Source: Aquificaceae bacterium
GTDB lineage: Bacteria; Aquificota; Aquificia; Aquificales; Aquificaceae
Length of the DNA: 64,000 nucleotides
Direction of reading: 5' to 3'
Assembly: GCA_026981975.1 (NCBI GenBank)
Contig: JALSHV010000002.1
Coordinates: forward strand, 1-64,000
Below are positions 1-64,000 of the stretch, piece by piece (the stretch's first letter is position 1; every line of letters begins with the position of its first letter). Position numbers and translations under genes: made by a program. The notes under the pieces are model-generated. The model was given only the letters and a program-made list of their open reading frames with translations. It was not told where the DNA came from and ran no database searches.

Positions 1-54
1 TATAAAGATCCCTACTCCCACACCCGCGAGAAGAATAAGGATAAGATCTATCAT
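1..54 (-). CDS. N-terminal fragment of a membrane-anchored protein (runs off the window)
   Basis: Reading leftward from the ATG at 54..52, 18 codons are visible before the window edge (MIDLILILLAGVGVGIFI). All but one residue are hydrophobic or small, so this is an N-terminal membrane segment or signal anchor. The ATG overlaps the TGA stop of the preceding pseudouridine synthase gene (ATGA), which indicates translational coupling in one operon. The family cannot be identified from 18 residues; an N-terminally anchored protein such as RNase Y would fit but this is only a guess. Confidence 0.5.
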   Translation of the reverse strand, partial: MIDLILILLAGVGVGIFI

Positions 55-785
55 GGATTATATTTTAAACCAACAGCACGGAACAACAGAAAGAGCTCCC
101 TTTTGGAGAGATTCCGCCATTTTCCTGGGGAGAGTTTGTTCAGCTTTATAGGTCCTATTGCAGTTCTCTTTAGTTTTAGGACAGGATAACCAAAAGAGAA
201 AAAAAATCTCTTTACAAGGTGTTTTCTACCTTCGTGAAACACTATTTCTAAAAGAGTATTCTTGTTCTCATATCGGATTACTTTTACACTGTCAGGTTTT
301 GCAAATCCATCTTCAAGATTTATTCCTTTTTCCATTTCCCTTAAGAGAGCGGGTTTTATCCTTCCTTTTACGAGAGCTAAATACACCTTAGGGAGTTTAT
401 ATCTAGGGTGCATTATTCTATTAGCAAGCTCTCCGTCATTGGTAAGTATTAAAAGACCTTCTGTATTGTAATCAAGTCTACCCACAGGGAAAACCCTTTC
501 TGGAATATCCCTCAGAAGTTCTTCAATTGTTCTTTTACCATCAGGGGATTTACCGAGTTGGGTAAGATAACCTACAGGTTTATTTAAAACAATGTAACGT
601 TTCTTAGGCAACTTTATCTCTATGCCGTCAAGCTCCACTATGTCAACTTCGGGATCTACTTTAACTCCAAAATCTTTTACTATCTTTCCGTTAACCTTTA
701 CTCTACCTGCTTTTATTAATTCTTCCGCTTTTCTGCGGGAGGACACTCCACACATAGATATATAGCGATTAAGTCTTATAAGCAT
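51..785 (-). CDS. rluB: rRNA pseudouridine synthase, RsuA/RluB/RluE/RluF family
   Basis: Isomerises a uridine in ribosomal RNA to pseudouridine. The N-terminal ~60 residues form an S4 RNA-binding domain (starting LNRYISMCGVSSRRKAEELI) and the rest is the synthase domain. The family signature GRLDYNTEGLLILTNDGE at about residues 102-119 contains the catalytic Asp (GRLD). Length (244 residues) is normal for bacterial RluB. It is divergent from kdsC with a 42-nt gap, and its stop overlaps the next leftward gene. RluB is the most likely paralogue because of the S4 domain and length, but RsuA or RluE/F substrate specificity cannot be excluded by eye. Confidence 0.88.
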   Translation of the reverse strand: MLIRLNRYISMCGVSSRRKAEELIKAGRVKVNGKIVKDFGVKVDPEVDIVELDGIEIKLPKKRYIVLNKPVGYLTQLGKSPDGKRTIEELLRDIPERVFPVGRLDYNTEGLLILTNDGELANRIMHPRYKLPKVYLALVKGRIKPALLREMEKGINLEDGFAKPDSVKVIRYENKNTLLEIVFHEGRKHLVKRFFFSFGYPVLKLKRTAIGPIKLNKLSPGKWRNLSKRELFLLFRAVGLKYNP

Positions 786-827
786 GTTTTAGACCTCACC
801 TAATCTCAATTAAAATAGATATTCCGT

Positions 828-1349
828 ATGAGTTTAAAGGAAAGAGCATTAAAAATAAAAATGCTTTTAATGGACGTTGATGGTGTTCTCACAGACGGAA
901 CGCTTTACTACGCAGATTACGGAGAGAGTCTGAAGCCTTTTAGTGTTTATGACGGAATAGGAATTAAGCTTTTACACAGGGCGGGTATAGTTACTGGGGT
1001 TGTATCCGGCAGAAGATCGTATTCCTTAGAAAGAAGATTGAAAGATTTGGGAGTTCAAGAGATGTTTTTGGGAGAATCCAATAAAGAAAAAGTAGTAACC
1101 TTTATACAAAGAAGAAGAAACCTTTCTTCTCAAGAAATAGCATACATAGGAGATGATATTGTAGATATTTCCCTTTTAAGAACTGTCGGGTTCCCTGCTA
1201 CAGTCCCCTCTGCGGTTGAGGAAGTAAAGAAGCTGTGCGTTTACGTAACCCTCAGAGAAGCGGGCAAAGGAGCTATAAGAGAGCTTGCGGAGCTTATCCT
1301 TAGGTTGAAAGGAATTTATGAAGAAACGGTTAAGGAAATTTTAAAATGA
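828..1349 (+). CDS. kdsC: 3-deoxy-D-manno-octulosonate 8-phosphate phosphatase
   Basis: Hydrolyses KDO-8-phosphate to KDO for lipopolysaccharide inner-core synthesis in the cytoplasm. It is a compact HAD-superfamily phosphatase of 173 residues without a cap domain, typical of KdsC. The nucleophile motif is LLMDVDGVLTDG (about residues 13-24), motif II is in VSGRRS, and motif III is AYIGDDIVD. It begins a kdsC-lptC-lptA operon and overlaps lptC by 4 nt (ATGA), the same order as in many Gram-negative bacteria. A TAAAAT hexamer 11 nt before the ATG is the only visible promoter-like element and no good Shine-Dalgarno sequence precedes the start. Confidence 0.93.
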   Translation: MSLKERALKIKMLLMDVDGVLTDGTLYYADYGESLKPFSVYDGIGIKLLHRAGIVTGVVSGRRSYSLERRLKDLGVQEMFLGESNKEKVVTFIQRRRNLSSQEIAYIGDDIVDISLLRTVGFPATVPSAVEEVKKLCVYVTLREAGKGAIRELAELILRLKGIYEETVKEILK

Positions 1350-1843
1350 AATCTTTTATACTTCACATTATACTTATAGCCTTTTCTTTTTTTTCCTTAG
1401 CGTATATAGGAAATCTTCAAAAAAGTAGTAAAATCCTGACTCGGGAAAAGAGCTTGGCGGAAAATATACGCCTAAGAGTTTTCGGTAAAGGTGGAGAAGA
1501 GTGGAAGATAGAAGGGAAAGAGTTGGTTTCTTTTGGAGCGGACATTATACTTCTCAAAGTTGAAATGAAGTCAGCCGGGGGTTATACAGTTAAGGCTGAT
1601 TCTATTATATTTAACAAGCACAGGAATAAGGGACTGTTAAAGGAAAACGTTGAAATAAGGGGAACAGGTTTTTTTGTAAAAACAAAATCTGCTGAAATTG
1701 ACTTCAGCAGAAATACTCTTCGGGGAAAGGAAAGAGTTTATATCTGGAAAGGAACTAACTATATAGAAGGAAAAAGCTTCTTAGCCTATCTCAAACCGCT
1801 CAGAGTTATAATAGAGGAAGTGAGGACAAAACATGAACCGTAA
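1346..1843 (+). CDS. lptC: LPS export protein LptC-like
   Basis: Inner-membrane bitopic component of the LPS transport bridge that receives LPS from LptBFG and passes it to LptA. The sequence has one N-terminal TM helix (about residues 4-20, FILHIILIAFSFFSLAYIG) followed by a periplasmic beta-jellyroll of the OstA/LptC type. Identity with the family is weak by eye, as is usual for LptC; position between kdsC and an LptA-like gene is the strongest support. Start overlaps the kdsC stop (ATGA), and its 3' end overlaps lptA by 11 nt. No lptB gene follows in this window. Confidence 0.82.
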   Translation: MKSFILHIILIAFSFFSLAYIGNLQKSSKILTREKSLAENIRLRVFGKGGEEWKIEGKELVSFGADIILLKVEMKSAGGYTVKADSIIFNKHRNKGLLKENVEIRGTGFFVKTKSAEIDFSRNTLRGKERVYIWKGTNYIEGKSFLAYLKPLRVIIEEVRTKHEP

Positions 1844-2267
1844 ACTAATACTCTTGTTTTCCTTTATCTTCACCGCCTTGGCACAACCTATAACGGGAGA
1901 AGCTAAAAACTTAGAGTTTAAAAAAGACAGAATAATTTACACGGGCAATGTAAAGTTGACACGTGGCGAAGCTGTTTTGAGAGCTGATAAAGTAACAATA
2001 CTGCTTGACAGTGAAGGGAAGCCTTTCAGACTTGTAGCTGAGGGTAATGTAATCTACAAAGAACCGGGAAGAAAGGCGGTAGCGGATTTTGCGGAATACG
2101 ATCTTAAAAGGGAAACCATAGTTTTAAGAGGAAGTGCAAAAGTTGAGGAGAGAAAGAACGTTCTTGAAGCTGAGGAAATAGTTTACGATAAGAAAAACGA
2201 GACTCTTCAAGCAAAGGGTGGAGAAAAAGGAGTCAGGACTATATACGTAGAAGAACCTGAGCGGTAA
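1833..2267 (+). CDS. lptA: LPS transport periplasmic protein LptA-like
   Basis: Periplasmic bridge protein that carries LPS between LptC and LptD. It has a cleavable signal peptide (RKLILLFSFIFTALAQ) and then repeated OstA-type strands such as IIYTGNVKLTRGEAVLRADK and VIYKEPGRKAVADFAEY, the jellyroll repeat in which each turn buries a lipid-facing face. At 144 residues it is slightly shorter than E. coli LptA (185). It is the third gene of the kdsC operon; the outer-membrane partner lptD lies 17 kb away at 18960-20957. Confidence 0.85.
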   Translation: MNRKLILLFSFIFTALAQPITGEAKNLEFKKDRIIYTGNVKLTRGEAVLRADKVTILLDSEGKPFRLVAEGNVIYKEPGRKAVADFAEYDLKRETIVLRGSAKVEERKNVLEAEEIVYDKKNETLQAKGGEKGVRTIYVEEPER

Positions 2268-2294
2268 AAGGAGTCTCTGATTAAATACAAAGCG

Positions 2295-2309
2295 GCGGTT
2301 TTCAACCGC
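2295..2309 (+). promoter_or_regulatory. small hairpin immediately upstream of the HU ribosome-binding site
   Basis: A perfect 6-bp stem GCGGTT / AACCGC with a 3-nt loop ends two bases before AAGGAGG (2311-2317), the strong Shine-Dalgarno sequence of the HU gene. There is no U-tract, so it is not an intrinsic terminator. It may stabilise a processed mRNA 5' end or modulate ribosome access, but it could also be chance. Confidence 0.35.
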
Positions 2310-2323
2310 AAAGGAGGTAAAGA

Positions 2324-2614
2324 ATGAAAAAGTCAGATATAACAAAGGAAATAGCCCGTAGAAGACAAATATCCCGTAAGAAAGTTCGCTTCATCGTAGA
2401 CGGTGTGTTTCAGACAATGGCAGAAGCTCTTACAAGAGGAGAAAAGGTGGAAATCAGGGGTTTAGGAACTTTTAAAGTTAAGAAGAAACCTTCCCGTTTT
2501 GTTAAGGATCCCAGAACCGGTGTGGAAATATTCGTAAGGGAACGCTATGTTCCCGTGTTCAGAATGGGGAAGCTCATGAAAAATCATCTTAACTCTGGAA
2601 AAAATGATCTATGA
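2324..2614 (+). CDS. HU/IHF family nucleoid-associated DNA-binding protein
   Basis: Small dimeric histone-like protein that bends and compacts DNA. The 96-residue sequence carries the family fold: N-terminal helices (ITKEIARRRQISRKKVRFIV), the GLGTFKVKKKPSR strand pair, and the beta-arm with a conserved proline region (KDPRTGVEIFV, about residues 65-75). It starts with KKSDITKEIA after a near-perfect AAGGAGG. The DNA-binding arm is unusually rich in Arg/Lys. HU versus IHF subunit cannot be decided from one sequence. The next gene overlaps its 3' end by 11 nt. Confidence 0.92.
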   Translation: MKKSDITKEIARRRQISRKKVRFIVDGVFQTMAEALTRGEKVEIRGLGTFKVKKKPSRFVKDPRTGVEIFVRERYVPVFRMGKLMKNHLNSGKNDL

Positions 2615-3641
2615 TGTTGCTATAATAGGAGCAGGTCCTGGAGGATCAACAACTGCTTATTTTCTCTCCCGCGCTGGTGCTAAAGTTCTTCTAATAGATT
2701 CAAAAATAAACATAGGCAAACCTGTGCAATGTGGTGAATTTGTTCCTCTTCAGCTCAGATTACAATTTCCGAAGTTTTTCAGCGAAGAATTGGTGGTTCA
2801 GAGAGTAAGAAATATGGTTCACTTTACCCCTTGGGGAGAGATATCGGTGACACCTTCGGAAGGTTTTCTTCTTAATAGGGATAAGTTTGATGAAAGACTG
2901 GTGAAATTGGCTATAAAAGAAGGAACAGAGGCTCGTTTTGGGATAAGATTTGTTTCCTTTGAAGGGAAAAATTTGATTCTTAAGGACAGAAGAAGTGGAA
3001 ATATACACACCGTAAGATCTGATATCATAGTGGGAGCTGACGGCGCGCGCTCTACGGTGGCAAAATTGACAGGAGAATACACTAAAACTTTCCTTCCAGC
3101 CGCTCAGATTACACTACCCTTGAAAGAGAAACTTGAGGATCTTCTCATCTTTTTCAGGGAATACATTCCGGGTGGATACGGTTGGATATTTCCAAAAGGA
3201 AATGTTGCCAACGTAGGAGTTGGTATAGATCCAAGGCACGGATTAAAGATTTCACAGGTGCTTAAGAAATTTAAGGAGGAAGTAATAGCAGAAGGATTTG
3301 TGGAAGACTCAATACTGAAGCGAACGGGCGGTTTTATCCCGGCGGAAGGAATGAAAAAACCCCTAAGAGGTAATGTTCTCTTGGTAGGAGATGCGGGTGG
3401 ATTTTGCCATCCTATAACGGGAGCAGGAATAGCAAACGCTGTGCAAACAGGGGTAATGGCTTCCTCCGCTATTCTTGAGAATTCTCTTCAAAGCTATGAA
3501 GAGGAGTGCCGTGAAATTTTCGGGGAGTTTCTCGGTAGAGCTGTCTTGAAACGTGTAAAATATATGGGACACTGGGAAAATCTGAAATTTACAGTTCCCA
3601 GAACTTGGATAACCTTCAAGGAATACAGAGAGGAGGTATGA
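2604..3641 (+). CDS. FAD-dependent oxidoreductase, geranylgeranyl reductase family
   Basis: Group A flavoprotein resembling geranylgeranyl-phospholipid reductases, which saturate isoprenoid double bonds. The N-terminus is the FAD ADP-binding motif IGAGPGGSTTAYFLSR (about residues 8-23). The second FAD motif is GDAGGFCHPITGAG near residue 263, with the Asp that contacts the ribityl chain. The 345-residue length fits the family. It overlaps the HU gene and is followed after 1 nt by yajC. The substrate (isoprenoid quinone side chain, lipid or polyprenol) is unknown; many members of this family are only annotated by fold. Confidence 0.78.
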   Translation: MIYDVAIIGAGPGGSTTAYFLSRAGAKVLLIDSKINIGKPVQCGEFVPLQLRLQFPKFFSEELVVQRVRNMVHFTPWGEISVTPSEGFLLNRDKFDERLVKLAIKEGTEARFGIRFVSFEGKNLILKDRRSGNIHTVRSDIIVGADGARSTVAKLTGEYTKTFLPAAQITLPLKEKLEDLLIFFREYIPGGYGWIFPKGNVANVGVGIDPRHGLKISQVLKKFKEEVIAEGFVEDSILKRTGGFIPAEGMKKPLRGNVLLVGDAGGFCHPITGAGIANAVQTGVMASSAILENSLQSYEEECREIFGEFLGRAVLKRVKYMGHWENLKFTVPRTWITFKEYREEV

Positions 3642-3642
3642 A

Positions 3643-3987
3643 ATGATAGAAATAGCCTTTGCTCAAGGAAAAGGACATGCAGATCCTACAGGGGCTTTAC
3701 TGTTCCAGTTTATATTCTTTGCAGGAATTATAGCTATCTTTTACTTTCTGATTATAAGACCTCAACGGAAGGAGAGGGAAAGACACAGGAAGTTTATAGC
3801 CAGTTTAAAAAAAGGAGATAAGGTTGTCACTTCTTCCGGTGTGTGGGGAACAGTTGTAGAAATAGGAGATAAAACCATAACTCTTAAAGTAGATGCCAAT
3901 ACAAAGATAACCTTTTCCAAAGAAGCCATAGTAGGTTTTCAGCCCAACTATGAGAAAAAAGAAGAGTCTAAGGAAGAGAAAAGTTAA
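3643..3987 (+). CDS. yajC: preprotein translocase subunit YajC
   Basis: Accessory inner-membrane subunit that associates with SecDF at the Sec translocon. One TM helix (about residues 21-41, LLFQFIFFAGIIAIFYFLII) is followed by the family signature RPQRKERERHRKFIASLKKG and the GVWGTVVEIGDKTITLKVD domain. Length (114) is normal. A GAGGT Shine-Dalgarno sequence precedes the ATG. secD/secF are not in the window. Its stop codon overlaps the convergent asd stop in a shared TTAA tetranucleotide. Confidence 0.95.
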   Translation: MIEIAFAQGKGHADPTGALLFQFIFFAGIIAIFYFLIIRPQRKERERHRKFIASLKKGDKVVTSSGVWGTVVEIGDKTITLKVDANTKITFSKEAIVGFQPNYEKKEESKEEKS

Positions 3988-5006
3988 ATCAGATTTTCCT
4001 TTACAAGTAATTCGGCTATCTGGACTGTATTAGTAGCAGCTCCCTTTCTTATATTGTCCGCCACGATCCAAAAGGCAAGACCGGGAACAAAAACTAAATC
4101 CTCTCTGATTCTGCCTACGAAAACTTCATCTCTCCCCGCTATATCAACTGCTAAGGGATACTTTCCCTTATCGGGTTCGTCAATTACAACAACGCCCGGT
4201 GCTTTTTTTAGAAGATCTCTTGCCTTTTCAGGTGAAATTTCCTTGCGGGTTTCTAAGTGAACAGCTTCCGAATGACCGTAAAATACAGGAATTCTAACAG
4301 CTGTAGCGGAGATTCTAATTTCCTCATCGTGGAGTATTTTTCTCGTTTCCCTTACCATTTTCATTTCTTCACGTGTGTAGTGATTATCCATAAAAACGTC
4401 TATATGGGGAACAGCGTTAAAGGCTATTCTGGCAGGTATGTGTTTTGGATTGGGTATTGGTTGATCTGCACACCACGCTTTTGTCTGTTCCTCTAACTCC
4501 TTTATTGCTTTTGCTCCCGCACCGGATACGGATTGATAAGTGGAAACAACAACTTTTGAGACACCTACACAGTCGTAAATAGGTTTTAAAGCTACTACCA
4601 TTTGAATGGTTGAACAGTTGGGATTTGCTATTATCATTTTATTGCTAAAGAGTCTTATATCTTCTGGGTTTACTTCAGGCACTATTAACGGCACTTGAGG
4701 ATCCATTCTCCAAGCGGAGGAGTTATCTACTACTACAACACCGTCCCGAGCAAAGCGAGGAGCAAATTCCTTACTTATACCGCCTCCTGCGGAAAAAAGA
4801 GCTATATCTATTCCTCTGAAGGATCTTTGCTTGTTGAGAGCTTTAACTTCAAACTCTTTACCTTTAAAGGTAAGGTGTTTTCCTTCCGACTTTTCACTGG
4901 CAAAAAGAACAAGATCATCTACAGGAAAATTCCTCTCCTCAAGAACCTTTAAAAACGTTCTACCTACTTCTCCTGTAGCTCCTACAACCGCTACTCTGTA
5001 ACCCAT
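3984..5006 (-). CDS. asd: aspartate-semialdehyde dehydrogenase
   Basis: Reduces aspartyl phosphate to aspartate semialdehyde with NADPH, feeding lysine/diaminopimelate, threonine and methionine synthesis. The N-terminus has the nucleotide-binding motif VVGATGEVGRTF, and the catalytic Cys lies in ANPNCSTIQ (about residue 128). The substrate-binding His is within the later VHLET segment. I place the start at the ATG at 5006 (MGYRVAVVGATG); a TTG two codons upstream is possible. It follows a tiny MinE-like ORF by a few bases. dapA and hom, the two downstream branch enzymes, are elsewhere in this window. Confidence 0.95.
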   Translation of the reverse strand: MGYRVAVVGATGEVGRTFLKVLEERNFPVDDLVLFASEKSEGKHLTFKGKEFEVKALNKQRSFRGIDIALFSAGGGISKEFAPRFARDGVVVVDNSSAWRMDPQVPLIVPEVNPEDIRLFSNKMIIANPNCSTIQMVVALKPIYDCVGVSKVVVSTYQSVSGAGAKAIKELEEQTKAWCADQPIPNPKHIPARIAFNAVPHIDVFMDNHYTREEMKMVRETRKILHDEEIRISATAVRIPVFYGHSEAVHLETRKEISPEKARDLLKKAPGVVVIDEPDKGKYPLAVDIAGRDEVFVGRIREDLVFVPGLAFWIVADNIRKGAATNTVQIAELLVKENLI

Positions 5007-5014
5007 TGACAAGA

Positions 5015-5149
5015 TTATAACTTTCTTTTTCCAGTGGCGCGATCTTCTTTAATGCGAAGCCTGTCCCTTTCTACTACCTCTTTTATTCTTTCCTTTAATT
5101 TTTTTCTATTCTTAGAACCTTTAAAGAAACGCTCCAACAGTCCCCCCAT
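5015..5149 (-). CDS. 44-residue MinE N-terminus-like peptide
   Basis: A 44-codon reading frame ends 8 nt before the asd ATG. The peptide begins MGGLLERFFKGSKNRKKLKE and continues RIKEVVERDRLRIKED. Its layout resembles the start of MinE: an amphipathic membrane-targeting segment, a basic patch, then the helix that contacts MinD. The C-terminal beta-domain that makes MinE a topological specificity factor is absent. It could be a real truncated MinE-like gene, a remnant, or an unrelated charged helical peptide. Composition and start are consistent with coding but no conservation check was possible. Confidence 0.35.
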   Translation of the reverse strand: MGGLLERFFKGSKNRKKLKERIKEVVERDRLRIKEDRATGKRKL

Positions 5150-5242
5150 ACAAAGCAGAATATTATTTACGGAAGATCTTTAACAGTCCAAATTTTCCCG
5201 TAATTCAACGACTTACAATTTTAGATGGAGATTTTTGATTTT

Positions 5243-5566
5243 TCAGGATCTTTTTGTAGGGTTAGGAGCAACTACAGCCTGAACTACGGAATCCTCAAGA
5301 GCTTTAAATCCGTGAGCCTCTTCTGGATCGTAGAATACGGAAGCACCTTCTTTTAAGGTTTCTTCTCTGTTTTCAGAACCTATGAAAAAAGAGAGCTTTC
5401 CCTTTAAGACCGTGATCACAACGGTAGAAGGAGATCTGTGGGGTTTTATTTCCTGACCTGCTTTTAGGTAAAACCTCATGACTCTTACATTTTTGTCGTT
5501 ATAAACCACTTCTCTTGTTGGGATTTGGGGATTGAAATTCTCTTCAAGAACTTTTATTTGTGCCAT
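5243..5566 (-). CDS. small cupin-domain protein
   Basis: Single-domain cupin (107 residues from the ATG at 5566). The first cupin motif is around KAGQEIKPHRSPSTVVITVLKG and the second around EEAHGFKALED. The metal ligands are reduced: one His in each motif (PHR and EAHG), so it may bind metal weakly or act as a sensor. It overlaps the end of the upstream membrane protein gene by 23 nt, so the two are co-expressed. I prefer the ATG at 5566 because AGGAGG-like GGAGG lies 9 nt upstream. A role with the NnrS-like neighbour is inferred only from adjacency. Confidence 0.7.
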   Translation of the reverse strand: MAQIKVLEENFNPQIPTREVVYNDKNVRVMRFYLKAGQEIKPHRSPSTVVITVLKGKLSFFIGSENREETLKEGASVFYDPEEAHGFKALEDSVVQAVVAPNPTKRS

Positions 5567-6719
5567 GCTCAACCTCCATTAATTTATTGAAAATACATAC
5601 ATAGGTTATCTTTAAAAAGTAACCTATTATGAACATGTAAGGGATAATTGAAAGAATCCTAAAAGGAGAGGACAGACTGTCCAAACTTACAAAAAGCAAA
5701 AAGGCAATGACTCCGCTTTGTAAGAACCGCGGTATTTCTTTTTCTTCTACGAGTTCATTTACAGTAGGTATTTTTACCTCCTTCAAAGTGGCGAATTTCC
5801 ACCCCCACACTATACGCGGTAAGAGATGAAGCATTCCTCCAAAAATAGTAAAGGCGGTAAAGCCGTAAATGAGTAGGTTAATGTGTATATCTACGGTGAA
5901 CGGAAGAACAACAGGATTACTTGAAGAGAAAACACCAAGAATAAGACCGAAGGGTAAAGGTATTAAAGCCACAAGGAGAACTTTTATTACATAAGGTAAG
6001 GGTGTTTGTATTTTCCTATTACTCACCACTTCGTAGAGAATATAAGCAAAGAACAGAAAAGCAGTAAATTCAATAAACGATGCAAGAGCTAAAAAGCTGT
6101 AATTCATTGAAATAAAAGACAACAAAAAGGTTAATGTTGAAATCTGCTTAATCCAAAAAAGTCTGTTCGCTTTCTTTATATTTAGAGTTTCCATAAGGAG
6201 CATTGGAATCCATGCCAACTCAACTCCGTAAACAGCGTTGAGCAAAGCTCCTACTGTTAGGGTATGAACTACAACCTGAAATGGTATAAGGTTGAAGTTA
6301 AAGTGAAGGAACATAAAAAGAGAAAACAGAAATAAGTAAAACACGGAGACTCCGAGGAACTTTACAGTTACCGGTGTCCAATTCCTTACGTTTCTGATAG
6401 TATGGATAAAAAACAGGGAAAGAGAAATGAGTATAAGAAGGGAAGAGATTTCAAATCTACTGAAATACAAAAGAATAAGACCTGCAATTGAAAAACCGAC
6501 AACCCAGTAGGTAATTTCCGGATTTGAGAGTTTTCTGTTTTGAGAATTGGGTATGATTTGATAAATAGCTCCCATTAAAGTGAATCCTATAAAACCGAAT
6601 ATCAGAGAAATGAAAAAAACCACTTTATCCGCAGGCAGGTGTCTTAAAAGCAGGGAAAAGCCTAAGTTAAACAGCGCCAATCCGAATAAGAAAGGGCTGA
6701 CTTTGGAAACAAAAAACAT
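5544..6719 (-). CDS. multi-TM NnrS-like / heme-copper-oxidase-subunit-I-like protein
   Basis: Integral membrane protein of 391 residues with about 10-12 TM helices and short loops. It has VVHTLTVGALLNAVYG near residue 148 and GGMLHLLPRIVWGW near residue 296, and shares this organisation with the protein at 36693-37925 in the denitrification island, so the two look like paralogues. NnrS-family proteins are heme- and copper-containing membrane proteins associated with NO metabolism; the resemblance here is architectural, not proven. It is preceded by a promoter with a 27-bp interrupted palindrome over the -10 region, and overlaps a cupin gene downstream. Confidence 0.5.
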   Translation of the reverse strand: MFFVSKVSPFLFGLALFNLGFSLLLRHLPADKVVFFISLIFGFIGFTLMGAIYQIIPNSQNRKLSNPEITYWVVGFSIAGLILLYFSRFEISSLLILISLSLFFIHTIRNVRNWTPVTVKFLGVSVFYLFLFSLFMFLHFNFNLIPFQVVVHTLTVGALLNAVYGVELAWIPMLLMETLNIKKANRLFWIKQISTLTFLLSFISMNYSFLALASFIEFTAFLFFAYILYEVVSNRKIQTPLPYVIKVLLVALIPLPFGLILGVFSSSNPVVLPFTVDIHINLLIYGFTAFTIFGGMLHLLPRIVWGWKFATLKEVKIPTVNELVEEKEIPRFLQSGVIAFLLFVSLDSLSSPFRILSIIPYMFIIGYFLKITYVCIFNKLMEVEHGTNKSS

Positions 6720-6728
6720 GAAAACCTC

Positions 6729-6777
6729 CTATAAGTAATCAATTATTTACTATAGAACTTGCACTCTTTTAAGTCAA
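6729..6777 (-). promoter_or_regulatory. promoter with operator-like palindrome for the NnrS-like gene
   Basis: On the minus strand TTGACT (6777..6772), a 17-bp spacer and TATAGT (6754..6749) form a good sigma70-type promoter. A 27-bp interrupted inverted repeat (6755..6729; outer arms CTATAGTAA and TTACTTATAG with one bulged base) begins in the -10 element and ends at the Shine-Dalgarno AGGAGG. A protein bound there would block transcription, as expected for a repressor such as an Rrf2 or TetR regulator. Confidence 0.55.
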
Positions 6778-6805
6778 TAAGTTTTTATATCGGTTATCAT
6801 AATAA

Positions 6806-7276
6806 ATGATGGAAGAAAAAAAGGAAAACTTTTGGGAGTATCAAGGTTGTATTATTCCTAAGGATCTTTACTACGACGTGGAAAACCAAGTATGGCTCAG
6901 AGTAAATAAAGATCACACTGTGACGATGGGATTAACAGATGTTGGTCAGACAAGGGCGGGCAGACTGCTCCATGCACGTATCAAACCGATAGGAGCAAGA
7001 ATAAAAAAAGGTAAACCTGTGGCTACTCTGGAAAGCGGTAAATGGGCTGGTCCTGTTCCCGCTCTTGTGGAAGGAGAAGTTGTAGCTGTAAACAAGAAGG
7101 TGGCGGAAGATCCTAATTTTATAAACATAGATCCATACGGTGAAGCGTGGATAGCAACCCTTAAACCCTTTGATCTTGAAAGAGATCTTAAAGATCTGCT
7201 TACGGGAGAAAAAGCTTTTAAAGAGATGAAAAAGCACATAGATGAGTGGGATATAGTCTGTATGAGGTGTGTCTAG
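6806..7276 (+). CDS. lbpA: lipoate-binding GcvH-like protein (LbpA type)
   Basis: Biotinyl/lipoyl carrier protein with the GcvH fold. The lipoylation Lys is probably K79 in ESGKWAGP (canonical GcvH has ESVK). Preceding strands WLRVNKDHTVTMGLTDVGQ match GcvH. In sulfur-oxidising bacteria and Aquificales, LbpA versions carry intermediates of the sHdr (heterodisulfide-reductase-like) pathway rather than serving glycine cleavage; no gcvP/T genes lie here. Oddly, the protein has a ~25-residue tail ending in a CMRC pair (C152, C155). The next gene is a CPTC thioredoxin-like protein 1 nt downstream, suggesting a redox link. Glycine cleavage H protein is the alternative. Confidence 0.75.
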   Translation: MMEEKKENFWEYQGCIIPKDLYYDVENQVWLRVNKDHTVTMGLTDVGQTRAGRLLHARIKPIGARIKKGKPVATLESGKWAGPVPALVEGEVVAVNKKVAEDPNFINIDPYGEAWIATLKPFDLERDLKDLLTGEKAFKEMKKHIDEWDIVCMRCV

Positions 7277-7277
7277 T

Positions 7278-7547
7278 ATGTCGGCTAAGGACAGGCATGT
7301 GGTTTTACTGGTTTCACAGTGGTGTCCTACCTGTCCCCATGCAGATGCGGTTTGGAGAAAGCTCCAATCAGAATACGGTTTTAAATACGAAGTTTTGGAC
7401 ATATCTACGCCGGAGGGAAGATATTGGGTAAATAAACTCCTTATAAGGAGTGTTCCCTCTTCTGTTGTGGATGGAAAACTTGCCTTTGTAGGAGTTCCTT
7501 CTGAAGAAGAAGCACGAAAGGTTTTGGAAGAAGGGGTTACCACTTGA
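7278..7547 (+). CDS. small thioredoxin/glutaredoxin-fold protein with CPTC motif
   Basis: An 89-residue thioredoxin-fold protein with the active-site motif QWCPTCPHA (C16, C19) directly after the first strand, and the cis-Pro region RSVPSSVVDGK. The length is that of the glutaredoxin/thioredoxin-like class. I use the ATG at 7278, preceded by GAGGTG; a GTG nine bases upstream is less likely. It follows the LbpA-like gene immediately, so it may reduce a disulfide in the lipoyl carrier or its CxxC tail. Its 3' end overlaps nrdB by 11 nt tail-to-tail. Confidence 0.72.
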   Translation: MSAKDRHVVLLVSQWCPTCPHADAVWRKLQSEYGFKYEVLDISTPEGRYWVNKLLIRSVPSSVVDGKLAFVGVPSEEEARKVLEEGVTT

Positions 7548-8565
7548 GTTCATTCGCTTTTGCATACGTTTGGGGTTTTCTTTGAAAAAAGTCTGTTTTT
7601 GTATTGTTTATTTTCCTAAACTCATCAATCCACTTCATAGGGTTTTCTGTAATTTCGGGAAACAGCGGATCAAAACCTATCTGAGTTAAACGTAGATTTC
7701 CGAGATACTTTATGTATCTCTCTATAAGCTGATTGTTGATTCCAAGAATCTGATTCTGGGTTACATACTGTCCCCATTTTATTTCCTGATCTACTGCGTA
7801 GTAGAAGTATTCTTTTATCCACTTCTTAATTTCCGGTGTAAACATTTGAGGATCTTCCTTTTGAAGGCTCAGGATAATATTCCGAAACAGGGTAACGTGG
7901 GTTAACTCATCTCTGTTTATATACTTTATCTGTTGAACTGTGTTTGTCATTTTTCCTTGTCTTCCCAGAGTGTAAAAGAAAGCGAATCCTGAGTAAAAGT
8001 AAAGAGATTCTAAAATGTAATTACCTATGACAGCTTTTATAAAGTTCTCTTCCGTAGGTTTTTCTATAAAGGTGTTGTAAACTTCCGCGACTACTTGGTT
8101 TCTTTCCAGAAGTCTTTTGTCTTCACGCCAGTAATTGTATATTTCGTCTGCTCTTATAGGATCTACAACGGATTCTAATATGAACTGGTAAGAGTAAGCA
8201 TGAACAGATTCTTGAAATTCTTGAGCTGTAATAGCCATCTCTACTTCAGGAGCTGTTATAAGTCTTGCAAAGTCTTTAAGCATATCCACTTGAAAAGAGT
8301 CAAGAGCTATTAAGAAACTAAGAACAAGCTCGTAGGCTCTTCTTTCATACTCAGAGAGTTGTCTTTCATACTGTTTTCTGTCTTCCAAAAGAGGGATTTC
8401 TTCGGGTATCCAAAAATTAGAAAATCCCATGGCCTTATACAGATCAAAAGCCCAACCGTATTTTATGTTGTTGAGTTCTATTATATTGGTAGGATTACCC
8501 TTTATTACTTTACGCCTGTTGGCATCTCTCTCTCCCGCGGGATTAAAAATAGGTTTTCTTATCAT
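7537..8565 (-). CDS. nrdB: ribonucleotide reductase class I beta subunit
   Basis: Radical-generating subunit of the aerobic ribonucleotide reductase, which makes deoxyribonucleotides with an alpha subunit (not in this window). Diiron ligands are visible in FQESVHAYSY (E and H) and RDELTHVTLF (E and H), and the radical tyrosine aligns with the final Tyr of ESVHAYSY as in E. coli Tyr122 (ETIHSRSY). The 342-residue length is typical for class Ia. Strong RBS (TAGGAGG) precedes the ATG. No intein is present; the reading frame is uninterrupted across conserved motifs. Confidence 0.95.
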   Translation of the reverse strand: MIRKPIFNPAGERDANRRKVIKGNPTNIIELNNIKYGWAFDLYKAMGFSNFWIPEEIPLLEDRKQYERQLSEYERRAYELVLSFLIALDSFQVDMLKDFARLITAPEVEMAITAQEFQESVHAYSYQFILESVVDPIRADEIYNYWREDKRLLERNQVVAEVYNTFIEKPTEENFIKAVIGNYILESLYFYSGFAFFYTLGRQGKMTNTVQQIKYINRDELTHVTLFRNIILSLQKEDPQMFTPEIKKWIKEYFYYAVDQEIKWGQYVTQNQILGINNQLIERYIKYLGNLRLTQIGFDPLFPEITENPMKWIDEFRKINNTKTDFFQRKPQTYAKANELKW

Positions 8566-8569
8566 GCTA

Positions 8570-9157
8570 TTACCTCCTACTTAAATGTTTTTTCACTTCA
8601 TAAACCCTTTGAGCTGTTGTTGCAAAACTACCCACTGTTATTATAAAAAGTGCCAAAGGTATAAGATCCGCAGCGATTCCTATCAGCAAAACTATCCATC
8701 TCTCCGCTCTTTCAAAGGCACCGCTTATGCCGAACACTCCTACGGATTCCGCCCTTGCTCTTGTGTAGCTTACACTGTATGAGCTTATCATTGAAAGAAA
8801 GGAAAGAGCCACACCGTAAGGTTCTCCTTCCGTTCCGTAAAGCAATCCCAAAGCAAAAAAGGGAGCAGCATCTGAGAGTCTATCAACAGTAGAGTCAAGA
8901 AAAGCACCGAATTCGGAAGATAAATCCATCTTACGTGCAAGAGCGCCGTCCACAGCGTCCAACAAAGCACCTACAGTCAACAGTAAAAAAGCAATCAAAA
9001 GAAGCTTATAGTATAGAGCAAAGGATCCTATCACTATAAGTAAAAAACCTGTAATGGTTATAAAGTTCGGGTGTATCCCCTTAGAGGATAAGTATTCAAT
9101 CAGCGGAGCTAAGGATCGTTCAAAGTAAGGCTTTACTTCCCTGCTTACAAAGCTCAT
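8570..9157 (-). CDS. CDP-alcohol phosphatidyltransferase
   Basis: Integral membrane enzyme that transfers a phosphatidyl group from CDP-diacylglycerol to an alcohol in phospholipid synthesis. The diagnostic DGxxARx8GxxxDxxxD motif is present around DAVDGALARKMDLSSEFG and the following FLDSTVDRLSDA. Several TM helices flank it, as in PgsA or PssA. It has 195 residues. The exact acceptor (glycerol-3-phosphate, serine or inositol phosphate) is not decided by sequence; members of this short class are often annotated as PgsA-like. It sits 4 nt upstream of nrdB. Confidence 0.85.
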   Translation of the reverse strand: MSFVSREVKPYFERSLAPLIEYLSSKGIHPNFITITGFLLIVIGSFALYYKLLLIAFLLLTVGALLDAVDGALARKMDLSSEFGAFLDSTVDRLSDAAPFFALGLLYGTEGEPYGVALSFLSMISSYSVSYTRARAESVGVFGISGAFERAERWIVLLIGIAADLIPLALFIITVGSFATTAQRVYEVKKHLSRR

Positions 9158-9211
9158 GATTAAGGAATAGTATATGCCTTAATGCTGTTTTTGGCTTAAA
9201 ATCTAAGCACC

Positions 9212-10399
9212 ATGAGAAGGTTTTTTACAGTAGAAAATCTAACCCTTCTCAGTATTTTTTTTGGGGTTCTTGCGGGTGTGTTTATTCCAGAACTTATGCT
9301 TAAGCTCAAAATACTGGGTGATGTTTTCCTTAGTCTTTTGAAGATGATAATTGTCCCTCTTGTATTTACTTCTGTTCTTATTGCCATGCTCGGTCTTGGA
9401 AGTATAAGTCGTTTCAAAGATATGGGATTGAAAACAGTAGGATATTACCTGACCACAACAGCTCTTTCTGTATCTGCAGGGCTTGTGCTTGTAAACCTTA
9501 TAAATCCCGGAGAAGGGGAGAGCTTTGTTCCCGCAAAGACGGTGCAGGTTAAAACCCTTGAACCTGAGGATATAGTCTGGAGTATTATTCCCTCAAACCC
9601 TGTGCGGAGTTTTGTAGAAGGTAAGGTTCTTCAGATAATTTTCTTTGCAATTCTATTAGGATTAGCCACTCTTGCGGTTAACAGGGAAAAACGCACACAT
9701 ATATTCAATTTCTTTGATGGACTTAACGATGGACTTATAAACCTTACACGGTGGATAATAAAGCTGACTCCGGTGGGTGTTTTTGCTCTTGTAGGTTTTA
9801 TAACAGCGGATATGGGAATAGAAGTGCTTTTAACTCTTTGGAAATACGCTGTTACGGTTGTATTGGGGTTGTTTGTTCACGCTTTCGTAACTGTTCCTCT
9901 GCTTGCCTTTGTATTTGGCAGATACAATCCCTATGATTATTTCTTGAAGGTAAGAGAAGCTGTTCTTCTTGCCTTTTCAACCGCTTCCAGTGCCGCAACT
10001 CTTCCTGTATCTATGCAAGTAGCTGAAGAAAAAGGAAAGGTAAAGAAAGAAACCGCGGGATTTGTCCTACCCTTGGGAGCTACCATAAATATGGACGGAA
10101 CAGCTCTATACGAGTCTGTAGCTGCTGTTTTTATAGCTAACATATACGGTATAAATTTGGAATTTTCTCAGATGATAATGATATTCTTAACTGCTACATT
10201 GGCTTCCATAGGAGCTGCCGCTATTCCCGGTGCGGGACTTGTTATGCTTACCCTTGTTCTGAGTTCCGCGGGAGTTCCCTTAGAGGGAATAGGATTAATC
10301 ATAGCGGTTGACAGATTTCTGGATATGTTCAGAACTTCTGTAAATGTATGGGGGGATCTCAACGGTGCTAAGATAATAGACAGATTTATTAAGAGCTAA
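9212..10399 (+). CDS. dicarboxylate/amino acid:cation symporter (DAACS family)
   Basis: Sodium- or proton-coupled carrier for C4-dicarboxylates or glutamate/aspartate. Conserved elements are the serine-rich re-entrant loop AFSTASSAATLPVSMQ, the NMDGTALY motif (about residue 294), and GAAAIPGAGLVMLTLVL. There are about eight TM helices plus two hairpins, 395 residues. A TAAAAT hexamer lies 9 nt before the ATG and there is no convincing Shine-Dalgarno sequence. Its stop codon is followed after 1 nt by the convergent tRNA-Arg gene. A dicarboxylate substrate would suit an organism with a reductive TCA cycle, but this is inference. Confidence 0.92.
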   Translation: MRRFFTVENLTLLSIFFGVLAGVFIPELMLKLKILGDVFLSLLKMIIVPLVFTSVLIAMLGLGSISRFKDMGLKTVGYYLTTTALSVSAGLVLVNLINPGEGESFVPAKTVQVKTLEPEDIVWSIIPSNPVRSFVEGKVLQIIFFAILLGLATLAVNREKRTHIFNFFDGLNDGLINLTRWIIKLTPVGVFALVGFITADMGIEVLLTLWKYAVTVVLGLFVHAFVTVPLLAFVFGRYNPYDYFLKVREAVLLAFSTASSAATLPVSMQVAEEKGKVKKETAGFVLPLGATINMDGTALYESVAAVFIANIYGINLEFSQMIMIFLTATLASIGAAAIPGAGLVMLTLVLSSAGVPLEGIGLIIAVDRFLDMFRTSVNVWGDLNGAKIIDRFIKS

Positions 10400-10400
10400 A

Positions 10401-10477
10401 TGGCGTCCCCGGGAGGACTCGAACCTCCGACCTCGAGATTAGGAATCTCGCGCTCTATCCGCCTGAGCTACGGGGAC
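10401..10477 (-). tRNA. tRNA-Arg (anticodon CCT)
   Basis: Cloverleaf read on the minus strand: 7-bp acceptor GTCCCCG paired with CGGGGAC (no mismatches), D-arm with GCTCAGGCGGATAGAGC, anticodon stem CGAGA / TCTCG with loop TTCCTAA (anticodon CCT, decoding AGG), T-arm GGAGG TTCGAGT CCTCC. The discriminator is G and the terminal CCA is encoded (TGG at 10401-10403). It starts 2 nt after the DAACS gene stop on the opposite strand. Confidence 0.97.
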
Positions 10478-10489
10478 TACCAAGAGAAA

Positions 10490-10518
10490 AGTATAGAATC
10501 TCTCCCTTAAATTGACAA
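10490..10518 (-). promoter_or_regulatory. promoter of tRNA-Arg(CCT)
   Basis: TTGTCA (10518..10513), 17-bp spacer, TATACT (10495..10490), placing the start about 6-7 nt before the tRNA 5' end at 10477. Its -35 hexamer overlaps the -35 of an oppositely oriented promoter (10512-10517). Confidence 0.75.
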
Positions 10519-10540
10519 GATCTTTTACAGGTGTTATATT
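10512..10540 (+). promoter_or_regulatory. strong rightward promoter of an unassigned transcript
   Basis: TTGACA (10512-10517), 17-bp spacer, TATATT (10535-10540). Both hexamers are near consensus. No protein gene on the plus strand lies downstream; the transcript would run into the G-quadruplex/GC-hairpin stretch and then the antisense strand of tmk. Confidence 0.55.
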
Positions 10541-10546
10541 ATTTTA

Positions 10547-10635
10547 CAGTATAAGGTGAAAAAGAGGCTGGGAGTGAAAAACTCCCTCCCCCTCCCTCCC
10601 CAAGAGTTTTTGCTCGCCCGCCCGGGCGAGCCTTT
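10547..10635 (+). ncRNA. candidate small RNA with CU-rich tract and terminal hairpin
   Basis: From the predicted start (~10547) the transcript would carry hairpin GGGAGT/ACTCCC, a pyrimidine tract (10584-10601, CCC T CCCCC T CCC T CCCC) able to pair with Shine-Dalgarno sequences, and an 8-bp hairpin GCTCGCCC/GGGCGAGC (612-619 with 624-631 in the 10,xxx numbering) followed by a weak T-rich run CTTTCT. The same stretch on the minus strand is a perfect G-quadruplex motif with 1-nt loops, followed by TTTTT, which could terminate tmk. Which strand matters is unclear; a 26-codon frame from GTG 10556 is probably not real. Confidence 0.35.
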
Positions 10636-11211
10636 CTAAAATTTAAGGAATTTAACTATTTTGTGAAACACTTCCTCTTCCGTTCCGTTAGCGGGAACTA
10701 CAACTATTCTATCAGGATTTTCTTGAGCTATTTTCAAATAACCTTTTCTTACTCTGTGTAGAAATCTGATATCCTCAAAGTGTGTTCTTTTTTTCAGTCT
10801 ATTCAGTGCCAAATCAGGCTCAATATCCAACAAAAACGTTATATCGGGAATTAGGCCTTCCGCAACTATGCGGTTTAGTTGTTTTATAAGCTCTTTATCC
10901 AGTCCTCTACCGTATCCTTGATAGGCAAGAGTGGAGTCTGTAAAGCGATCCATTATTACTGTGTATTCTTTTTCCAGATGTTTTCTTATCTCCTTTACAA
11001 GTTCCGCTCGTGAAGCTTCAAAGAGAAAAAGCTCTCCCAAAGGGGTCAATTTATACTTTATTAAAAGATTTCTTATGTCTTCTGAAACAGGTGTTCCGCC
11101 GGGTTCTCTGTAAAGTTTCACCTTTAAACCTTTTCTTTCTAAGAACCCTTTTAACTTCAGCGCTTGTGTGCTTTTACCACTTCCGTCTATACCTTCAAGG
11201 CTTATTAGCAT
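10636..11211 (-). CDS. tmk: thymidylate kinase
   Basis: Phosphorylates dTMP to dTDP with ATP. The P-loop LEGIDGSGKSTQ is at the N-terminus, followed by the YREPGGTPVSE acceptor loop, the DRFTDSTLAYQGYGRG segment with the DR motif, and TFLLDIEPDLALNR. The start is the ATG at 11211 (MLISLEGID), 11 nt after apbE; the longer reading begins inside apbE and is rejected. 191 residues is the normal bacterial size. Confidence 0.95.
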   Translation of the reverse strand: MLISLEGIDGSGKSTQALKLKGFLERKGLKVKLYREPGGTPVSEDIRNLLIKYKLTPLGELFLFEASRAELVKEIRKHLEKEYTVIMDRFTDSTLAYQGYGRGLDKELIKQLNRIVAEGLIPDITFLLDIEPDLALNRLKKRTHFEDIRFLHRVRKGYLKIAQENPDRIVVVPANGTEEEVFHKIVKFLKF

Positions 11212-11221
11212 CAGATTAATT

Positions 11222-12037
11222 TTATCGGATAGTAATATGTTCAAAGTAGTTTTCAAAGGATTTGTTCATGTAAAAACTACCGTCTGTATAAAGTTCTAAG
11301 ATTCCTACCTTTGGATTTTCTTTTTCAAATCTTCTCCTTGTTTTCCTATCCATGGCGAAGAGAGCAGTAGCGTAAGCATCTGCAAAAGTGCAGTTTTCGT
11401 AAACAACTGTTATTTGAACTAATTTCGGATCTCTTTTTTTAATATGCTTTTTGTAGTAATTACCCGAAGTAGAAAGGCAGAGATCTTTTTTGTTTATCAT
11501 TTCCATTAGAACACCTCCATTTAAGGGGTTCTTTATTCCTAAGATTCTCCTATGTCCCCATACTTTCATATCACCTGCTACTCCTATGAAGCCCCAATCT
11601 GTTGATATATACCTATAGGCTTTTTCAACAGCAAAACCTTTTCCTATACCGTCAGGATCTACGATCATTCCCTTTTTACTGAGGAATACTTCTGTGCCTT
11701 TTATTTTAAGATCTGAAAGGCTTCCTTTACCTTTATGGAATACGTTGAAGTAACCGTAGGTTTTTTTCCAAATTAGAATGGAAAGTTTTAACAGTTCTAC
11801 TGTTTCTTTTGAAACTCTTATCGGGCTTTCCCCCGCCTTAATGTTAAGGCGGTAAATATCCGAGTCTTTCCTGTAGGCGGAGAGTTTTTCTTCCAGTCTT
11901 TTGAGATACCTGTAAACTCTATAAGCCTCCTTTTCAGAAGGCAGATCTACAACAGCATAAGTTCCCATAACGTAAAAAATTTTTTGAGCAGGTAAAGTAA
12001 AACTAATTAAAAAAACCAAGACTGTAAGTATCAACAC
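11222..12037 (-). CDS. apbE: FAD:protein FMN transferase, ApbE family
   Basis: Attaches FMN covalently to Thr/Ser of target flavoproteins (for example NqrB/C, RnfG/D or NosR-like proteins) in the periplasm, Mg2+-dependent. An N-terminal signal peptide is present (ILTVLVFLISFTLPAQ). Family landmarks are the MGTYAVVDLPS-like start, GGV/DPDGIGKGFAVEKA (substrate binding), GVAGDMKVWG and the late Thr-rich STSGNYY and metal-binding FADAYATALFAM segment. It overlaps hisS by 7 nt upstream and precedes tmk. The client flavoprotein is not encoded nearby. Confidence 0.88.
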   Translation of the reverse strand: MLILTVLVFLISFTLPAQKIFYVMGTYAVVDLPSEKEAYRVYRYLKRLEEKLSAYRKDSDIYRLNIKAGESPIRVSKETVELLKLSILIWKKTYGYFNVFHKGKGSLSDLKIKGTEVFLSKKGMIVDPDGIGKGFAVEKAYRYISTDWGFIGVAGDMKVWGHRRILGIKNPLNGGVLMEMINKKDLCLSTSGNYYKKHIKKRDPKLVQITVVYENCTFADAYATALFAMDRKTRRRFEKENPKVGILELYTDGSFYMNKSFENYFEHITIR

Positions 12038-13263
12038 CTGAGAAAGCTCTGAATTTCTTCAAAACTTAAGGTTTCCTGCTGACCGCTTTTCATATCCTTA
12101 AGAGTTACTTTCCCTTCTTTCATTTCTCTTTCTCCTACTATAACAACGTAATCCGCCTTTACTTTGTTGGCGAATTCCAATTGCTTTTTCAACCCTCCTT
12201 TTCTGTAGGAGATTTCTACTCTTCTGCCCGTGCCTTTAAACTGTTCAGCTACTTTAAGAGCATAGGAGTGCACTTCCCCAAAGGGGATTATAAGGTAAAA
12301 ACTGTAATCTTTCAGCGGAGAGTCTATAAGTAGCATTAACCTTTCCACTCCTACAGCAAATCCAAGGGCGGGTGTAGGAGGTCCACCGAACTCTTCAACA
12401 AGGTAGTCGTATCTTCCACCTGCTATCAGAGTAGTATCAAGTTTATCGGATACAGCTTCAAAAACTGTTCTTGTGTAATAGTCAAGTCCTCTTACAAGTA
12501 AGTGGTTCTCTCTATAAGCTAAATTTGTTTCCTGCAAGTAAGCTTTTAGTTTACGGTAGTGTTCTGAACACTCTTGACATAGAAAATCAACGGATTTGGG
12601 AGCGGAAACAATTGCTTCTTTGCACGTTTTTTCTTTGCAATCTAAAACCCTGAGAGGGTTCCTATCTTTCCTTTCTAAGCATACATCACACAAGTTTCCC
12701 GCTACAGTATGCAGGTAATTAACCAAGGAAGCACGGTAAGCGGGTCTGCACTTCTTACAACCTAAGGAGTTTATTTCTATGACAGCTTCTATTTCTAATC
12801 TGTTAAGGATTTCCCCTATAAGAAGAATAAGTTCCAAATCCGCAAGAGGATCTGATACACCAAAGATTTCAGCTCCTATTTGGTGAAACTGCCTGTATCT
12901 ACCCGCTTGCGGGCGTTCGTATCTGAACATGGGTCCTTCGTAGAAAAGTTTGTGATAAGGTTTAAAGGCGTAAAGTCTGTTCTGTATATAAGCCCTAACC
13001 GTTCCCGCTGTCCCTTCCGGTCTTAGAGCGAGTTTTCTGCCTTTTCTGTCGGTGAAGACAAACATCTCTTTTTGGACTATATCTGTTGCTTCCCCTATGC
13101 TTTTTTCAAAGAGCTGTGCGAATTCTACTACGGGTAGTATAATTTCCTCAAAACCGTGACTTTCTAAAAGTTCACGACACACGTGGGTGATCCTTCTGAA
13201 CTTTTTAATATCGGAGTTCAGAATATCATGAAATCCCCGAGGAGCTTGAAACTTGTCTGTCAT
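12031..13263 (-). CDS. hisS: histidyl-tRNA synthetase
   Basis: Class II aminoacyl-tRNA synthetase charging tRNA-His. Motif 1 region ILPVVEFAQLFEKSIGE, motif 2 (RPEGTAGTVRAYIQN), and the histidine signature motifs LVRGLDYYTRTVFEA and YDYLVEEFGG are present. The C-terminal anticodon-binding domain (VVIVGEREMKEGKV) completes a 410-residue protein. It lies 3 nt from gap and overlaps apbE. Confidence 0.97.
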   Translation of the reverse strand: MTDKFQAPRGFHDILNSDIKKFRRITHVCRELLESHGFEEIILPVVEFAQLFEKSIGEATDIVQKEMFVFTDRKGRKLALRPEGTAGTVRAYIQNRLYAFKPYHKLFYEGPMFRYERPQAGRYRQFHQIGAEIFGVSDPLADLELILLIGEILNRLEIEAVIEINSLGCKKCRPAYRASLVNYLHTVAGNLCDVCLERKDRNPLRVLDCKEKTCKEAIVSAPKSVDFLCQECSEHYRKLKAYLQETNLAYRENHLLVRGLDYYTRTVFEAVSDKLDTTLIAGGRYDYLVEEFGGPPTPALGFAVGVERLMLLIDSPLKDYSFYLIIPFGEVHSYALKVAEQFKGTGRRVEISYRKGGLKKQLEFANKVKADYVVIVGEREMKEGKVTLKDMKSGQQETLSFEEIQSFLRC

Positions 13264-13266
13264 TTT

Positions 13267-14304
<1,038 letters not shown>

Positions 14305-15180
14305 TTATATAGTAAAGCTTATTAAAATCGGAACTGTAAGAAAGGACAGAAGAATTCCCAACATAACAGAAGAAAGGGTCAGATCCACGTCAAGATTGTA
14401 TTTGATAGCTAAAACAACAGCCAGCATCATAGGAGGCATGGCACTTTCAAGAAGTGCTACCTTGTAACCTGTAGAGTCTAAATTAAGAACGTTTGTAATC
14501 AGAAAAACTACAAAAGGTGTAAGAATCATTTTCAGAAAAAGAGCAAGTGCGCTGAGTCTGAGAGATTTGGGAAAGACAGAGAACTCAAATCTTATACCTG
14601 TAGCAAAAAGAACAACGGGTATCAAGGATTCTCCACCCAGATTCATAAAATCAAGCACAACACTTGGTATGTGAATGTTCTTTGTAATAATACCGCCTAT
14701 AAGGGCTATAAAAGGTGGAAATCCTGCAGTTTCTCTGAAGGAAAACCTACGGGTTGCTATAAAAAAGCCTAAGGATACTACCAGCAGTAAAGAACCGAGC
14801 TGATCGTAAAGAACCGCATAACTAAGACCTTCCTTTCCAAAATAGGCGTAGGCAAAGGGATATCCTAAGAAAGCGGTATTTCCAAAAGTGGAAACCAAAA
14901 GAAAGGATCTCAGAGTTTTATCTTTAAGCTTAAGAATAGTTCCCATCAGAAGGGAAACAGTTACGGAAACAAATACCGCAAGCCACGCAATACCTACAAC
15001 ACCGTAAGATTCCGCCGCCAGTGGAATTTCCCTAACCCTGCTGAATACAAGAAGAGGTAAGGAGAAGTATATAACGTAGTTTATGAAAACGTCCGCATCT
15101 TCCTTTTTAAAGATACCTATTCTTTTAAAAGAGTAAGCGGAGAAGAATACAACTATTACAAAGAGAATTTTCTCAACCAT
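14305..15180 (-). CDS. AEC-family (auxin efflux carrier-like) permease
   Basis: About ten predicted TM helices in 291 residues, in two five-helix repeats typical of the AEC/malonate-exporter fold. Landmarks are VFSRVREIPL-like loop, FGNTAFLGYPFAYAYFG in the first half and ESAMPPMMLAVVLAIKYN in the second, the latter resembling the conserved crossover helix. It probably exports or imports an organic anion; substrate unknown. Head-to-tail upstream of gap, divergent from moxR with a 27-nt gap. Confidence 0.8.
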   Translation of the reverse strand: MVEKILFVIVVFFSAYSFKRIGIFKKEDADVFINYVIYFSLPLLVFSRVREIPLAAESYGVVGIAWLAVFVSVTVSLLMGTILKLKDKTLRSFLLVSTFGNTAFLGYPFAYAYFGKEGLSYAVLYDQLGSLLLVVSLGFFIATRRFSFRETAGFPPFIALIGGIITKNIHIPSVVLDFMNLGGESLIPVVLFATGIRFEFSVFPKSLRLSALALFLKMILTPFVVFLITNVLNLDSTGYKVALLESAMPPMMLAVVLAIKYNLDVDLTLSSVMLGILLSFLTVPILISFTI

Positions 15181-15207
15181 AAACGCTTTAATATATTAGA
15201 AGTTCTT

Positions 15208-16113
15208 ATGAATACAGGAGAGATAATTTCGGAAGTTTCTAAGGTTTTGAAAGGAAAAGAGGAAAAAATAACCCAAGCTGTGATTTGCTTTTTAGCAGGT
15301 GGACACTTGTTAATAGAAGACATACCAGGAACGGGAAAAACAACTCTTGCATTGGCTTTAGCCAAGGCTATGGATCTTTCCTTTTCAAGAATACAGTTTA
15401 CAAGTGATCTTCTACCTTCTGATATAACGGGAACTTCTGTTTTTGATCAGTCTAAGAAGGATTTTATCTTCAAAGAAGGACCCGTTTTTAAAAACGTTGT
15501 CTTAGCTGATGAGATAAACAGAGCAACACCCAAAACTCAAAGTGCTTTACTTGAAGCAATGGCTGAAAGACAGGTAACTGTTGACGGAAAAACTTATTCC
15601 CTTCCCGAACCCTTTTTTGTCATAGCTACTCAGAATCCTTTAGAACATCACGGAACTTATCCACTTCCGGAATCTCAAAAAGACAGGTTTATGATGTGTA
15701 TTTCCATAGGCTATCCCGACGCGGAAGTAGAGAAAGATATAGTTATGGGAGTCAATTCTTTGGAAAAGATAAACACAGTAAGAAAAGTTATTTCTTCAGA
15801 AGACATAAAAGAAGCCTTGCGGGAAGTTAAGAGTGTGTATATATCCGCAGAAATAGCAGGGTTTATTGTTTCTATAAGTAACTTTACAAGAAGGGATCCC
15901 AGGATCCTGTTGGGTTTGTCCACCAGAGGAGTTATACACTTGGCGCAGTGTGCCCGTGCCTGTGCTTACGTGAAAGGAAGAGATTTTGTAGTTCCGGAAG
16001 ATGTTATAGAAGTTACTCCTTGGGTTATATCCCACAGACTCGTGATAAAAGAAGATGTTTCAACAGAAGATATTGTTAAGGATATTCTTCAAAAATTAAA
16101 AATTCCTTTATAA
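15208..16113 (+). CDS. MoxR-family AAA+ ATPase
   Basis: AAA+ ATPase of the MoxR class, chaperone-like proteins for metalloenzyme or complex assembly that usually sit beside a DUF58/VWA gene. Walker A is IEDIPGTGKTTLALALAKA, Walker B VVLADEINRATPKTQSALLEAM, sensor 1 VIATQNPLEHHGTYPLPESQ. Here the partner DUF58 and transglutaminase genes are absent, so it is an orphan MoxR. A TATATT element lies 10 nt before the ATG. Following is a lipoprotein gene after a 67-nt gap with its own hairpin, so it is probably not in the same operon. Confidence 0.9.
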   Translation: MNTGEIISEVSKVLKGKEEKITQAVICFLAGGHLLIEDIPGTGKTTLALALAKAMDLSFSRIQFTSDLLPSDITGTSVFDQSKKDFIFKEGPVFKNVVLADEINRATPKTQSALLEAMAERQVTVDGKTYSLPEPFFVIATQNPLEHHGTYPLPESQKDRFMMCISIGYPDAEVEKDIVMGVNSLEKINTVRKVISSEDIKEALREVKSVYISAEIAGFIVSISNFTRRDPRILLGLSTRGVIHLAQCARACAYVKGRDFVVPEDVIEVTPWVISHRLVIKEDVSTEDIVKDILQKLKIPL

Positions 16114-16180
16114 TAGTCTGTAAGGAATTCCCAGAAAGAAATACTGGGAAGGGGAACCTAAACTAAAAAGGAGGTAAGTT

Positions 16181-18121
16181 ATGAAGGAAAAACGGTTTCT
16201 TGCACTTGCAGGCATAGGTCTGTCCGCATCTCTTCTGATGTCTATTGACGCCTGTCCGAGTAAGAAGGAACAGCCCAAGGCACCCCCTGCTTTCGGAGGT
16301 GTGAATGCTCTTGTAGGAGTGGTTAATCAAGTTTTTGAAGATTGGACTATTGATGCAGTTTCTTATGGAGCCAGGTATCTTATTGTTGACGGAAACGGAA
16401 ATATCTTGCCTTTGTCCAGAAACGATGCAGGTGAGTCATGGCTTGACACCATGCTCCAGTGCAGAGGAGGGTCCGCTATTCTTGATGATGGGCGGAATTT
16501 ATACTTTTTTGATCCTAAGAAGAAAGCAATAATTCAGATATCCAATAACTCATCTGGACTTTCAGTATTTCCCATCTTCAACAACCAATTGGTTCCGGTA
16601 GGCTACTTTGATTTGAGCGGTCTTAGTTTTACGGTTATCTTCTGTAACGGTGATTACTTTGTGACTAATGAAGTGAATGCTTCAAATGGTAGGGCTTTTT
16701 CCGTGGGGAATGTAGTTATCGCTTTAAGTAACAAGAAAGTATTCGTTATTCTCTTTCCGACCAGCCTTCGGAATCAGATGTATTGGGAAAGTCCTACGGG
16801 TATTTCTCAGTCGGTTTCTGTAGGCGATATTGTAAACAACAACTTTATTGTTAATCCTTTTGGTATTCCTGCATCGTCCAAATACACTGTTATTCCCGAA
16901 ATTGATCAAAACAACGATTTAACAGCGTTAGCTATGATTGATAATAACACGGGTTCTGTAAACAGAGTTCCCATAAGCCCCGCTTTTAGTTTCGGCGGAA
17001 CAGCACCCGACTTTGTCTGGGTTCAAGATGTGGGTAATGATACCTACATTGCAATAGGAGATACCGGAACAGTCAATACAAACATATACTTTGCAAAATA
17101 CAACGGCACTTCTTTAAGTCCAATAGGAGCTTCTCCTTTGAACATACCAAACCAACTAATCGGATTAGGTCTTGACGGAAACGGTAACCTCTATGCAATA
17201 GACAATAATACGATTACGGGTGTATACACACTTTATTCCAGAACAGCGGACGGATCTACAGATGCGAATGTAGCTTTTACAGGAACACCAAATAATGCAT
17301 ACAGAGTTCCAACACAAACGTGGATTTGGAGTCCCAGTTACATGTTACCTTTAACCGACGGAATACTTATGAGAAACACAGTTGGTAGTAATTTCCTTTA
17401 CAAAGCGGGAGAAACCACAATTACTGATCTAACGACAGCGGGCGGCACACCTGATACTATTGCAACTTCCTGTGCAGTCTTGTTAGATCTCTATAGTCGC
17501 ACTGTCTTCAACGCTGCTTCTTCTAAGCTGACTTGTTATGACAGAAATGAAGGAGCCGGTGAAGTGGCTTTTCTGCCTTCTGCTGATACTACAACATGGT
17601 CAACTCTTAATCCCGACGGCGTGGATACAAATAGCAGAATGGGTCCGACTTCCAGTGTGGGGGTATGGAACGATTACATATACAGCAGGGATCCCAATTA
17701 CTGGTATATGTGTCCAATAGGAGGAACTTCCTGTCAGAAATTGAACAATGTAACACCCTTTGAAACCGGTGTATTCTCAGTTTTCCCTCAATTTGTAAAT
17801 ACTCCCAGATGGATGAGAGTAGATATTGTTAACGATGAGGTTGAGACGTTCAATTACTTTAACAACTTTGTAGCTACTCCCACATTTAACTGGAACTTAA
17901 CAGCACTTGTTACAGGATATTCGGAGGGAGGTTCTTTATGCGATTCGGAAAACGCCGGCTGGGGAGCTACCATTTTGGTAGCTGATCGTGTGGGTGCCAG
18001 CAGTTACAGTGAACTTAAGGTTTTTGAAGATCCTACCCTTGAACCCAACACAGTTACACCCCCAGATGTGAACTTCGAATGTGTAGAATGGATAAACTCT
18101 GTATGGGTAAATAACGAATAA
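16181..18121 (+). CDS. secreted lipoprotein of unknown function, propeller-like
   Basis: 646 residues with an N-terminal lipoprotein signal (hydrophobic LALAGIGLSASLLMS, lipobox ending SIDAC, Cys about residue 25). The mature part is rich in Asn, Thr, Ser and Gly and has short repeats such as DGNGNILPL, DGNGNLYAIDNN and IDNNTG, like the strands of a WD/NHL-type propeller or beta-barrel, but no enzyme motif. Strong RBS AAAGGAGG precedes the ATG. The upstream 16127-16150 stretch is an inverted repeat TTCCCAG / CTGGGAA. An intrinsic terminator follows, so it is monocistronic. I do not recognise the family. Confidence 0.75.
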   Translation: MKEKRFLALAGIGLSASLLMSIDACPSKKEQPKAPPAFGGVNALVGVVNQVFEDWTIDAVSYGARYLIVDGNGNILPLSRNDAGESWLDTMLQCRGGSAILDDGRNLYFFDPKKKAIIQISNNSSGLSVFPIFNNQLVPVGYFDLSGLSFTVIFCNGDYFVTNEVNASNGRAFSVGNVVIALSNKKVFVILFPTSLRNQMYWESPTGISQSVSVGDIVNNNFIVNPFGIPASSKYTVIPEIDQNNDLTALAMIDNNTGSVNRVPISPAFSFGGTAPDFVWVQDVGNDTYIAIGDTGTVNTNIYFAKYNGTSLSPIGASPLNIPNQLIGLGLDGNGNLYAIDNNTITGVYTLYSRTADGSTDANVAFTGTPNNAYRVPTQTWIWSPSYMLPLTDGILMRNTVGSNFLYKAGETTITDLTTAGGTPDTIATSCAVLLDLYSRTVFNAASSKLTCYDRNEGAGEVAFLPSADTTTWSTLNPDGVDTNSRMGPTSSVGVWNDYIYSRDPNYWYMCPIGGTSCQKLNNVTPFETGVFSVFPQFVNTPRWMRVDIVNDEVETFNYFNNFVATPTFNWNLTALVTGYSEGGSLCDSENAGWGATILVADRVGASSYSELKVFEDPTLEPNTVTPPDVNFECVEWINSVWVNNE

Positions 18122-18130
18122 CAGATCTGC

Positions 18131-18160
18131 GGGAGAGGGTTCTCCTCTCCCTTGTTTTTT
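18131..18160 (+). terminator. intrinsic terminator of the lipoprotein gene
   Basis: GGGAGAGG / CCTCTCCC-type hairpin (GGGAGAGGGTTCTCCTCTCCC) followed by TTGTTTTTT. It is the clearest rho-independent terminator in the window and separates the lipoprotein from the next gene, whose -10 TATAAT (18170-18175) begins 10 nt later. Confidence 0.85.
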
Positions 18161-18183
18161 CTAAAGAGCTATAATTTCTTTCT

Positions 18184-18975
18184 ATGGTTACACTGCTGGT
18201 GGATATGGACGGTGTTTTAACAAAAGACAAAGAATTCAATCCCTTTGAATACGCTCCGCACTTTATAAAAAATCTGAAAAAGAAAGGTATCCCTTTCAGA
18301 ATAGTCTCCAACAACTCCACGCGTTCTCCTGATCTTATAGTTGAAAAGCTCCGTCAAAAGGGTTTTGACTTAGAATACAAAGACTTTATATCTCCGGTGG
18401 GAATTTTGCCGGATTATTTGAAAAACAAAAACCTACGGAGCATTTTTGTAATAGGAAGTTTGCTTCTTGAGCAGTTTTTAAAAGAAGCGGGATTTGAAAT
18501 CAGGAAAGATTACAAGGTTTCAGCGGTGGTTGTAGCTCAAGATAAGGAGTTAGATTTTTTCAAAATCAAGACTGCGGTTTCCGCAGTTTTTCTCAACAAC
18601 GCTAAAATAGTCCCGGTCAATTTGTCCCGTATAGTGAAAGACTCTGATGGTCTTTACTTTCCCGGTGCGGGATCTTTAAGTGCTATGATAGCTCAAACTA
18701 CGGGATATCAGGAAGAACTTCCCAATCTGGGAAAACCTTCTCCTGAATTCATAAAACTGGCTCTTAAAGGATTGCCTTCGGAAAGGGTTTTTCTGATAAG
18801 TGATGATATATACACTGATCTGATAGGAGCGAAAAAAATAGGAATCAGAACAGTTTTTATGACAACAGGCAAGTATACAGCTGAAGAACTTGAAAAGAGC
18901 GGTTTTACTCCTGACTATATATGCGGAAGTCTCAAAGAGCTTGAGAATAAAATATTTGAGTGGTTAAAGGATTAG
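18184..18975 (+). CDS. HAD-superfamily NagD-like phosphatase
   Basis: Subclass IIA HAD hydrolase. Motif I is LLVDMDGVLTKD at the very N-terminus, motif II SNNST near residue 45, the C2 cap follows, and the later GKPSPEFIKLA and SDDIYTDLIGAKKIG are motif III and the Mg2+ site of NagD/PNPase-type enzymes. 263 residues fits. It overlaps lptD by 16 nt. The substrate is unpredictable; these enzymes dephosphorylate small phosphates such as UMP, PLP or glycerol phosphate. The -10 TATAAT ends 8 nt before the ATG with no RBS, so the mRNA may be leaderless. Confidence 0.85.
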   Translation: MVTLLVDMDGVLTKDKEFNPFEYAPHFIKNLKKKGIPFRIVSNNSTRSPDLIVEKLRQKGFDLEYKDFISPVGILPDYLKNKNLRSIFVIGSLLLEQFLKEAGFEIRKDYKVSAVVVAQDKELDFFKIKTAVSAVFLNNAKIVPVNLSRIVKDSDGLYFPGAGSLSAMIAQTTGYQEELPNLGKPSPEFIKLALKGLPSERVFLISDDIYTDLIGAKKIGIRTVFMTTGKYTAEELEKSGFTPDYICGSLKELENKIFEWLKD

Positions 18976-20957
18976 CACTTCTGCTGTTCTTTATTTCATC
19001 TGTATTAAGTGTAGAAGTTCTATCTCAAAGACTTTACCGACTAAAAGAAGGCACCCTTGTGGCGGAGGGAGATGTATACGTTGAATACAGGGAATACATC
19101 ATAAAATCGGACAGAATAGAATACGATCCCCGCAAAAAGAAAATAAAGGCATACGGTAATGTCCTTATAGTTAAAAAAGACGGAACTTTTGAAGTAAAAG
19201 GAACAGAAGCTTTTCTTGATCTGAATACGGAAACGGGATATTTCCTCAAAGCTAAAGGAAGATTCAGAAAATTTTACTTCAGGGCAAAAATAATAAGGAA
19301 ACTTGGAAAAAATCTATACAAAGTTGAAGACGGAGATATAACAACCTGTCCACCGGATAGGAGAGAAATGAAAGTTTGCTTTTGGAGAGCGAGAATATCT
19401 GAGCAGTATGTTTTTTCTTTTAGTAATTCTCTTAAACTTTTCGGAGTTCCGATAGCCTACACACCTCTGAGTGTTTTTCCCATAGGAGAAAGGAGATCCG
19501 GATTACTTCCGCCTATGGTAGGGAGTAATACTTACAATACCTTTATCTATATACAACCTTTTTATTGGGCAATTTCTCCGGATAAAGACGCTACTTTTAC
19601 CTTTGATTACAGAGACAGGCAGGCAAAGGGAGGATCTTTTGAATTCAGACAGGCTTTTAGCTGGAAAGACAGACTGTATCTGAGGCTATCCTATTACAAA
19701 GAACCTTATCCCCCCGCTGAGTGGTGGATTGGTAGATCCGCTGAAACCTTCAGAGAGAACAGATTTAGAATTGAGTTAAAACTAGGTTTGGGTAATTGGA
19801 AATTAGGGCTGGACATTCCCTCTGATCCCTACTTTATGGAAGACGTTTACTTTTCAAGGAAAAAAAGAAGCCTTCCTTATACTCTCTCTTATATAACTTA
19901 CAGTAAATCGGAAGAAAACTACTATTTGTTTTTAAATCTTAGAAGCTTCTACGATCTTACTTCAAACAATAACCGTAGGACTCTTCATCTCTTACCTGAG
20001 TTGAGTTTTTACCATAGACCTAAGAGAATAGGTAACTTCTTCTTAAGTCTTACTTCTTCTTTTACAGTTTTTCACAGAGTAGAGGGTATGAGAACAAAAA
20101 GACTTGTTTTTACACCTCGTTTAGACGTTCCACTGCGCTTAGGGGATTTCTACAGCTATACCAGTTTTAAATTTATAAACAACTTTTACCACATGAGCGG
20201 AAATACTTCCTACACTGACAACAGAGTTACAACTTTTAAATTGGAAAGTCGGATTCCTTTTTTTAAGACTCTGAATATAGGAAGTTTTTCCTTTTCTAAG
20301 GTATTTGAAGCACTTTACACTTTCTCTCCGGAGAATTACGACAATCCTCAGTTTGACAGCTTTGATGAAGTTGTCAGAGAAAACAATTTTAAGCTGAGAT
20401 TGAGTAGTTCCCTTTCCTTTAAAGAGAGAAACCTGATGGTTTTATTTTTAGAGAGCGGATACAACGTATTAGAATCCTACCGATTCCCTACGGACGGGAC
20501 TCTTGTGAGAAAAAATCTTCTGCCTATAAGATTTAGAACTTCTTTCTTTCCTGTGAAGTGGTTAACTCTGAGTGAAGATATGATTTACGACGCTAACTTA
20601 GGTATACTGGCAAGAAGTGTAAGCACAGCAACTCTTAAACTCGGTAAAAATCACTTGAGAATGAGCTTTATATCTTCAAGGAACAGTAAAAACAGAAAAA
20701 CAACGGATCAATACAGTATAGGCGGAGAGCTTAACTTAAAGGGGCTTGTCTTAGGGGCTTCTTTAACCAAAGACAACTTCACAGGTCAGGAGCTTTACAG
20801 AAAGCTCTACTCAGGCTATAGAGGAACTTGCTGGGCTTTAAAGGTAGATTACAGAAGGACTTATTACGGAAGAGAAAAAGGTTACATAAGAGAAGTTTAT
20901 GTAGTGTTTAACGTTTTCAACTTAAAGGAGTTCACACTGCCTCTGCGGCGCAGATGA
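18960..20957 (+). CDS. lptD: LPS-assembly outer-membrane protein LptD
   Basis: Outer-membrane LPS translocon. Signal peptide GLALLLFFISSVLSVEV; periplasmic OstA/LptA jellyroll with repeats RLKEGTLVAEGDVYVEYR and YDPRKKKIKAYGNVLIVKKDG; then a large beta-barrel of alternating hydrophobic strands ending in SYFNVFNLKEF-type segment. It is 665 residues, at the lower end for LptD. The cysteine pattern for the E. coli disulfides is not obvious. GTG start (18960) overlapping the HAD gene; the 3' end overlaps rpe by 26 nt. LptE, usually its partner, is not identifiable here. Confidence 0.88.
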   Translation: MVKGLALLLFFISSVLSVEVLSQRLYRLKEGTLVAEGDVYVEYREYIIKSDRIEYDPRKKKIKAYGNVLIVKKDGTFEVKGTEAFLDLNTETGYFLKAKGRFRKFYFRAKIIRKLGKNLYKVEDGDITTCPPDRREMKVCFWRARISEQYVFSFSNSLKLFGVPIAYTPLSVFPIGERRSGLLPPMVGSNTYNTFIYIQPFYWAISPDKDATFTFDYRDRQAKGGSFEFRQAFSWKDRLYLRLSYYKEPYPPAEWWIGRSAETFRENRFRIELKLGLGNWKLGLDIPSDPYFMEDVYFSRKKRSLPYTLSYITYSKSEENYYLFLNLRSFYDLTSNNNRRTLHLLPELSFYHRPKRIGNFFLSLTSSFTVFHRVEGMRTKRLVFTPRLDVPLRLGDFYSYTSFKFINNFYHMSGNTSYTDNRVTTFKLESRIPFFKTLNIGSFSFSKVFEALYTFSPENYDNPQFDSFDEVVRENNFKLRLSSSLSFKERNLMVLFLESGYNVLESYRFPTDGTLVRKNLLPIRFRTSFFPVKWLTLSEDMIYDANLGILARSVSTATLKLGKNHLRMSFISSRNSKNRKTTDQYSIGGELNLKGLVLGASLTKDNFTGQELYRKLYSGYRGTCWALKVDYRRTYYGREKGYIREVYVVFNVFNLKEFTLPLRRR

Positions 20958-21603
20958 GATGTTTCAACCGTCTTGTCTGTTCTTCTACGTCTTTTTCGTA
21001 AAATATTCCGGATCCTACCACTACTATGTCCGCACCTGCTTTTATCGCTGAGACTATATTATCCTCTTTAATACCGCCGTCTATTTCTATAAGACATTTC
21101 GGATTTATTCTGTCTCTCATTTCTTTAAGAAGAACTAATCTGTCTAAGGAGCGTTCTATAAAACTCTGTCCACTAAAACCCGGATTTACGGACATAAGAA
21201 GAACGTAATCCGCATAGTAAAGAGCTTCCTCAATAGCCGATAAAGGTGTTCCGGGGTTTAAAACCACTCCCGCTTTTGCGGAAAGTTCTTTTATAAAGTT
21301 CAGAGTTCTGTGAATATGAACTACGTTTTCTATGTGAACACTTATCAAATTTGCACCTGCTTCTACAAAAGAGGGTATATATCTATCGGGATTCTCTATC
21401 ATAAGATGAGCGTCTATGGGTATTTTTACGCGCCTTCTTATACAAGCCAGAATTTCGGGACCTACCGTTATGTTGGGAACGAAATGACCGTCCATGACGT
21501 CAAAGTGAATCAGATCAGCACCGCCTCTTATACAAGCTTCTATTTGCTCTCCTATATTCCACCAGTCTCCTGCCATTATAGAAGGAGCTAAGAGTTTGTT
21601 CAT
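20932..21603 (-). CDS. rpe: ribulose-phosphate 3-epimerase
   Basis: Interconverts ribulose-5-phosphate and xylulose-5-phosphate in the pentose phosphate pathway. Motifs: LAPSIMAGDW, HFDVMDGHFVPNITVGP (metal-binding Asp and the first His), DAHLMIENPD, MSVNPGFSGQ, and LIEIDGGIKEDN (Asp), GADIVVVGSGIF phosphate cup. 223 residues is typical. It directly follows hom (stop and start adjoin), but the two encode unrelated functions. Confidence 0.96.
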   Translation of the reverse strand: MNKLLAPSIMAGDWWNIGEQIEACIRGGADLIHFDVMDGHFVPNITVGPEILACIRRRVKIPIDAHLMIENPDRYIPSFVEAGANLISVHIENVVHIHRTLNFIKELSAKAGVVLNPGTPLSAIEEALYYADYVLLMSVNPGFSGQSFIERSLDRLVLLKEMRDRINPKCLIEIDGGIKEDNIVSAIKAGADIVVVGSGIFYEKDVEEQTRRLKHLICAAEAV

Positions 21604-22911
21604 TCAGTCTTGCTCCTCTTCAACTCTTATCAAAACAGGTTCTCCTATTACTACAGACAGATTTTTAATCTTACTTAGTGCTTTTTGTATGTCTTTTTCA
21701 TAAGCTTTGTGAGTCAGGATTACAAGAGGTATAACCGGTTCGTTTCTCTTGCCCGCAAGCTGACATACTTTCTCCTTTTGAAGAACAGCTGCTATACTGA
21801 TGTTAAAATCTGCAAGAACTCTTGAAATGGAAGCAAGCACTCCCGGCTTGTCGGGAACATCAAACCTCAAGTAGTATCTGCTGAAGAAGTTTTTCCTAAG
21901 GGAAATTTCTTCTTTTTCCCAGCTAACGGGATAAATTTCTCCACCTTTGTTGCACAGTATATACTTCCCCGTTTCTACAATATCCGAAACAACAGCTGAT
22001 GCTGTAGGGTGAGATCCTGCACCTTTTCCGTAAAACATAGTCTTACCTACAAAGTCTCCTTCTATCATCACAGCGTTGTAAACACCGTCAACTTTTGCGA
22101 GAGCTTCTTCGGAGTGTATGAAGGTGGGGTGGACTCTTATTTCCACTTCACTGTTCACTTTTTTGGCTATTGCCAGAAGTTTTACAGTGTAGCCTAACTC
22201 CCTACCCAGTTCCACATCTAAGCGGTTGATATTTTCTATTCCTTCTACATAAACCTCTTTAAAGGGAAAGAATTTACCGAAAGCTAAGGACGCGAGAATG
22301 TTTATCTTATGAGCAGCGTCCCAACCTCCTATGTCCAAAGAGGGATCCGCTTCTGCGTATCCCTTTTCCTTTGCTTCTTTTAAAGCCTTTTCAAAGCTAA
22401 GTCCTCCTTCCAACATTCGTGTCAAAATGTAATTCGTTGTTCCGTTAAGTATGCCGTATAAGGCTTTTATGTGATTACCTACAAGTCCTTCTCTTAAAGC
22501 CTTTACAACGGGAATTCCACCACCTACCGAAGCTTCAAATCCTATCCTTAGGTTTCTTTTCTGAGCTTGTGTAAACAGTGTTTCTCCGTCCATAGCGAGT
22601 AAGTGTTTGTTGGCTGTTACTACGTGTTTACCTTTTTCCAAGGCTTCCAGTATCAATTTTTTGGCAAAATCTAAACCTCCTACTAACTCTACAACTACAT
22701 CGCAGTTTTCAAGCACTTCTTTGTAATTAGTAGTTCTTATACCTTGTGGAATTTCGTATTCCCTTTTCTTATTCCAATTCAGATCAGCTACCTTTACTAA
22801 CTGAAAGTCTATGCCCGTTTTTTTTCTTATAATATCTCTGTTTTCAAGAAGTAATTTTGCCGTTCCCGTTCCTACAACCCCGCAACCTACGATCCCTACT
22901 TTTATCTTCAC
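21604..22911 (-). CDS. hom: homoserine dehydrogenase
   Basis: Reduces aspartate semialdehyde to homoserine for threonine and methionine. N-terminal NAD(P) motif VGIVGCGVVGTGTAKLL, catalytic Lys in SGGGIPVV-like GGGIPVVKALREGL and YAEADPSLDIGGWDAAHK, then a C-terminal ACT domain (FFSRYYLRFDVPDKPGVLA and on) that normally mediates feedback inhibition by threonine. 435 residues, the long ACT-containing class. Monofunctional, not fused to aspartokinase. A substrate producer, asd, is at 3984-5006. Confidence 0.96.
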   Translation of the reverse strand: MKIKVGIVGCGVVGTGTAKLLLENRDIIRKKTGIDFQLVKVADLNWNKKREYEIPQGIRTTNYKEVLENCDVVVELVGGLDFAKKLILEALEKGKHVVTANKHLLAMDGETLFTQAQKRNLRIGFEASVGGGIPVVKALREGLVGNHIKALYGILNGTTNYILTRMLEGGLSFEKALKEAKEKGYAEADPSLDIGGWDAAHKINILASLAFGKFFPFKEVYVEGIENINRLDVELGRELGYTVKLLAIAKKVNSEVEIRVHPTFIHSEEALAKVDGVYNAVMIEGDFVGKTMFYGKGAGSHPTASAVVSDIVETGKYILCNKGGEIYPVSWEKEEISLRKNFFSRYYLRFDVPDKPGVLASISRVLADFNISIAAVLQKEKVCQLAGKRNEPVIPLVILTHKAYEKDIQKALSKIKNLSVVIGEPVLIRVEEEQD

Positions 22912-22955
22912 AGTTTATAAATTCTACAGTAAGTTTTCTCTGTTTATCTGAAAAA

Positions 22956-23546
22956 CTATTCTCCGTTTGAAATGTCAAACAAAGCTTTCTCTATTACTTC
23001 TTTAACTTCACCGATTAACTTATCACGGGAAACGTTGAGAATTCCTAGTTCCCATAAAATAAAGAGTCTCTCTACGGAACCTATAATAAGGCTTAGGGCG
23101 ACTTCTGGTAAAACTCCCAATTCTCCCTTGGTATAAGCTTCCTTAAAAAGCTGTATTATCATGTTACCCGGTAGTTTACTTCCTTTTCCGTTTTCCCTTA
23201 GAATGTGATATACCGTCAAAAAGCGGAAAGAGTCGGGGTTATCAAAGGCGTAATTTATGAGAACTTCTATCAGTTTATCTACTTGTTCTCTAATATCCCT
23301 GCAAGTGAGAACTTTGTTCTTCAGTAAATCCTTTATTTCACCAGTAATTCTCTCTACGAGGTGCTCTATTATGTCTTCTTTACTCTTGAAGTGTCTGTAT
23401 ATAGCTCCCTCTGTTATTCCAACTTCACGGGCTATATCTTTTATGGTTGTTCCCTTAAACCCCTTTTGGGAAAACAGCTTTAAAGCTACGCGGAAAATTT
23501 TCTCCTTTGTGTGTATATACTCCCACCTGCTTTCCTTTTCGCTCAT
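22956..23546 (-). CDS. TetR-family transcriptional regulator
   Basis: Transcriptional repressor with an N-terminal TetR helix-turn-helix: RVALKLFSQKGFKGTTIKDIAREVGITEGAIYRHFKSKEDI. The C-terminal ligand-binding half shows no recognisable specificity. Start is the ATG at 23546 (MSEKESRWEY) following GGAGGAG. Its first 31 codons overlap the end of the siroheme decarboxylase gene by 92 nt on the same strand, so it is the last gene of the heme d1 operon by layout. It may respond to a heme d1 intermediate or to NO-related stress; the ligand is unknown. Confidence 0.85.
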   Translation of the reverse strand: MSEKESRWEYIHTKEKIFRVALKLFSQKGFKGTTIKDIAREVGITEGAIYRHFKSKEDIIEHLVERITGEIKDLLKNKVLTCRDIREQVDKLIEVLINYAFDNPDSFRFLTVYHILRENGKGSKLPGNMIIQLFKEAYTKGELGVLPEVALSLIIGSVERLFILWELGILNVSRDKLIGEVKEVIEKALFDISNGE

Positions 23547-24519
23547 AGAACTCCTCCGAAAAGAGTTCAATCCGTTTCTTTTTGAACTCCCTCGTAGAGA
23601 AAAGGACAGCGTAATCCTTTATGTTAAGCTCCTCCCCTACCCTTTCCACAAAGGAAATAACTTCTTCCTTGGTGCGTCCGTGTATCATTGTAAAGAGGTT
23701 ATACTGCCACAGTGGGCTTGTAGTTCTCTCGTAACAGTGAGAAACACTTTTAAAAGATGCAAAAAATTTTCCTATTTCTTCCACTCTTTCGGGGGGAACT
23801 TTCCACACAGCCATTCCGTTAGCTTTAAAGCCTATCTTTCTGTGGTGCAAAATCGCGGAGAAACGGCGTATTACACCCTCTTTGTAAAAATCGTTGAGTT
23901 TTTCCAACAGCAGATTTTCCGAAATTCCTATCTCTTTTGCTAACAGGGCAAAAGGTTTTGCTCTAAGGGGTATGTCTTTCTGAGTTTTTTTTACTATTTC
24001 CTTTTCTTCTTCAGAGAGAAATCTTTTCACAGAAACAGATAAAAAACTGTTATTTTCCCTTTCTTCTACTCTTGAATAATCCAGTTTTACTTTCAACTTA
24101 AAAGCTCTTACAGTTTTTAAAATCACAAACTCTTTAACATTACAAGAGTCCGCCATAAGATGGACTGTCTCTTCTAAGGAAAGGGGGGAATCTGGAGGAA
24201 CTGCCAAGGTAAACCACAAGTTAAAAGTGTGAGTTCTTTCGTAATTATGACTTACACCGGGATGTAGGTTAACCTTTAGTGCTACTTCTTCCAAGCGTTT
24301 TGGATTCACTTTAAAAGCTACTAATGCACTGTCATATCCAATAGCGGAAGCGTTGTATATTGGGGAAATTTGTCTTATGAACCCTTCTTCTTTTAGTCTG
24401 TGGATTTCTTCCAAAAGAGTTTTTTCAGAAACTCCTATCTCTTCTGCTAAAACTTTAAAAGGTTCCGACACAATAGGTATATGGCTTTGAATTCTTTTCA
24501 GGAGTATTTCCCTAAGCAT
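23455..24519 (-). CDS. nirDL: fused siroheme decarboxylase (NirDL/NirGH type)
   Basis: Converts siroheme to 12,18-didecarboxysiroheme, the second committed step of heme d1 synthesis. Two Lrp/AsnC-like domains in tandem: ~1-155 and ~165-330. The first has the HTH-like EKTLLEEIHRLKEEGFIRQIS and NYERTHTFNLWF; the second ENLLLEKLNDFYKEGVIRRFS and CYERTTSPLWQYN. In Pseudomonas the halves are separate (NirD, L, G, H); in other organisms NirDL is fused. One fused gene here may do the whole job, since no other copy is seen. Its 3' end extends ~30 codons past the usual end, overlapping TetR. Confidence 0.9.
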   Translation of the reverse strand: MLREILLKRIQSHIPIVSEPFKVLAEEIGVSEKTLLEEIHRLKEEGFIRQISPIYNASAIGYDSALVAFKVNPKRLEEVALKVNLHPGVSHNYERTHTFNLWFTLAVPPDSPLSLEETVHLMADSCNVKEFVILKTVRAFKLKVKLDYSRVEERENNSFLSVSVKRFLSEEEKEIVKKTQKDIPLRAKPFALLAKEIGISENLLLEKLNDFYKEGVIRRFSAILHHRKIGFKANGMAVWKVPPERVEEIGKFFASFKSVSHCYERTTSPLWQYNLFTMIHGRTKEEVISFVERVGEELNIKDYAVLFSTREFKKKRIELFSEEFYERKGKQVGVYTHKGENFPRSFKAVFPKGV

Positions 24520-25279
24520 GGTAAATACCCTCTTGCTCGGAGTTTACGTTTTCAAGCAAGGGAGCTATTTCTCTGTGAAGAGAAACTACTTTTCCTATAA
24601 CTATTACAGCAGGGGGTTCTATAAGAGGGGGATTCTGAGAAACCTCTTTAAGAGAACTCAGGATTACCTTTTGTTCCTTAGTAGTTCCTTTTTCTATAAA
24701 GGCGACGGGTTCTTCTGGATCTCTTCCCGCTTTTATAAGTTCATCAGCTATCTTTTGTCTGTTTTTCACTCCCATGAGAATTACAAGGGTGTCTATTTCT
24801 GCAAAGGATTTCCAGTTTATCTCCTTCCTATCACCTGTTGCGGGGTGACCTGTAACAACAGCGAAGGAAGAAGATACATTGCGAAGCGTTAGCGGTATTC
24901 CGGCACAGGCTGGCACAGAGTAGAGAGAGCTGACCCCCGGTATAATTTCACAGGGTATTCCGTGTTTGGAAAGAAAGAGGATCTCCTCCGCTCCTCTACC
25001 AAAAACGGTGGGATCTCCACCTTTAAGACGAACTACCGTTTTATAAGATTTAGCGTAAAAGAGAAGAAGTTCGTTTATCTTATCCTGCGGTAAGGTGTGC
25101 TTACCACAGGCTTTACCTACATAGACAAGCTTACAATCTCTGCCTGTATAAGAGAGAACTTCTTCCGATATAAGTCTGTCGTAAAGCACAACTTCTGCTT
25201 TCTGCAGAATCTTAACAGCTTTAAGGGTTAAAAGTTCCGGATCACCCGGACCAGCACCGACCAGATAAACTTTTCCCAT
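24512..25279 (-). CDS. nirE: uroporphyrinogen-III C-methyltransferase (NirE/CobA)
   Basis: Makes precorrin-2 from uroporphyrinogen III using SAM, the entry step for heme d1, siroheme and cobalamin. Motifs: VYLVGAGPGDPELLTLKA (N-terminus), VLYDRLI, VRLKGGDPTVFGRGAEE, PGVSSLYSVPACAGIPLTLR. It is a stand-alone SUMT without the NAD-dependent Sirohydrochlorin domain. Located in the nir operon, so NirE is the best name; it overlaps the decarboxylase gene by 8 nt. It could also supply siroheme to the sulfite reductase encoded in this window. Confidence 0.95.
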   Translation of the reverse strand: MGKVYLVGAGPGDPELLTLKAVKILQKAEVVLYDRLISEEVLSYTGRDCKLVYVGKACGKHTLPQDKINELLLFYAKSYKTVVRLKGGDPTVFGRGAEEILFLSKHGIPCEIIPGVSSLYSVPACAGIPLTLRNVSSSFAVVTGHPATGDRKEINWKSFAEIDTLVILMGVKNRQKIADELIKAGRDPEEPVAFIEKGTTKEQKVILSSLKEVSQNPPLIEPPAVIVIGKVVSLHREIAPLLENVNSEQEGIYHA

Positions 25280-25283
25280 AGCA

Positions 25284-26333
25284 CTACCCTTCCTTTATAA
25301 ATACCCCCGAAGGGGTTGGCACTTTAAACTCTTTGATCACCTTCAACTCAGGGAGGGATACCTTTTTTAGTTTGTTTTCGTAATAGGAAGAGAGGTAAAG
25401 AAATTTGCTGTCTTTGGTGAATCTAAAGTGAAGAATTCTTTTACCTAACCTTAAGTTTTTGATAATCTTTCCCGATTCTCTTTCCATGAGTGTGAGAAAA
25501 TCCTCCCTGTCTCCGCTGAAGTTCACCGCGATATACTTCCCGTCGGGGGAAATTGCTACAAAAACAGGCAGACCGGGTAATTTAAAGTTTCCCTTGTATT
25601 CAAAACTTTTCAGATCCACAAGGTGGATCTTTCTTTCTCCTACAGCGGGAATGTAAGCGGTATTTTTGTATATTCCCCATGTTCCGAAATGGGGGATTTT
25701 AAAGACGACTTCTTCTCCTTCTTTCCTGAAGGATATTTTTTTATACTCCATGGTGTTTAAATTCAGTATTCCAACCGAGCTCTCTCCGAAAAAACCCGCT
25801 ACATACCTGCTGTCTGTTAAAAGAGCATCAAAGGGCATTTTCCCTACATTTCCGAGAATGCGTTCTCTTACAAAGGTTTTACAGTTAATAACCCATATTT
25901 GATCCTTATCCATTAGAGAAAAAATGACTCTGTCCTTATAACTTTTTATCCCCACGTTGCGAGAGAGTGTTTTTATTTCGCGAAGGATTTTAAGATCTTT
26001 ACTCAAAAAGACCACACTGCCGGGTTCGTAATTGGCTACTATAACTTTATCACCGCAAAAAGTAAAGCCTATAGCACTATCACCTATTTTTACCTTAGAA
26101 AGGAGTTTATCTTTAACGGTATCTATCTTTGCAATAAAACCGTCTCTGCTTATAAGGTATGCAAAGTCACCTTTAAATTTTAGAGTAGCGTGATTTAAAT
26201 TACCTAAGTTTTCTATTCTGCCTTTAAACTTATCGTTGTCTATGACAGAAAGAGCTTCTCTTTCACGTTCAACAACGTAAATCTTTTGAGCGTAGGAAAA
26301 GTAAATCAATATTAAAAGTATCATATATAGCAT
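25284..26333 (-). CDS. nirF: heme d1 biosynthesis protein NirF
   Basis: Periplasmic propeller protein of the last steps of heme d1 synthesis (dihydro-heme d1 related). It has a hydrophobic N-terminus (LYMILLILIYFSYAQ), and blades homologous to the d1 domain of NirS, for example KIYVVEREREALSVID, GTWGIYKNTAYIPAVGERK and PDGKYIAVNFSGDRED. 349 residues. No cytochrome c domain, distinguishing it from NirN. Its start overlaps nirJ by 13 nt. The family assignment rests on size, the repeat pattern and its place between nirE and nirJ. Confidence 0.85.
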   Translation of the reverse strand: MLYMILLILIYFSYAQKIYVVEREREALSVIDNDKFKGRIENLGNLNHATLKFKGDFAYLISRDGFIAKIDTVKDKLLSKVKIGDSAIGFTFCGDKVIVANYEPGSVVFLSKDLKILREIKTLSRNVGIKSYKDRVIFSLMDKDQIWVINCKTFVRERILGNVGKMPFDALLTDSRYVAGFFGESSVGILNLNTMEYKKISFRKEGEEVVFKIPHFGTWGIYKNTAYIPAVGERKIHLVDLKSFEYKGNFKLPGLPVFVAISPDGKYIAVNFSGDREDFLTLMERESGKIIKNLRLGKRILHFRFTKDSKFLYLSSYYENKLKKVSLPELKVIKEFKVPTPSGVFIKEG

Positions 26334-27409
26334 GCAGGATCCTCCTCAAAGTAATCACCTGTGGCAAAGAAAGCTCTTGCTCTTGAATTGCCATTACAGA
26401 TTCCAATATAGGCGCAAGAGGAACATTTACCTTTAAGTCTGCGGGGTTTTTCCCGTAATCTCTGAAGAAGTCCGTTTCCCTTCCATATTTTTCCGAAAGG
26501 CTTTTCCCTTACATTCCCAAGACTGTGGAGAAAAAAGGGATCCGGCTTCACATTACCCTTATGATCTATATTTACCAAACGGACACCTGCTTGATTGCCT
26601 CCCCACATTCTCAGTATGTTGAGAAGATTATTCGCTTTCTTGGGATATCTGTCTCTGATTTTTTTATAAAACAGAACCGCGTCCGCTTCATTGTTGCCGG
26701 TAACCACATCAAGATTTATTCCTGTCTCGTAGTAGTGAAGAGCTTTTTCTATTATGTAATCAACCGCTTCGCGGTAAGTTTCCTTTTCAACGTCTTTTAA
26801 TCTAGAAGCTCTGCCAGCGTAAACTAAGTGAGAAATGTATATCTTAGAAACTCCCAGTTCTTCCGCTAAGTCAAAAACAAAGGGCAGACTTCCCAAAGTC
26901 TTTAAAGTAAGAGTGTATCTGAGTCCCACTTTTATCCCTTCCCGCAAACACAGATTTATTGCATTAAGAGAATCTTCAAAGGCATGTTTTCTACCTCTAA
27001 AACTGTCATGAACCTCAGGAGTTCCGTCTATGCTTATACCTACATAGTCAAAAAGTTGGGAAATCCTCTTTACATTGTCTTTGTTTATCAACAAGCCGTT
27101 TGTGGAAAGATATGTTTTAAGCCCTGCTTCTTTTAAGCAATCCGCTATGTCCCATAAGTCTTCCCTTAAAAGAGGCTCACCTCCGGAGACTACTACAAAT
27201 CTTATGTTCTCTTCAAGAAGTTGAGGTATAACTTTTTTAATCTCTTCAAGTCTTAATTCTTCCTCAGATCTAAGGTTAGCAGAAGAGTAGCAGTGTTTAC
27301 AGTGAAGATTACAACGATTTGTTATATTCCATATAAGTATCACACCTCCAAAAACCCTGTAAGTTTCTCCTTTTAAAGCCACCCTAAGGTATTCACTTAT
27401 CCTGAGCAT
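26321..27409 (-). CDS. nirJ: heme d1 biosynthesis radical SAM protein NirJ
   Basis: Radical SAM enzyme that removes two propionate side chains of didecarboxysiroheme to give the precursor of heme d1. Cluster motif RCNLHCKHC gives C33-x3-C37-x2-C40, followed by GGEPLLREDL (SAM ribose contact). A C-terminal SPASM-like region has further cysteines (KCSSCAYIGICNG, and one in DPACYI) for an extra cluster. 362 residues. It lies between the NirN-like gene (4 nt gap) and nirF (overlap 13 nt). Confidence 0.92.
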   Translation of the reverse strand: MLRISEYLRVALKGETYRVFGGVILIWNITNRCNLHCKHCYSSANLRSEEELRLEEIKKVIPQLLEENIRFVVVSGGEPLLREDLWDIADCLKEAGLKTYLSTNGLLINKDNVKRISQLFDYVGISIDGTPEVHDSFRGRKHAFEDSLNAINLCLREGIKVGLRYTLTLKTLGSLPFVFDLAEELGVSKIYISHLVYAGRASRLKDVEKETYREAVDYIIEKALHYYETGINLDVVTGNNEADAVLFYKKIRDRYPKKANNLLNILRMWGGNQAGVRLVNIDHKGNVKPDPFFLHSLGNVREKPFGKIWKGNGLLQRLREKPRRLKGKCSSCAYIGICNGNSRARAFFATGDYFEEDPACYI

Positions 27410-27413
27410 CTTT

Positions 27414-29087
27414 TCACCTGCTTAGTTTTGCCAGCTTACTGTCCTTTAACCCTTCCATAAAAGCCAGTATAGCTTCTAATTCATAGGTAGAAAGCTCTAT
27501 CTTAGGCATTACGCTTCTTGTATATCCTAAATACTCCGCTGTCTTTTCGGGATTAAGAACTTGAGATACTATTAAATCTTTGGTTCTGTTAAGAGCTATC
27601 CATCTGAAAGATGGTCCAAAGGCTGTTTTCTCTTGGTGATGACAGCCCCAACACTTTTCCATAAAGACCTCTCTTCCCAAAAGATAAGGATAATACTTAC
27701 GGGATTTCATCAGGAAATTATACTTTCCCGCGGGATACTTAGCGTTAAAAGACTTAAGGACTTTTAAGTTAAGAGCATCGTATATCAGTAGTTTTCCTTC
27801 TTTTCCTATTACACTGGCGTAGGCGTATTTCCCATCAGCTGAAAACTCTACGTGAGTAACCCTGCCTTCAAGGGCGAATTTTTCTACCCTTAGGGTTCTC
27901 TTATCTATAAAAGTGTAAAAACTATCTCCGCTATCTGTCCAAAGGTAAGGTATGGCGGGATTAGTCCTGACAAAAAAACCTTTTCCTTCCACATTTACCT
28001 GAGTTACCAGTTTCCAGTTATACATTTCCCAAATACTGACTTGAGAGGAGTTTATATGACGTGTTGCAAAAAAGAAGCGTCCCTTGTTATACCAAAAGGC
28101 GGAAGAGAAAAGATGGGGGAGAGCCTGTATTCTTTTCTCGTAAACTTTTGTAAGACTATCAATATCGTAAACCACTAACTTGCTTCCTTGACGGGAACTT
28201 CCCACAATATACCTTTCAAAGGGATCTATAAAAAAGTCCTCTAAAATCTCGTCTGTTTTTTTGTAAATGAGCTTATCCCCTTTGAGAAAGGCTACAAGGG
28301 GTTTATCTCTAAAAGTAAGAACAAAAGAATTCTTACGGTTTATCTCATAGATCGCGGAAGGTCTACCCTTAAGAGGTATTGTTTTAATCGGCTTTAGATC
28401 TTTATCTGTAATCAGGAGCATAGAAGGCAGAACACAGCTCACTATAAGGGTATTACCCTCTGAAGAGAGTGCTATGTTTCTCAAATATACACAAGCTCTT
28501 ACTTTTGCAGTGGGTCTTCCTTCTTTTACACTGTAAACTACTACCCAGCCGTCCCTTGCAGGAACGTAAAAGCGAGAACCGTCTATTGAGAACTTTACTC
28601 CACCGTGAACGTTTTTAAAGGGAAAGGAATCTATTAAAGCCAAACCTTCTATAAGCCATATCTTACCCACTCCCTTATCAACAAAAACGGTAAGATTCTT
28701 AGGATTTTTTAAAGGTAATGTTTTAGTTTTCTTTCCAATGGGGGTATAGCTTCTTTTGACGTCTTCAAAATCAAAGGATAATTCTCCTACAGGTTTTTTC
28801 ATATAGGCTATAAGATGATCTATCTCTTTATCACTTAAAAAGTTAAAAGCGGGCATACCTGTCGCGGGCAGTCCTTCCCTTATTATCTTTTTCAAATAAT
28901 CCGCTTCTTTTTTTCTAAGAAACTGCGGGATTAAAGGAGGGGCGGTTTTTCCAATTCTATTCGGGTGATGGCAGTTTGCGCAGTATCTTTTGTAAAGTTT
29001 TTCTGCTTCTGAGGAAAAACCCAAAAAGGAAAAAAGAAAAAGGGAAAGGGAGGGGACGAGGGAGCGCAGTGAGATGAGAGAAGCCAT
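27414..29087 (-). CDS. nirN: NirN-like d1-propeller protein with cytochrome c domains at both ends
   Basis: A 557-residue periplasmic protein (start ATG 29087, after GGAAAAG and a signal peptide ending in FSS). The first CxxCH is CANCHH (C36/C39/H40), then an NirF/NirN-type propeller beginning at the NVHGGVKF motif, and a second CxxCH, CWGCHH (C479/C482/H483), with a possible Met ligand in SVMPKIE. NirN, a cytochrome c plus d1 domain, oxidises dihydro-heme d1 to d1. The added C-terminal cytochrome resembles a NirC-like monoheme cytochrome fused in. It sits directly after nirS (11-nt gap), where NirC or NirM often is. Function inferred from homology. Confidence 0.8.
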   Translation of the reverse strand: MASLISLRSLVPSLSLFLFSFLGFSSEAEKLYKRYCANCHHPNRIGKTAPPLIPQFLRKKEADYLKKIIREGLPATGMPAFNFLSDKEIDHLIAYMKKPVGELSFDFEDVKRSYTPIGKKTKTLPLKNPKNLTVFVDKGVGKIWLIEGLALIDSFPFKNVHGGVKFSIDGSRFYVPARDGWVVVYSVKEGRPTAKVRACVYLRNIALSSEGNTLIVSCVLPSMLLITDKDLKPIKTIPLKGRPSAIYEINRKNSFVLTFRDKPLVAFLKGDKLIYKKTDEILEDFFIDPFERYIVGSSRQGSKLVVYDIDSLTKVYEKRIQALPHLFSSAFWYNKGRFFFATRHINSSQVSIWEMYNWKLVTQVNVEGKGFFVRTNPAIPYLWTDSGDSFYTFIDKRTLRVEKFALEGRVTHVEFSADGKYAYASVIGKEGKLLIYDALNLKVLKSFNAKYPAGKYNFLMKSRKYYPYLLGREVFMEKCWGCHHQEKTAFGPSFRWIALNRTKDLIVSQVLNPEKTAEYLGYTRSVMPKIELSTYELEAILAFMEGLKDSKLAKLSR

Positions 29088-29098
29088 GGTTCTTTTCC

Positions 29099-30742
29099 TC
29101 AATAGATGTCGTTGGTAGTTGTATAGACATTGAAAATACCCGTAGGTGTTCTGACCCAATCCCCTGTTATAACCTTTTTGATTTTCATTGTTCTGTCATC
29201 AAATACCACTATAGCTGTGGGTTTGTCTTTCCTACCCCATACGGAGACCCAGACCTCCTTTCCGTACATATCAAATTCCGGGTGAACTACCCTGCCGTCT
29301 ATGTTTTTATATCCGAGCCTTCTGAGCTCCCTAATAACATCTATTGTTTTTATAACTTTTAGAGAATCTTTATCTATAACGTAGAGTTTTCTCTGAAACT
29401 CAGGGTGAAGGGTTCTATCTACCCACATGTGAGGAGATTTAGGATGAGTTTTTATAAAAAGTGTTCCTCCGCCTTTACCCGGGAGTTCTATGTTTTCAAC
29501 AACTTTCCAAGCATAGCGAGATCTGTTTACGGGATCTGTTCCTATGCACGCAACGTTGTTTGATCCCAAGTGTCCCGTGCACCAAACTGGTCCGTAACGG
29601 GGGTGGACAAAGTTAGCTCCCCTGCCCGGATGTGGTTTTATACCTGTTTCTATCTCCGCTACGAATTTCTTCTCAACAGTGTCTATTACTATAATCTTGT
29701 TCCTCATATTAGCGGCTACCAAGAAGTATCTCTTGGACATATCCCAACCACCGTCGTGGAGAAATCTCTCTGCATCAATAACGTGCAATTTCATATTTGT
29801 GGGATCTTTGTAGTTGACTATAAGAACCTTACCGGGTTCTTTGTTACTGACTATCCATTCGGGATCATTATGGGAAGCTACTATAGAAGCTACACGAGCT
29901 TCTCTCACGTATTCGTTAGTGTCCCACGTATAATCACTTGTATTTACTATCTTAATAGGTTCTAAAGTCTGTCCGTCCAGAAGCACAAAGCTCGGAGGCC
30001 AGTAGCAACCTACTATGGCAAGTTTGTCCATAAAATCTCCCTTAGGACCTTTGTATTTACTGGTATCTATGGAACGCGCGTCGTAGCAAACCTTAACCTC
30101 CGCCACTTTATCGGGTTTTTTAAGCCAAAGATCAATAAGAGTTGCCTTCCCGTCTCTTCCTATAGTCAGGAAATACCTTCCTGTTCCGGAGGATCTGAAT
30201 ATGTGAACCGCAAAACCGGTGTCCACTATGCTAACCAGTTTTTTGGTGTCTCCGTCTACAATAGCGACTTTACCTACATCTCTGAGAATGATTCCCATAA
30301 AGTTTTTCCAATTGAGATTGTGCTGAGGTTTTGTAGGTCTTTCTTCCGGTGGAACTATTACCTTCCACCACTTCATCATATCCTTCAAAGACATCAAGGG
30401 AGGTTCTTGAGGTTTTTCCAACAGATACTTAGCTAACAGTTTGATTTCTTCCTTGGAAAGAATTCCCTGCTTTCCCCAGTCGGGCATTCCCCCCGGTGTT
30501 CCGTTGTAAATGAATCCTTCAATAACTTCCAAAGTGTATCTCTTTTTCTTAAGAGCTTCTGGTGTTAAAGGTGGCCCAGTAGCTCCTTTCCTAAGCATAC
30601 CGTGACATCCGGCACATCTGTCAAAGTAGATCTTGGACGCCTGCTTCATCTCTTCAGGAGACAAAGCAGGCTTTGCAACTGCCCCCAAGGGCAAGCTTGC
30701 AAGCAGGACACCCGCCGCAATACTTAGTTTAAGACCCCTCAT
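29099..30742 (-). CDS. nirS: cytochrome cd1 nitrite reductase
   Basis: Periplasmic enzyme reducing nitrite to NO. Signal peptide (GLKLSIAAGVLLASLPLGAVA), cytochrome c domain with CAGCH (C43/C46/H47), then eight-bladed d1 propeller. Axial and catalytic His are visible: AVHIFRSS (H180, proximal d1 ligand), FLHDGGWD (H329) and HPGRG (H371), with NVHP-type motif ANFVHPRYGPVW. Conservation with Pseudomonas NirS is high across the d1 domain. 547 residues is typical. Its promoter region contains several palindromes (see the regulatory entry). Confidence 0.97.
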   Translation of the reverse strand: MRGLKLSIAAGVLLASLPLGAVAKPALSPEEMKQASKIYFDRCAGCHGMLRKGATGPPLTPEALKKKRYTLEVIEGFIYNGTPGGMPDWGKQGILSKEEIKLLAKYLLEKPQEPPLMSLKDMMKWWKVIVPPEERPTKPQHNLNWKNFMGIILRDVGKVAIVDGDTKKLVSIVDTGFAVHIFRSSGTGRYFLTIGRDGKATLIDLWLKKPDKVAEVKVCYDARSIDTSKYKGPKGDFMDKLAIVGCYWPPSFVLLDGQTLEPIKIVNTSDYTWDTNEYVREARVASIVASHNDPEWIVSNKEPGKVLIVNYKDPTNMKLHVIDAERFLHDGGWDMSKRYFLVAANMRNKIIVIDTVEKKFVAEIETGIKPHPGRGANFVHPRYGPVWCTGHLGSNNVACIGTDPVNRSRYAWKVVENIELPGKGGGTLFIKTHPKSPHMWVDRTLHPEFQRKLYVIDKDSLKVIKTIDVIRELRRLGYKNIDGRVVHPEFDMYGKEVWVSVWGRKDKPTAIVVFDDRTMKIKKVITGDWVRTPTGIFNVYTTTNDIY

Positions 30743-30850
30743 GACAACACCTCCTCTGATTTATGACTACAGTCATATAAGTGAGCGTGCATTGACTCAA
30801 TTTGTTTATGATCATTAACTCATCTTTATTTACGAAAAAAAACATTATAT
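30743..30850 (-). promoter_or_regulatory. nirS control region with three palindromic sites
   Basis: Between senC and nirS lie 108 bp with: a perfect 14-bp inverted repeat ATGACTACAGTCAT (30763-30776), matching an FNR/DNR-like half-site spacing TGAC-N4-GTCA; ATTGACTCAAT (30791-30801); and ATGATCAT within TTATGATCATTAA (30806-30818). RBS AGGAGG lies at 30751-30756. No high-quality -35/-10 pair could be fixed with confidence, and no FNR/DNR-type regulator gene is in the window. Confidence 0.55.
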
Positions 30851-31594
30851 TCATGTTGTTCTCCTCAGAGATGCTATAAAATCTCTCAAAAAGATAAAGT
30901 AAAACATTGCACTCAGAGGAATAAGACCTCCTAAAATCATGGCTATAAAGGACCAATCTACAGTATAGGTTCCCGTTACAGGATCGTATCTGAAGCATCT
31001 TAAAAGAACACCCTTTATGGGATTCAAAGCCACCTTTCCCACTTTGGCTTTTGCTATTAGATTTGAGAGTTTCTCCGCATTGTAGGTAACACCTAACATA
31101 TATCCTGAAACCTTCAAACCCGGAGAAAGCACTATAAGAACATTAGAGTGTGCAAACATATCGGTGTCTTTATCGTAAAAGTATCTAAAATCTACCGCAC
31201 GACTCAGTATTTTCAGGTTTTCTCCTTTTGCTAAGACCAGTTTCCAGTTATCACCGATTATCTTACGCCGTTTACGGAACTCTAAAAGATCTTGTGGTGT
31301 ATCCCTCTCATCAAAATCTACAAGAACAACTCTAACGGGTTCTTTGAGAGCCTTACGAATTCCTTCTACTATCATAGGACAGGCAGATGCACAACGGGTA
31401 TATATAAAAGAGAGCAGAAGAACCTCCCCTCCTGACAGCTCACTCAATCTTATTTCTTGTCCCTTTTCGTCTATTAAGGTCACGTCGGGAACTTTTTTCC
31501 CCAGTATAAAATCCGCCTTCGGTGTTAAGTCTCTCTCTCGTGCCAAAGAAGTTAAAAGAAGGGAAAGAAGGAAGGGGACAAGGAGGGGAGCCAT
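30851..31594 (-). CDS. senC: SCO1/SenC copper chaperone-like protein
   Basis: Membrane-anchored thioredoxin-fold protein that delivers Cu to the CuA site of heme-copper enzymes. N-terminal signal-anchor; copper motif CASACP (C68, C72) and partner His in MFAHSNV (H149), the usual SCO ligand set. Unlike classical SCO1 it also has a C-terminal TM helix (FIAMILGGLIPLSAMFYFI). It follows norS immediately. norSY-senC is the order known for the sNOR-type operons in ammonia oxidisers, supporting assignment of the neighbouring enzyme to this class. Confidence 0.88.
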   Translation of the reverse strand: MAPLLVPFLLSLLLTSLARERDLTPKADFILGKKVPDVTLIDEKGQEIRLSELSGGEVLLLSFIYTRCASACPMIVEGIRKALKEPVRVVLVDFDERDTPQDLLEFRKRRKIIGDNWKLVLAKGENLKILSRAVDFRYFYDKDTDMFAHSNVLIVLSPGLKVSGYMLGVTYNAEKLSNLIAKAKVGKVALNPIKGVLLRCFRYDPVTGTYTVDWSFIAMILGGLIPLSAMFYFIFLRDFIASLRRTT

Positions 31595-31597
31595 GGG

Positions 31598-33295
31598 CTA
31601 TTTAACCTCCCACATCGCAGCCAGCCAGCCGTAGTTGAGAGCTACAAATATGATGAAAGCGGTTATAAACAGCAGCACTAATACAAAAGTTCCAGGTGCA
31701 GCAAATCCATTGTGTTCTCCTTCAGAAGGAGGTGGAGGTTCCGCTATGGGTATCTGAAGATCTTGAGGACCTCTGAAGGGTTGTCCGAAGAATACGGATA
31801 CAACCACCTGAAGTATCCATATAAGCGCTCCTATAACTGCGAGTATTCCACCCACACCGAACAGCGCCCAGAAAAAGTCCACAACTGGATTAAAGGTAAA
31901 AGTGAACGGTCCTCCGGAGAAGGTTATATCCCAGTGTCTTCTTGGTATACCAAACGCTCCGAGAATATAAAGGGAAACTGCCGTTATGGCTATACCTATA
32001 CCGAAAAGCCACGGAACAAACTTAGCTAATCCGTAGAAGGCGATTTTCTTTCTAAAGAGCAGAGGAATAAGGTAGTAGGTAACGCTCATAAAAGCAAGCA
32101 CTGTTCCGCCTACGACTGCTCCTTTAAAGTGTCCGGGAACGGAAAGAGTGTTATGAGCAATTATATTGGTTTGTTCCATACCGTTTACCACGCCTGTGAT
32201 ACCACCGATAAATCCGAAAATGATCATGGAAAGTATAAGTCCCGAGAACGCAGGGTTACCCCACGGTGCAGCTTTAAGCCACTCAAAGAGTCCTTTTGTG
32301 TAACCTCTTCTTCTCTGTGCAACCTCTATTGCTGAAGGAACAGCAAAGGCGTGTATCATAGAAGCGAAAACAGCTAAATACATAACGTAACTTGTATTCC
32401 ACACTTTCCAAACGGGGCTGACCGCAGGATCTACAAGGAGGTGGTGAGCGGAAGCTACGTTTATAGCAAGTATATATAGAACAAAGGCAAATCTGCTTAC
32501 TTTTTCATTTATAGAAGTTCCTCCTACTGTGAGAAAAGCCAAAAGATACCAAACAGCTACGTGTGCAGAAACGTTTATTTGCTGTGATGGGTGTCCCAAT
32601 CCCCACCATACAAGTCTATAAACAGCAGCGTCTATATCACTTATAATTCCCACGGACCACAGAAGGGTAGGAATGTATATTATTGCACCAGACGCTATTG
32701 TTACAACCGCTATTATTGCTGCAGCTAACAATCCGTAAACAAATAGCGGAAGTGACTGACCCGGATTTTCCCGTCGCCAGATCATAAGGTTTGCAAAGAA
32801 GACCATCACTATAACAAGCGCACCTACGGCGAATAAAATCATTCCCAAGTAAAAGAGCGGGTGAGCTTTTAAGGGTGCGTAAGAAGTCATTAAAACATCT
32901 GCATTTCCTGTAAAAATAGTGTAGTTAACCATAAGCCAACCTATTATGGCAAGAACACTTCCAAGCCAGCCTGCGGTAGGTGAAGATATTCGTGTATTGA
33001 GAAAAGCGGTGGAACCGAATACAAGCGCAGCCAGTTCAAAGAATATTATCCAAAAAACAAGACCGTTTAAACCGTGGAGTGTAAGAACTCTGTAATACCA
33101 ATCAACGGGAAGAATGTGAAACATCTGCCATCTTGTAAGAACTAATAAAAGAGCTGCTATTATAGCAATTAAGAAAGCCACTACAGCAACCACAGCATTA
33201 AGGCGTGCGATTTTTTCCGCCCTTAAATCAACTTTGAATCCTGTAACGTCGCAGGTTCTGAAGAACTTTTCCCAGTCATGAACAGCAACTGCCAT
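31598..33295 (-). CDS. norS: heme-copper NO reductase catalytic subunit (sNOR/B-family-like)
   Basis: 565 residues, ~12-13 TM helices, resembles ba3-type (B family) oxidases, e.g. LTLHGLNGLV (H74), GHPSQQ (H235), SAHHLLVDP (H284, H285, CuB ligands) and VPGHFKGA (H389, high-spin heme ligand). The residue aligned to the cross-linked Tyr of ba3 (HPIVY) is Q239. The residue aligned to the second low-spin-heme His (HFHLQ in ba3) is K391. Loss of the Tyr is expected in NO reductases. With norY (CuA), senC and nirS beside it, an NO reductase is most likely; an oxidase is less likely. Confidence 0.8.
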   Translation of the reverse strand: MAVAVHDWEKFFRTCDVTGFKVDLRAEKIARLNAVVAVVAFLIAIIAALLLVLTRWQMFHILPVDWYYRVLTLHGLNGLVFWIIFFELAALVFGSTAFLNTRISSPTAGWLGSVLAIIGWLMVNYTIFTGNADVLMTSYAPLKAHPLFYLGMILFAVGALVIVMVFFANLMIWRRENPGQSLPLFVYGLLAAAIIAVVTIASGAIIYIPTLLWSVGIISDIDAAVYRLVWWGLGHPSQQINVSAHVAVWYLLAFLTVGGTSINEKVSRFAFVLYILAINVASAHHLLVDPAVSPVWKVWNTSYVMYLAVFASMIHAFAVPSAIEVAQRRRGYTKGLFEWLKAAPWGNPAFSGLILSMIIFGFIGGITGVVNGMEQTNIIAHNTLSVPGHFKGAVVGGTVLAFMSVTYYLIPLLFRKKIAFYGLAKFVPWLFGIGIAITAVSLYILGAFGIPRRHWDITFSGGPFTFTFNPVVDFFWALFGVGGILAVIGALIWILQVVVSVFFGQPFRGPQDLQIPIAEPPPPSEGEHNGFAAPGTFVLVLLFITAFIIFVALNYGWLAAMWEVK

Positions 33296-33309
33296 AGTTC
33301 ACACCTCCC

Positions 33310-33840
33310 TTACTCTTCAACTATGATCTTCCCTATCATCATGTGATGACCTATTCCGCAAAACTCGTTACATATAACCGCGAACTCTCCTGATGAAGTA
33401 GGTCTTATGGTTAGCACGTAGTCGTATTTTGGAAGAACCATAAAATTCATATTCACAGGCTGTATAGATATTCCATGCACAACATCAAGGGAAGAAATAT
33501 GAAGTCTATACTCCTCTCCCTTCTTTAGAATAAGGACTGGCTCCCATCTGAACTGCATTCCTATCATGAAAACATCACTGCCGGGTGGTGGTTTAACAAC
33601 GGGAATACCGTTTTCTTCCCCCACTTTATACTTTTCTATGAATGCTTTTGTAAGTTGGTAGAATTCTTCAGGAGTTGTTTTGTAAGTTACAAAGGAAGGA
33701 TTTTGTTTTGCGTAAACGTGCCATATTATCATCCAGAGAAATAAGAATATGGATACACAGAAAGCTATACCCATCCATATTTTCTCATCTCTGGCAATTT
33801 TCTGAAAGGGCCAGTCCTCACGCGGTGGTAAAATAGCCAT
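33310..33840 (-). CDS. norY: CuA-containing subunit II of the heme-copper NO reductase
   Basis: Membrane-anchored cupredoxin that feeds electrons from a soluble cytochrome or copper protein into the catalytic subunit. One N-terminal TM helix (~21-43), then a periplasmic domain. CuA ligands are intact: H122 in VVHGISIQ, and C157/C161/H165/M168 in CNEFCGIGHHMM. 176 residues, short like ba3 subunit II. It lies 14 nt upstream of norS and 5 nt after the small-subunit gene. Confidence 0.9.
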   Translation of the reverse strand: MAILPPREDWPFQKIARDEKIWMGIAFCVSIFLFLWMIIWHVYAKQNPSFVTYKTTPEEFYQLTKAFIEKYKVGEENGIPVVKPPPGSDVFMIGMQFRWEPVLILKKGEEYRLHISSLDVVHGISIQPVNMNFMVLPKYDYVLTIRPTSSGEFAVICNEFCGIGHHMMIGKIIVEE

Positions 33841-33845
33841 AGCTC

Positions 33846-34019
33846 TTACCTCCCTAACAGTGATTGCTTTATCTCATCGGGTATGGGCGGGAGCCATGCA
33901 AGCTCCATTAATCCCCAGATGAGATAAGAAGCGGCGTAAATGGTAACTCCCAGAAAAAGTAACAACATAAAATCGTCAAAAAAATCCTTAATGGGAGAAC
34001 TTCTTTTTTCCTCGCTCAT
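33846..34019 (-). CDS. small single-TM subunit of the heme-copper complex
   Basis: 58 residues from the ATG at 34019, which has GGAGGTG 5 nt upstream; a GTG three codons earlier is less likely. One TM helix (LLLFLGVTIYAASYLIWGLMEL) with a short charged N-terminus and proline-rich WLPPIPDEI tail. It resembles the 34-60-residue single-helix subunit IIa of ba3 oxidases in size and position. First gene of the norY-norS-senC operon. Confidence 0.75.
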   Translation of the reverse strand: MSEEKRSSPIKDFFDDFMLLLFLGVTIYAASYLIWGLMELAWLPPIPDEIKQSLLGR

Positions 34020-34028
34020 CCCAACCAC

Positions 34029-34217
34029 CTCCGTAAATGTTTATTCACTTACCCTAACATTAAGTAGTTTACGATCTTATTTTCATATTTCTATAAGTCT
34101 TCCTTATACTTTATATAAGAAATATTTATGTAATTCTAAGTATTGTCCCGTGCCGTTTTGCATGCAGAGCCTGCGTAAGTGTGTAATCACTTATAAGTTT
34201 TTGGTGTAATTATGTAG
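34029..34217. promoter_or_regulatory. divergent control region between the nor operon and the cytochrome b fusion
   Basis: 189 bp without a gene. It holds CTTATA-N5-TATAAG (34103-34119), the 10-bp palindrome ACTTATAAGT (34189-34198), a GC hairpin GCAG/CTGC (34164-34174 region), and a direct repeat GTGTAAT at 34181 and 34205. These are good candidate operators for NO- or O2-responsive regulators of both flanking operons. No clean sigma70 promoter pair is evident and I found no valid sigma54 site. Confidence 0.45.
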
Positions 34218-34232
34218 ATGGAGGATAGGAAA

Positions 34233-36182
34233 ATGGAACTTGTAAGTATAAGCCCCACCTATAAACTTATGCAGAGGATAGCTTATTTTTTTAGCAAAAT
34301 TTACTCTTCTAAGCTTAATCCTATTTACTACTTAGGAGCTATTACTATTTTCCTACTGATAATAGACGTCATATCAGGGATATACTTGTTTATCTTCTAC
34401 AACGTAGATCCGAAGCACGCTTACGATTCCGTAGAAGCTATATCCTCTTCCTTCTTAGGAAATTTAATGAGAGGCTTACACCGTTACTCTTCTGATGGTC
34501 TTATTCTCTTTGCAATTCTTCATATGCTCCACATGATATTCACGGATAGATTTCGTATGTTCAGATGGGTTGCTTGGGTTTCCGGTGTAGGAACTCTGTT
34601 GATTTTCATAATCATAGGACTTTCGGGATACCTTTTAGTGTGGGATGAAAGAGCGCAACTTACAGGACTTTTAACTGCTAAGTTCTTCAGTGTTATTCCC
34701 GTTTTCGGGCATGCACTTATGAGTGCCTTTTTAGGAACAGATCTACAAAACTTAGGCGGACTTTTCCGCATACTTCTCTTTGGTCATATAGCGGTTACCA
34801 TTCTTTTGGTATTCACACTGTGGATTCACGTAATGAGAATTTCAAGACCTCGTCTATTTCCGCCGAAATACCTTATGATACTTCTGACAGCTTATTTAAC
34901 TGTTATAGCTGTTGTTTTTCCTGCAAAAAGTGATCCTCCAGCGGATCTCGGGAAAATTCCTTTCGGAATGAGTATAGACTGGTTTTACCTTATGGGTTTT
35001 CCCTTTTTTAAAGTGTTCTCCCTACCAGTAAACTGGGCTATATTCATAGGTTTCTTCGGCTTACTTACAGTTTTTCCGTGGCTTATAAAGGGTAGAAGAA
35101 ACCCTCCCGCTGAGGTTTTGGAAGATAAGTGTGAAGGTTGTCAACAGTGTTTTATAGACTGCCCTTATGAAGCCATATATATGAAGCGAACAGGAAAGGA
35201 TAAAGAAAAGGCTTTTGTCATTGCAAATAAATGTGCTGGTTGTGGTATATGCATAGGTTCTTGTAATTACTTTGCCAACAGAATAGATACCGTTCCCTAT
35301 GAGAAGATATTGGAGGAAGTATCTCAAAGCTCTCCTGAAATTCTCGTTTTTAGATGCCCTTTTAGTGCGAAAGTTGAAGAGGGAAAAGATCTAAAAGTTA
35401 TAACCCTTCCTTGCATAGGAGCTGTGAATACACTGTTTATGAAAGATTTTCTTAAATACGCAAAAGGAGTTCTTTTGGTATCCTGTGACGGACCTGACTG
35501 CTATTTCAGAGAAGGAGTTCAATGGACAGAAGAGAGATATTTAAGGGAAAGAAGACCGAAACTGTTAAAATCCTTAGAGGGTGAAAGAATATGGATATTA
35601 GAAACTCCCTATGCAAAGGATATAAGTAGAGAACTCACCTCTTTAAGAGAATTTTTGAAAGAAAAGAAAACGGGAAGAGATGTGAGGATTTTATCAGCTA
35701 ACAAAACTAACCATATCTTGGCTTCTTTGATCTTATTTATACCTTTTTTGAGTTTTTATCCTCTTACTACCCACAGAATGGATTTCTATCCTAAGGATAA
35801 AGCAATTGCGGTTCTTACTTTTAAATACAGATCCTCTCCAGTCCGAAAAGCTGAAACTGTTTACAGTAAGCTCAAACATATGCAAGCAATACAGAACATA
35901 GCGGTGGAGAGATCTCCCATAGAGGTATCTTTTATAGTAAACGGTAAAGAAATACTGAAAAAGAAATACAATCCAAGAGGCTTGAGAAAGGACTCTTCTA
36001 TATACGTCTATGAAGAGTTTATGCTTAAACCCGGCACTTACAGTTTTAAACTTGAAGTAAGGGAATTAGCGGGTCCTAAGAGGAAACACACCTACAAACT
36101 TGCTAAGAAGCTGAAACCTTCCACCAGTTTGGCTATAACTTACGATGAATCAAAGGGATTTTTTACTCTAGGAGGAAAGTGA
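34233..36182 (+). CDS. cytochrome b - 2[4Fe-4S] ferredoxin - MvhD-like fusion protein
   Basis: 649-residue fusion. N-terminal cytochrome b with two bis-His hemes (H83/H97 and H185/H199, each 14 apart) and a later b6f-subunit-IV-like segment in which the PEWY Qo motif is replaced by SIDW (W250). Then two ferredoxin clusters: CEGCQQCFIDCP (C300-C310) and CAGCGICIGSC (C334-C344). Then an MvhD/FlpD-like [2Fe-2S] domain with C375, C394, C418 and C423 and the ...CDGPDCYFREG core. Finally a TM segment and a beta-rich tail. The start at 34233 follows GGAGG at 34220. It may link quinol to low-potential Fe-S partners. No Rieske protein nearby. Partner unknown. Confidence 0.75.
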   Translation: MELVSISPTYKLMQRIAYFFSKIYSSKLNPIYYLGAITIFLLIIDVISGIYLFIFYNVDPKHAYDSVEAISSSFLGNLMRGLHRYSSDGLILFAILHMLHMIFTDRFRMFRWVAWVSGVGTLLIFIIIGLSGYLLVWDERAQLTGLLTAKFFSVIPVFGHALMSAFLGTDLQNLGGLFRILLFGHIAVTILLVFTLWIHVMRISRPRLFPPKYLMILLTAYLTVIAVVFPAKSDPPADLGKIPFGMSIDWFYLMGFPFFKVFSLPVNWAIFIGFFGLLTVFPWLIKGRRNPPAEVLEDKCEGCQQCFIDCPYEAIYMKRTGKDKEKAFVIANKCAGCGICIGSCNYFANRIDTVPYEKILEEVSQSSPEILVFRCPFSAKVEEGKDLKVITLPCIGAVNTLFMKDFLKYAKGVLLVSCDGPDCYFREGVQWTEERYLRERRPKLLKSLEGERIWILETPYAKDISRELTSLREFLKEKKTGRDVRILSANKTNHILASLILFIPFLSFYPLTTHRMDFYPKDKAIAVLTFKYRSSPVRKAETVYSKLKHMQAIQNIAVERSPIEVSFIVNGKEILKKKYNPRGLRKDSSIYVYEEFMLKPGTYSFKLEVRELAGPKRKHTYKLAKKLKPSTSLAITYDESKGFFTLGGK

Positions 36183-36261
36183 GTGATTATGATAAAAATC
36201 CTTACTTTAAAAATTATCAATATTAAATTAGTGTTTACTTACAAAGCGTAGGAGGTAGAAA

Positions 36262-36696
36262 ATGAGCATAGTTCAGTATCTTACGGAAGAACATAGGAGG
36301 TGTGATGAGGTATATGCTCAAGCAGAGCAGGCAGTTTTAGACGAAGATTGGGACAGAGCCAACCGTCTTTTCAAAGAGTTTAAAGAGAAAACCCTTCTAC
36401 ACTTCCGAAAAGAGGAAGATATACTTTTTCCGGAATTTGAGGAGAAAACGGGTATAGTAATGGGACCCACACAGGTTATGAGACATGAACACGCTCAGGC
36501 TAAGGATCTTTTGGAAAAGTTAGAAAAAGCCTTAGAGACAAAGAATAAAGAGGAATTTCTATCAGCGGGTGAATCTTTAATGATACTTATCCAACAGCAC
36601 AATATGAAAGAAGAACAAATCCTTTATCCTATGTCGGATCAACACCTTTCTTCGGAGGAGATGGTGGAGAAGATGTCAGCTCTCGGAGAAGTATGA
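36262..36696 (+). CDS. hemerythrin/HHE-domain protein
   Basis: 144-residue four-helix bundle with the HHE diiron ligands: EEHRR (H11), LLHFRKEEDILFP (H47, E51), RHEHAQ (H74-H76 region) and QQHNMKEEQ (H, E). Hemerythrin-like proteins bind O2 or NO or sense them, and the RIC/YtfE type repairs NO-damaged iron-sulfur clusters. The gene is the second of the cytochrome b operon, with AGGAGG before the ATG, next to NnrS-like and NsrR-like genes, consistent with NO handling. Confidence 0.88.
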   Translation: MSIVQYLTEEHRRCDEVYAQAEQAVLDEDWDRANRLFKEFKEKTLLHFRKEEDILFPEFEEKTGIVMGPTQVMRHEHAQAKDLLEKLEKALETKNKEEFLSAGESLMILIQQHNMKEEQILYPMSDQHLSSEEMVEKMSALGEV

Positions 36697-37925
36697 TACC
36701 CCGCGGGCTTTCTCTTCTTCAAGCTCCCCCTTTTAGTGTAATAGCTCGCTTTTTTATAACCTTTCCTCTTTTCGGGGTGCTAAGTTCTATTTTGGCTTTT
36801 TCTTATTTGATTAAAGAACCCTTCAATCTACCTGCACTGGTTCATACTTTTACTCTCGGGCTTATGGCTTCCGTTATGTTAGGAGCCCTTTTCCAGATGT
36901 TACCCGTTGTAGCGGGAGCTGTTATAGAAAACCCTCTTCCCAAAGCGGAAATTTCCCATTTGAGCTTAGTATTGGGAACTTTATTGCTTATCTTCGGATT
37001 TCTTTCAGGTCAATCCTTGGCTCTTTGGGGATCTTTACTTCTGTTAGCAGGAGGACTGTATTTCACTGCATTTCTTATGTTTTTTAAACTTATAAAGTTA
37101 AAAAGCTACACCCCTACTTCTAAAGGAATGAAGTTTGCTCTTGGTCTGTTCACTGTAGGAATATCTTGCGGTGTTTTGATGGTTCTTTCGTTACTTGGGA
37201 CAGTTAATCTAAATTACGGTTTTTTTCTCAATGCTCATATTTCTTTTCTCCTCTTCGGCTGGGTATGCCTTCTTATAGCTTCTGTTGCTTTTCAAGTTAT
37301 AGAGATGTTTTTTGTAACACCCCCTTATCCTAAAAATTTTTCTAACCTATTTCCCCTTGCGACGACTTTTTTTGTGCTGTTGAATACTTTTTTTGAAAGC
37401 TTCTTTACAAAGATACTTATTTCCCTTTTGTTTTTAAGCTTTGCAGTATTGACAATTGAGCGACTATTAAAAAGGCGAAGAAAGATTCCCGATCCTCTTA
37501 TAAGTTTGTGGTATTTAGGAATGGGATTTCTTTTAATGGCTATGATTTTATATCCTTTTACAGATAAATACGAGATATTTTTACTTTTCCTACTTTTATT
37601 CGGAAACTTTGCTCTGAGTGTTATTATGGCTATGAGTTACAGAATAATCCCTTTCCTTGTATGGTTTCACTTGTCAGCGGAAGGATCGGAAGCTCCTACT
37701 ATGTATGAAATAATAAAGCCTTCTTGGATATGGTTTAACTACAGAGTTCATCTGATCGCCAGCTTCTTGTCCGTTATCTCCTTTATACTTGAATACAAGA
37801 TATTATGGTTATTTGCACTGGCTTTTTACACCTTTTCATTCCTTCTGCTGTTTACAGGATTACTAAAGGGTTGTCTTAAATACTTTAAGAAGCCGCATCG
37901 GCAAAGTGTCTCTCTTCAACGCTGA
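36693..37925 (+). CDS. NnrS-like multi-TM protein (paralogue of 5544-6719)
   Basis: 410 residues with about 12 TM helices. VHTFTLGLMASVMLGALFQM near residue 50 and MAMSYRIIPFLVWFHL near residue 310 correspond to the motifs of the 391-residue protein at 5544-6719. This class has heme-copper-like His positions but is not a proven oxidase. It overlaps the hemerythrin gene by 4 nt and its 3' end overlaps the oppositely oriented Rrf2 gene by 41 nt. Adjacent to the NO genes, so a function in NO or metal handling is inferred. Confidence 0.55.
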   Translation: MIPRGLSLLQAPPFSVIARFFITFPLFGVLSSILAFSYLIKEPFNLPALVHTFTLGLMASVMLGALFQMLPVVAGAVIENPLPKAEISHLSLVLGTLLLIFGFLSGQSLALWGSLLLLAGGLYFTAFLMFFKLIKLKSYTPTSKGMKFALGLFTVGISCGVLMVLSLLGTVNLNYGFFLNAHISFLLFGWVCLLIASVAFQVIEMFFVTPPYPKNFSNLFPLATTFFVLLNTFFESFFTKILISLLFLSFAVLTIERLLKRRRKIPDPLISLWYLGMGFLLMAMILYPFTDKYEIFLLFLLLFGNFALSVIMAMSYRIIPFLVWFHLSAEGSEAPTMYEIIKPSWIWFNYRVHLIASFLSVISFILEYKILWLFALAFYTFSFLLLFTGLLKGCLKYFKKPHRQSVSLQR

Positions 37926-38322
37926 TCAGATCAGCTATTGTTGTCTCTTTTAAAAATTCTATTATTTTTCTTTTGAGATTTTCCCATTTGTGATGAACAG
38001 CACAAGGATTGGATTCAAAAGCTTCACATTTATCAGGCATAAGCACACAGGAATTAAATCTACCTTCTTCTCCCATTAAAACAACCACGTCCCACATGGA
38101 AAGGGTATTAGGATCTACTTTCAGTGTAAATCCTCCTCGGGGACCTTTTACAGAGTGAAGTATATCTCTTCTCGCTAACTCGTGTAGTATTTTTGAAAGA
38201 AAAGGTTTTGGTATTTTTTGAGCTTTGGCGATTTCATCAGCTTTTACCAATCTACCTTTTTGATAAGCCAGATAGGAAAGTGCCATGAGAGCATACCTTA
38301 CCGTATCTGAATAAATCATCAT
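37885..38322 (-). CDS. nsrR: Rrf2-family Fe-S regulator, NsrR-like
   Basis: 145-residue winged-helix regulator: YSDTVRYALMALSYLAYQ start and the GPRGGFTLKVDP wing. Three cysteines that would ligate an Fe-S cluster lie in SCVLMPDKCEAFESNPCAVH (spacing 7 and 8), as in NsrR/IscR. NsrR proteins sense NO through a [4Fe-4S] or [2Fe-2S] cluster and repress NO-detoxification genes. Location beside hemerythrin and the NO reductase genes supports this, though IscR is the alternative. A 10-bp palindrome AATTATAATT (38331-38340) just upstream may be an autoregulatory site; its TATAAT sits 10 nt before the ATG, so the mRNA may be nearly leaderless. Confidence 0.8.
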   Translation of the reverse strand: MMIYSDTVRYALMALSYLAYQKGRLVKADEIAKAQKIPKPFLSKILHELARRDILHSVKGPRGGFTLKVDPNTLSMWDVVVLMGEEGRFNSCVLMPDKCEAFESNPCAVHHKWENLKRKIIEFLKETTIADLISVEERHFADAAS

Positions 38323-38401
38323 AGTGTTAAAATTATAATTAAAATTTCTATTTTTGAAAAGAGATTTTTAAGAGCTACGGTGTATAATTTATAAAATCAC
38401 A

Positions 38402-40738
38402 ATGGAAATATTGGAAATCCCTATAGAAGAGGAAGTAAAGCAGTCCTATATAGACTACGCTATGTCCGTCATAGTGGGGAGGGCTATTCCCGACGTAAGA
38501 GATGGTCTTAAACCTGTTCAAAGACGTATTCTATACGCTATGTATGAAATGGGTCTTACACCGGATAAACCTTTTAAGAAAAGTGCAAGAGTTGTCGGTG
38601 AAGTTCTCGGTAAATACCATCCTCATGGAGATCAGGCGGTTTACGATGCACTTGTGAGAATGACACAGGACTTCTCAATGAGATATCCCCTTGTTATAGG
38701 GCAAGGTAATTACGGCTCTGTGGACGGTGATCCTCCTGCTCAGATGCGCTATACTGAAGCCAAGCTATCACGAATAGCTCTTGAAATGCTTGAAGATATT
38801 GATAAGGAAACTGTGGATTTTTTTCCCAATTTTGATGAATCTTTAAAAGAACCTGCCGTTTTGCCTTCAAAATTTCCCAATCTTTTGTGTAACGGAACAG
38901 CGGGTATAGCGGTAGGACTTGCTACCTCAATTCCACCTCACAATTTGAGAGAAATAGGAAAAGCCCTTATAGAGTTTGCTCGTAATCCTTCAATGACTAC
39001 AGAGGATATACTGCAAATAGTTCGCGGACCTGACTTTCCTACAGGAGGAATAATAGAGAATACTGAAGATTTAAAAGAAATATACAATACAGGAAAAGGT
39101 ATTGTTCAAGTTAAAGCAAAAGCACACGTAGAGAAGGTGCAGGGAGGTAGGGAACAAATAGTTGTAACGGAACTTCCTTATCAAGTCAACAAATCAGATC
39201 TGATTCGCAGAATAGCAGAAGGTGTTAAAAATGGAAAGTTTAAAGAAATTTCAGATATAAGAGATGAATCTGATAAGGAAGGAATAAGAATAGTTATAGA
39301 ACTTAAAAGAGAGGCAAAGGGAGAGAAAGTTTTAAAGAAGCTCTTTAAACATACACAGTTAAAAAGGGGTTTTCCTGTAAACCTTGTGGTGCTTATAGAA
39401 GGTGAACCTAAGTTGGCGAGTATAAGAGATCTTCTCAGGGAGTTTATAAAACATAGATTGAAGGTAATATTAAATAGAACTTATTATTACCTGAAAAAAG
39501 CTGAAGAAAGACTTCATCTTGTAGAAGGATTATTAATTGCTCTGGACAATCTTGACAGGGTTTTAGAGAAAATTAAAAGCTCAAAAGACACAGCTCAAGC
39601 TCGTTCTGTTCTTCAAAGTGAATTTAAACTTACTCCTAAGCAAGCGCAAGCTGTTCTTGATATGAAGCTCAGCAAACTTACATCTCTTGAGAGAGACAAT
39701 TTAAAGGAAGAAGCTGTTGAACTCAGAAAAAGGATAGATTACTACAGGAAAGTGATCCTTAATGAAGACGAAAGGATAAGGATCTTTGTAGAGGAAATGG
39801 AAAATCTGCTTAAAAAATACGGAGATCCCCGCAGAACCTTTGTAGAAGGATCGGAAAGGGAAATGGAAAAAGGTTCACTTATAGTAGCGGTTCTTGAGAA
39901 CGGTAAAGTCATGCCCCTTGAAAATATTCCTGACGGAGAATCACCGGTTGTAAACATACTTGATGTTCCCTTTACGGAAGGTTTGTTTTTAGTTTCCAAC
40001 AGAGGAAGAGTTTACTGGATTGCAGGTTCACAAGCTCTTCAGGGAAGCAAAATAAACTTCAAAGAATCCGGGGAAAAACTGGTCGGAGCTTTTATAAGGG
40101 AGCGCTTTGCTGATAGACTATTACTTGTAAGTCGGAAGGGTTTTATAAAGAAAATACCTCTGGTGGAATTTGAGTATAAAGCTCAAGGCATGAGAATAAT
40201 AAAACTGTCGGAGGAGGACGAAGTTGTCGGAATAGCACAGTCCATAGATATGAGTGATATTCTAATGTTTACCAAGGGTGGTAAGGTAGCCAGGTTTAAC
40301 CTTAGGGAAATTCCACCTGCCACTCCCGGAACAAAGGGATCTCAAGGAATAAAAAGGGAAGAAAAAGATGAAGTTGTAGGAGCGCGTGTAATTAAAGATT
40401 CTTCTTTTCTGCTTGTTATTACAACTAAAGGCGGTGTGAAGAAAATCCGTGAGGAAGAGATTCCCCGTAGAAGTAGGGGAGTGAAGGGTATAAACGTTCT
40501 CGGATCTACAAGGGAGAAATTATTGGATATTATCCCCTTTGATGAGGAAATGGAACTTCTCATAACCACAAAGTCCGGTAAAGCTTTTTACGATAAACTC
40601 AAGCCCGAAGAAATACCTCTTAGTAGAAGAGATAGAACTGCTAAAAAGAGATGGCATTTGGAGGAAGGGGACGAAATACACAGAATTGTTGTGAAATCAG
40701 AAAGGGGTGAAAATGAAAAGAGTAAGGATTCTGATTAA
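38402..40738 (+). CDS. gyrA: DNA gyrase subunit A
   Basis: Type IIA topoisomerase A subunit. Catalytic Tyr in [11 protein letters not shown] (about residue 120), winged-helix motif region [27 protein letters not shown], and the C-terminal beta-pinwheel domain ([19 protein letters not shown]). It is 778 residues, shorter than E. coli GyrA (875). ParC is possible from sequence alone, but GyrA is preferred because pinwheel motifs such as [11 protein letters not shown]-like repeats are present. Adjacent purS overlaps by 26-32 nt. TATAAT at 38383-38388 is 13 nt before the ATG. Confidence 0.88.
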
Positions 40739-40946
40739 ACCTAAAAAAGGACTTTTGGATCCTCAAGGAAGAGCTGTTGAGGAGCTTCTTAAAGACAGAG
40801 GATTTAAGGTTGGTGAAGTGCAGGTGGGAAAAATAGTTGAGCTAAGTGTGGAGGATAATGAGAATATAAAAGACATAGTGGAAAGATTTATAGTGAATCC
40901 TTTGATTGAAGAATACGAGATAGAAGAATTAAACAATGGGAGCTAA
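40713..40946 (+). CDS. purS: phosphoribosylformylglycinamidine synthase subunit PurS
   Basis: Small subunit of the three-part FGAM synthase (PurS/Q/L) of purine synthesis. Sequence matches the short PurS profile: [20 protein letters not shown] and the helix [27 protein letters not shown]. Start at ATG 40713 follows AGGGGTG; a GTG two codons upstream is also possible. It overlaps the gyrA 3' end, and its own end overlaps the E3-like gene by 18 nt. purQ and purL are not in the window. Confidence 0.9.
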
Positions 40947-42122
40947 GATCTCCTCCAGTATCTCACCGTAGGAAGGGTGAGAAAACCACCCCCCTAAGAC
41001 TGCGGAGAAAACGTTAAGTATCTCACAAAGACCGTGTCCCGCACCCGCTATAAAAACGGGTTTATCAGATTCATCATAGCCTATTTGAAGAATTCCACCT
41101 TCGTGATTCACAAAAATCTTAGGATTTACAGAAAGAGGTTTGTATTCAAATCTGGCAACCTTGTTAATATCTCCAACAAATCCCACTTCGCAGGCTGAAG
41201 TTATTAAAAAGGGAATTTTTGAAGGATCAAAGCGAAAGGATTTTCCGTATAGAATATTGCTTACCGCAACTCTTGCCTTTTCAAAAGCAAATCCCGCACC
41301 TTGCGGAGGAACTAAATCTCCGACCGCATAGACACCCGGCACTGAAGTTTCTAAATAAGGATCTGTATCCGCATAACCGTCCGATGTTAGTTTTATAAAG
41401 GGAAATCTCTGGGGGCATAAATTGGGTTTTCTTTTCTCAGCGTTTATAAGGAATCCTTCACCGGATAGATTTTCTACAATGACTACTCCGCAGTTTTCAA
41501 GAGCGGTTTCAAGTTTAAGATATATTGTTTCCGATATCTGAGGGAAGGAGGAAAGTAATCCTTCTTTGACTTCAAGGACAACTTCTCTATCAAAGGCTTT
41601 CAGTATAAAGGCAAGCTCGTAAGCGGAAGGATCGTTTCCTTTTATGCTGACTCTACCTTCTGGAATAACTTTACCTTTGAGTATATCTTCTGGTAAAATC
41701 CCTTCTGTGGGAGGTTTAGATCCGCAAGCCAAGATTATGTAATCTGCTGTGAGTGTTGTCCTTCCTACTTTTACTTTTTTCTCCTCTATAAGCTCCGCTT
41801 CTCCGTAAACAATTGCAAGCCCTTTGCTTCTGAGCTGATCTTCCGCCAACTTTCTGAGACGGAGTATTTTACTTTGAACCTGTTTAAGGGTCTCCTCCCA
41901 GCTGAGGGAAACTGTATTTCCTTTTAAATTTTTTATCCTTTGTAAACTTAGAGCTATTCCGTAAAGCATATCCTTAGGTATGCAACCCGCATTCAAACAC
42001 AGTCCACCGAAAACTTCTTTTTCTACTATGCATACACTTAGCCCCCGCTTTAGCAGTAGTTTTGAAGCCTTGTAACCCGCAGGTCCGCTACCTATAACTA
42101 CAACGTCAAATTTTCTTTCCAC
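40929..42122 (-). CDS. dihydrolipoamide dehydrogenase-like flavoprotein lacking the NAD glycine motif
   Basis: 397 residues, ~60-70 shorter than E3. FAD motif GSGPAGYKASKLL and redox disulfide GGLCLNAGCIPKDM (C42, C47) are present; the C-terminal catalytic pair is seen as HPSYGE (H382, E387). However, where E3 has the GGGxxG NAD-binding loop this protein has SIKGNDPSAYELAF (~159-172), which lacks it, and surrounding strands are shortened. It is probably fed by a lipoyl or other dithiol but may not use NAD. Last gene of the sulfate-assimilation operon, 12 nt after sat. Function unknown. Confidence 0.7.
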   Translation of the reverse strand: MERKFDVVVIGSGPAGYKASKLLLKRGLSVCIVEKEVFGGLCLNAGCIPKDMLYGIALSLQRIKNLKGNTVSLSWEETLKQVQSKILRLRKLAEDQLRSKGLAIVYGEAELIEEKKVKVGRTTLTADYIILACGSKPPTEGILPEDILKGKVIPEGRVSIKGNDPSAYELAFILKAFDREVVLEVKEGLLSSFPQISETIYLKLETALENCGVVIVENLSGEGFLINAEKRKPNLCPQRFPFIKLTSDGYADTDPYLETSVPGVYAVGDLVPPQGAGFAFEKARVAVSNILYGKSFRFDPSKIPFLITSACEVGFVGDINKVARFEYKPLSVNPKIFVNHEGGILQIGYDESDKPVFIAGAGHGLCEILNVFSAVLGGWFSHPSYGEILEEILAPIV

Positions 42123-42134
42123 CTTTGAACTCTG

Positions 42135-43277
42135 TTAACTTACAAAATCGTATTTCTTCGTGAGAACTTCCGCTATGTCCGGTCTCATAATTGTGCTTGG
42201 TGGTATTTGTCCTTTGCGGATAAGACTTCTTATATTGGTCATGCTTATGTAAGTTCTGTTCTCTTTTGAATGTCCACAGCTTTTATCGGAAGCTATTGTA
42301 TCACACAGGGAACAGTAAAATACAGCGGTAACTCTTATAATTTCTATTTCTATATCTGAAGGCAGGGAATCAAATATCTTATGAGCAGCGTAAGGTTCGT
42401 AGAAATCTCCTACTCCCGCGTGATCTCTTCCCACTATGAAATGGGTGCAGCCGAAATTTTTCCTTATAATGGCGTGAAATACAGCTTCTCTTGGACCTGC
42501 GTATCTCATAGAAGTGGCGAGTCCTGAAAGAAGAACTCTGTTTTTGGGATAGTAGTTGTTTATTAGCAGATCGTAAGCTCTGAGAATATCCTCTGAACCA
42601 AAGTCGTCAGATTTTTTCCAACCAAGGACAGGATGAATGAACAATCCGTCACTTATTTCAAGTCCTAATCTCTGCAAATACTCATGAGCGCGATGGGGTG
42701 CGTTTCTTGTTTGAAATCCTACTACCCTTCTCCAGCCTCTGTATTCAAATATCCTGCGTGTATCTTCGGGATCCAGTATCCACTCTCTAAAAGGTGTATC
42801 TACCCTGTCCAGTAGCCATATATCAGCACCTACAGCCCATTCTCCTCTGGCGTAGAAGTGGGAAACTCCGGGGTGCTGATCACTGTCCGTTCCCCATATA
42901 AGCTTTGCTATTCTCTTCAAGTCTAAGCGGTATATTTCTCTAATATCTAAAACTGCTTTGGCTTTATCCTTTGAATTCTTCAAAAGCACTCTATCTCCCA
43001 CTCCGAAAGTAGGTTCTTCTTTGAGCTGTAATAGAATGGGAATAGTCCAAACACTACCGTTTGGAAGTTGCATATTGTAAGCTACGGAGAAGAGTTCTTC
43101 TTTTGTCATAAAACCCTTTAAGGGACTGAAAACACCTGTTGCTATATTTTCTATATCTAAAAGTGTTTCTCTATCAACTTTCAGATGTCGGTATGAAGAG
43201 CTTTCTTGTAGGATACTTTTCTTTTCTCTTTCAGGTATTATCCTGTTAATAAGTTCTCCACCATGAGGTTTTAGCAT
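42135..43277 (-). CDS. sat: sulfate adenylyltransferase (ATP sulfurylase)
   Basis: Activates sulfate to APS (assimilation) or makes ATP from APS and pyrophosphate (sulfur oxidation). N-terminal PUA-like domain then the catalytic motifs QTRNAPHRAHEYLQR (QxRNxxHxxH), LLSGLATSMRYAGPREAV and IVGRDHAGVGDFYEPYA. 380 residues, the homo-oligomeric prokaryotic form. Six-cysteine zinc-like set is partly visible (CSLCDTIASDKSCGH). Coming with cysH and sulfite reductase, an assimilatory role is most likely. Confidence 0.96.
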   Translation of the reverse strand: MLKPHGGELINRIIPEREKKSILQESSSYRHLKVDRETLLDIENIATGVFSPLKGFMTKEELFSVAYNMQLPNGSVWTIPILLQLKEEPTFGVGDRVLLKNSKDKAKAVLDIREIYRLDLKRIAKLIWGTDSDQHPGVSHFYARGEWAVGADIWLLDRVDTPFREWILDPEDTRRIFEYRGWRRVVGFQTRNAPHRAHEYLQRLGLEISDGLFIHPVLGWKKSDDFGSEDILRAYDLLINNYYPKNRVLLSGLATSMRYAGPREAVFHAIIRKNFGCTHFIVGRDHAGVGDFYEPYAAHKIFDSLPSDIEIEIIRVTAVFYCSLCDTIASDKSCGHSKENRTYISMTNIRSLIRKGQIPPSTIMRPDIAEVLTKKYDFVS

Positions 43278-43320
43278 TTTACCACCTCCTTAAAAGTTTT
43301 GTTCTTAACTGTATTTACCT

Positions 43321-44070
43321 TCATATATGCATACCTCTGCCTATAAGAACTCCACCGAGTAGAACAAGAAAACTAAGCAGAGCATATCTGAGAACTTGCT
43401 GAGGAATAGCGGAAACAACTTTTGTAGCTAAAAAAGAACCTGCCAAACCTCCCAAGAGCAAGCCACCGAGGGTTTCTAAGCTATAGTTTCCTAAGCTGAA
43501 ATGAACTATTCCGCCAGCAAGGGAAACCGCCGAACCGAATATAAGACTTGTTCCTATGACTGTTGAGATTCTAAGGCTGGTGAAGCTTATAAGAAACAGT
43601 TCCACTAAAATACCCGCGCCTACTGAACTAAAGCCTACTTCTAAACCTATTAAAAAAGATACAGCGGGTAGAATTGTAATTAGCTTTTCTTCCTTTGTGT
43701 GGAAAGGTTTAACTTTCTTAAGAGAAAAGAAAAGATTGGCGGTTGCCGATATAAACACTATGGTTCCTAAAATTACTAAAACCGCGTCTTTATTAATGGA
43801 CAGAAAATTAATACTGTAAGAACCCAGGAGAACTCCCGGAATGCCACCTAACAGAAGTAGTATGAGAACTCTTTTTTCGTATAGTCCATGTAGAAAGTAT
43901 AAAAAACCTGTGTAGGACTTTATAATAAAGGAAAAAATCAAAGCTGTCCCTACAGCCACGGAAGGATCAACACCAAGCAAGATAATCAGAAGCGGTGTTG
44001 TAACTATTCCCGCTCCGACACCGGTAAGACCTATGAGTAAAGCGACAAGGAAGCCTATAACTATTTCCAA
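43321..44070 (-). CDS. TSUP (TauE/SafE)-family sulfite/sulfate permease-like protein
   Basis: 249-residue membrane protein with ~8 TM helices and the TauE/SafE repeats: FLVALLIGLTGVGAGIVTTPLLI near the start and EVGFSSVGAGILVELFLISF in the second half. TSUP proteins move sulfite, sulfonates, taurine or sulfate across the inner membrane. In this operon it likely imports sulfate or exports sulfite. It is 43 nt before sat and 16 nt after the small unknown gene. Confidence 0.85.
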   Translation of the reverse strand: MEIVIGFLVALLIGLTGVGAGIVTTPLLIILLGVDPSVAVGTALIFSFIIKSYTGFLYFLHGLYEKRVLILLLLGGIPGVLLGSYSINFLSINKDAVLVILGTIVFISATANLFFSLKKVKPFHTKEEKLITILPAVSFLIGLEVGFSSVGAGILVELFLISFTSLRISTVIGTSLIFGSAVSLAGGIVHFSLGNYSLETLGGLLLGGLAGSFLATKVVSAIPQQVLRYALLSFLVLLGGVLIGRGMHI

Positions 44071-44086
44071 GGGAGTTTACCTCCTT

Positions 44087-44365
44087 CTAGATTTTTAAGG
44101 GAACTGAAAATCCAACTTCTTCACCTATGTTTTGAACTTCCTCAAGTAAATGAGAAACTCCTTTTGAGTGTAAAGCAGATTCTTCTTGTAAAGGTAGAGA
44201 TATAAAAGAAACTTTCTCTTCTTTTACAAGGGCTATCCAAATCCAATTTTTATTCTCTTTTAAAAAAGCTCTTGATCCGTTGTATTTTCCTTCTTTCCAA
44301 CCTTTACGCTTTAAAACCTTTTCCAGAAGACCTTTATCAATCTTATTTGCTATGTTTATCGCCAT
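44087..44365 (-). CDS. 93-residue protein of unknown function in the sulfur operon
   Basis: From the ATG at 44365 (GGAGG 9 nt upstream; a TTG two codons earlier is possible). The protein begins INIANKIDKGLLEKVLKRKGW and is charged, with no TM or Cys motif. It overlaps the cysH stop by 23 nt and precedes the TSUP gene. I do not recognise it; it may be a small regulatory or carrier protein of sulfate assimilation. Confidence 0.6.
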   Translation of the reverse strand: MAINIANKIDKGLLEKVLKRKGWKEGKYNGSRAFLKENKNWIWIALVKEEKVSFISLPLQEESALHSKGVSHLLEEVQNIGEEVGFSVPLKI

Positions 44366-45131
44366 CGTCAAGAACCTCCAACACTTTATCTGCTATTTTT
44401 TCAAATCCTCCTGTTTCTAAACTACAGTGCATACCGCATTCCTTGGGAGCGTTTTTCTCCCACCACCATCTTCCCGCTCTTGGATCTTCGTAAGGGGCTA
44501 CAGGTTTTGTGCAGGGTGCGCAACCTATGCTCTTATAACCCTTCTCATACAGCTCACTGTAAGGAACATTGTTCTTTTTGATATACTCCCAAACCTCTTT
44601 TTCCGTCCAATCCGCAATAGGATTCACCTTAACAATTTGGCCGTGATCGTGATCCACTTCTATTTTCATTATGTTGTGTCTGCTCGCCCACTGTTCTCTC
44701 CTTAAACCCGTTATCCATGCGGAAACTTTACTCAATGCTCTAACCAACGGCCTTACTTTCCTTACATGGCAACACAGATGTCTAAGTTCTACAGATTTGT
44801 AGAAGAGATTTATTCCGTGTTTGTTTACTATTTCCTCTACGTCTGATTTTTCTGGAAAATAAACTTCAATTTTTATTCCGTATTTTTCCTGAACTTTATC
44901 TATCAGGGAATACGTCTCTTCGTGCAGTCTGCCTGTATCTACGGTAAATACCCTTACTTGAGGATTTATCCGCCACGCTATATCCAAGAGAACCATATCC
45001 TCCGCCTGCCCACTCCAAGCTATGTAAATATCAGGGTGGAAATTCTCCAAAGCCCAGCTTATAACTTCTTGAGCTGTTGCGTCTTCGTATTCAACAGCTA
45101 ATTCATGAATTTCCAACTCATCAAACTTCAT
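44343..45131 (-). CDS. cysH: APS/PAPS reductase CysH (Fe-S type)
   Basis: Reduces APS (or PAPS) to sulfite. P-loop-like SWSGQAEDMVLLDIAW at ~38, four cluster cysteines LCCHVRKV (C120, C121) and SIGCAPCTKP (C204, C207) bind a [4Fe-4S], as in assimilatory APS reductase, and the catalytic ECGMHC tail (C232). With 262 residues from ATG 45131 it is normal. The presence of the cluster cysteines favours APS as substrate rather than PAPS. The Shine-Dalgarno AGGAGGT is embedded in the last codons of the upstream sulfite reductase. Confidence 0.94.
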   Translation of the reverse strand: MKFDELEIHELAVEYEDATAQEVISWALENFHPDIYIAWSGQAEDMVLLDIAWRINPQVRVFTVDTGRLHEETYSLIDKVQEKYGIKIEVYFPEKSDVEEIVNKHGINLFYKSVELRHLCCHVRKVRPLVRALSKVSAWITGLRREQWASRHNIMKIEVDHDHGQIVKVNPIADWTEKEVWEYIKKNNVPYSELYEKGYKSIGCAPCTKPVAPYEDPRAGRWWWEKNAPKECGMHCSLETGGFEKIADKVLEVLDDGDKHSK

Positions 45132-47037
45132 TGTCCACACCTCCTGCAAGAGCTAATATGAATTGCACCTCATCACCTTCTTTAAGGGGAGTTTCAAGTC
45201 CTTTTAAATACTTAACATCTTCTTCGTTAACAAAGACGTTTACCGCAGACTTTATTTCTCCTTTCTCGTTGAGAATTCTCTTCTTAACACCCGGATACAG
45301 AACATCAAGTTTCTCTATAAGCTGTGCCAAGGTTTGAGCTTCAATCCACAGTTCGGAGAGTCCGCCTGTAAGGCGTGAGAGCGGACCCATCATGCGAACT
45401 CGGACACCCTTCTCTTCTGTAACTGTTATGATCTCTCCGCCTCTCATTACTCTGAGCAGTTCTTCTTCTTCTAATTCTCTGACAAATTCCGCTAAGCTGT
45501 CTTTGCCGGATTTCCTGAAAGCTGTGATAAGGTTTTTAAGATAGAGCTTTACATCTTCAATTCTTGCTCTTTTTACGATAATCCTGCCAATGCCTGCATT
45601 TTTTCCGTAACTTCCGCCCAGGATTACGTTGAGCCCTGTTTCTATACTTCCATCAGGGTGTCTTATATGGGTTGCCTGAAGTCCTATATCACTAAGCCAG
45701 TGATGAGCGCAGGCATGAGGACAACCGTCACAGCCTATTAAAATATCACCCAGATCTCCAAGTTCTTTTTCAAGGTAATCTATTATTTCCAAAAGGGTTT
45801 CTTTTGCCGATCCTACGGAATAGTTACAGAAAGGATCACTTGTGCAAGCTGTTGAAAGAGCGCGTGTTTTACTTATATCTAAGCTGATACCGTTTTTATT
45901 CATAAGGGAAACTACTTTTTCTATCCTATCTTCTGGTATGTTACCCAAGATTACGTTTTGTCTTTGGGAAATTCTTACGGTCAAATTCTCTTCTAAGGCT
46001 AAATCAGCTATAGCCAGCAGTTGATCACCTGATAACCTTCCCACCGGGACGGGAAAACCTATGTAGAAAAATCCCTCCTGTTTTTGAGGTCTGATTCCTT
46101 CGTGAAATTCCCTTCTGATAGGTTCAGGTTCTCCTTCAAGGAATTCCGGTTCAAAGGATAGTTCTTTCAGGAGTTTTTCTCTAAATACTTCTACTCCAAC
46201 TCTGTCTATCAAATACTTTATTCTTGCTTTAACAAAGGATTTTCTGTTCTCTGGATCCTTTCTCCATATATCAAGCACAGCAAGCGCTACTTCAAGAACC
46301 CTTTCCGGAGGAATAAATATTCCCAGTGGTCTTGCTATACGCGGTGTTGAAGAGAGTCCACCGCCTACCCACACAGCAAATCCTTTCTTTTCTTCCTTAA
46401 TTGTTCCGACAAAAGCCAGATCGTGAAGTTCTGGGTGATTACAGTGATAGGGGCATGCGGAAAGAGAAATCTTAAATTTTCTCGGTAGATCAAAGTATTC
46501 TCTGTGTGAAGAGTCAGAGAAGAATTCTGTAAGTTTGGAAAAGCTCTCTTCTACATTGAAAAGTTCTTCTTTATCTAATCCCGCTACTGGACATGTGGTT
46601 ATGTTTCTTACAGTGTCTCCACAGGCACCTACTTTGAAAAGTCCCGCTTCTTGCAGAATCTTAAACACTGACGGAACATCTTCAAGTCTTATGTAGTGAA
46701 GTTGTATATCTTGCCTGCTGGTGAGTTCTGCGTAGTTGTTGAATCTGCGCGCGAGCTCTCCTACAACTCTGAGCTGATTAGGTGTTATTCTTCCTCCCGG
46801 TAGTTTAACTCTTAAAACAAAAGTCCCTACCCGCGGTTTGTCATGATACAGTCCATACCATTGGAGTCTTACCAGATCTTCTTCTGGGACTTCTTCGTAT
46901 CCTTTTAGAACAATTTGATCTAAATCTTTGATAATATCCAAAGGGTGTTTTTCCCTTTTCAACCGCTCTCTTGGATTTTTACTGTAAACTTCTTCCCAAG
47001 TTATACCCATAGCATTGGTTATTTTTGCAATTTTCAT
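45121..47037 (-). CDS. siroheme sulfite/nitrite reductase with C-terminal ThiS/MoaD-like domain
   Basis: 638 residues. The first ~545 form a ferredoxin-dependent type sulfite/nitrite reductase with two pseudosymmetric SiR halves; the siroheme-[4Fe-4S] cysteines are C398, C404 (TACTSDPFC) and C439, C443 (CDGCPHAC). The last ~90 residues are a beta-grasp domain starting VRVRMMGPLSRLTGG and ending DEVQFILALAGG followed by five residues (VDNEV). MoaD/ThiS proteins end in GG as the sulfur-carrying tail. The operon with cysH and sat indicates sulfite reduction for assimilation; nitrite reduction is possible. The heme may come from the nirE pathway precursor. Confidence 0.85.
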   Translation of the reverse strand: MKIAKITNAMGITWEEVYSKNPRERLKREKHPLDIIKDLDQIVLKGYEEVPEEDLVRLQWYGLYHDKPRVGTFVLRVKLPGGRITPNQLRVVGELARRFNNYAELTSRQDIQLHYIRLEDVPSVFKILQEAGLFKVGACGDTVRNITTCPVAGLDKEELFNVEESFSKLTEFFSDSSHREYFDLPRKFKISLSACPYHCNHPELHDLAFVGTIKEEKKGFAVWVGGGLSSTPRIARPLGIFIPPERVLEVALAVLDIWRKDPENRKSFVKARIKYLIDRVGVEVFREKLLKELSFEPEFLEGEPEPIRREFHEGIRPQKQEGFFYIGFPVPVGRLSGDQLLAIADLALEENLTVRISQRQNVILGNIPEDRIEKVVSLMNKNGISLDISKTRALSTACTSDPFCNYSVGSAKETLLEIIDYLEKELGDLGDILIGCDGCPHACAHHWLSDIGLQATHIRHPDGSIETGLNVILGGSYGKNAGIGRIIVKRARIEDVKLYLKNLITAFRKSGKDSLAEFVRELEEEELLRVMRGGEIITVTEEKGVRVRMMGPLSRLTGGLSELWIEAQTLAQLIEKLDVLYPGVKKRILNEKGEIKSAVNVFVNEEDVKYLKGLETPLKEGDEVQFILALAGGVDNEV

Positions 47038-47138
47038 GCCAAAAGCTCCTTCTTTTTTTATAAACTGTTACAAGTATTTGCCAGTAGTATGATTTATATC
47101 TGGTTATTATGTAATCAATCAGTGTATATTTTTTATTC

Positions 47139-48467
47139 ATGAGAAAAGTAATTCTCTATACTAAGGATAGGAAACTGCACCTTGAAGGTATTTCTTCCGT
47201 AGAGGACTTAGATGAGAACGTATCCCATCACATAATCCTGATGGATATAGATACAGTAGGATTTTCTCTTCTTCCCGATTTGAGGGAAGAAAATCTGCTT
47301 ATAGCTGTCACTGGCAGAACTTTTCCCGGTTACATTATGAAGCTTATAAGCTTAGGCTTTTTTGATGTGCTTCAAAAGCCAGTGGACAAAAGAGAACTTA
47401 GGGAAATTCTCCGTAAAGCTTACAAGGAGCTTAAAAGAGAAGGAAGAATAGTATACCTTCCAAAAGACGAGAACGAAAGTTTAAAAGGTGAACTCTGTGA
47501 AGAGCTGTGTTCTATAGTGGGTGGTTACAAAAGTATGAAGGAAATACTGAGAATGACCGGTAAAGCTGCAGCGGTGGATTCCCCTGTTTTACTTACAGGT
47601 GAGAGTGGAACAGGTAAGGAGCTTTTTGCCAAAGCCATATGGAAACTCTCTTCTCGGTGGAGAGGTCCTTTTGTAGCTGTAAACTGCTCTGCAATTCCGG
47701 AGTCTTTATTAGAAGCGGAACTCTTCGGTTATGAAAAAGGAGCTTTTACGGGAGCTGTGGAACAGAAGAAGGGACTTATAGAAAGTGCGAATCATGGTAT
47801 CTTATTTTTGGACGAAATTGGAGATCTACCTCCTTCTCTTCAACCCAAGCTGTTGCGCGTTATTCAAGAAAGAAAAATAAGAAGGCTTGGGGGAACAAGG
47901 GAAATTCCGGTAAACTTCAGACTTATATCAGCCACTAACAAAGATCTGAAGAGATTAATGAAAGAAGGAAGATTCAGAGAGGATCTCTATTACAGGATAG
48001 CATCTATTCATATACATTTGCCTCCTTTGAGAGAAAGACGTTCCGATATACAGGATCTTGTTAACTGCATATTGCGTAGAATCAGTAAAGAAACGGGAAA
48101 ACCTGTAAAAGGATATACAGAGGGATTCTTGGAAAAAATACTCAACTACCCTTGGCCCGGAAATATAAGGGAGCTTGAGAACAAACTCAGAAAAGCAATA
48201 GCGGTTAACGTTTCAGGTGTTTTGGGAGAAGAAGATCTTCACATTGATTACGAAACGCAAACGGAAAAGGACGAGTTTGAAGAACACCTCAGGACGGAAG
48301 TAAGGAAACTTTTAAGTGAAAAACCAGGGGAAGTTTACCGCGACTTAATGGAAAGAATCTCACGTATAGTAGTTGACGAAGCTTTAAAACAAACTGACGG
48401 AAATAAACAAATTGCAGCAAAGCTGTTGGGTATAAACCGTCTTACTCTCAGAAGAAAGTTAGGTTAA
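47139..48467 (+). CDS. sigma54-dependent transcriptional activator (NtrC family)
   Basis: 442 residues: receiver-like N-terminus (~1-110), AAA+ central domain (LTGESGTGKELFAKAIW Walker A, GAFTGA loop, LDEIGDLPP Walker B) and Fis-type helix-turn-helix at the C-terminus (NKQIAAKLLGINRLTLRRKL). The receiver looks degenerate: it lacks the two N-terminal acidic residues (has VILYTKDRK), although a later LMDID and KP pair remain, so regulation may not depend on phosphorylation. Target genes are not identifiable. It faces the sulfite reductase operon; a promoter with TATATT 8 nt before the ATG and no RBS suggests leaderless initiation. Confidence 0.88.
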   Translation: MRKVILYTKDRKLHLEGISSVEDLDENVSHHIILMDIDTVGFSLLPDLREENLLIAVTGRTFPGYIMKLISLGFFDVLQKPVDKRELREILRKAYKELKREGRIVYLPKDENESLKGELCEELCSIVGGYKSMKEILRMTGKAAAVDSPVLLTGESGTGKELFAKAIWKLSSRWRGPFVAVNCSAIPESLLEAELFGYEKGAFTGAVEQKKGLIESANHGILFLDEIGDLPPSLQPKLLRVIQERKIRRLGGTREIPVNFRLISATNKDLKRLMKEGRFREDLYYRIASIHIHLPPLRERRSDIQDLVNCILRRISKETGKPVKGYTEGFLEKILNYPWPGNIRELENKLRKAIAVNVSGVLGEEDLHIDYETQTEKDEFEEHLRTEVRKLLSEKPGEVYRDLMERISRIVVDEALKQTDGNKQIAAKLLGINRLTLRRKLG

Positions 48468-48477
48468 AATTACCTTC

Positions 48478-49362
48478 ATGTTTGAAGGATCTATAGTAGC
48501 TCTTATAACCCCTTTCAAAAAAGGGGAGGTAGATTACGAAACTCTGGGCAGACTTATAGACTTTCACATAGACAACGGGACTGATGCTGTTTTAGTATGC
48601 GGAACTACGGGAGAATCTCCGGTCCTTACTTTTGAAGAACACGACAAAGTAGTAGAATTTGCGGTAAAACATGCAGCGGGCAGGATAAGGATAATAGCGG
48701 GAACAGGAGCAAACGCTACTCACGAAGCTGTTCACTTAACAGCCCACGCCAAAGAAGTGGGAGCGGACGCCGCACTTTTGGTAGTTCCCTATTACAACAA
48801 ACCCACTCAGGAAGGTCTTTACAAACACTTCTCCACTGTAGCCGAGGAAGTAGATATTCCCATAATTCTCTACAATATACCTTCAAGAACTGGTGTGGAA
48901 ATTTCTGTTGATACCGTTTACAGATTAGCTTCTCAATATCCCAATATAATAGGATCTAAGGAATCAACTCCTAATATGGATAGGATATCCACTTTGATAA
49001 AAAAATTAGGAAAGGAATTTACCATACTATCTGGTGACGATTCTCTCACCCTTCCCATGATGGCTCTTGGGGCTAAGGGGGTTGTTTCTGTAGCTGCGAA
49101 CATTATGCCCGCTGAAATAAAGAAATTGGTAGATTTACTTTTAAAAGGAGATTTAAGAAAGGCTCAGGAAATACACTATTATCTTTACGATCTTTTCAAA
49201 GTTCTTTTTCTTGAAACCAATCCCATACCTGTTAAAACCGCCTGCTGGATTCTCGGAATGTGTGAAAAGGAATTTAGGCTTCCCTTGTGTGAAATGAAGC
49301 AAGAGAATGAGGAAAAACTCAGAGAAATTTTAAAAAGGTATAACCTTCCTACTGTAAACTGA
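48478..49362 (+). CDS. dapA: 4-hydroxy-tetrahydrodipicolinate synthase
   Basis: Condenses aspartate semialdehyde with pyruvate in the lysine/DAP pathway. Landmarks: VALITPFKKGEVDYE start, CGTTGESPVLTFEEH, LLVVPYYNKPTQEG (Tyr/Lys region), NIPSRTGVE, and the Schiff-base Lys in IIGSKESTPNM. 294 residues. TAAAAT 7 nt before the ATG without Shine-Dalgarno. It is followed by the kinase gene after 7 nt. Confidence 0.97.
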   Translation: MFEGSIVALITPFKKGEVDYETLGRLIDFHIDNGTDAVLVCGTTGESPVLTFEEHDKVVEFAVKHAAGRIRIIAGTGANATHEAVHLTAHAKEVGADAALLVVPYYNKPTQEGLYKHFSTVAEEVDIPIILYNIPSRTGVEISVDTVYRLASQYPNIIGSKESTPNMDRISTLIKKLGKEFTILSGDDSLTLPMMALGAKGVVSVAANIMPAEIKKLVDLLLKGDLRKAQEIHYYLYDLFKVLFLETNPIPVKTACWILGMCEKEFRLPLCEMKQENEEKLREILKRYNLPTVN

Positions 49363-49369
49363 TTTTGGT

Positions 49370-50188
49370 ATGGAATTAAAATTCAAAAAGGGCGATATAA
49401 TTCTGGATTATTACAAGGTAATTGATGTAATAGGTAAAGGAGATTTCGGAGTAATCTACAAAGTGAAAGGAATAAAAGGAAGGTATAAAGGGAAGATAAT
49501 GGCTCTGAAAGTAGCTTCAAACCCTTACAGTGTAGAATATCTGTGGAAGGAAGCTCAAACACTTATACTTTTTAACCATCCTAATATAATTTCTTTGCAA
49601 AGTTATCTTTACAAAAGGGACAGCAAAGAACTTTACGTCCTATACGAGCTGATGGACGTGGGAGATCTTAAAGAGTATGTCCTTTCAAAGAACGGACTTT
49701 CTGAAGAAGAGGCTCTAAAAGTTTTAAGACATCTAATAGAGGGACTCTCCTTTCTTCACAGTAGGGGTTATATCCACAGCGATATAAAGCCAGAAAACGT
49801 CTTCGGTAAAAGGGTGTTGAAAAGTATTCTCTGGAAGCTGGGTGATTTCGGTCTTTTGAAAATAAGAGGTTCTGTTTCTGTAATAGACGTTAAAGGAACC
49901 TTAGGATATATAGCGCCTGAGGTTTTCAGAGGTGAAATACACAGAAGCAGTGATATTTTTTCCTTAGGCTGTCTTCTTTATTTTCTTCTCTTTAAAAGAG
50001 ATCCTTTTCACTGCGAGGATAGGAAGGAAAAGATATACAGAAATAAGGAGTGTATATACGAAATACCCGATGGAGTATCTCCCAGAATGAAGAATCTCTT
50101 AAGTAGTTTACTTCAGAAAGATTTCAAAAAAAGATTTCGCACAGCACTTGAATTGAAAGATTATTTAATAAAGGAAGGTGTGCTGTGA
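49370..50188 (+). CDS. eukaryotic-type Ser/Thr protein kinase
   Basis: 272-residue soluble kinase domain without a receptor part. Gly loop VIGKGDFGVIYKV, VAIK-like MALKVA Lys, HSDIKPENV catalytic loop (HRD replaced by HSD), LGDFGLLK (DFG) and GYIAPEVFRGE activation segment. No TM helix or PASTA domains, so a cytosolic kinase. Its partner phosphatase overlaps it by 4 nt (ATG inside the stop region). Confidence 0.9.
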   Translation: MELKFKKGDIILDYYKVIDVIGKGDFGVIYKVKGIKGRYKGKIMALKVASNPYSVEYLWKEAQTLILFNHPNIISLQSYLYKRDSKELYVLYELMDVGDLKEYVLSKNGLSEEEALKVLRHLIEGLSFLHSRGYIHSDIKPENVFGKRVLKSILWKLGDFGLLKIRGSVSVIDVKGTLGYIAPEVFRGEIHRSSDIFSLGCLLYFLLFKRDPFHCEDRKEKIYRNKECIYEIPDGVSPRMKNLLSSLLQKDFKKRFRTALELKDYLIKEGVL

Positions 50189-50817
50189 AATACACCGTAA
50201 GAGAATTCTGGAGAGATCAAAACAAATATGCGGACAGAATTTACACTTCGGAGAAAACCTTTGCAGTAGCAGATGGAATGGGTTCCGGTGAAGGGGGTAA
50301 ACGGGCAGCGGAAAAGGCAATACAGCTGATAAGCAAATACGAACCTTTCAAGAGTATATCCCATCTCAAAAGTTTTTTTATGAAGGCAAATGATAAAATA
50401 ATAAAAGAAATCGCTCTACTCGGTGATAACCGTGTAGCTGGAACTACCTTAAGTGTTATAACTTTTATAGAAGACAGGTATTTAATAGGGCATGTAGGAG
50501 ATTCTCGTATATACCTTTTTCGGGAAGGAACTCTTGAGCTTTTAACAGAAGATCAAATAGTTTATAAAAGCGGTAAGAAATACGTTTCGGCATTGGGACT
50601 TGATTGGAATCCACGGATTTTCTTAGCTGAAGGAAAAGTCAAGAGAGGAGACGTATATCTTATAATCTCGGACGGAGCTGTTTATACCTTTTCCGATAGC
50701 GAATTGGAAATCATTTTCTCTTATGATATAGAAAGCACAGCAGACAAGCTGTTAGATCGTTATCTTAGCACTATACCACAGGAAGATCTTTCCTTCATTA
50801 TAGTTAGTATAGACTGA
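50185..50817 (+). CDS. PP2C-family Ser/Thr phosphatase
   Basis: 210-residue metal-dependent phosphatase. Motifs: VADGMGSGEGGKRAAEKA (first Asp), GTTLSVITF, GHVGDSRIYLF, and SDGAVYTF near the C-terminus. It overlaps the kinase gene by 4 nt, a common kinase/phosphatase pairing that lets one switch be set and reset. The controlled process is not indicated by the flanking dapA and ccdA genes. Confidence 0.92.
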   Translation: MKYTVREFWRDQNKYADRIYTSEKTFAVADGMGSGEGGKRAAEKAIQLISKYEPFKSISHLKSFFMKANDKIIKEIALLGDNRVAGTTLSVITFIEDRYLIGHVGDSRIYLFREGTLELLTEDQIVYKSGKKYVSALGLDWNPRIFLAEGKVKRGDVYLIISDGAVYTFSDSELEIIFSYDIESTADKLLDRYLSTIPQEDLSFIIVSID

Positions 50818-50836
50818 GCCGATTATAATTACACGT

Positions 50837-51679
50837 ATGCTTGAAGTTACTTTTCTATCCGCATTTTTGGCTGGGCTATTAGCTTTTCTATCTCCATGCG
50901 TCCTTCCTATCATTCCCGCTTACATATCTTACATATCCGGCGTTGGTGCGGAGGAAGCACAAAGGGAAGGAGGAATTTTCAATAAGAAGATCTTCCTTTC
51001 CGCTTTCTTCTTTGTCGTGGGTTTTTCCATAGTCTTTACACTCTTAGGAGCTGGGGCATCCCTTGTGGGGCAGTTTCTCAGATCCTATCAAACAGAAATA
51101 GCTAAGGTAGGTGGAGGACTTGTTATATTCTTCGGATTACACTTTGCAGGAGCTTTTTTAAGATCCGGCTTTCTTAGGGAACTCATAGGTGTTGAAGCTT
51201 TACTTTTAGCTTTTCACCTGTTCGGTTTTATAAGCAGGGAATCCTTTATGAATCTCACGGGAGCGCTCGCAGTAGTTCTTGCTCTATACCTTTTCGGGAT
51301 TCATGAATACCTATACCGTCAGCTTAAAACAGAAGTAAAGGCGGAAGTATCTTATATAGGAGCTTTTCTCATAGGCACAGTTTTTGCTTTTGGTTGGACT
51401 CCATGTATAGGTCCTATTCTGGGTTCTATTCTCTTTTTAGCTTCACAACAGGAAACAGTAAAAGAAGGAGCTTTTATGTTGCTTCTTTTCTCCTTCGGTT
51501 TAGGAATACCTTTTCTTATAGCGGGGTTGCTCTTTTCTCTTTTTATAAACTTCGTTAAAAGGTTTAGCAAATTTTTTGGTGTTGTGGAATTAATAGGAGG
51601 ATTACTGCTAATAAGCTTAGGAATTCTTTTAGTTCTTGATAAGCTGAGCTGGTTTGCCAGTCTTGGAACGGGAATATGA
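50837..51679 (+). CDS. ccdA: CcdA-like thiol/disulfide membrane transporter
   Basis: 280-residue membrane protein of the DsbD/CcdA family with about seven TM helices. Two conserved cysteines with prolines: LSPCVLPIIPAY near residue 20 and GWTPCIGPILGSIL near residue 185. It carries electrons from cytosolic thioredoxin to periplasmic CcmG or similar proteins for cytochrome c maturation, which nirS, norY and the multiheme cytochromes here require. TATAAT is 7 nt before the ATG and no RBS is seen (leaderless candidate). It overlaps hisH by 4 nt. Confidence 0.92.
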   Translation: MLEVTFLSAFLAGLLAFLSPCVLPIIPAYISYISGVGAEEAQREGGIFNKKIFLSAFFFVVGFSIVFTLLGAGASLVGQFLRSYQTEIAKVGGGLVIFFGLHFAGAFLRSGFLRELIGVEALLLAFHLFGFISRESFMNLTGALAVVLALYLFGIHEYLYRQLKTEVKAEVSYIGAFLIGTVFAFGWTPCIGPILGSILFLASQQETVKEGAFMLLLFSFGLGIPFLIAGLLFSLFINFVKRFSKFFGVVELIGGLLLISLGILLVLDKLSWFASLGTGI

Positions 51680-52296
51680 AAACTGTAGTTGTTGATTACG
51701 GTATGGGAAATCTTCGCAGTGTAGCTAAAGCTCTGCAATCAAGCGGATTTGAAGAAGTTAAAGTTTCCGCTTATTCGGAAGAGATCAGCTCCGCTGATGT
51801 TCTTATTTTTCCGGGTCAGGGAGCTTTTAAGAAGGCAATGGAAAATATAAAAAGAAGACACCTTGTAAAACCTTTACTTTACCATATAGAAAGGGGTAAA
51901 CCCTTTCTCGGTATATGCTTGGGTCTTCAGCTTCTTTTTGAAAGGAGTTACGAACACGGGCTTACTGAAGGATTAAAGGTATTTGAAGGTGAAGTCTGTC
52001 TTCTTCCTGTCCAGTTGAAATTACCTCATATAGGCTGGAATCAGATATGGATAAGGAAAAAAAGTGATATTTTTAAAGAGATAAACAATGGAGAGTTTTT
52101 CTACTTTGTTCATTCCTATCATGTAATTCCGCGCAATGAAGATATAATAGCCTCAGTTACAGATTACGGGGTGAACTTTGTATCCGCTATTTGTAAAGAA
52201 AACGTCTGGGCTGTGCAGTTCCACCCTGAAAAAAGTCAAAAAAAAGGATTACAACTCCTTAAAAACTTTAAAGATTTCTGCAAAAGGATTCTTTAA
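51676..52296 (+). CDS. hisH: imidazole glycerol phosphate synthase glutamine amidotransferase subunit
   Basis: Class I amidotransferase subunit that supplies ammonia to HisF for histidine and AICAR formation. VVDYGMGNLRSV start, oxyanion/nucleophile loop GICLGLQLLF (Cys), and the catalytic His-Glu in VQFHPEKSQ. 206 residues. hisF is not adjacent here. Overlaps ccdA by 4 nt and ends in a TTAA shared with the convergent outer-membrane gene. Confidence 0.95.
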   Translation: MKTVVVDYGMGNLRSVAKALQSSGFEEVKVSAYSEEISSADVLIFPGQGAFKKAMENIKRRHLVKPLLYHIERGKPFLGICLGLQLLFERSYEHGLTEGLKVFEGEVCLLPVQLKLPHIGWNQIWIRKKSDIFKEINNGEFFYFVHSYHVIPRNEDIIASVTDYGVNFVSAICKENVWAVQFHPEKSQKKGLQLLKNFKDFCKRIL

Positions 52297-53084
52297 AAGG
52301 AAAGACCTACATTAGCAAATAAACTGTTGATTTTTATAGTTGCGTCTATGTCTTCAACATCATCAATTCTGAGTTCTTCGTATCTGTAACCTGCTCCTAT
52401 AAAAACTCCTGCAAATCCCGGTATGGAAATCGGTTGCGCTCTTACTTCCGCAGTAAAGTCGTAGTATCTACTTCCACCGTAGGAAATTCCTCTAAGTTCT
52501 CCTATAAGGGAGACAACGGGTAAGTTTACCCCTAAGGACAGGTAAACCATAGGTATGGGAACAGTTGCAGTAGCACTTTCCGTTACCGTTACGTTTAAGT
52601 TGTTTTCAGTTCCTGTGATTCTACCTTCAAGTTTCATCAATCTCAAATTAACACCTATTTCGGGATCCAAAAGTCCACCGGTAGCGGTTCCTACTAACGG
52701 CAGATTGTAATAAAGTCCTATATCGTAGCGATCTGCTCTAACGTAAGTGTCAAGAGTTACATCAGGTTTAAACTCCACCGTGCCGAATCTAAGAGGTTCA
52801 GAGTAACGTCCCTTTCCTTCAAACTCCATGGGCATATACTGTAGGTAAAGATTGGGAAGAAGTGGTATCGGAAGTTCAATCTTGGCTCTTGCAAAAGGTT
52901 TTATAGAATCTTCAAGTCCTAAGGTGCTTTCAAGATCAGCTCTAATTCCTATATCAGCGGGATACTGTATGTAACCGGAAGGACTGTGTTTCATTACACC
53001 TACGGAAATATCCGCAGATACTAAAGGAACAGCAAGTGAAGTTCCCGCAATGAAAAGTCCCCCTAAGAGAATGAGTTTTTTCAT
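52293..53084 (-). CDS. outer-membrane beta-barrel protein, TIGR04219-like
   Basis: 263 residues with a signal peptide (LILLGGLFIAGTSLAVPLVSA) and many alternating-hydrophobicity strands ending in INSLFANVGLSF with a C-terminal Phe, typical of an outer-membrane barrel. No catalytic motif. The upstream 110 bp contains a pseudoknot-type leader with a terminator-like hairpin directly before the ATG, so expression is likely controlled in cis. RBS is weak (GGAAACG). TIGR04219 is a best guess from memory, not a search. Confidence 0.7.
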   Translation of the reverse strand: MKKLILLGGLFIAGTSLAVPLVSADISVGVMKHSPSGYIQYPADIGIRADLESTLGLEDSIKPFARAKIELPIPLLPNLYLQYMPMEFEGKGRYSEPLRFGTVEFKPDVTLDTYVRADRYDIGLYYNLPLVGTATGGLLDPEIGVNLRLMKLEGRITGTENNLNVTVTESATATVPIPMVYLSLGVNLPVVSLIGELRGISYGGSRYYDFTAEVRAQPISIPGFAGVFIGAGYRYEELRIDDVEDIDATIKINSLFANVGLSF

Positions 53085-53093
53085 ATCGTTTCC

Positions 53094-53185
53094 AAAAAGC
53101 CGAACCGTTAAGTTCGGCGCCGGGCTATTTATACCCCGCCTTGAGCAGATGCCCAGGAACCCGGCTGGCGGCTTTTGGGCATCTT
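53094..53185 (-). ncRNA. riboswitch-like structured 5' leader of the outer-membrane gene
   Basis: On the minus strand: P1 stem TGGGCATC/GATGCCCA (53183..53176 with 53155..53148); inside its loop the segments CCGCC and GCCGGGTT pair downstream with GGCGG (~53140..53136) and AGCCCGGC (~53126..53119), giving an H-type pseudoknot; then hairpin GCCGAAC/GTTCGGC (53118..53112 with 53105..53099) followed by TTTTT (53098..53094), an intrinsic terminator 9 nt before the ATG. An alternative GGCG...CGCC hairpin would use the terminator's 5' arm. -10 TATAAT at 53197..53192 places the start at P1. No match to a known class was recognised. Confidence 0.5.
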
Positions 53186-53217
53186 TATTTAATTATATTC
53201 GTCACAGCAGTCTATTT

Positions 53218-53246
53218 TTGAACTTAAGTCCGCTTGGAGATATAAT
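53218..53246 (+). promoter_or_regulatory. promoter of tRNA-Phe
   Basis: TTGAAC (53218-53223), 17-bp spacer, TATAAT (53241-53246), 9 nt before the mature tRNA 5' end. Near consensus. Confidence 0.85.
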
Positions 53247-53255
53247 AAAAACCAA

Positions 53256-53328
53256 GGCCCGGTAGCTCAGTTGGTAGAGCACCCGGCTGAAAACCGGGGT
53301 GTCGGCGGTTCGATTCCGCCCTGGGCCA
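53256..53328 (+). tRNA. tRNA-Phe (anticodon GAA)
   Basis: 73 nt: acceptor GGCCCGG with CTGGGCC (one G-T pair), D-arm GCTC/GAGC, anticodon stem CCCGG/CCGGG with loop CTGAAAA (anticodon GAA), T-arm GGCGG TTCGATT CCGCC, discriminator A. CCA is not encoded, unlike the tRNA-Arg gene. It ends one base before the convergent topA stop. Confidence 0.97.
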
Positions 53329-53329
53329 T

Positions 53330-54934
53330 TTACTTTTCTTTAAAAACACGTTGAAATAAAAATCTTACGCATTCTTTCCAGTCAAGTTTTCCCGTTTCCA
53401 CTTTATCCAACTGTTTTTCCATATAAGCAGTAAACCCGTAGTCTATTAGAAGAGGGAAATTTTCCTTCAGAAATTCAACTACCTTGAAAGCTGTTTCTGT
53501 AGGTATAAGGCTTTTTCTGTAAAGGTTAACGTATTTCCTCTCTTTAAGGAGTTTAACTACAGAGGTATAAGTTGAAGGTCTTCCAATTCCGAGTTTTTCA
53601 AGAGTTTTTATTAAAGATCCTTCCGTATATCTCGGAGGAGGTTCCGTTTTTTTCTCTTCCACATACACTTTTAAAGGTTTTAGCAGATCTCCCTTTTTCA
53701 ACAGAGGAAGTTTCTCTTCCTTTATATCGGAAGGATAAACTTTTGTCCAACCTTCAAAATCTTTATATACTCCTTTGGCTATAAGCAGAAGCGGTTTCTT
53801 AAGAAAGGGGGAACTTACTTCAATAAAAACGGTTTGCCGTTTTACTATAAGATTAGCCATCAAACTGGCTAGTGTTCTTGAAAGTATTAACCTGTATAAG
53901 CTTCGCTCATCTTCTCCGGCAGGTTCCTTTTTCAAAGAGACGGGTCTTATACACTCATGCGCACCTTGAGAAGTAGGTTTTTCTTTAAACTTTCTCAATT
54001 TTCCTACGTATTCATTTCCGAACTTGTTAACTATATAGCTCATAAACTCCTGTGCTTTTCTTTTCTCCATTCTGAAACTATCGGTTCGTGGATAGGTTAT
54101 AAAGCCTTTTTCATAAAGCCTTTGAGCTAAAAGTTGAGTCTTTTCTGAAGAGAAGTTCAACTTGGCGTTGGCTTCACTTTGAAGGGAAGAAGTAATAAAG
54201 GGTTTTGGAGGCGGAATTGATTCCATTTCTACCTTAATATCTGAAACAGCGTAGAGTCCATCTCTTATTTTGTCCGCTACAAGCTTTGCTTCTGAAGGAT
54301 CTTCATAACGTGTTTGGTAAACAGCTGTAAAGTTAATTCCTTCTTTTTCAAAAGTAACCTTAACGTAGTAATACTTTTTCCGTTTAAAGTTTTCCCTTTC
54401 TTTTTCCCTTTCTACTACAAGTCTTAGAGCAGGAGACTGAACCCTTCCTGCAGACAGTTTATTGTTTTTCAAGTATTTCCACAGAATAGGAGATACTCTG
54501 TAACCTACTAATCTATCCAGAATTCTACGGGCAAACTGGGAGTAAACCATATTCATGTTAACCGCACCTGCTTTTTCTATACTTCTTTTAAGGGATTCGG
54601 AAGTGATTTCGTAGAAAACAACCCTTTTTACCTTACCGTTTGAAGTTCTAAGTTCCTTACTTAAAAAGTAGGCTATTGCTTCCCCTTCCCTATCGGGGTC
54701 TGTGCCTATGTAAACATTTTCCGCTTTTTGTGCCAGTTTTTTTAAGTTATATACTATTTTCTTCTTTCCTTTTATGTAAACGTATTTTGCTTTTAATGTC
54801 TTTTCATCTACCCCTATCTCTTTGGACGGTAGATCTTTTATATGGCCAAGTGTAGCCTTTACAACAAAGCTTTTTCCTAAGAGCTTTTGAATTGTTCTTG
54901 CTTTTGTAGGTGACTCAACAATAAAAAGGTTCAT
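53330..54934 (-). CDS. topA: DNA topoisomerase I (type IA), short form
   Basis: Relaxes negative supercoils. TOPRIM: FIVESPTKARTIQ (catalytic Glu) and IGTDPDREGEAIAYFL (DxD); active-site Tyr in KGFITYPRTDSFRM; also SAGRVQSPALRLV and SQGAHECIRPV. 534 residues ends after the YTSVVKLLKERKYVN core, with no C-terminal zinc-ribbon domains, unlike E. coli TopA (865). Because reverse gyrase is the usual companion in hyperthermophiles, this short enzyme may act with it, but none is in the window. Overlaps the next gene by 4 nt. Confidence 0.93.
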   Translation of the reverse strand: MNLFIVESPTKARTIQKLLGKSFVVKATLGHIKDLPSKEIGVDEKTLKAKYVYIKGKKKIVYNLKKLAQKAENVYIGTDPDREGEAIAYFLSKELRTSNGKVKRVVFYEITSESLKRSIEKAGAVNMNMVYSQFARRILDRLVGYRVSPILWKYLKNNKLSAGRVQSPALRLVVEREKERENFKRKKYYYVKVTFEKEGINFTAVYQTRYEDPSEAKLVADKIRDGLYAVSDIKVEMESIPPPKPFITSSLQSEANAKLNFSSEKTQLLAQRLYEKGFITYPRTDSFRMEKRKAQEFMSYIVNKFGNEYVGKLRKFKEKPTSQGAHECIRPVSLKKEPAGEDERSLYRLILSRTLASLMANLIVKRQTVFIEVSSPFLKKPLLLIAKGVYKDFEGWTKVYPSDIKEEKLPLLKKGDLLKPLKVYVEEKKTEPPPRYTEGSLIKTLEKLGIGRPSTYTSVVKLLKERKYVNLYRKSLIPTETAFKVVEFLKENFPLLIDYGFTAYMEKQLDKVETGKLDWKECVRFLFQRVFKEK

Positions 54935-55419
54935 ACTATTTTCTTCATGGCTTTTTCACCTATTTTTATGTGGAATTCAAGAGTTTTGACTATATCTTCT
55001 ACCGTCTGCACCGCTTCTTCTAACATTTGTTCTTCGTAATTTTGAAGGGAGCTCTCTATAAATTCTGCAACCGCTTCAATTCTTTCAAGTATAGGTTCTT
55101 CGTAGATTACAAGATTTTCAAGAAATATAGGTGTTACCGATTCAATGGCACACAGGAGTAGTGAACTCAAAGAAAGGCTTTCCGAAGCGAGCAAAAGAGC
55201 TTGTTCCTTTACGTATTGATCTTTTACGGATTCAAGCTCTTCCAAAACAAAGGCTATTAAGTGGAAGCTGGTGGTGAGTCTTCTTAAAACATCTAAAGCT
55301 TTAGGCATAACAGTAGAAGGGGTTTTAGGTAAAACCATAAAGGTGTTTATAACTTTTCTTTGGAAAGAGACTTCCTCTTCTAACTTAGCCAGAAGCAGAT
55401 AATGGGGGGCTATTTCCAT
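54931..55419 (-). CDS. uncharacterised alpha-helical protein
   Basis: 162 residues, almost entirely predicted amphipathic helices, with acidic patches (LEELESVKDQYVKEQALLL). No recognisable motif; the helical pattern resembles PhoU-type or other regulatory bundles but similarity is not clear. It sits between kamA (11-nt gap) and topA (4-nt overlap), so probably co-transcribed with both. Confidence 0.6.
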   Translation of the reverse strand: MEIAPHYLLLAKLEEEVSFQRKVINTFMVLPKTPSTVMPKALDVLRRLTTSFHLIAFVLEELESVKDQYVKEQALLLASESLSLSSLLLCAIESVTPIFLENLVIYEEPILERIEAVAEFIESSLQNYEEQMLEEAVQTVEDIVKTLEFHIKIGEKAMKKIV

Positions 55420-55430
55420 TAGTTAAGAAG

Positions 55431-56558
55431 TTATACGTATTCCTCTTCCATTTCAACCCTATACTCTTCAACAAGCTCTGTGTAATCGTCAAACCAGTGA
55501 GCCGAAGGATTTCTCTTAAAAATCATAAACCTGCCTGCGTTTTCGGGATCTGCAGCACGATGGTATCTGAAAAAGATAAGGTTTTCTGTTCTTCCTAAGA
55601 TTTCTATTTTTCCCGTTTCGTGAGACATTACATACCTAACTCTGGCAGCGAGTCCCGAAACTCTAAGTCGCACAGTTTCAATTATATCTAAGGTTTCTTC
55701 TATTTTGGTGGAGTATGTCTTATTACCAGCTGTCGGTCTGCACTGAAAGAAGTAATAAGGAGGGACTCCTATAAAAGACAGTTCCTCTATAAGTTCTTGA
55801 AGTGTATCAACACTGTCGTTTATTCCTCTGAGTATAGGGGTCTGGTTAGTAAGGGGAGTTCCTGTTTCTCTCACCAATCTAACAGCATTACGAGCTTCTT
55901 GAGTTATTTCCCGCGGGTGATTAAAGTGATTCATCAAATAAAGGGTTTTATCTGTCTTAGTGTTAAACCACTCAAAAAGCTTAAGCAGAGAACTGTCTTC
56001 CAAAACTCTGAAAGGATTTACCGCCAACATTTTAGAACCTATCCTTACAATTCTTACGTGAGGTATCTCCGCCAAAGCACGGAGAATTTTTTCAAGTTTA
56101 AAAGTAGCAAGAACCAGAGGATCACCACCCGTCAGTAGAACGTTGTTGATTTCAGGGTGGTCTTTTATGTATTTAATACCTTCATCTACGTTTCTCGCAA
56201 CCTCGTCGTTATCGTTCATAAAGAGCCTTTTTCTAAAGCAAAACCTACAGTATATTCCGCACACATCTGTTACTAAGAGTAAAGCGGTATCGGGATATTT
56301 GTGTTCAAGTCCGTGAACTTTTGTGTATTTACTTTCATTGGAAGCGTCCAACTTACCCCATACTTCTAATTCTTCTAAGGTAGGAATTACTATTCTCCTT
56401 ATTGGATCGTCTATATCATTCCAATTTATCAGAGAATTATAATAATTATTTGTTCTGAAAGCGAATTTATCTGTAACTTTTTTTAACTCTTTTTTTTCTT
56501 TTTCTGCCAAACCTTCCACTAAATCAAGATTTATTATGTATTTTACCTTTCTCTTCAT
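55431..56558 (-). CDS. kamA: lysine 2,3-aminomutase family radical SAM protein
   Basis: Isomerises L-lysine to beta-lysine (or arrays with EpmB/other aminomutase variants) using SAM, PLP and [4Fe-4S]. Cluster motif DVCGIYCRFCFRKR (CxxxCxxC) at ~100; PLP Lys region near the C-terminus. 375 residues from ATG 56558 is short compared with clostridial KamA (416). EpmB, the EF-P lysine-2,3-aminomutase, is the main alternative. Its promoter TTGACA-16-TAAAAT and an 8-bp leader hairpin (GGCGGTAA/TTTATCGCC) precede it. No lysine degradation genes are adjacent. Confidence 0.85.
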   Translation of the reverse strand: MKRKVKYIINLDLVEGLAEKEKKELKKVTDKFAFRTNNYYNSLINWNDIDDPIRRIVIPTLEELEVWGKLDASNESKYTKVHGLEHKYPDTALLLVTDVCGIYCRFCFRKRLFMNDNDEVARNVDEGIKYIKDHPEINNVLLTGGDPLVLATFKLEKILRALAEIPHVRIVRIGSKMLAVNPFRVLEDSSLLKLFEWFNTKTDKTLYLMNHFNHPREITQEARNAVRLVRETGTPLTNQTPILRGINDSVDTLQELIEELSFIGVPPYYFFQCRPTAGNKTYSTKIEETLDIIETVRLRVSGLAARVRYVMSHETGKIEILGRTENLIFFRYHRAADPENAGRFMIFKRNPSAHWFDDYTELVEEYRVEMEEEYV

Positions 56559-56624
56559 AGTATCCACCTCCTTATGAGTTTGTATTTTGGCGATAAAGAA
56601 TTACCGCCGGCTTTAGCTGGTTTT

Positions 56625-56652
56625 ATTTTAGGGGAAATTTCAAAATTGTCAA
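56625..56652 (-). promoter_or_regulatory. kamA promoter
   Basis: TTGACA (56652..56647), 16-bp spacer, TAAAAT (56630..56625) on the minus strand. The transcript start would be near 56618, giving a ~60-nt leader with the hairpin GGCGGTAA/TTTATCGCC and GGAGGTGG before the ATG. Confidence 0.7.
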
Positions 56653-56683
56653 CCCTTAAAGATATATAATTTCCTTTTAGAGT

Positions 56684-57451
56684 ATGTTTTGCAATGTTTT
56701 TAAATTAAGCTTTATATGTTTAATTGTATATGTAATTTATTCTTGCGGAATAAAAAAAGATCCGCAACCTCTTCCTCTTCCACAGTTTACCCTTTACAGA
56801 ATAGGAGCCGAAGTGTATGTAGTTCCTAAGAATAATGATATCAGTGTAGAAGGGTTTTTTCGTAAAAAGGGCTTTTTTTTAAAAAAAGAAGAAAAAGCTT
56901 TTTGTTTTAAAGTAAAACATTTAAAAGGGAAAAAATTGAATGTCTGTGTTCCCAATGCTTACAGCGGAAAACCCAATGTGAAAGTTGAAATCACCCCGGA
57001 AAAGGTAATACTGCATCTGGAAAAAGGGAAAACCTACAGACTTTATCCCTATAAGGAAGGAATTGTTCCCTACCCGTTGGGAGAATTTCAAAAAACTGTT
57101 ATCATAGGAAGAGATTTTAAGGAAAAGATTTACGCTTTAACAGAGGTCTTTGAAGATTTTGAAAGTCAGCCTTTTGTAATACGAATTCCTCCTAAGGAAG
57201 CACCTGTTCCTCCAAAACCGCAGGATCTTTCTTACGTTGTAAGAGGAGGTAAGATATACCTCTACTGGCGTGCAAAAGAAGAAGCGGAAGGTTTTCTTGT
57301 TTACAGAAACGGAAAACTTTTAACGGAGAAACCTATAAGGGGTAATGTGTTTGTAGAAGATTTACCCACCGAGGAAGCCTTGTATGAAGTAATTTCCGTT
57401 AACCGTTTTGGAAAGAAAAGTTCACCCGCAATTGTCCGCTACAGTCCGTAG
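56684..57451 (+). CDS. lipoprotein of unknown function
   Basis: 255 residues with a lipoprotein signal (LSFICLIVYVIYSC, lipobox Cys ~residue 21). It continues GIKKDPQPLPLP, a Pro-rich linker, then beta-strands ending with a fibronectin type III-like repeat (DLSYVVRGGKIYLYWRAK). Very basic early region rich in Lys. Probably an outer-membrane or periplasmic anchoring protein. The 3' end overlaps the biotin carboxylase gene by 13 nt, tail to tail. Family not recognised. Confidence 0.7.
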   Translation: MFCNVFKLSFICLIVYVIYSCGIKKDPQPLPLPQFTLYRIGAEVYVVPKNNDISVEGFFRKKGFFLKKEEKAFCFKVKHLKGKKLNVCVPNAYSGKPNVKVEITPEKVILHLEKGKTYRLYPYKEGIVPYPLGEFQKTVIIGRDFKEKIYALTEVFEDFESQPFVIRIPPKEAPVPPKPQDLSYVVRGGKIYLYWRAKEEAEGFLVYRNGKLLTEKPIRGNVFVEDLPTEEALYEVISVNRFGKKSSPAIVRYSP

Positions 57452-58872
57452 TGAGCCGCTATGGCTGCTGATATGGCTAAGACTATATCTTCTTTGTCTA
57501 TTTCACCTTCTACTTCAAAATCGTAATATCCCTTTTGAATTTTCTCTTCAAGAAACTTAACACCGAAATCCCCTTTGAGAAAATCCGGATCACGGGTTAT
57601 TTCTCTGTAAAGGGGAATATTGGTGGGAACTCCTCTTACTATAAACTCGTCCAGCGCTCTCCTTGCTCTTGCTACCGCTTTTTCCCAAGTTAACGCCCAT
57701 ACGGTCATTTTTGCAATCATAGAATCGTAGTAAGGAGGGATTATGTAGTCTTTGTAAACACCTGCATCTATTCTGACTCCCGGTCCGCCGGGAGAATAGT
57801 AGGCAGTAATCTTTCCCGGTGAAGGAGCAAATCCTCTTTTAGGATCTTCCGCATTAATTCTGAACTCAAGAGCAAATCCCCTGAAGGTTATATCACTTTG
57901 AAGATAAGGTAGCGGTTCTCCCATTGCTATTTTTATCATGGCTTCCACTATATCCACCCCGGTTATTGTTTCCGTTATAGTATGTTCAACTTGCAAACGG
58001 GTGTTCATTTCTATGAAGTAATACTCTTTTTTTTCAACATCTACAAGAAACTCAAGAGTTCCCGCATTTTCGTAGCCGATTTTCATCAAAGCTTTTACGG
58101 AACTGCCCAGTATTTTCATTCTTAAATCTTGAGGAAGTGCAGGAGAAGGAGCTATTTCTATAAGTTTTTGATGCCTTCTTTGAATAGAACAATCTCTTTC
58201 TCCGAGATGCACAATATTTCCGTATTTATCACCTAAGACTTGGACTTCTATATGTTTTGGATTCTCAAGGTATTTTTCTATAAAGAGATCACCTCTTCCG
58301 AAAAAGGTTTCCGCTTCTCTGGAAGCGGATTCAAAAGCCGTTTTCAGTTCTTCTTCGTTTCGGACTACCCTCATTCCCCTACCACCTCCGCCGTAAGCGG
58401 CTTTGAGCATTACAGGAAACCCTATTTCTCTTGCATAGTGAATAGCGTCCTCTGCGGAGGTAATAGGTTTTTCTGTTCCCGGAATAACAGGAAGTCCTGC
58501 TGAAGCCATTACTCTTTTAGCTTTTACCTTGTCCCCGAACATACTTATCTGCTCTGCTGTAGGACCTATAAAGGTTATGCGTCTTCTCTTGCAATACTTT
58601 GCAAAATCCGGATTTTCCGCCAGAAAACCGTATCCGGGATGAATGGCATCGGCTCCCACTTGCTTTGCCAGATCTACTATCCTTATGTAGTCCAGATAAG
58701 CTCTTAAAGGATCTCCGGGAAGGAGATAAGCTTCATCTGCTTTTTTTACGTATAGGGATCTTACATCTGCTTCAGAATATATAGCTACAGTTCTTATTCC
58801 CAGCTCTTTACAAGCTCTTATGATTCTAAGGGCTACTTCTCCTCTGTTAGCTATGAGAACTTTCCGAAACAT
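57439..58872 (-). CDS. biotin carboxylase subunit (AccC / pyruvate or 2-oxoglutarate carboxylase)
   Basis: 477-residue ATP-grasp enzyme that carboxylates biotin. Motifs: VLIANRGEVALRIIRAC, GGGGRGMRVVRNEEEL (glycine-rich ATP loop), KHIEVQVLGDKYGN, QRRHQKLIEIAP and EMNTRLQVEHTITE. It is longer than E. coli AccC (449) and resembles the A subunits of split pyruvate carboxylase and the small subunit of the 2-oxoglutarate carboxylase of Hydrogenobacter, both anaplerotic in a reductive TCA cycle. The transcarboxylase partner is not in the window. Acetyl-CoA carboxylase is the alternative. Confidence 0.9.
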   Translation of the reverse strand: MFRKVLIANRGEVALRIIRACKELGIRTVAIYSEADVRSLYVKKADEAYLLPGDPLRAYLDYIRIVDLAKQVGADAIHPGYGFLAENPDFAKYCKRRRITFIGPTAEQISMFGDKVKAKRVMASAGLPVIPGTEKPITSAEDAIHYAREIGFPVMLKAAYGGGGRGMRVVRNEEELKTAFESASREAETFFGRGDLFIEKYLENPKHIEVQVLGDKYGNIVHLGERDCSIQRRHQKLIEIAPSPALPQDLRMKILGSSVKALMKIGYENAGTLEFLVDVEKKEYYFIEMNTRLQVEHTITETITGVDIVEAMIKIAMGEPLPYLQSDITFRGFALEFRINAEDPKRGFAPSPGKITAYYSPGGPGVRIDAGVYKDYIIPPYYDSMIAKMTVWALTWEKAVARARRALDEFIVRGVPTNIPLYREITRDPDFLKGDFGVKFLEEKIQKGYYDFEVEGEIDKEDIVLAISAAIAAHYGL

Positions 58873-58895
58873 AAGGATTATTATCTTAAATCATA

Positions 58896-60650
58896 ATGAG
58901 AAAATTTGTTACCTTTGCCACAGCAGGACATGTTGATCACGGAAAAACAAGCCTTATAAAGGCTCTAACAGGTATAGATACAGACAGATTAGCAGAAGAA
59001 AAACGGCGTGGATTGAGTATAGACATAGGTTTTGCTCACCTTGATTTTCCGGAGGAAAGCCTAAGGCTTGAGATCATAGATATCCCGGGACATGAAAGAT
59101 TTATAAAAAACGCAATTGCGGGATTGGTGGCGGTTTCAGGAGTAATCCTTGTTGTGGACAGTATTGAGGGAGTAAAACCTCAAACAGAGGATCACTTAAA
59201 AGTAGCATGTGCTTTGGGATTGAAGAAGGGAGTAGCGGTTCTTACTAAGACAGACAGAGCGGAAGAGAAGGATCTTTTGAACTCCGAAAAAGAGCTGAGA
59301 AAACTTCTTGCGTATATGAAACTGGATTTCCCTCTAGTGAAGGTTTCTTCTGTTACCGGAAAAGGACTTGAGGAGCTTAAAAAAACTCTTAAGGAAGTTG
59401 CTCTGCAAATAAGGGAAGAGTATAAAGTGAGCTTGCCTCTTCGTATCTTTATAGATTCCGCTTTTACTGTAAAAGGATACGGCACAGTAGTAAGAGGCAG
59501 TTGTGTAGAAGGTAGGGTAAAAGTGGGAGAATACGTTGCAATTGAACCTTTGGGAATAATTTGCAGAGTCCGTAAAATCCAAAATCACGGTGTTTTTGTA
59601 AAAGAAGCTGTTGCGGGAGAAAGGGTAGCTCTCAACATACCAGATTTAGAAAAGGAAAACATAAAAAGAGGTTTCTGGATTCTAGAAAGAGACACGTATA
59701 TCAAGAGCAGAACACTTATCGTAAACTCCGACAAGGAAATCAAGCCCGGTAAAACTTACAGATTTTTTTTCGGAATGAAAGAAGTGGAAGGAAGATTCAG
59801 ACTTCTGAAGGAAAGTGTTTACATACTTAAACTATCTGAAGAAGTTGTTACAAAAAGAGGGGATAGAGTTGTGGTATTGGATTCCTGCGGAAAGCCTGTA
59901 TGTGGTGTGCGTGTTTTGCACCCTTCTGTGAAGGTTCTTAAAAAGAACTTTATCCGTGGAAATATGCAATATCTCTTTAAACACTTTGAGGTGTATGTTC
60001 TCAAAGAAAGAGCTTCTGAAGGAGTAAAGGAAAGCGATATACTAAAGCTCACGAATCACTTACCGAATGCGGAGATTTTAAGCTCTGAAGGAGTTAAGAT
60101 AGGAAATACATACTACTCCAAAGAATACGTAGTGGATTGTTTAAGAAAGTTAAAAGAACTTCTTGCGGGTAGGGAATACGCTCAAAAAGAGGACATACAA
60201 AAAAAACTCGGTGTTTCGGCAGATCTTTTGAAATTCCTTGTGAATTTGACAGAAGATTTTAAAATTGAAGAAGAATTACTTATAAGGGAAGAAAAGGGGA
60301 TAATTCATCAAAGAGAAATAGATACACTTATTAAACTTACCTCACAAGGCATAAGAAAAGAAGAAGAATTACTCAGTAGCGGCTTTAAAAAAGAAACTAT
60401 CAAAATAGCTCTTAAAAAAGGTTACATTCACAGGATAGGGGATAATCTATTTCTTTCAGAATCTCTCCTCAGATTCTACGTAGATAAGCTCAGAGAAAAG
60501 GGGGAAGAATTCACCCTTCAGGAAGCAAAGTCTGTTTTAGGACTTACAAGAAAGTATTTAATCCCTTTGCTGGAGTATCTGGATCTTCTGAAAATTACCC
60601 GCAGGCAGGGAAACAAGCGTTACTTTATAAGAACACCTCCTAAGTCGTAG
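58896..60650 (+). CDS. selB: selenocysteine-specific elongation factor SelB
   Basis: GTP-dependent factor delivering Sec-tRNA at UGA codons preceded or followed by a SECIS element. GTPase motifs: TAGHVDHGKTSLIKAL, DIPGHERFIKN and TKTD; then OB-fold domains and a C-terminal winged-helix set (RYFIRTPP end) that bind SECIS. 584 residues. Its presence implies that the organism decodes UGA as selenocysteine, but no selA, selD or Sec-tRNA gene is in the window. Its end overlaps rimO by 31 nt. Confidence 0.95.
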   Translation: MRKFVTFATAGHVDHGKTSLIKALTGIDTDRLAEEKRRGLSIDIGFAHLDFPEESLRLEIIDIPGHERFIKNAIAGLVAVSGVILVVDSIEGVKPQTEDHLKVACALGLKKGVAVLTKTDRAEEKDLLNSEKELRKLLAYMKLDFPLVKVSSVTGKGLEELKKTLKEVALQIREEYKVSLPLRIFIDSAFTVKGYGTVVRGSCVEGRVKVGEYVAIEPLGIICRVRKIQNHGVFVKEAVAGERVALNIPDLEKENIKRGFWILERDTYIKSRTLIVNSDKEIKPGKTYRFFFGMKEVEGRFRLLKESVYILKLSEEVVTKRGDRVVVLDSCGKPVCGVRVLHPSVKVLKKNFIRGNMQYLFKHFEVYVLKERASEGVKESDILKLTNHLPNAEILSSEGVKIGNTYYSKEYVVDCLRKLKELLAGREYAQKEDIQKKLGVSADLLKFLVNLTEDFKIEEELLIREEKGIIHQREIDTLIKLTSQGIRKEEELLSSGFKKETIKIALKKGYIHRIGDNLFLSESLLRFYVDKLREKGEEFTLQEAKSVLGLTRKYLIPLLEYLDLLKITRRQGNKRYFIRTPPKS

Positions 60651-61885
60651 TCAGAACTCTGATTTATCAGAACCTTTACCATATCTCCTTTTTTAATTTG
60701 CTTACCCTTAGTGTCTATATACACAAAACCGTCAACTTCGGGTGCGTGTAGGTAAGCTCTACCTTGCGGAATAAAGGGATTTTCATCACAGTAACCCTCT
60801 ACAAGCACTTCAAGAGTTTTACCTATAAATTCTCTGTTCTTACCAGCGCTTATTTTTCTCTGAAGATTTATCAACTCTTCCCCTCTTTCTTCTTTCACAG
60901 AAGGAGGAATAGGATCTCCCAGATCGTAGGCGTAAGTCCCTTTCTCAGCAGAGTAGGCGAAAACACCTAACCAATGGAAGTGACCTTCTTCTACAAAGGA
61001 TAAAAGTCTTAGAAAGTCTTTCTCCTCTTCTAAGGGGTATCCTACTATAAAGGTTGTTCTGAGAACAGCCTGCGGAATTTCTTTTCTTATTTTGTATATC
61101 AAATTCCTTATAAACTTTTCATTGTATCCCCTTCTCATGCTTTTGAGGATTCTATCGGATATGTGTTGTAGGGGAATATCAAAGTAAGGAAGAACTTTCT
61201 GGGAGTTTTTTATAAAAGAAATAAGATCTTCACTCACTTCTGCAGGGTAAAGGTAAAGGAGTCTTATCCAATGGATTCCTTTTATTCTTTCAAGCTTCTC
61301 TAAAAGCTTTACAAGGTTTTCTCCGTTGTCTTTTCCGTAATAGGTGGTATCTTGTGATATCAAGTTAATCTCCTTTATTCCTTCTTCCGTAAGGGAAATA
61401 ACTTCGGATACTATATCTTCAACAGATCTTGAGCGATACCTACCCCTTATAGCGGGAATGGTGCAAAAAGAACAAAGTCTGTTACAACCTTCCCCTACTT
61501 TAACGTAGGCGTATCCGGCTGTGGACAGTAGGCGTTTCTTACCTTTTCTTTTTACTTTTAGATCTAAAGAATAAACTACTTCTTCCCAACTTTCTGTTCC
61601 GAAAAAGGCTTCAACCTGCGGAAGACTTTTTTTAAGTTCTTCTTTGTATCTTTCAACAAGACACCCCATAACTATAACTCTTTTGCCGGCAGAAAGAATA
61701 TGAGAAACGGTTTGCAGGGATTCTTCTTTTGCTTCTTCTATAAAACCGCATGTGTTTACAACCACAACATCAGCGGAGTTTATATCCGCTGTTAGTTTTG
61801 CACCGCTTTCCTCAAGCTTAGCAAGCAGAGTTTCACTATCCACCAAATTTTTAGCACATCCTAAGCTTACAACAGCAACTTTCAT
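60620..61885 (-). CDS. rimO: ribosomal protein S12 methylthiotransferase RimO
   Basis: Radical SAM methylthiotransferase that modifies Asp of ribosomal protein S12. N-terminal UPF0004 (VSLGCAKNLVDSE, with a second Cys in NTCGFIEEAKEE), radical SAM motif GCNRLCSFCTIPAIRG, and a C-terminal TRAM domain. 421 residues. Overlaps the aminotransferase gene by 4 nt and the selB 3' end tail to tail by 31 nt. Confidence 0.95.
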   Translation of the reverse strand: MKVAVVSLGCAKNLVDSETLLAKLEESGAKLTADINSADVVVVNTCGFIEEAKEESLQTVSHILSAGKRVIVMGCLVERYKEELKKSLPQVEAFFGTESWEEVVYSLDLKVKRKGKKRLLSTAGYAYVKVGEGCNRLCSFCTIPAIRGRYRSRSVEDIVSEVISLTEEGIKEINLISQDTTYYGKDNGENLVKLLEKLERIKGIHWIRLLYLYPAEVSEDLISFIKNSQKVLPYFDIPLQHISDRILKSMRRGYNEKFIRNLIYKIRKEIPQAVLRTTFIVGYPLEEEKDFLRLLSFVEEGHFHWLGVFAYSAEKGTYAYDLGDPIPPSVKEERGEELINLQRKISAGKNREFIGKTLEVLVEGYCDENPFIPQGRAYLHAPEVDGFVYIDTKGKQIKKGDMVKVLINQSSDYDLGGVLIK

Positions 61886-63000
61886 CTTGCTTTCTCTAAA
61901 AAGTCCTTTATTCTTTTTATTCCTTCCTTAAGTTCTTTTTCTGGACGTGTGTATGCAATTCTTATAAATCTATCGGTTCTGTTCTTTCCAAAATCCTCTC
62001 CGGGGGTTACCGCTACCAAGGCTTCTTTTAGGATTTTAAAAGCAAAGTCAGTGGAGTTTTTGGTATAAGAACTGACATCTATCCAAAGGTAAAAAGCGCC
62101 TTTGGGTTTTACAATGTGAAATAGTCTTTTTAAACCGTTGTAAATTAAACTTCTTCTGCGTGCGAAAGTATCCTTAACTTTCTTAAGGTATTTCCAATCA
62201 AAAGCCTCAACGGCTGCGTATTGGCTCAAAGTAGGAGCTGATATGAAAACGTTTTGAATTACTATCTCCGCTTTTCTCACCAGCTCAGGGGGAAGAATTA
62301 GCCACCCTATTCTGAAACCCGGCATACAGAAGGCTTTTGAAAATCCGTTTACAACAATTGCTTTATCCGAAAATTCAAGGGCTGTGTGTTCTCTCTCTTC
62401 GTAAACAAGACCGTGATATATCTCATCGGATATAAGGTATATCCCTTCTTTATCGCAGAAATCTGCAAGCTCTTTCAGACTATTTTCCGAGTAAAGAGTG
62501 CCTGTCGGATTTGAAGGTGAAGATATGTGAACAGCCTTTACTTTCTTCCCCGTAAGCATATCCGCTCTTATTTCATAGTTAGTTTCTTCTGAAACGGGTA
62601 TAAACTCAGGTTCTACGTTTAATAAATAAGCAAAGTTCTTATAGCAAGGGTAAGAAGGATCCGCTATGGCTATTCTTTCTCCGGCTTCCAGAAGCACAGA
62701 GTAAGCAACCAAAAAAGCACCGGAAGTTCCCGGAGTTACCGCTATTCTTTCAGGAGAAACATCAACGTTGTATTTCTCTCTGTAAAAAAGAGCTATTCTC
62801 TCTCTTAGTTCTTCCAATCCTAAGGAAGGAGTGTAAAAGTATTTTCTCTCTTTTATAGCTTTTTCAAGAGCTTCAACAGCTTTGGGAGGGGGTTCAAGAT
62901 CGGGTTCTCCTATCTCTAAATGGATAACTTCTCTTTTTCGGCGGGCTTGTTTTAAGATGTCCATTACCATAAAGGGTGTTATTCTATCGGTTCTGTTCAT
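61882..63000 (-). CDS. class I/II aminotransferase (aspartate aminotransferase-like)
   Basis: PLP-dependent transaminase of 372 residues. Landmarks: EPDLEPPPKAVEALEKAI start, TPGTSGAFLVAYSVLLEAGE, SSPSNPTGTLYSE (Asn), ISDEIYHGLVYE (Asp/Tyr), and the PLP Lys in NGFSKAFCMPGFRIGW, followed by RIAYTRPEKEL (Arg contacting substrate). Class I aspartate- or LL-DAP-type is possible; substrate not decided. It shares an operon with rimO and is divergent from the cytochrome gene. Confidence 0.88.
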   Translation of the reverse strand: MNRTDRITPFMVMDILKQARRKREVIHLEIGEPDLEPPPKAVEALEKAIKERKYFYTPSLGLEELRERIALFYREKYNVDVSPERIAVTPGTSGAFLVAYSVLLEAGERIAIADPSYPCYKNFAYLLNVEPEFIPVSEETNYEIRADMLTGKKVKAVHISSPSNPTGTLYSENSLKELADFCDKEGIYLISDEIYHGLVYEEREHTALEFSDKAIVVNGFSKAFCMPGFRIGWLILPPELVRKAEIVIQNVFISAPTLSQYAAVEAFDWKYLKKVKDTFARRRSLIYNGLKRLFHIVKPKGAFYLWIDVSSYTKNSTDFAFKILKEALVAVTPGEDFGKNRTDRFIRIAYTRPEKELKEGIKRIKDFLEKAR

Positions 63001-63029
63001 GATTAAAGATTATTGTAGAACGCAACCTC

Positions 63030-63057
63030 TTGACAAATCAGCGTAATAATCTAAAAT
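63030..63057 (+). promoter_or_regulatory. promoter of the tetraheme cytochrome gene
   Basis: TTGACA (63030-63035), 16-bp spacer, TAAAAT (63052-63057), then GGAGGG at 63064 before the ATG at 63071. Near consensus. Confidence 0.75.
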
Positions 63058-63070
63058 AGTTGCGGAGGGT

Positions 63071-63622
63071 ATGGCTAAAAAGGTTTTACTTTTCCTTGTG
63101 GCTTTATCTTTAAGCTTTGGAGCTGATTGGGGAAAGATGTTTAAAACAAAACACAACCTTTATAAAGAAGGAGACAAGCAAATCCCAACTTACAGATATG
63201 ACAGAACAGATTTTAACATTTTTTGTTTTTCCTGCCATATAAGAGCAGCTCCCCATACTGGAAAGGAAAGATTCAACGCTTACGGATACGGCAAAGAGCA
63301 ATTAAAAAAGGATCATTTCTACCCGCAGGCTCTTGTGTGTTTTTCCTGCCATGACGGTTTTATAGCTCCAAATATAAGTCCCACGAAGTTAGGTGCGCAT
63401 CATCCATTCTTTGTAACTTACAAGGAAGAAAAATTCGTCTTACGATCTCCCACTACTTTGTTGAGTGGTTGGGTAGGCGCTCAGAGAATTTCCGATCTAA
63501 TAGAGAGATTTAACGGAACACTTCAGTGTGTTTCCTGTCACGATCCCCATGTTAACATTCCCAGCTTTTTAAGGAGGTCCAATGAAGGTTCTGCGTTTTG
63601 TTTGGGCTGTCATGAAAAGTAA
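63071..63622 (+). CDS. four-heme periplasmic c-type cytochrome
   Basis: 183 residues with a signal peptide (VLLFLVALSLSFGADW). Four CxxCH sites: CFSCH (~residue 53), CFSCH (~91), CVSCH (~156) and CLGCH (~178), with a His- and Pro-rich layout (HIRAAPHTGK, HDPHVN). This resembles doubled-CxxCH cytochrome domains that ferry electrons in the periplasm. Followed by an NHL-type secreted protein whose start overlaps its end by 41 nt, so the two probably function together. Electron donor and acceptor are unknown; it could serve NirS or an extracellular electron path. Confidence 0.9.
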   Translation: MAKKVLLFLVALSLSFGADWGKMFKTKHNLYKEGDKQIPTYRYDRTDFNIFCFSCHIRAAPHTGKERFNAYGYGKEQLKKDHFYPQALVCFSCHDGFIAPNISPTKLGAHHPFFVTYKEEKFVLRSPTTLLSGWVGAQRISDLIERFNGTLQCVSCHDPHVNIPSFLRRSNEGSAFCLGCHEK

Positions 63623-64000
63623 GATAATACTTTTGTTTATTCTCTTGTTTTCAATGAGCGCAAAAACGGCGGAGATAAAGTTCTTATACGCTGTATCCGA
63701 TGCTGTTGAGATTCGCATGGGAAAACCTTACGGAATATGTGCCATGAAAGGAGAACTCTACATAGCTGACACGGACGGACAGCTTCTCGTTTACAGGGAG
63801 AAGGATAAAGAATTGGACTTCTTTGAAGTGGACGTGGTTTTAAAAGAACCCTTGGGAATAGCCTGTTTTCCTTCAAAAGGAATAGTGTGTGTTTCCGACG
63901 GATTTCACAACAGAGTTTTCTGTTTTGACAAAGACGGTGATACAACTATTTCCTTAGGAAATAAGTCTAAGCTGAAAAAACCCAGAGGACTGTTCGGTGA
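63582..64000 (+). CDS. NHL-repeat-like secreted protein (3' end outside window)
   Basis: At least 139 codons. The ATG at 63582 follows a perfect AAGGAGGT (63571-63578) whose bases also encode the end of the cytochrome. The N-terminus is a signal peptide (MKSKIILLFILLFSMSAKTA), then NHL/beta-propeller pattern: GKPYGICAMKGELYIADTDGQL and GIVCVSDGFHNRVFCFDKDG with the SD-H-N-R type repeat. Partial; continues past 64000. Together with the tetraheme cytochrome it may form an extracytoplasmic electron-transfer module. Confidence 0.75.
   Translation, partial: MKVLRFVWAVMKSKIILLFILLFSMSAKTAEIKFLYAVSDAVEIRMGKPYGICAMKGELYIADTDGQLLVYREKDKELDFFEVDVVLKEPLGIACFPSKGIVCVSDGFHNRVFCFDKDGDTTISLGNKSKLKKPRGLFG

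Follow-up and report, generated by a model that had tools for sequence, protein, structure and literature searches.

A cytochrome b-ferredoxin-MvhD fusion paired with eNOR in Aquificota points to an undescribed partner of this nitric oxide reductase

What is a cytochrome b joined to iron-sulphur domains doing beside a nitric oxide reductase, and with which protein does it work? The question is raised by a stretch of 64,000 nucleotides (hereafter the window; contig JALSHV010000002.1) from an Aquificaceae bacterium, in which a first-pass annotation had described a single 649-residue polypeptide carrying a di-heme cytochrome b with bis-His pairs 14 apart, two [4Fe-4S] motifs, four MvhD-like cysteines and, after an extra transmembrane (TM) helix, a C-terminal beta-rich domain. 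All of these elements were recovered in the present analysis, and they are arranged as follows in the coordinates of the window.

34233..36182, plus strand: cytochrome b-ferredoxin-MvhD-beta-domain fusion, 649 aa plus stop; in-frame alternative ATG at 34218
34293..34847, plus strand: b6-type cytochrome b core, residues 21-205, helices A-D (Pfam PF00033; PDB cytochrome b6; conservation)
34854..35090, plus strand: helix E, p-side ef loop (xDWFY, residues 248-252) and helix F (alignment with canonical cytochrome b; topology charges)
35109..35273, plus strand: 2x[4Fe-4S] ferredoxin domain, residues 293-347 (Pfam Fer4_7 and others; 8/8 Cys invariant)
35340..35612, plus strand: MvhD/FlpD [2Fe-2S] domain, residues about 370-460 (Pfam PF02662; PDB MvhD chains)
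35709..35768, plus strand: seventh TM helix, about residues 493-512, at the helix G position (hydropathy)
35760..36179, plus strand: predicted periplasmic beta-sandwich domain (AF2 pLDDT 82.6; no cofactor motif)

The open reading frame is uninterrupted, with 649 codons from ATG 34233 and 654 from ATG 34218. A frameshift or an assembly error joining separate genes had been named as what would undo the first description; a search of 136 Aquificota genomes returned full-length orthologs 55-75% identical to the window protein, and their occurrence in independent genomes excludes such a join. Nothing was found in favour of an artefact, the probability of which we regard as practically nil.

Pfam searches with the fusion return Cytochrome_B (3.6e-18), the Fer4 families (1e-6) and FlpD/MvhD (1.2e-6), the PF02662 profile scoring 29 bits and thus above its cut-off of 22.3, and the top PDB sequence relatives are cytochrome b6 (2.5e-16) and, for the domain searched alone, MvhD chains (5.8e-4). 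The fused MvhD/FlpD domain is the sole FlpD match across the whole genome to which the window belongs. The cytochrome b core contains the ligands H83/H97 and H185/H199, with a spacing of 14 within each pair, and the glycines G35, G49, G118 and G132; the ferredoxin domain carries CxxCxxCxxxC twice, at 300-310 and 334-344, and the cysteines of the MvhD domain are C375, C394, C418 and C423. The four histidines, the eight ferredoxin cysteines and the four MvhD cysteines are invariant in 21 aligned full-length Aquificaceae-type sequences, as are D249-W250-F251-Y252 in the same set.

The hydropathy profile displays helices A-D, E and F and then one extra TM segment at 493-514. The density of Lys/Arg is 0.27-0.33 in the predicted cytoplasmic loops and 0.12 in the N-terminal segment, falling to 0.06-0.08 in the predicted periplasmic loops, and this positive-inside pattern places both the N-terminus and the Fe-S module on the cytoplasmic side, with the C-terminal domain on the other side of the membrane. 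Structure prediction had been suggested as a check. The AF2 model of the full fusion, built with nine sequences, has cytochrome b6 as its best PDB match and a pLDDT of 51.7, and the poor confidence of the full chain and of its membrane part puts heme-to-cluster distances beyond the reach of the model. Modelled alone, the C-terminal domain is fairly confident and comprises ten strands. These ~140 residues have no Pfam match, no PDB-sequence relative and no confident PDB fold match, and no conserved periplasmic Cys is found; H549/M550 is the only invariant pair in this domain in Aquificaceae, being kept only in part in the alphaproteobacterium Defluviimonas.

Alignment with the canonical cytochrome b of Aquificota sets PEWY against I248-D249-W250-F251 of the fusion. 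The degenerate Qo motif had been read as SIDW; PEWY is indeed replaced, with the register one residue off, and the motif is therefore IDWF or, more generally, xDWF, in which D, W and F are invariant and the Pro and Tyr of PEWY/PDWY are replaced. Compared with the canonical protein, the fusion is missing the de loop, about 30 residues that form part of the n-side Qi site, and its ferredoxin domain starts about 15 residues past helix F, where helices G/H would be. Tyr33 occupies the position of the b6f heme-cn Cys. No Rieske protein or cytochrome c1/f was recognised among the neighbour genes of the fusion loci that were read. The earlier remark that no Rieske gene lies nearby is accordingly correct within the window, but a standard bc1 (Rieske, PEWY cytochrome b and cytochrome c1) is encoded on another contig of the same genome, and thus the fusion does not replace complex III.

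The genes around the fusion that bear on its role are the following.

33846..34019, minus strand: putative small single-TM eNOR subunit, 57 aa from ATG (matching motif upstream of eNOR-II elsewhere)
33310..33840, minus strand: eNOR subunit II, CuA motif CNEFCGIGHHM (sequence; profile searches)
31598..33295, minus strand: eNOR subunit I, heme-copper, HPSQQ (profile search; alignment)
30851..31594, minus strand: SCO1-like CuA assembly protein (profile search; SCO also in the Defluviimonas cluster)
36262..36696, plus strand: hemerythrin-domain protein (adjoins the fusion in most loci of genus g1 and in Defluviimonas)

The replacement of the catalytic cross-linked Tyr by Gln is diagnostic of eNOR (PMC8756737), and the alignment of subunit I demonstrates this Gln for Tyr in HPSQQ. 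Together with the CuA motif, the substitution identifies subunits I and II as eNOR, for which NO reductase activity is predicted. The small TM protein at 33846-34019 (minus strand) begins MSEEKRSSPIKDFFDDFMLLLFLGVTIYAASYLIWGLMELAWLPP and was absent from the gene listing of the first-pass annotation; a matching motif precedes eNOR-II in Defluviimonas, Thermomicrobium and Thermus as well, which suggests a third, conserved subunit of eNOR. NirS is also encoded on the divergent eNOR side of the fusion in the window, and a Rrf2-family regulator neighbours the fusion in g1. No FNR/DNR-type box is conserved in the divergent promoter region, and no cytoplasmic redox partner is encoded near the fusion. 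The window also contains multi-TM proteins at 36693-37925 (410 aa) and 5544-6719 (391 aa), the former having no Pfam/NCBIfam match and lying next to hemerythrin in most loci of g1.

The link to a CuA NO reductase, first noticed in this one window, is borne out by the genomes of the phylum. The fusion occurs, as full-length or contig-cut copies, in 21 of the 136 Aquificota genomes, the window's own included, and precisely these 21 also carry eNOR subunit I (at least 71% identity); the two are placed head-to-head in 20/20 loci where the contig reaches. The nominal p of this association is 4e-25, a value overstated by the close linkage and the shared ancestry; even so, fusion and eNOR have been lost together within g1, g3 and g6. 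Some co-loss would follow from tight gene linkage by itself. The C-terminal beta domain is confined to the fusion in a search of the phylum. The proposed role in or around denitrification holds in so far as the fusion is tied to eNOR, but a tie to denitrification generally was rejected, since NirS occurs in 33 genomes without the fusion (three fusion genomes having no NirS) and NosZ in 24 (seven fusion genomes having no NosZ). Hemerythrin as an obligate partner was equally rejected: 24 genomes have hemerythrin only and two have the fusion only, and the two genes are not adjacent in g3 and g6.

In g3 and g6 the fusion also converges on a nosZ-containing cluster, the other nos genes being named by eye. 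In the same groups an extra heme-copper-like paralog of ~430 aa, about 23-30% similar to subunit I and absent from the window cluster, is located between eNOR subunit I and SCO (L055:5595-6893, with equivalents in L056-L060). A divergent NosZ-like protein, about 38% to the NosZ of genome G028, is encoded in the window genome (G000:C14:39476-41248) and in G008 (L061:1875-3653), where it stands in the place of the usual NosZ of their relatives.

The survey of genome neighbourhoods for further fusions, also suggested at the outset, yielded in addition to the 21 Aquificota genomes a homolog on a plasmid of Defluviimonas (Alphaproteobacteria). The plasmid set consists of the small subunit, subunit II, eNOR subunit I, CyoE, SCO, a cytochrome b-ferredoxin-FlpD protein, a TM-plus-beta protein and hemerythrin. 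The cytochrome b-ferredoxin-FlpD protein has 526 aa and is 32% identical to the fusion over 515 residues, keeping all the invariant ligand and motif positions except Y252. The 172-aa TM-plus-beta protein (P0003) is homologous to fusion residues 496-646 (E 2e-11), so that the seventh TM helix of the fusion is part of a separate protein in Defluviimonas. A beta domain that is encoded by a separate gene there and fused in Aquificota argues that this domain belongs to the same machine. On the plasmids of Thermus, Thermomicrobium and Haloarcula that were examined, eNOR stands without a fusion-like neighbour, and thus the fusion marks a subset of eNOR and is not generally needed. Public plasmid records label eNOR subunit I as 'cbb3-type cytochrome c oxidase subunit I' (L077:8519-10249; L082:9983-11665; L083:9980-11710), and the mislabelled proteins have Gln replacing the catalytic Tyr. 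One archaeal occurrence, on a Candidatus Bathyarchaeota MAG contig (L009/G136) and the sole match in a sample of 300 genomes of its phylum, was set aside, since the gene content of the contig nearly matches that of the Aquificaceae genome G038 and the contig is probably mis-binned. The viral contigs searched contain no relatives of the fusion.

The domains, the conserved ligands, the charge-based topology, the loss of the Qi loop, the retention of xDWF and the pairing with eNOR in Aquificota are established at the level of sequence, and the strict pairing together with the recurrence in an unrelated bacterium points to an undescribed eNOR partner. We propose, giving the proposal an even chance, that the fusion is the dedicated partner of one eNOR group and acts as a cytochrome b wire without Rieske, running from quinone at the p-side to an Fe-S partner in the cytoplasm. 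Hemes bL and bH would connect a quinone site at the p-face with two [4Fe-4S] clusters and one [2Fe-2S] cluster in the cytoplasm, both the loading of these cofactors and the use of quinone being predicted. The Fe-S module occupies the place of the missing n-side Qi loop, and the MvhD domain may dock a putative soluble redox partner. The beta domain on the periplasmic side probably serves for docking or as a scaffold towards eNOR, which it may contact. Most likely quinol would be oxidised on the p-side with the electrons moving inward during NO respiration, and a reversal is possible. We favour p-side oxidation for two reasons: the Qo motif retains its acidic residue, and energy is usually conserved by membrane b-wires laid out in this way, e.g. 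NarI. The transfer between quinol and low-potential Fe-S partners that had been suggested from the window fits this anatomy, with xDWF on the p-side and the Qi loop replaced, the low potential being a putative trait of those partners.

The main rival to the redox-wire reading, which we consider somewhat unlikely, is a maturation or activation reductase, an analogue of CcoG/FixG or NosR that would send electrons outward in order to build or reactivate eNOR, either by reducing copper for the insertion of CuA through SCO or at a heme/CuB site. The cluster contains SCO in both phyla and CyoE, a heme o synthase, in Defluviimonas; a CuA eNOR should get its electrons from the cytochrome c of the bc1 already present; the layout of cytoplasmic ferredoxin, TM and periplasmic beta domain recalls that of CcoG; and the lack of the fusion beside some eNOR loci fits an auxiliary role. 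However, no FixG_C or NosR-type domain matches the fusion in Pfam up to E = 10, the periplasmic side offers H549/M550 in place of any conserved Cys, and a di-heme b core with a p-side quinone motif exceeds the needs of such a role. The flow could also run in the opposite direction along the wire, from reduced cytoplasmic ferredoxin or a flavoprotein by way of MvhD, ferredoxin, bH and bL either to quinone or straight to eNOR, and this we judge unlikely. The ferredoxin-MvhD module resembles the C-terminus of HdrA2, an electron-input module, and a supply of electrons to eNOR is the simplest account of the link between the two; yet such a flow would dissipate the proton-motive force, and no donor enzyme lies nearby, the genome having a shorter HdrA-like protein and no full-length HdrA2.

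A bolder and improbable variant is a new type of quinone-based electron bifurcation, in which quinol at the p-side xDWF would give one electron to a non-Rieske high-potential acceptor, such as the CuA of eNOR, and send the second by way of bL and bH to the cytoplasmic Fe-S clusters and MvhD instead of returning it to quinone. A machine of this kind would be expected to have Fe-S domains where the Qi site has been lost, as is the case here, and through it NO reduction would drive reducing power inward to the cytoplasm. That the fusion is a general protein against NO or nitrosative stress, merely travelling with eNOR and perhaps serving hemerythrin, appears very unlikely: hemerythrin and the Rrf2-family regulator are its neighbours in g1 and hemerythrin is adjacent in Defluviimonas, but the distribution of hemerythrin among the 136 genomes and its distance from the fusion in g3 and g6 speak against it.

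eNOR is an NO reductase for which proton pumping has been proposed, and it often carries a mistaken annotation as a cytochrome oxidase. As its dedicated partner, the fusion would add an undescribed component to the NO respiration of thermophilic Aquificota and of at least one alphaproteobacterium, and it offers a testable case of a cytochrome b working without Rieske. It may further serve as a marker for a subset of eNOR and is a candidate for linking denitrification to the reducing power of the cytoplasm. No published account of the fusion was found in the literature searched, the novelty being provisional since this search is incomplete for eNOR.

Among known systems, the cytochrome b of bc1/b6f shares with the fusion the four-helix di-heme core, the bis-His spacing, the glycines and the succession of helix E, acidic/W motif and helix F. 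The fusion differs in that its cluster has no Rieske or cytochrome c1/f, in that it has neither the Qi de loop nor the heme cn Cys, and in the Fe-S domains that replace helices G/H. The best NCBIfam match of the cytochrome b part is ExtP (NF040969; 4e-30), a b-type cytochrome of selenite/tellurite reduction operons, at 105 bits against a cut-off of 290 and with a model that spans the cytochrome b part only. HdrA2-MvhD (NF040770) has the same order of ferredoxin and then MvhD, fusion residues 293-440 corresponding to model positions 572-731, whereas the fusion has no FAD-binding HdrA core and is joined to a membrane cytochrome b instead. In CcoG/FixG and NosR, too, ferredoxin clusters in the cytoplasm are combined with TM helices and a periplasmic domain, close to a respiratory enzyme that contains Cu; these proteins are not known to carry b hemes. 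In the comparisons made here bc1/b6f, HdrA2 and CcoG each fail in at least one defining feature. QmoABC resembles the fusion in that MvhD/Hdr modules are joined to quinone by a membrane anchor, but Qmo uses a NarI-type cytochrome b. The MvhD/Hdr membrane chain proposed in Sporomusa, the membrane-integral partner of which is unidentified, shares this idea (PMC9430772).
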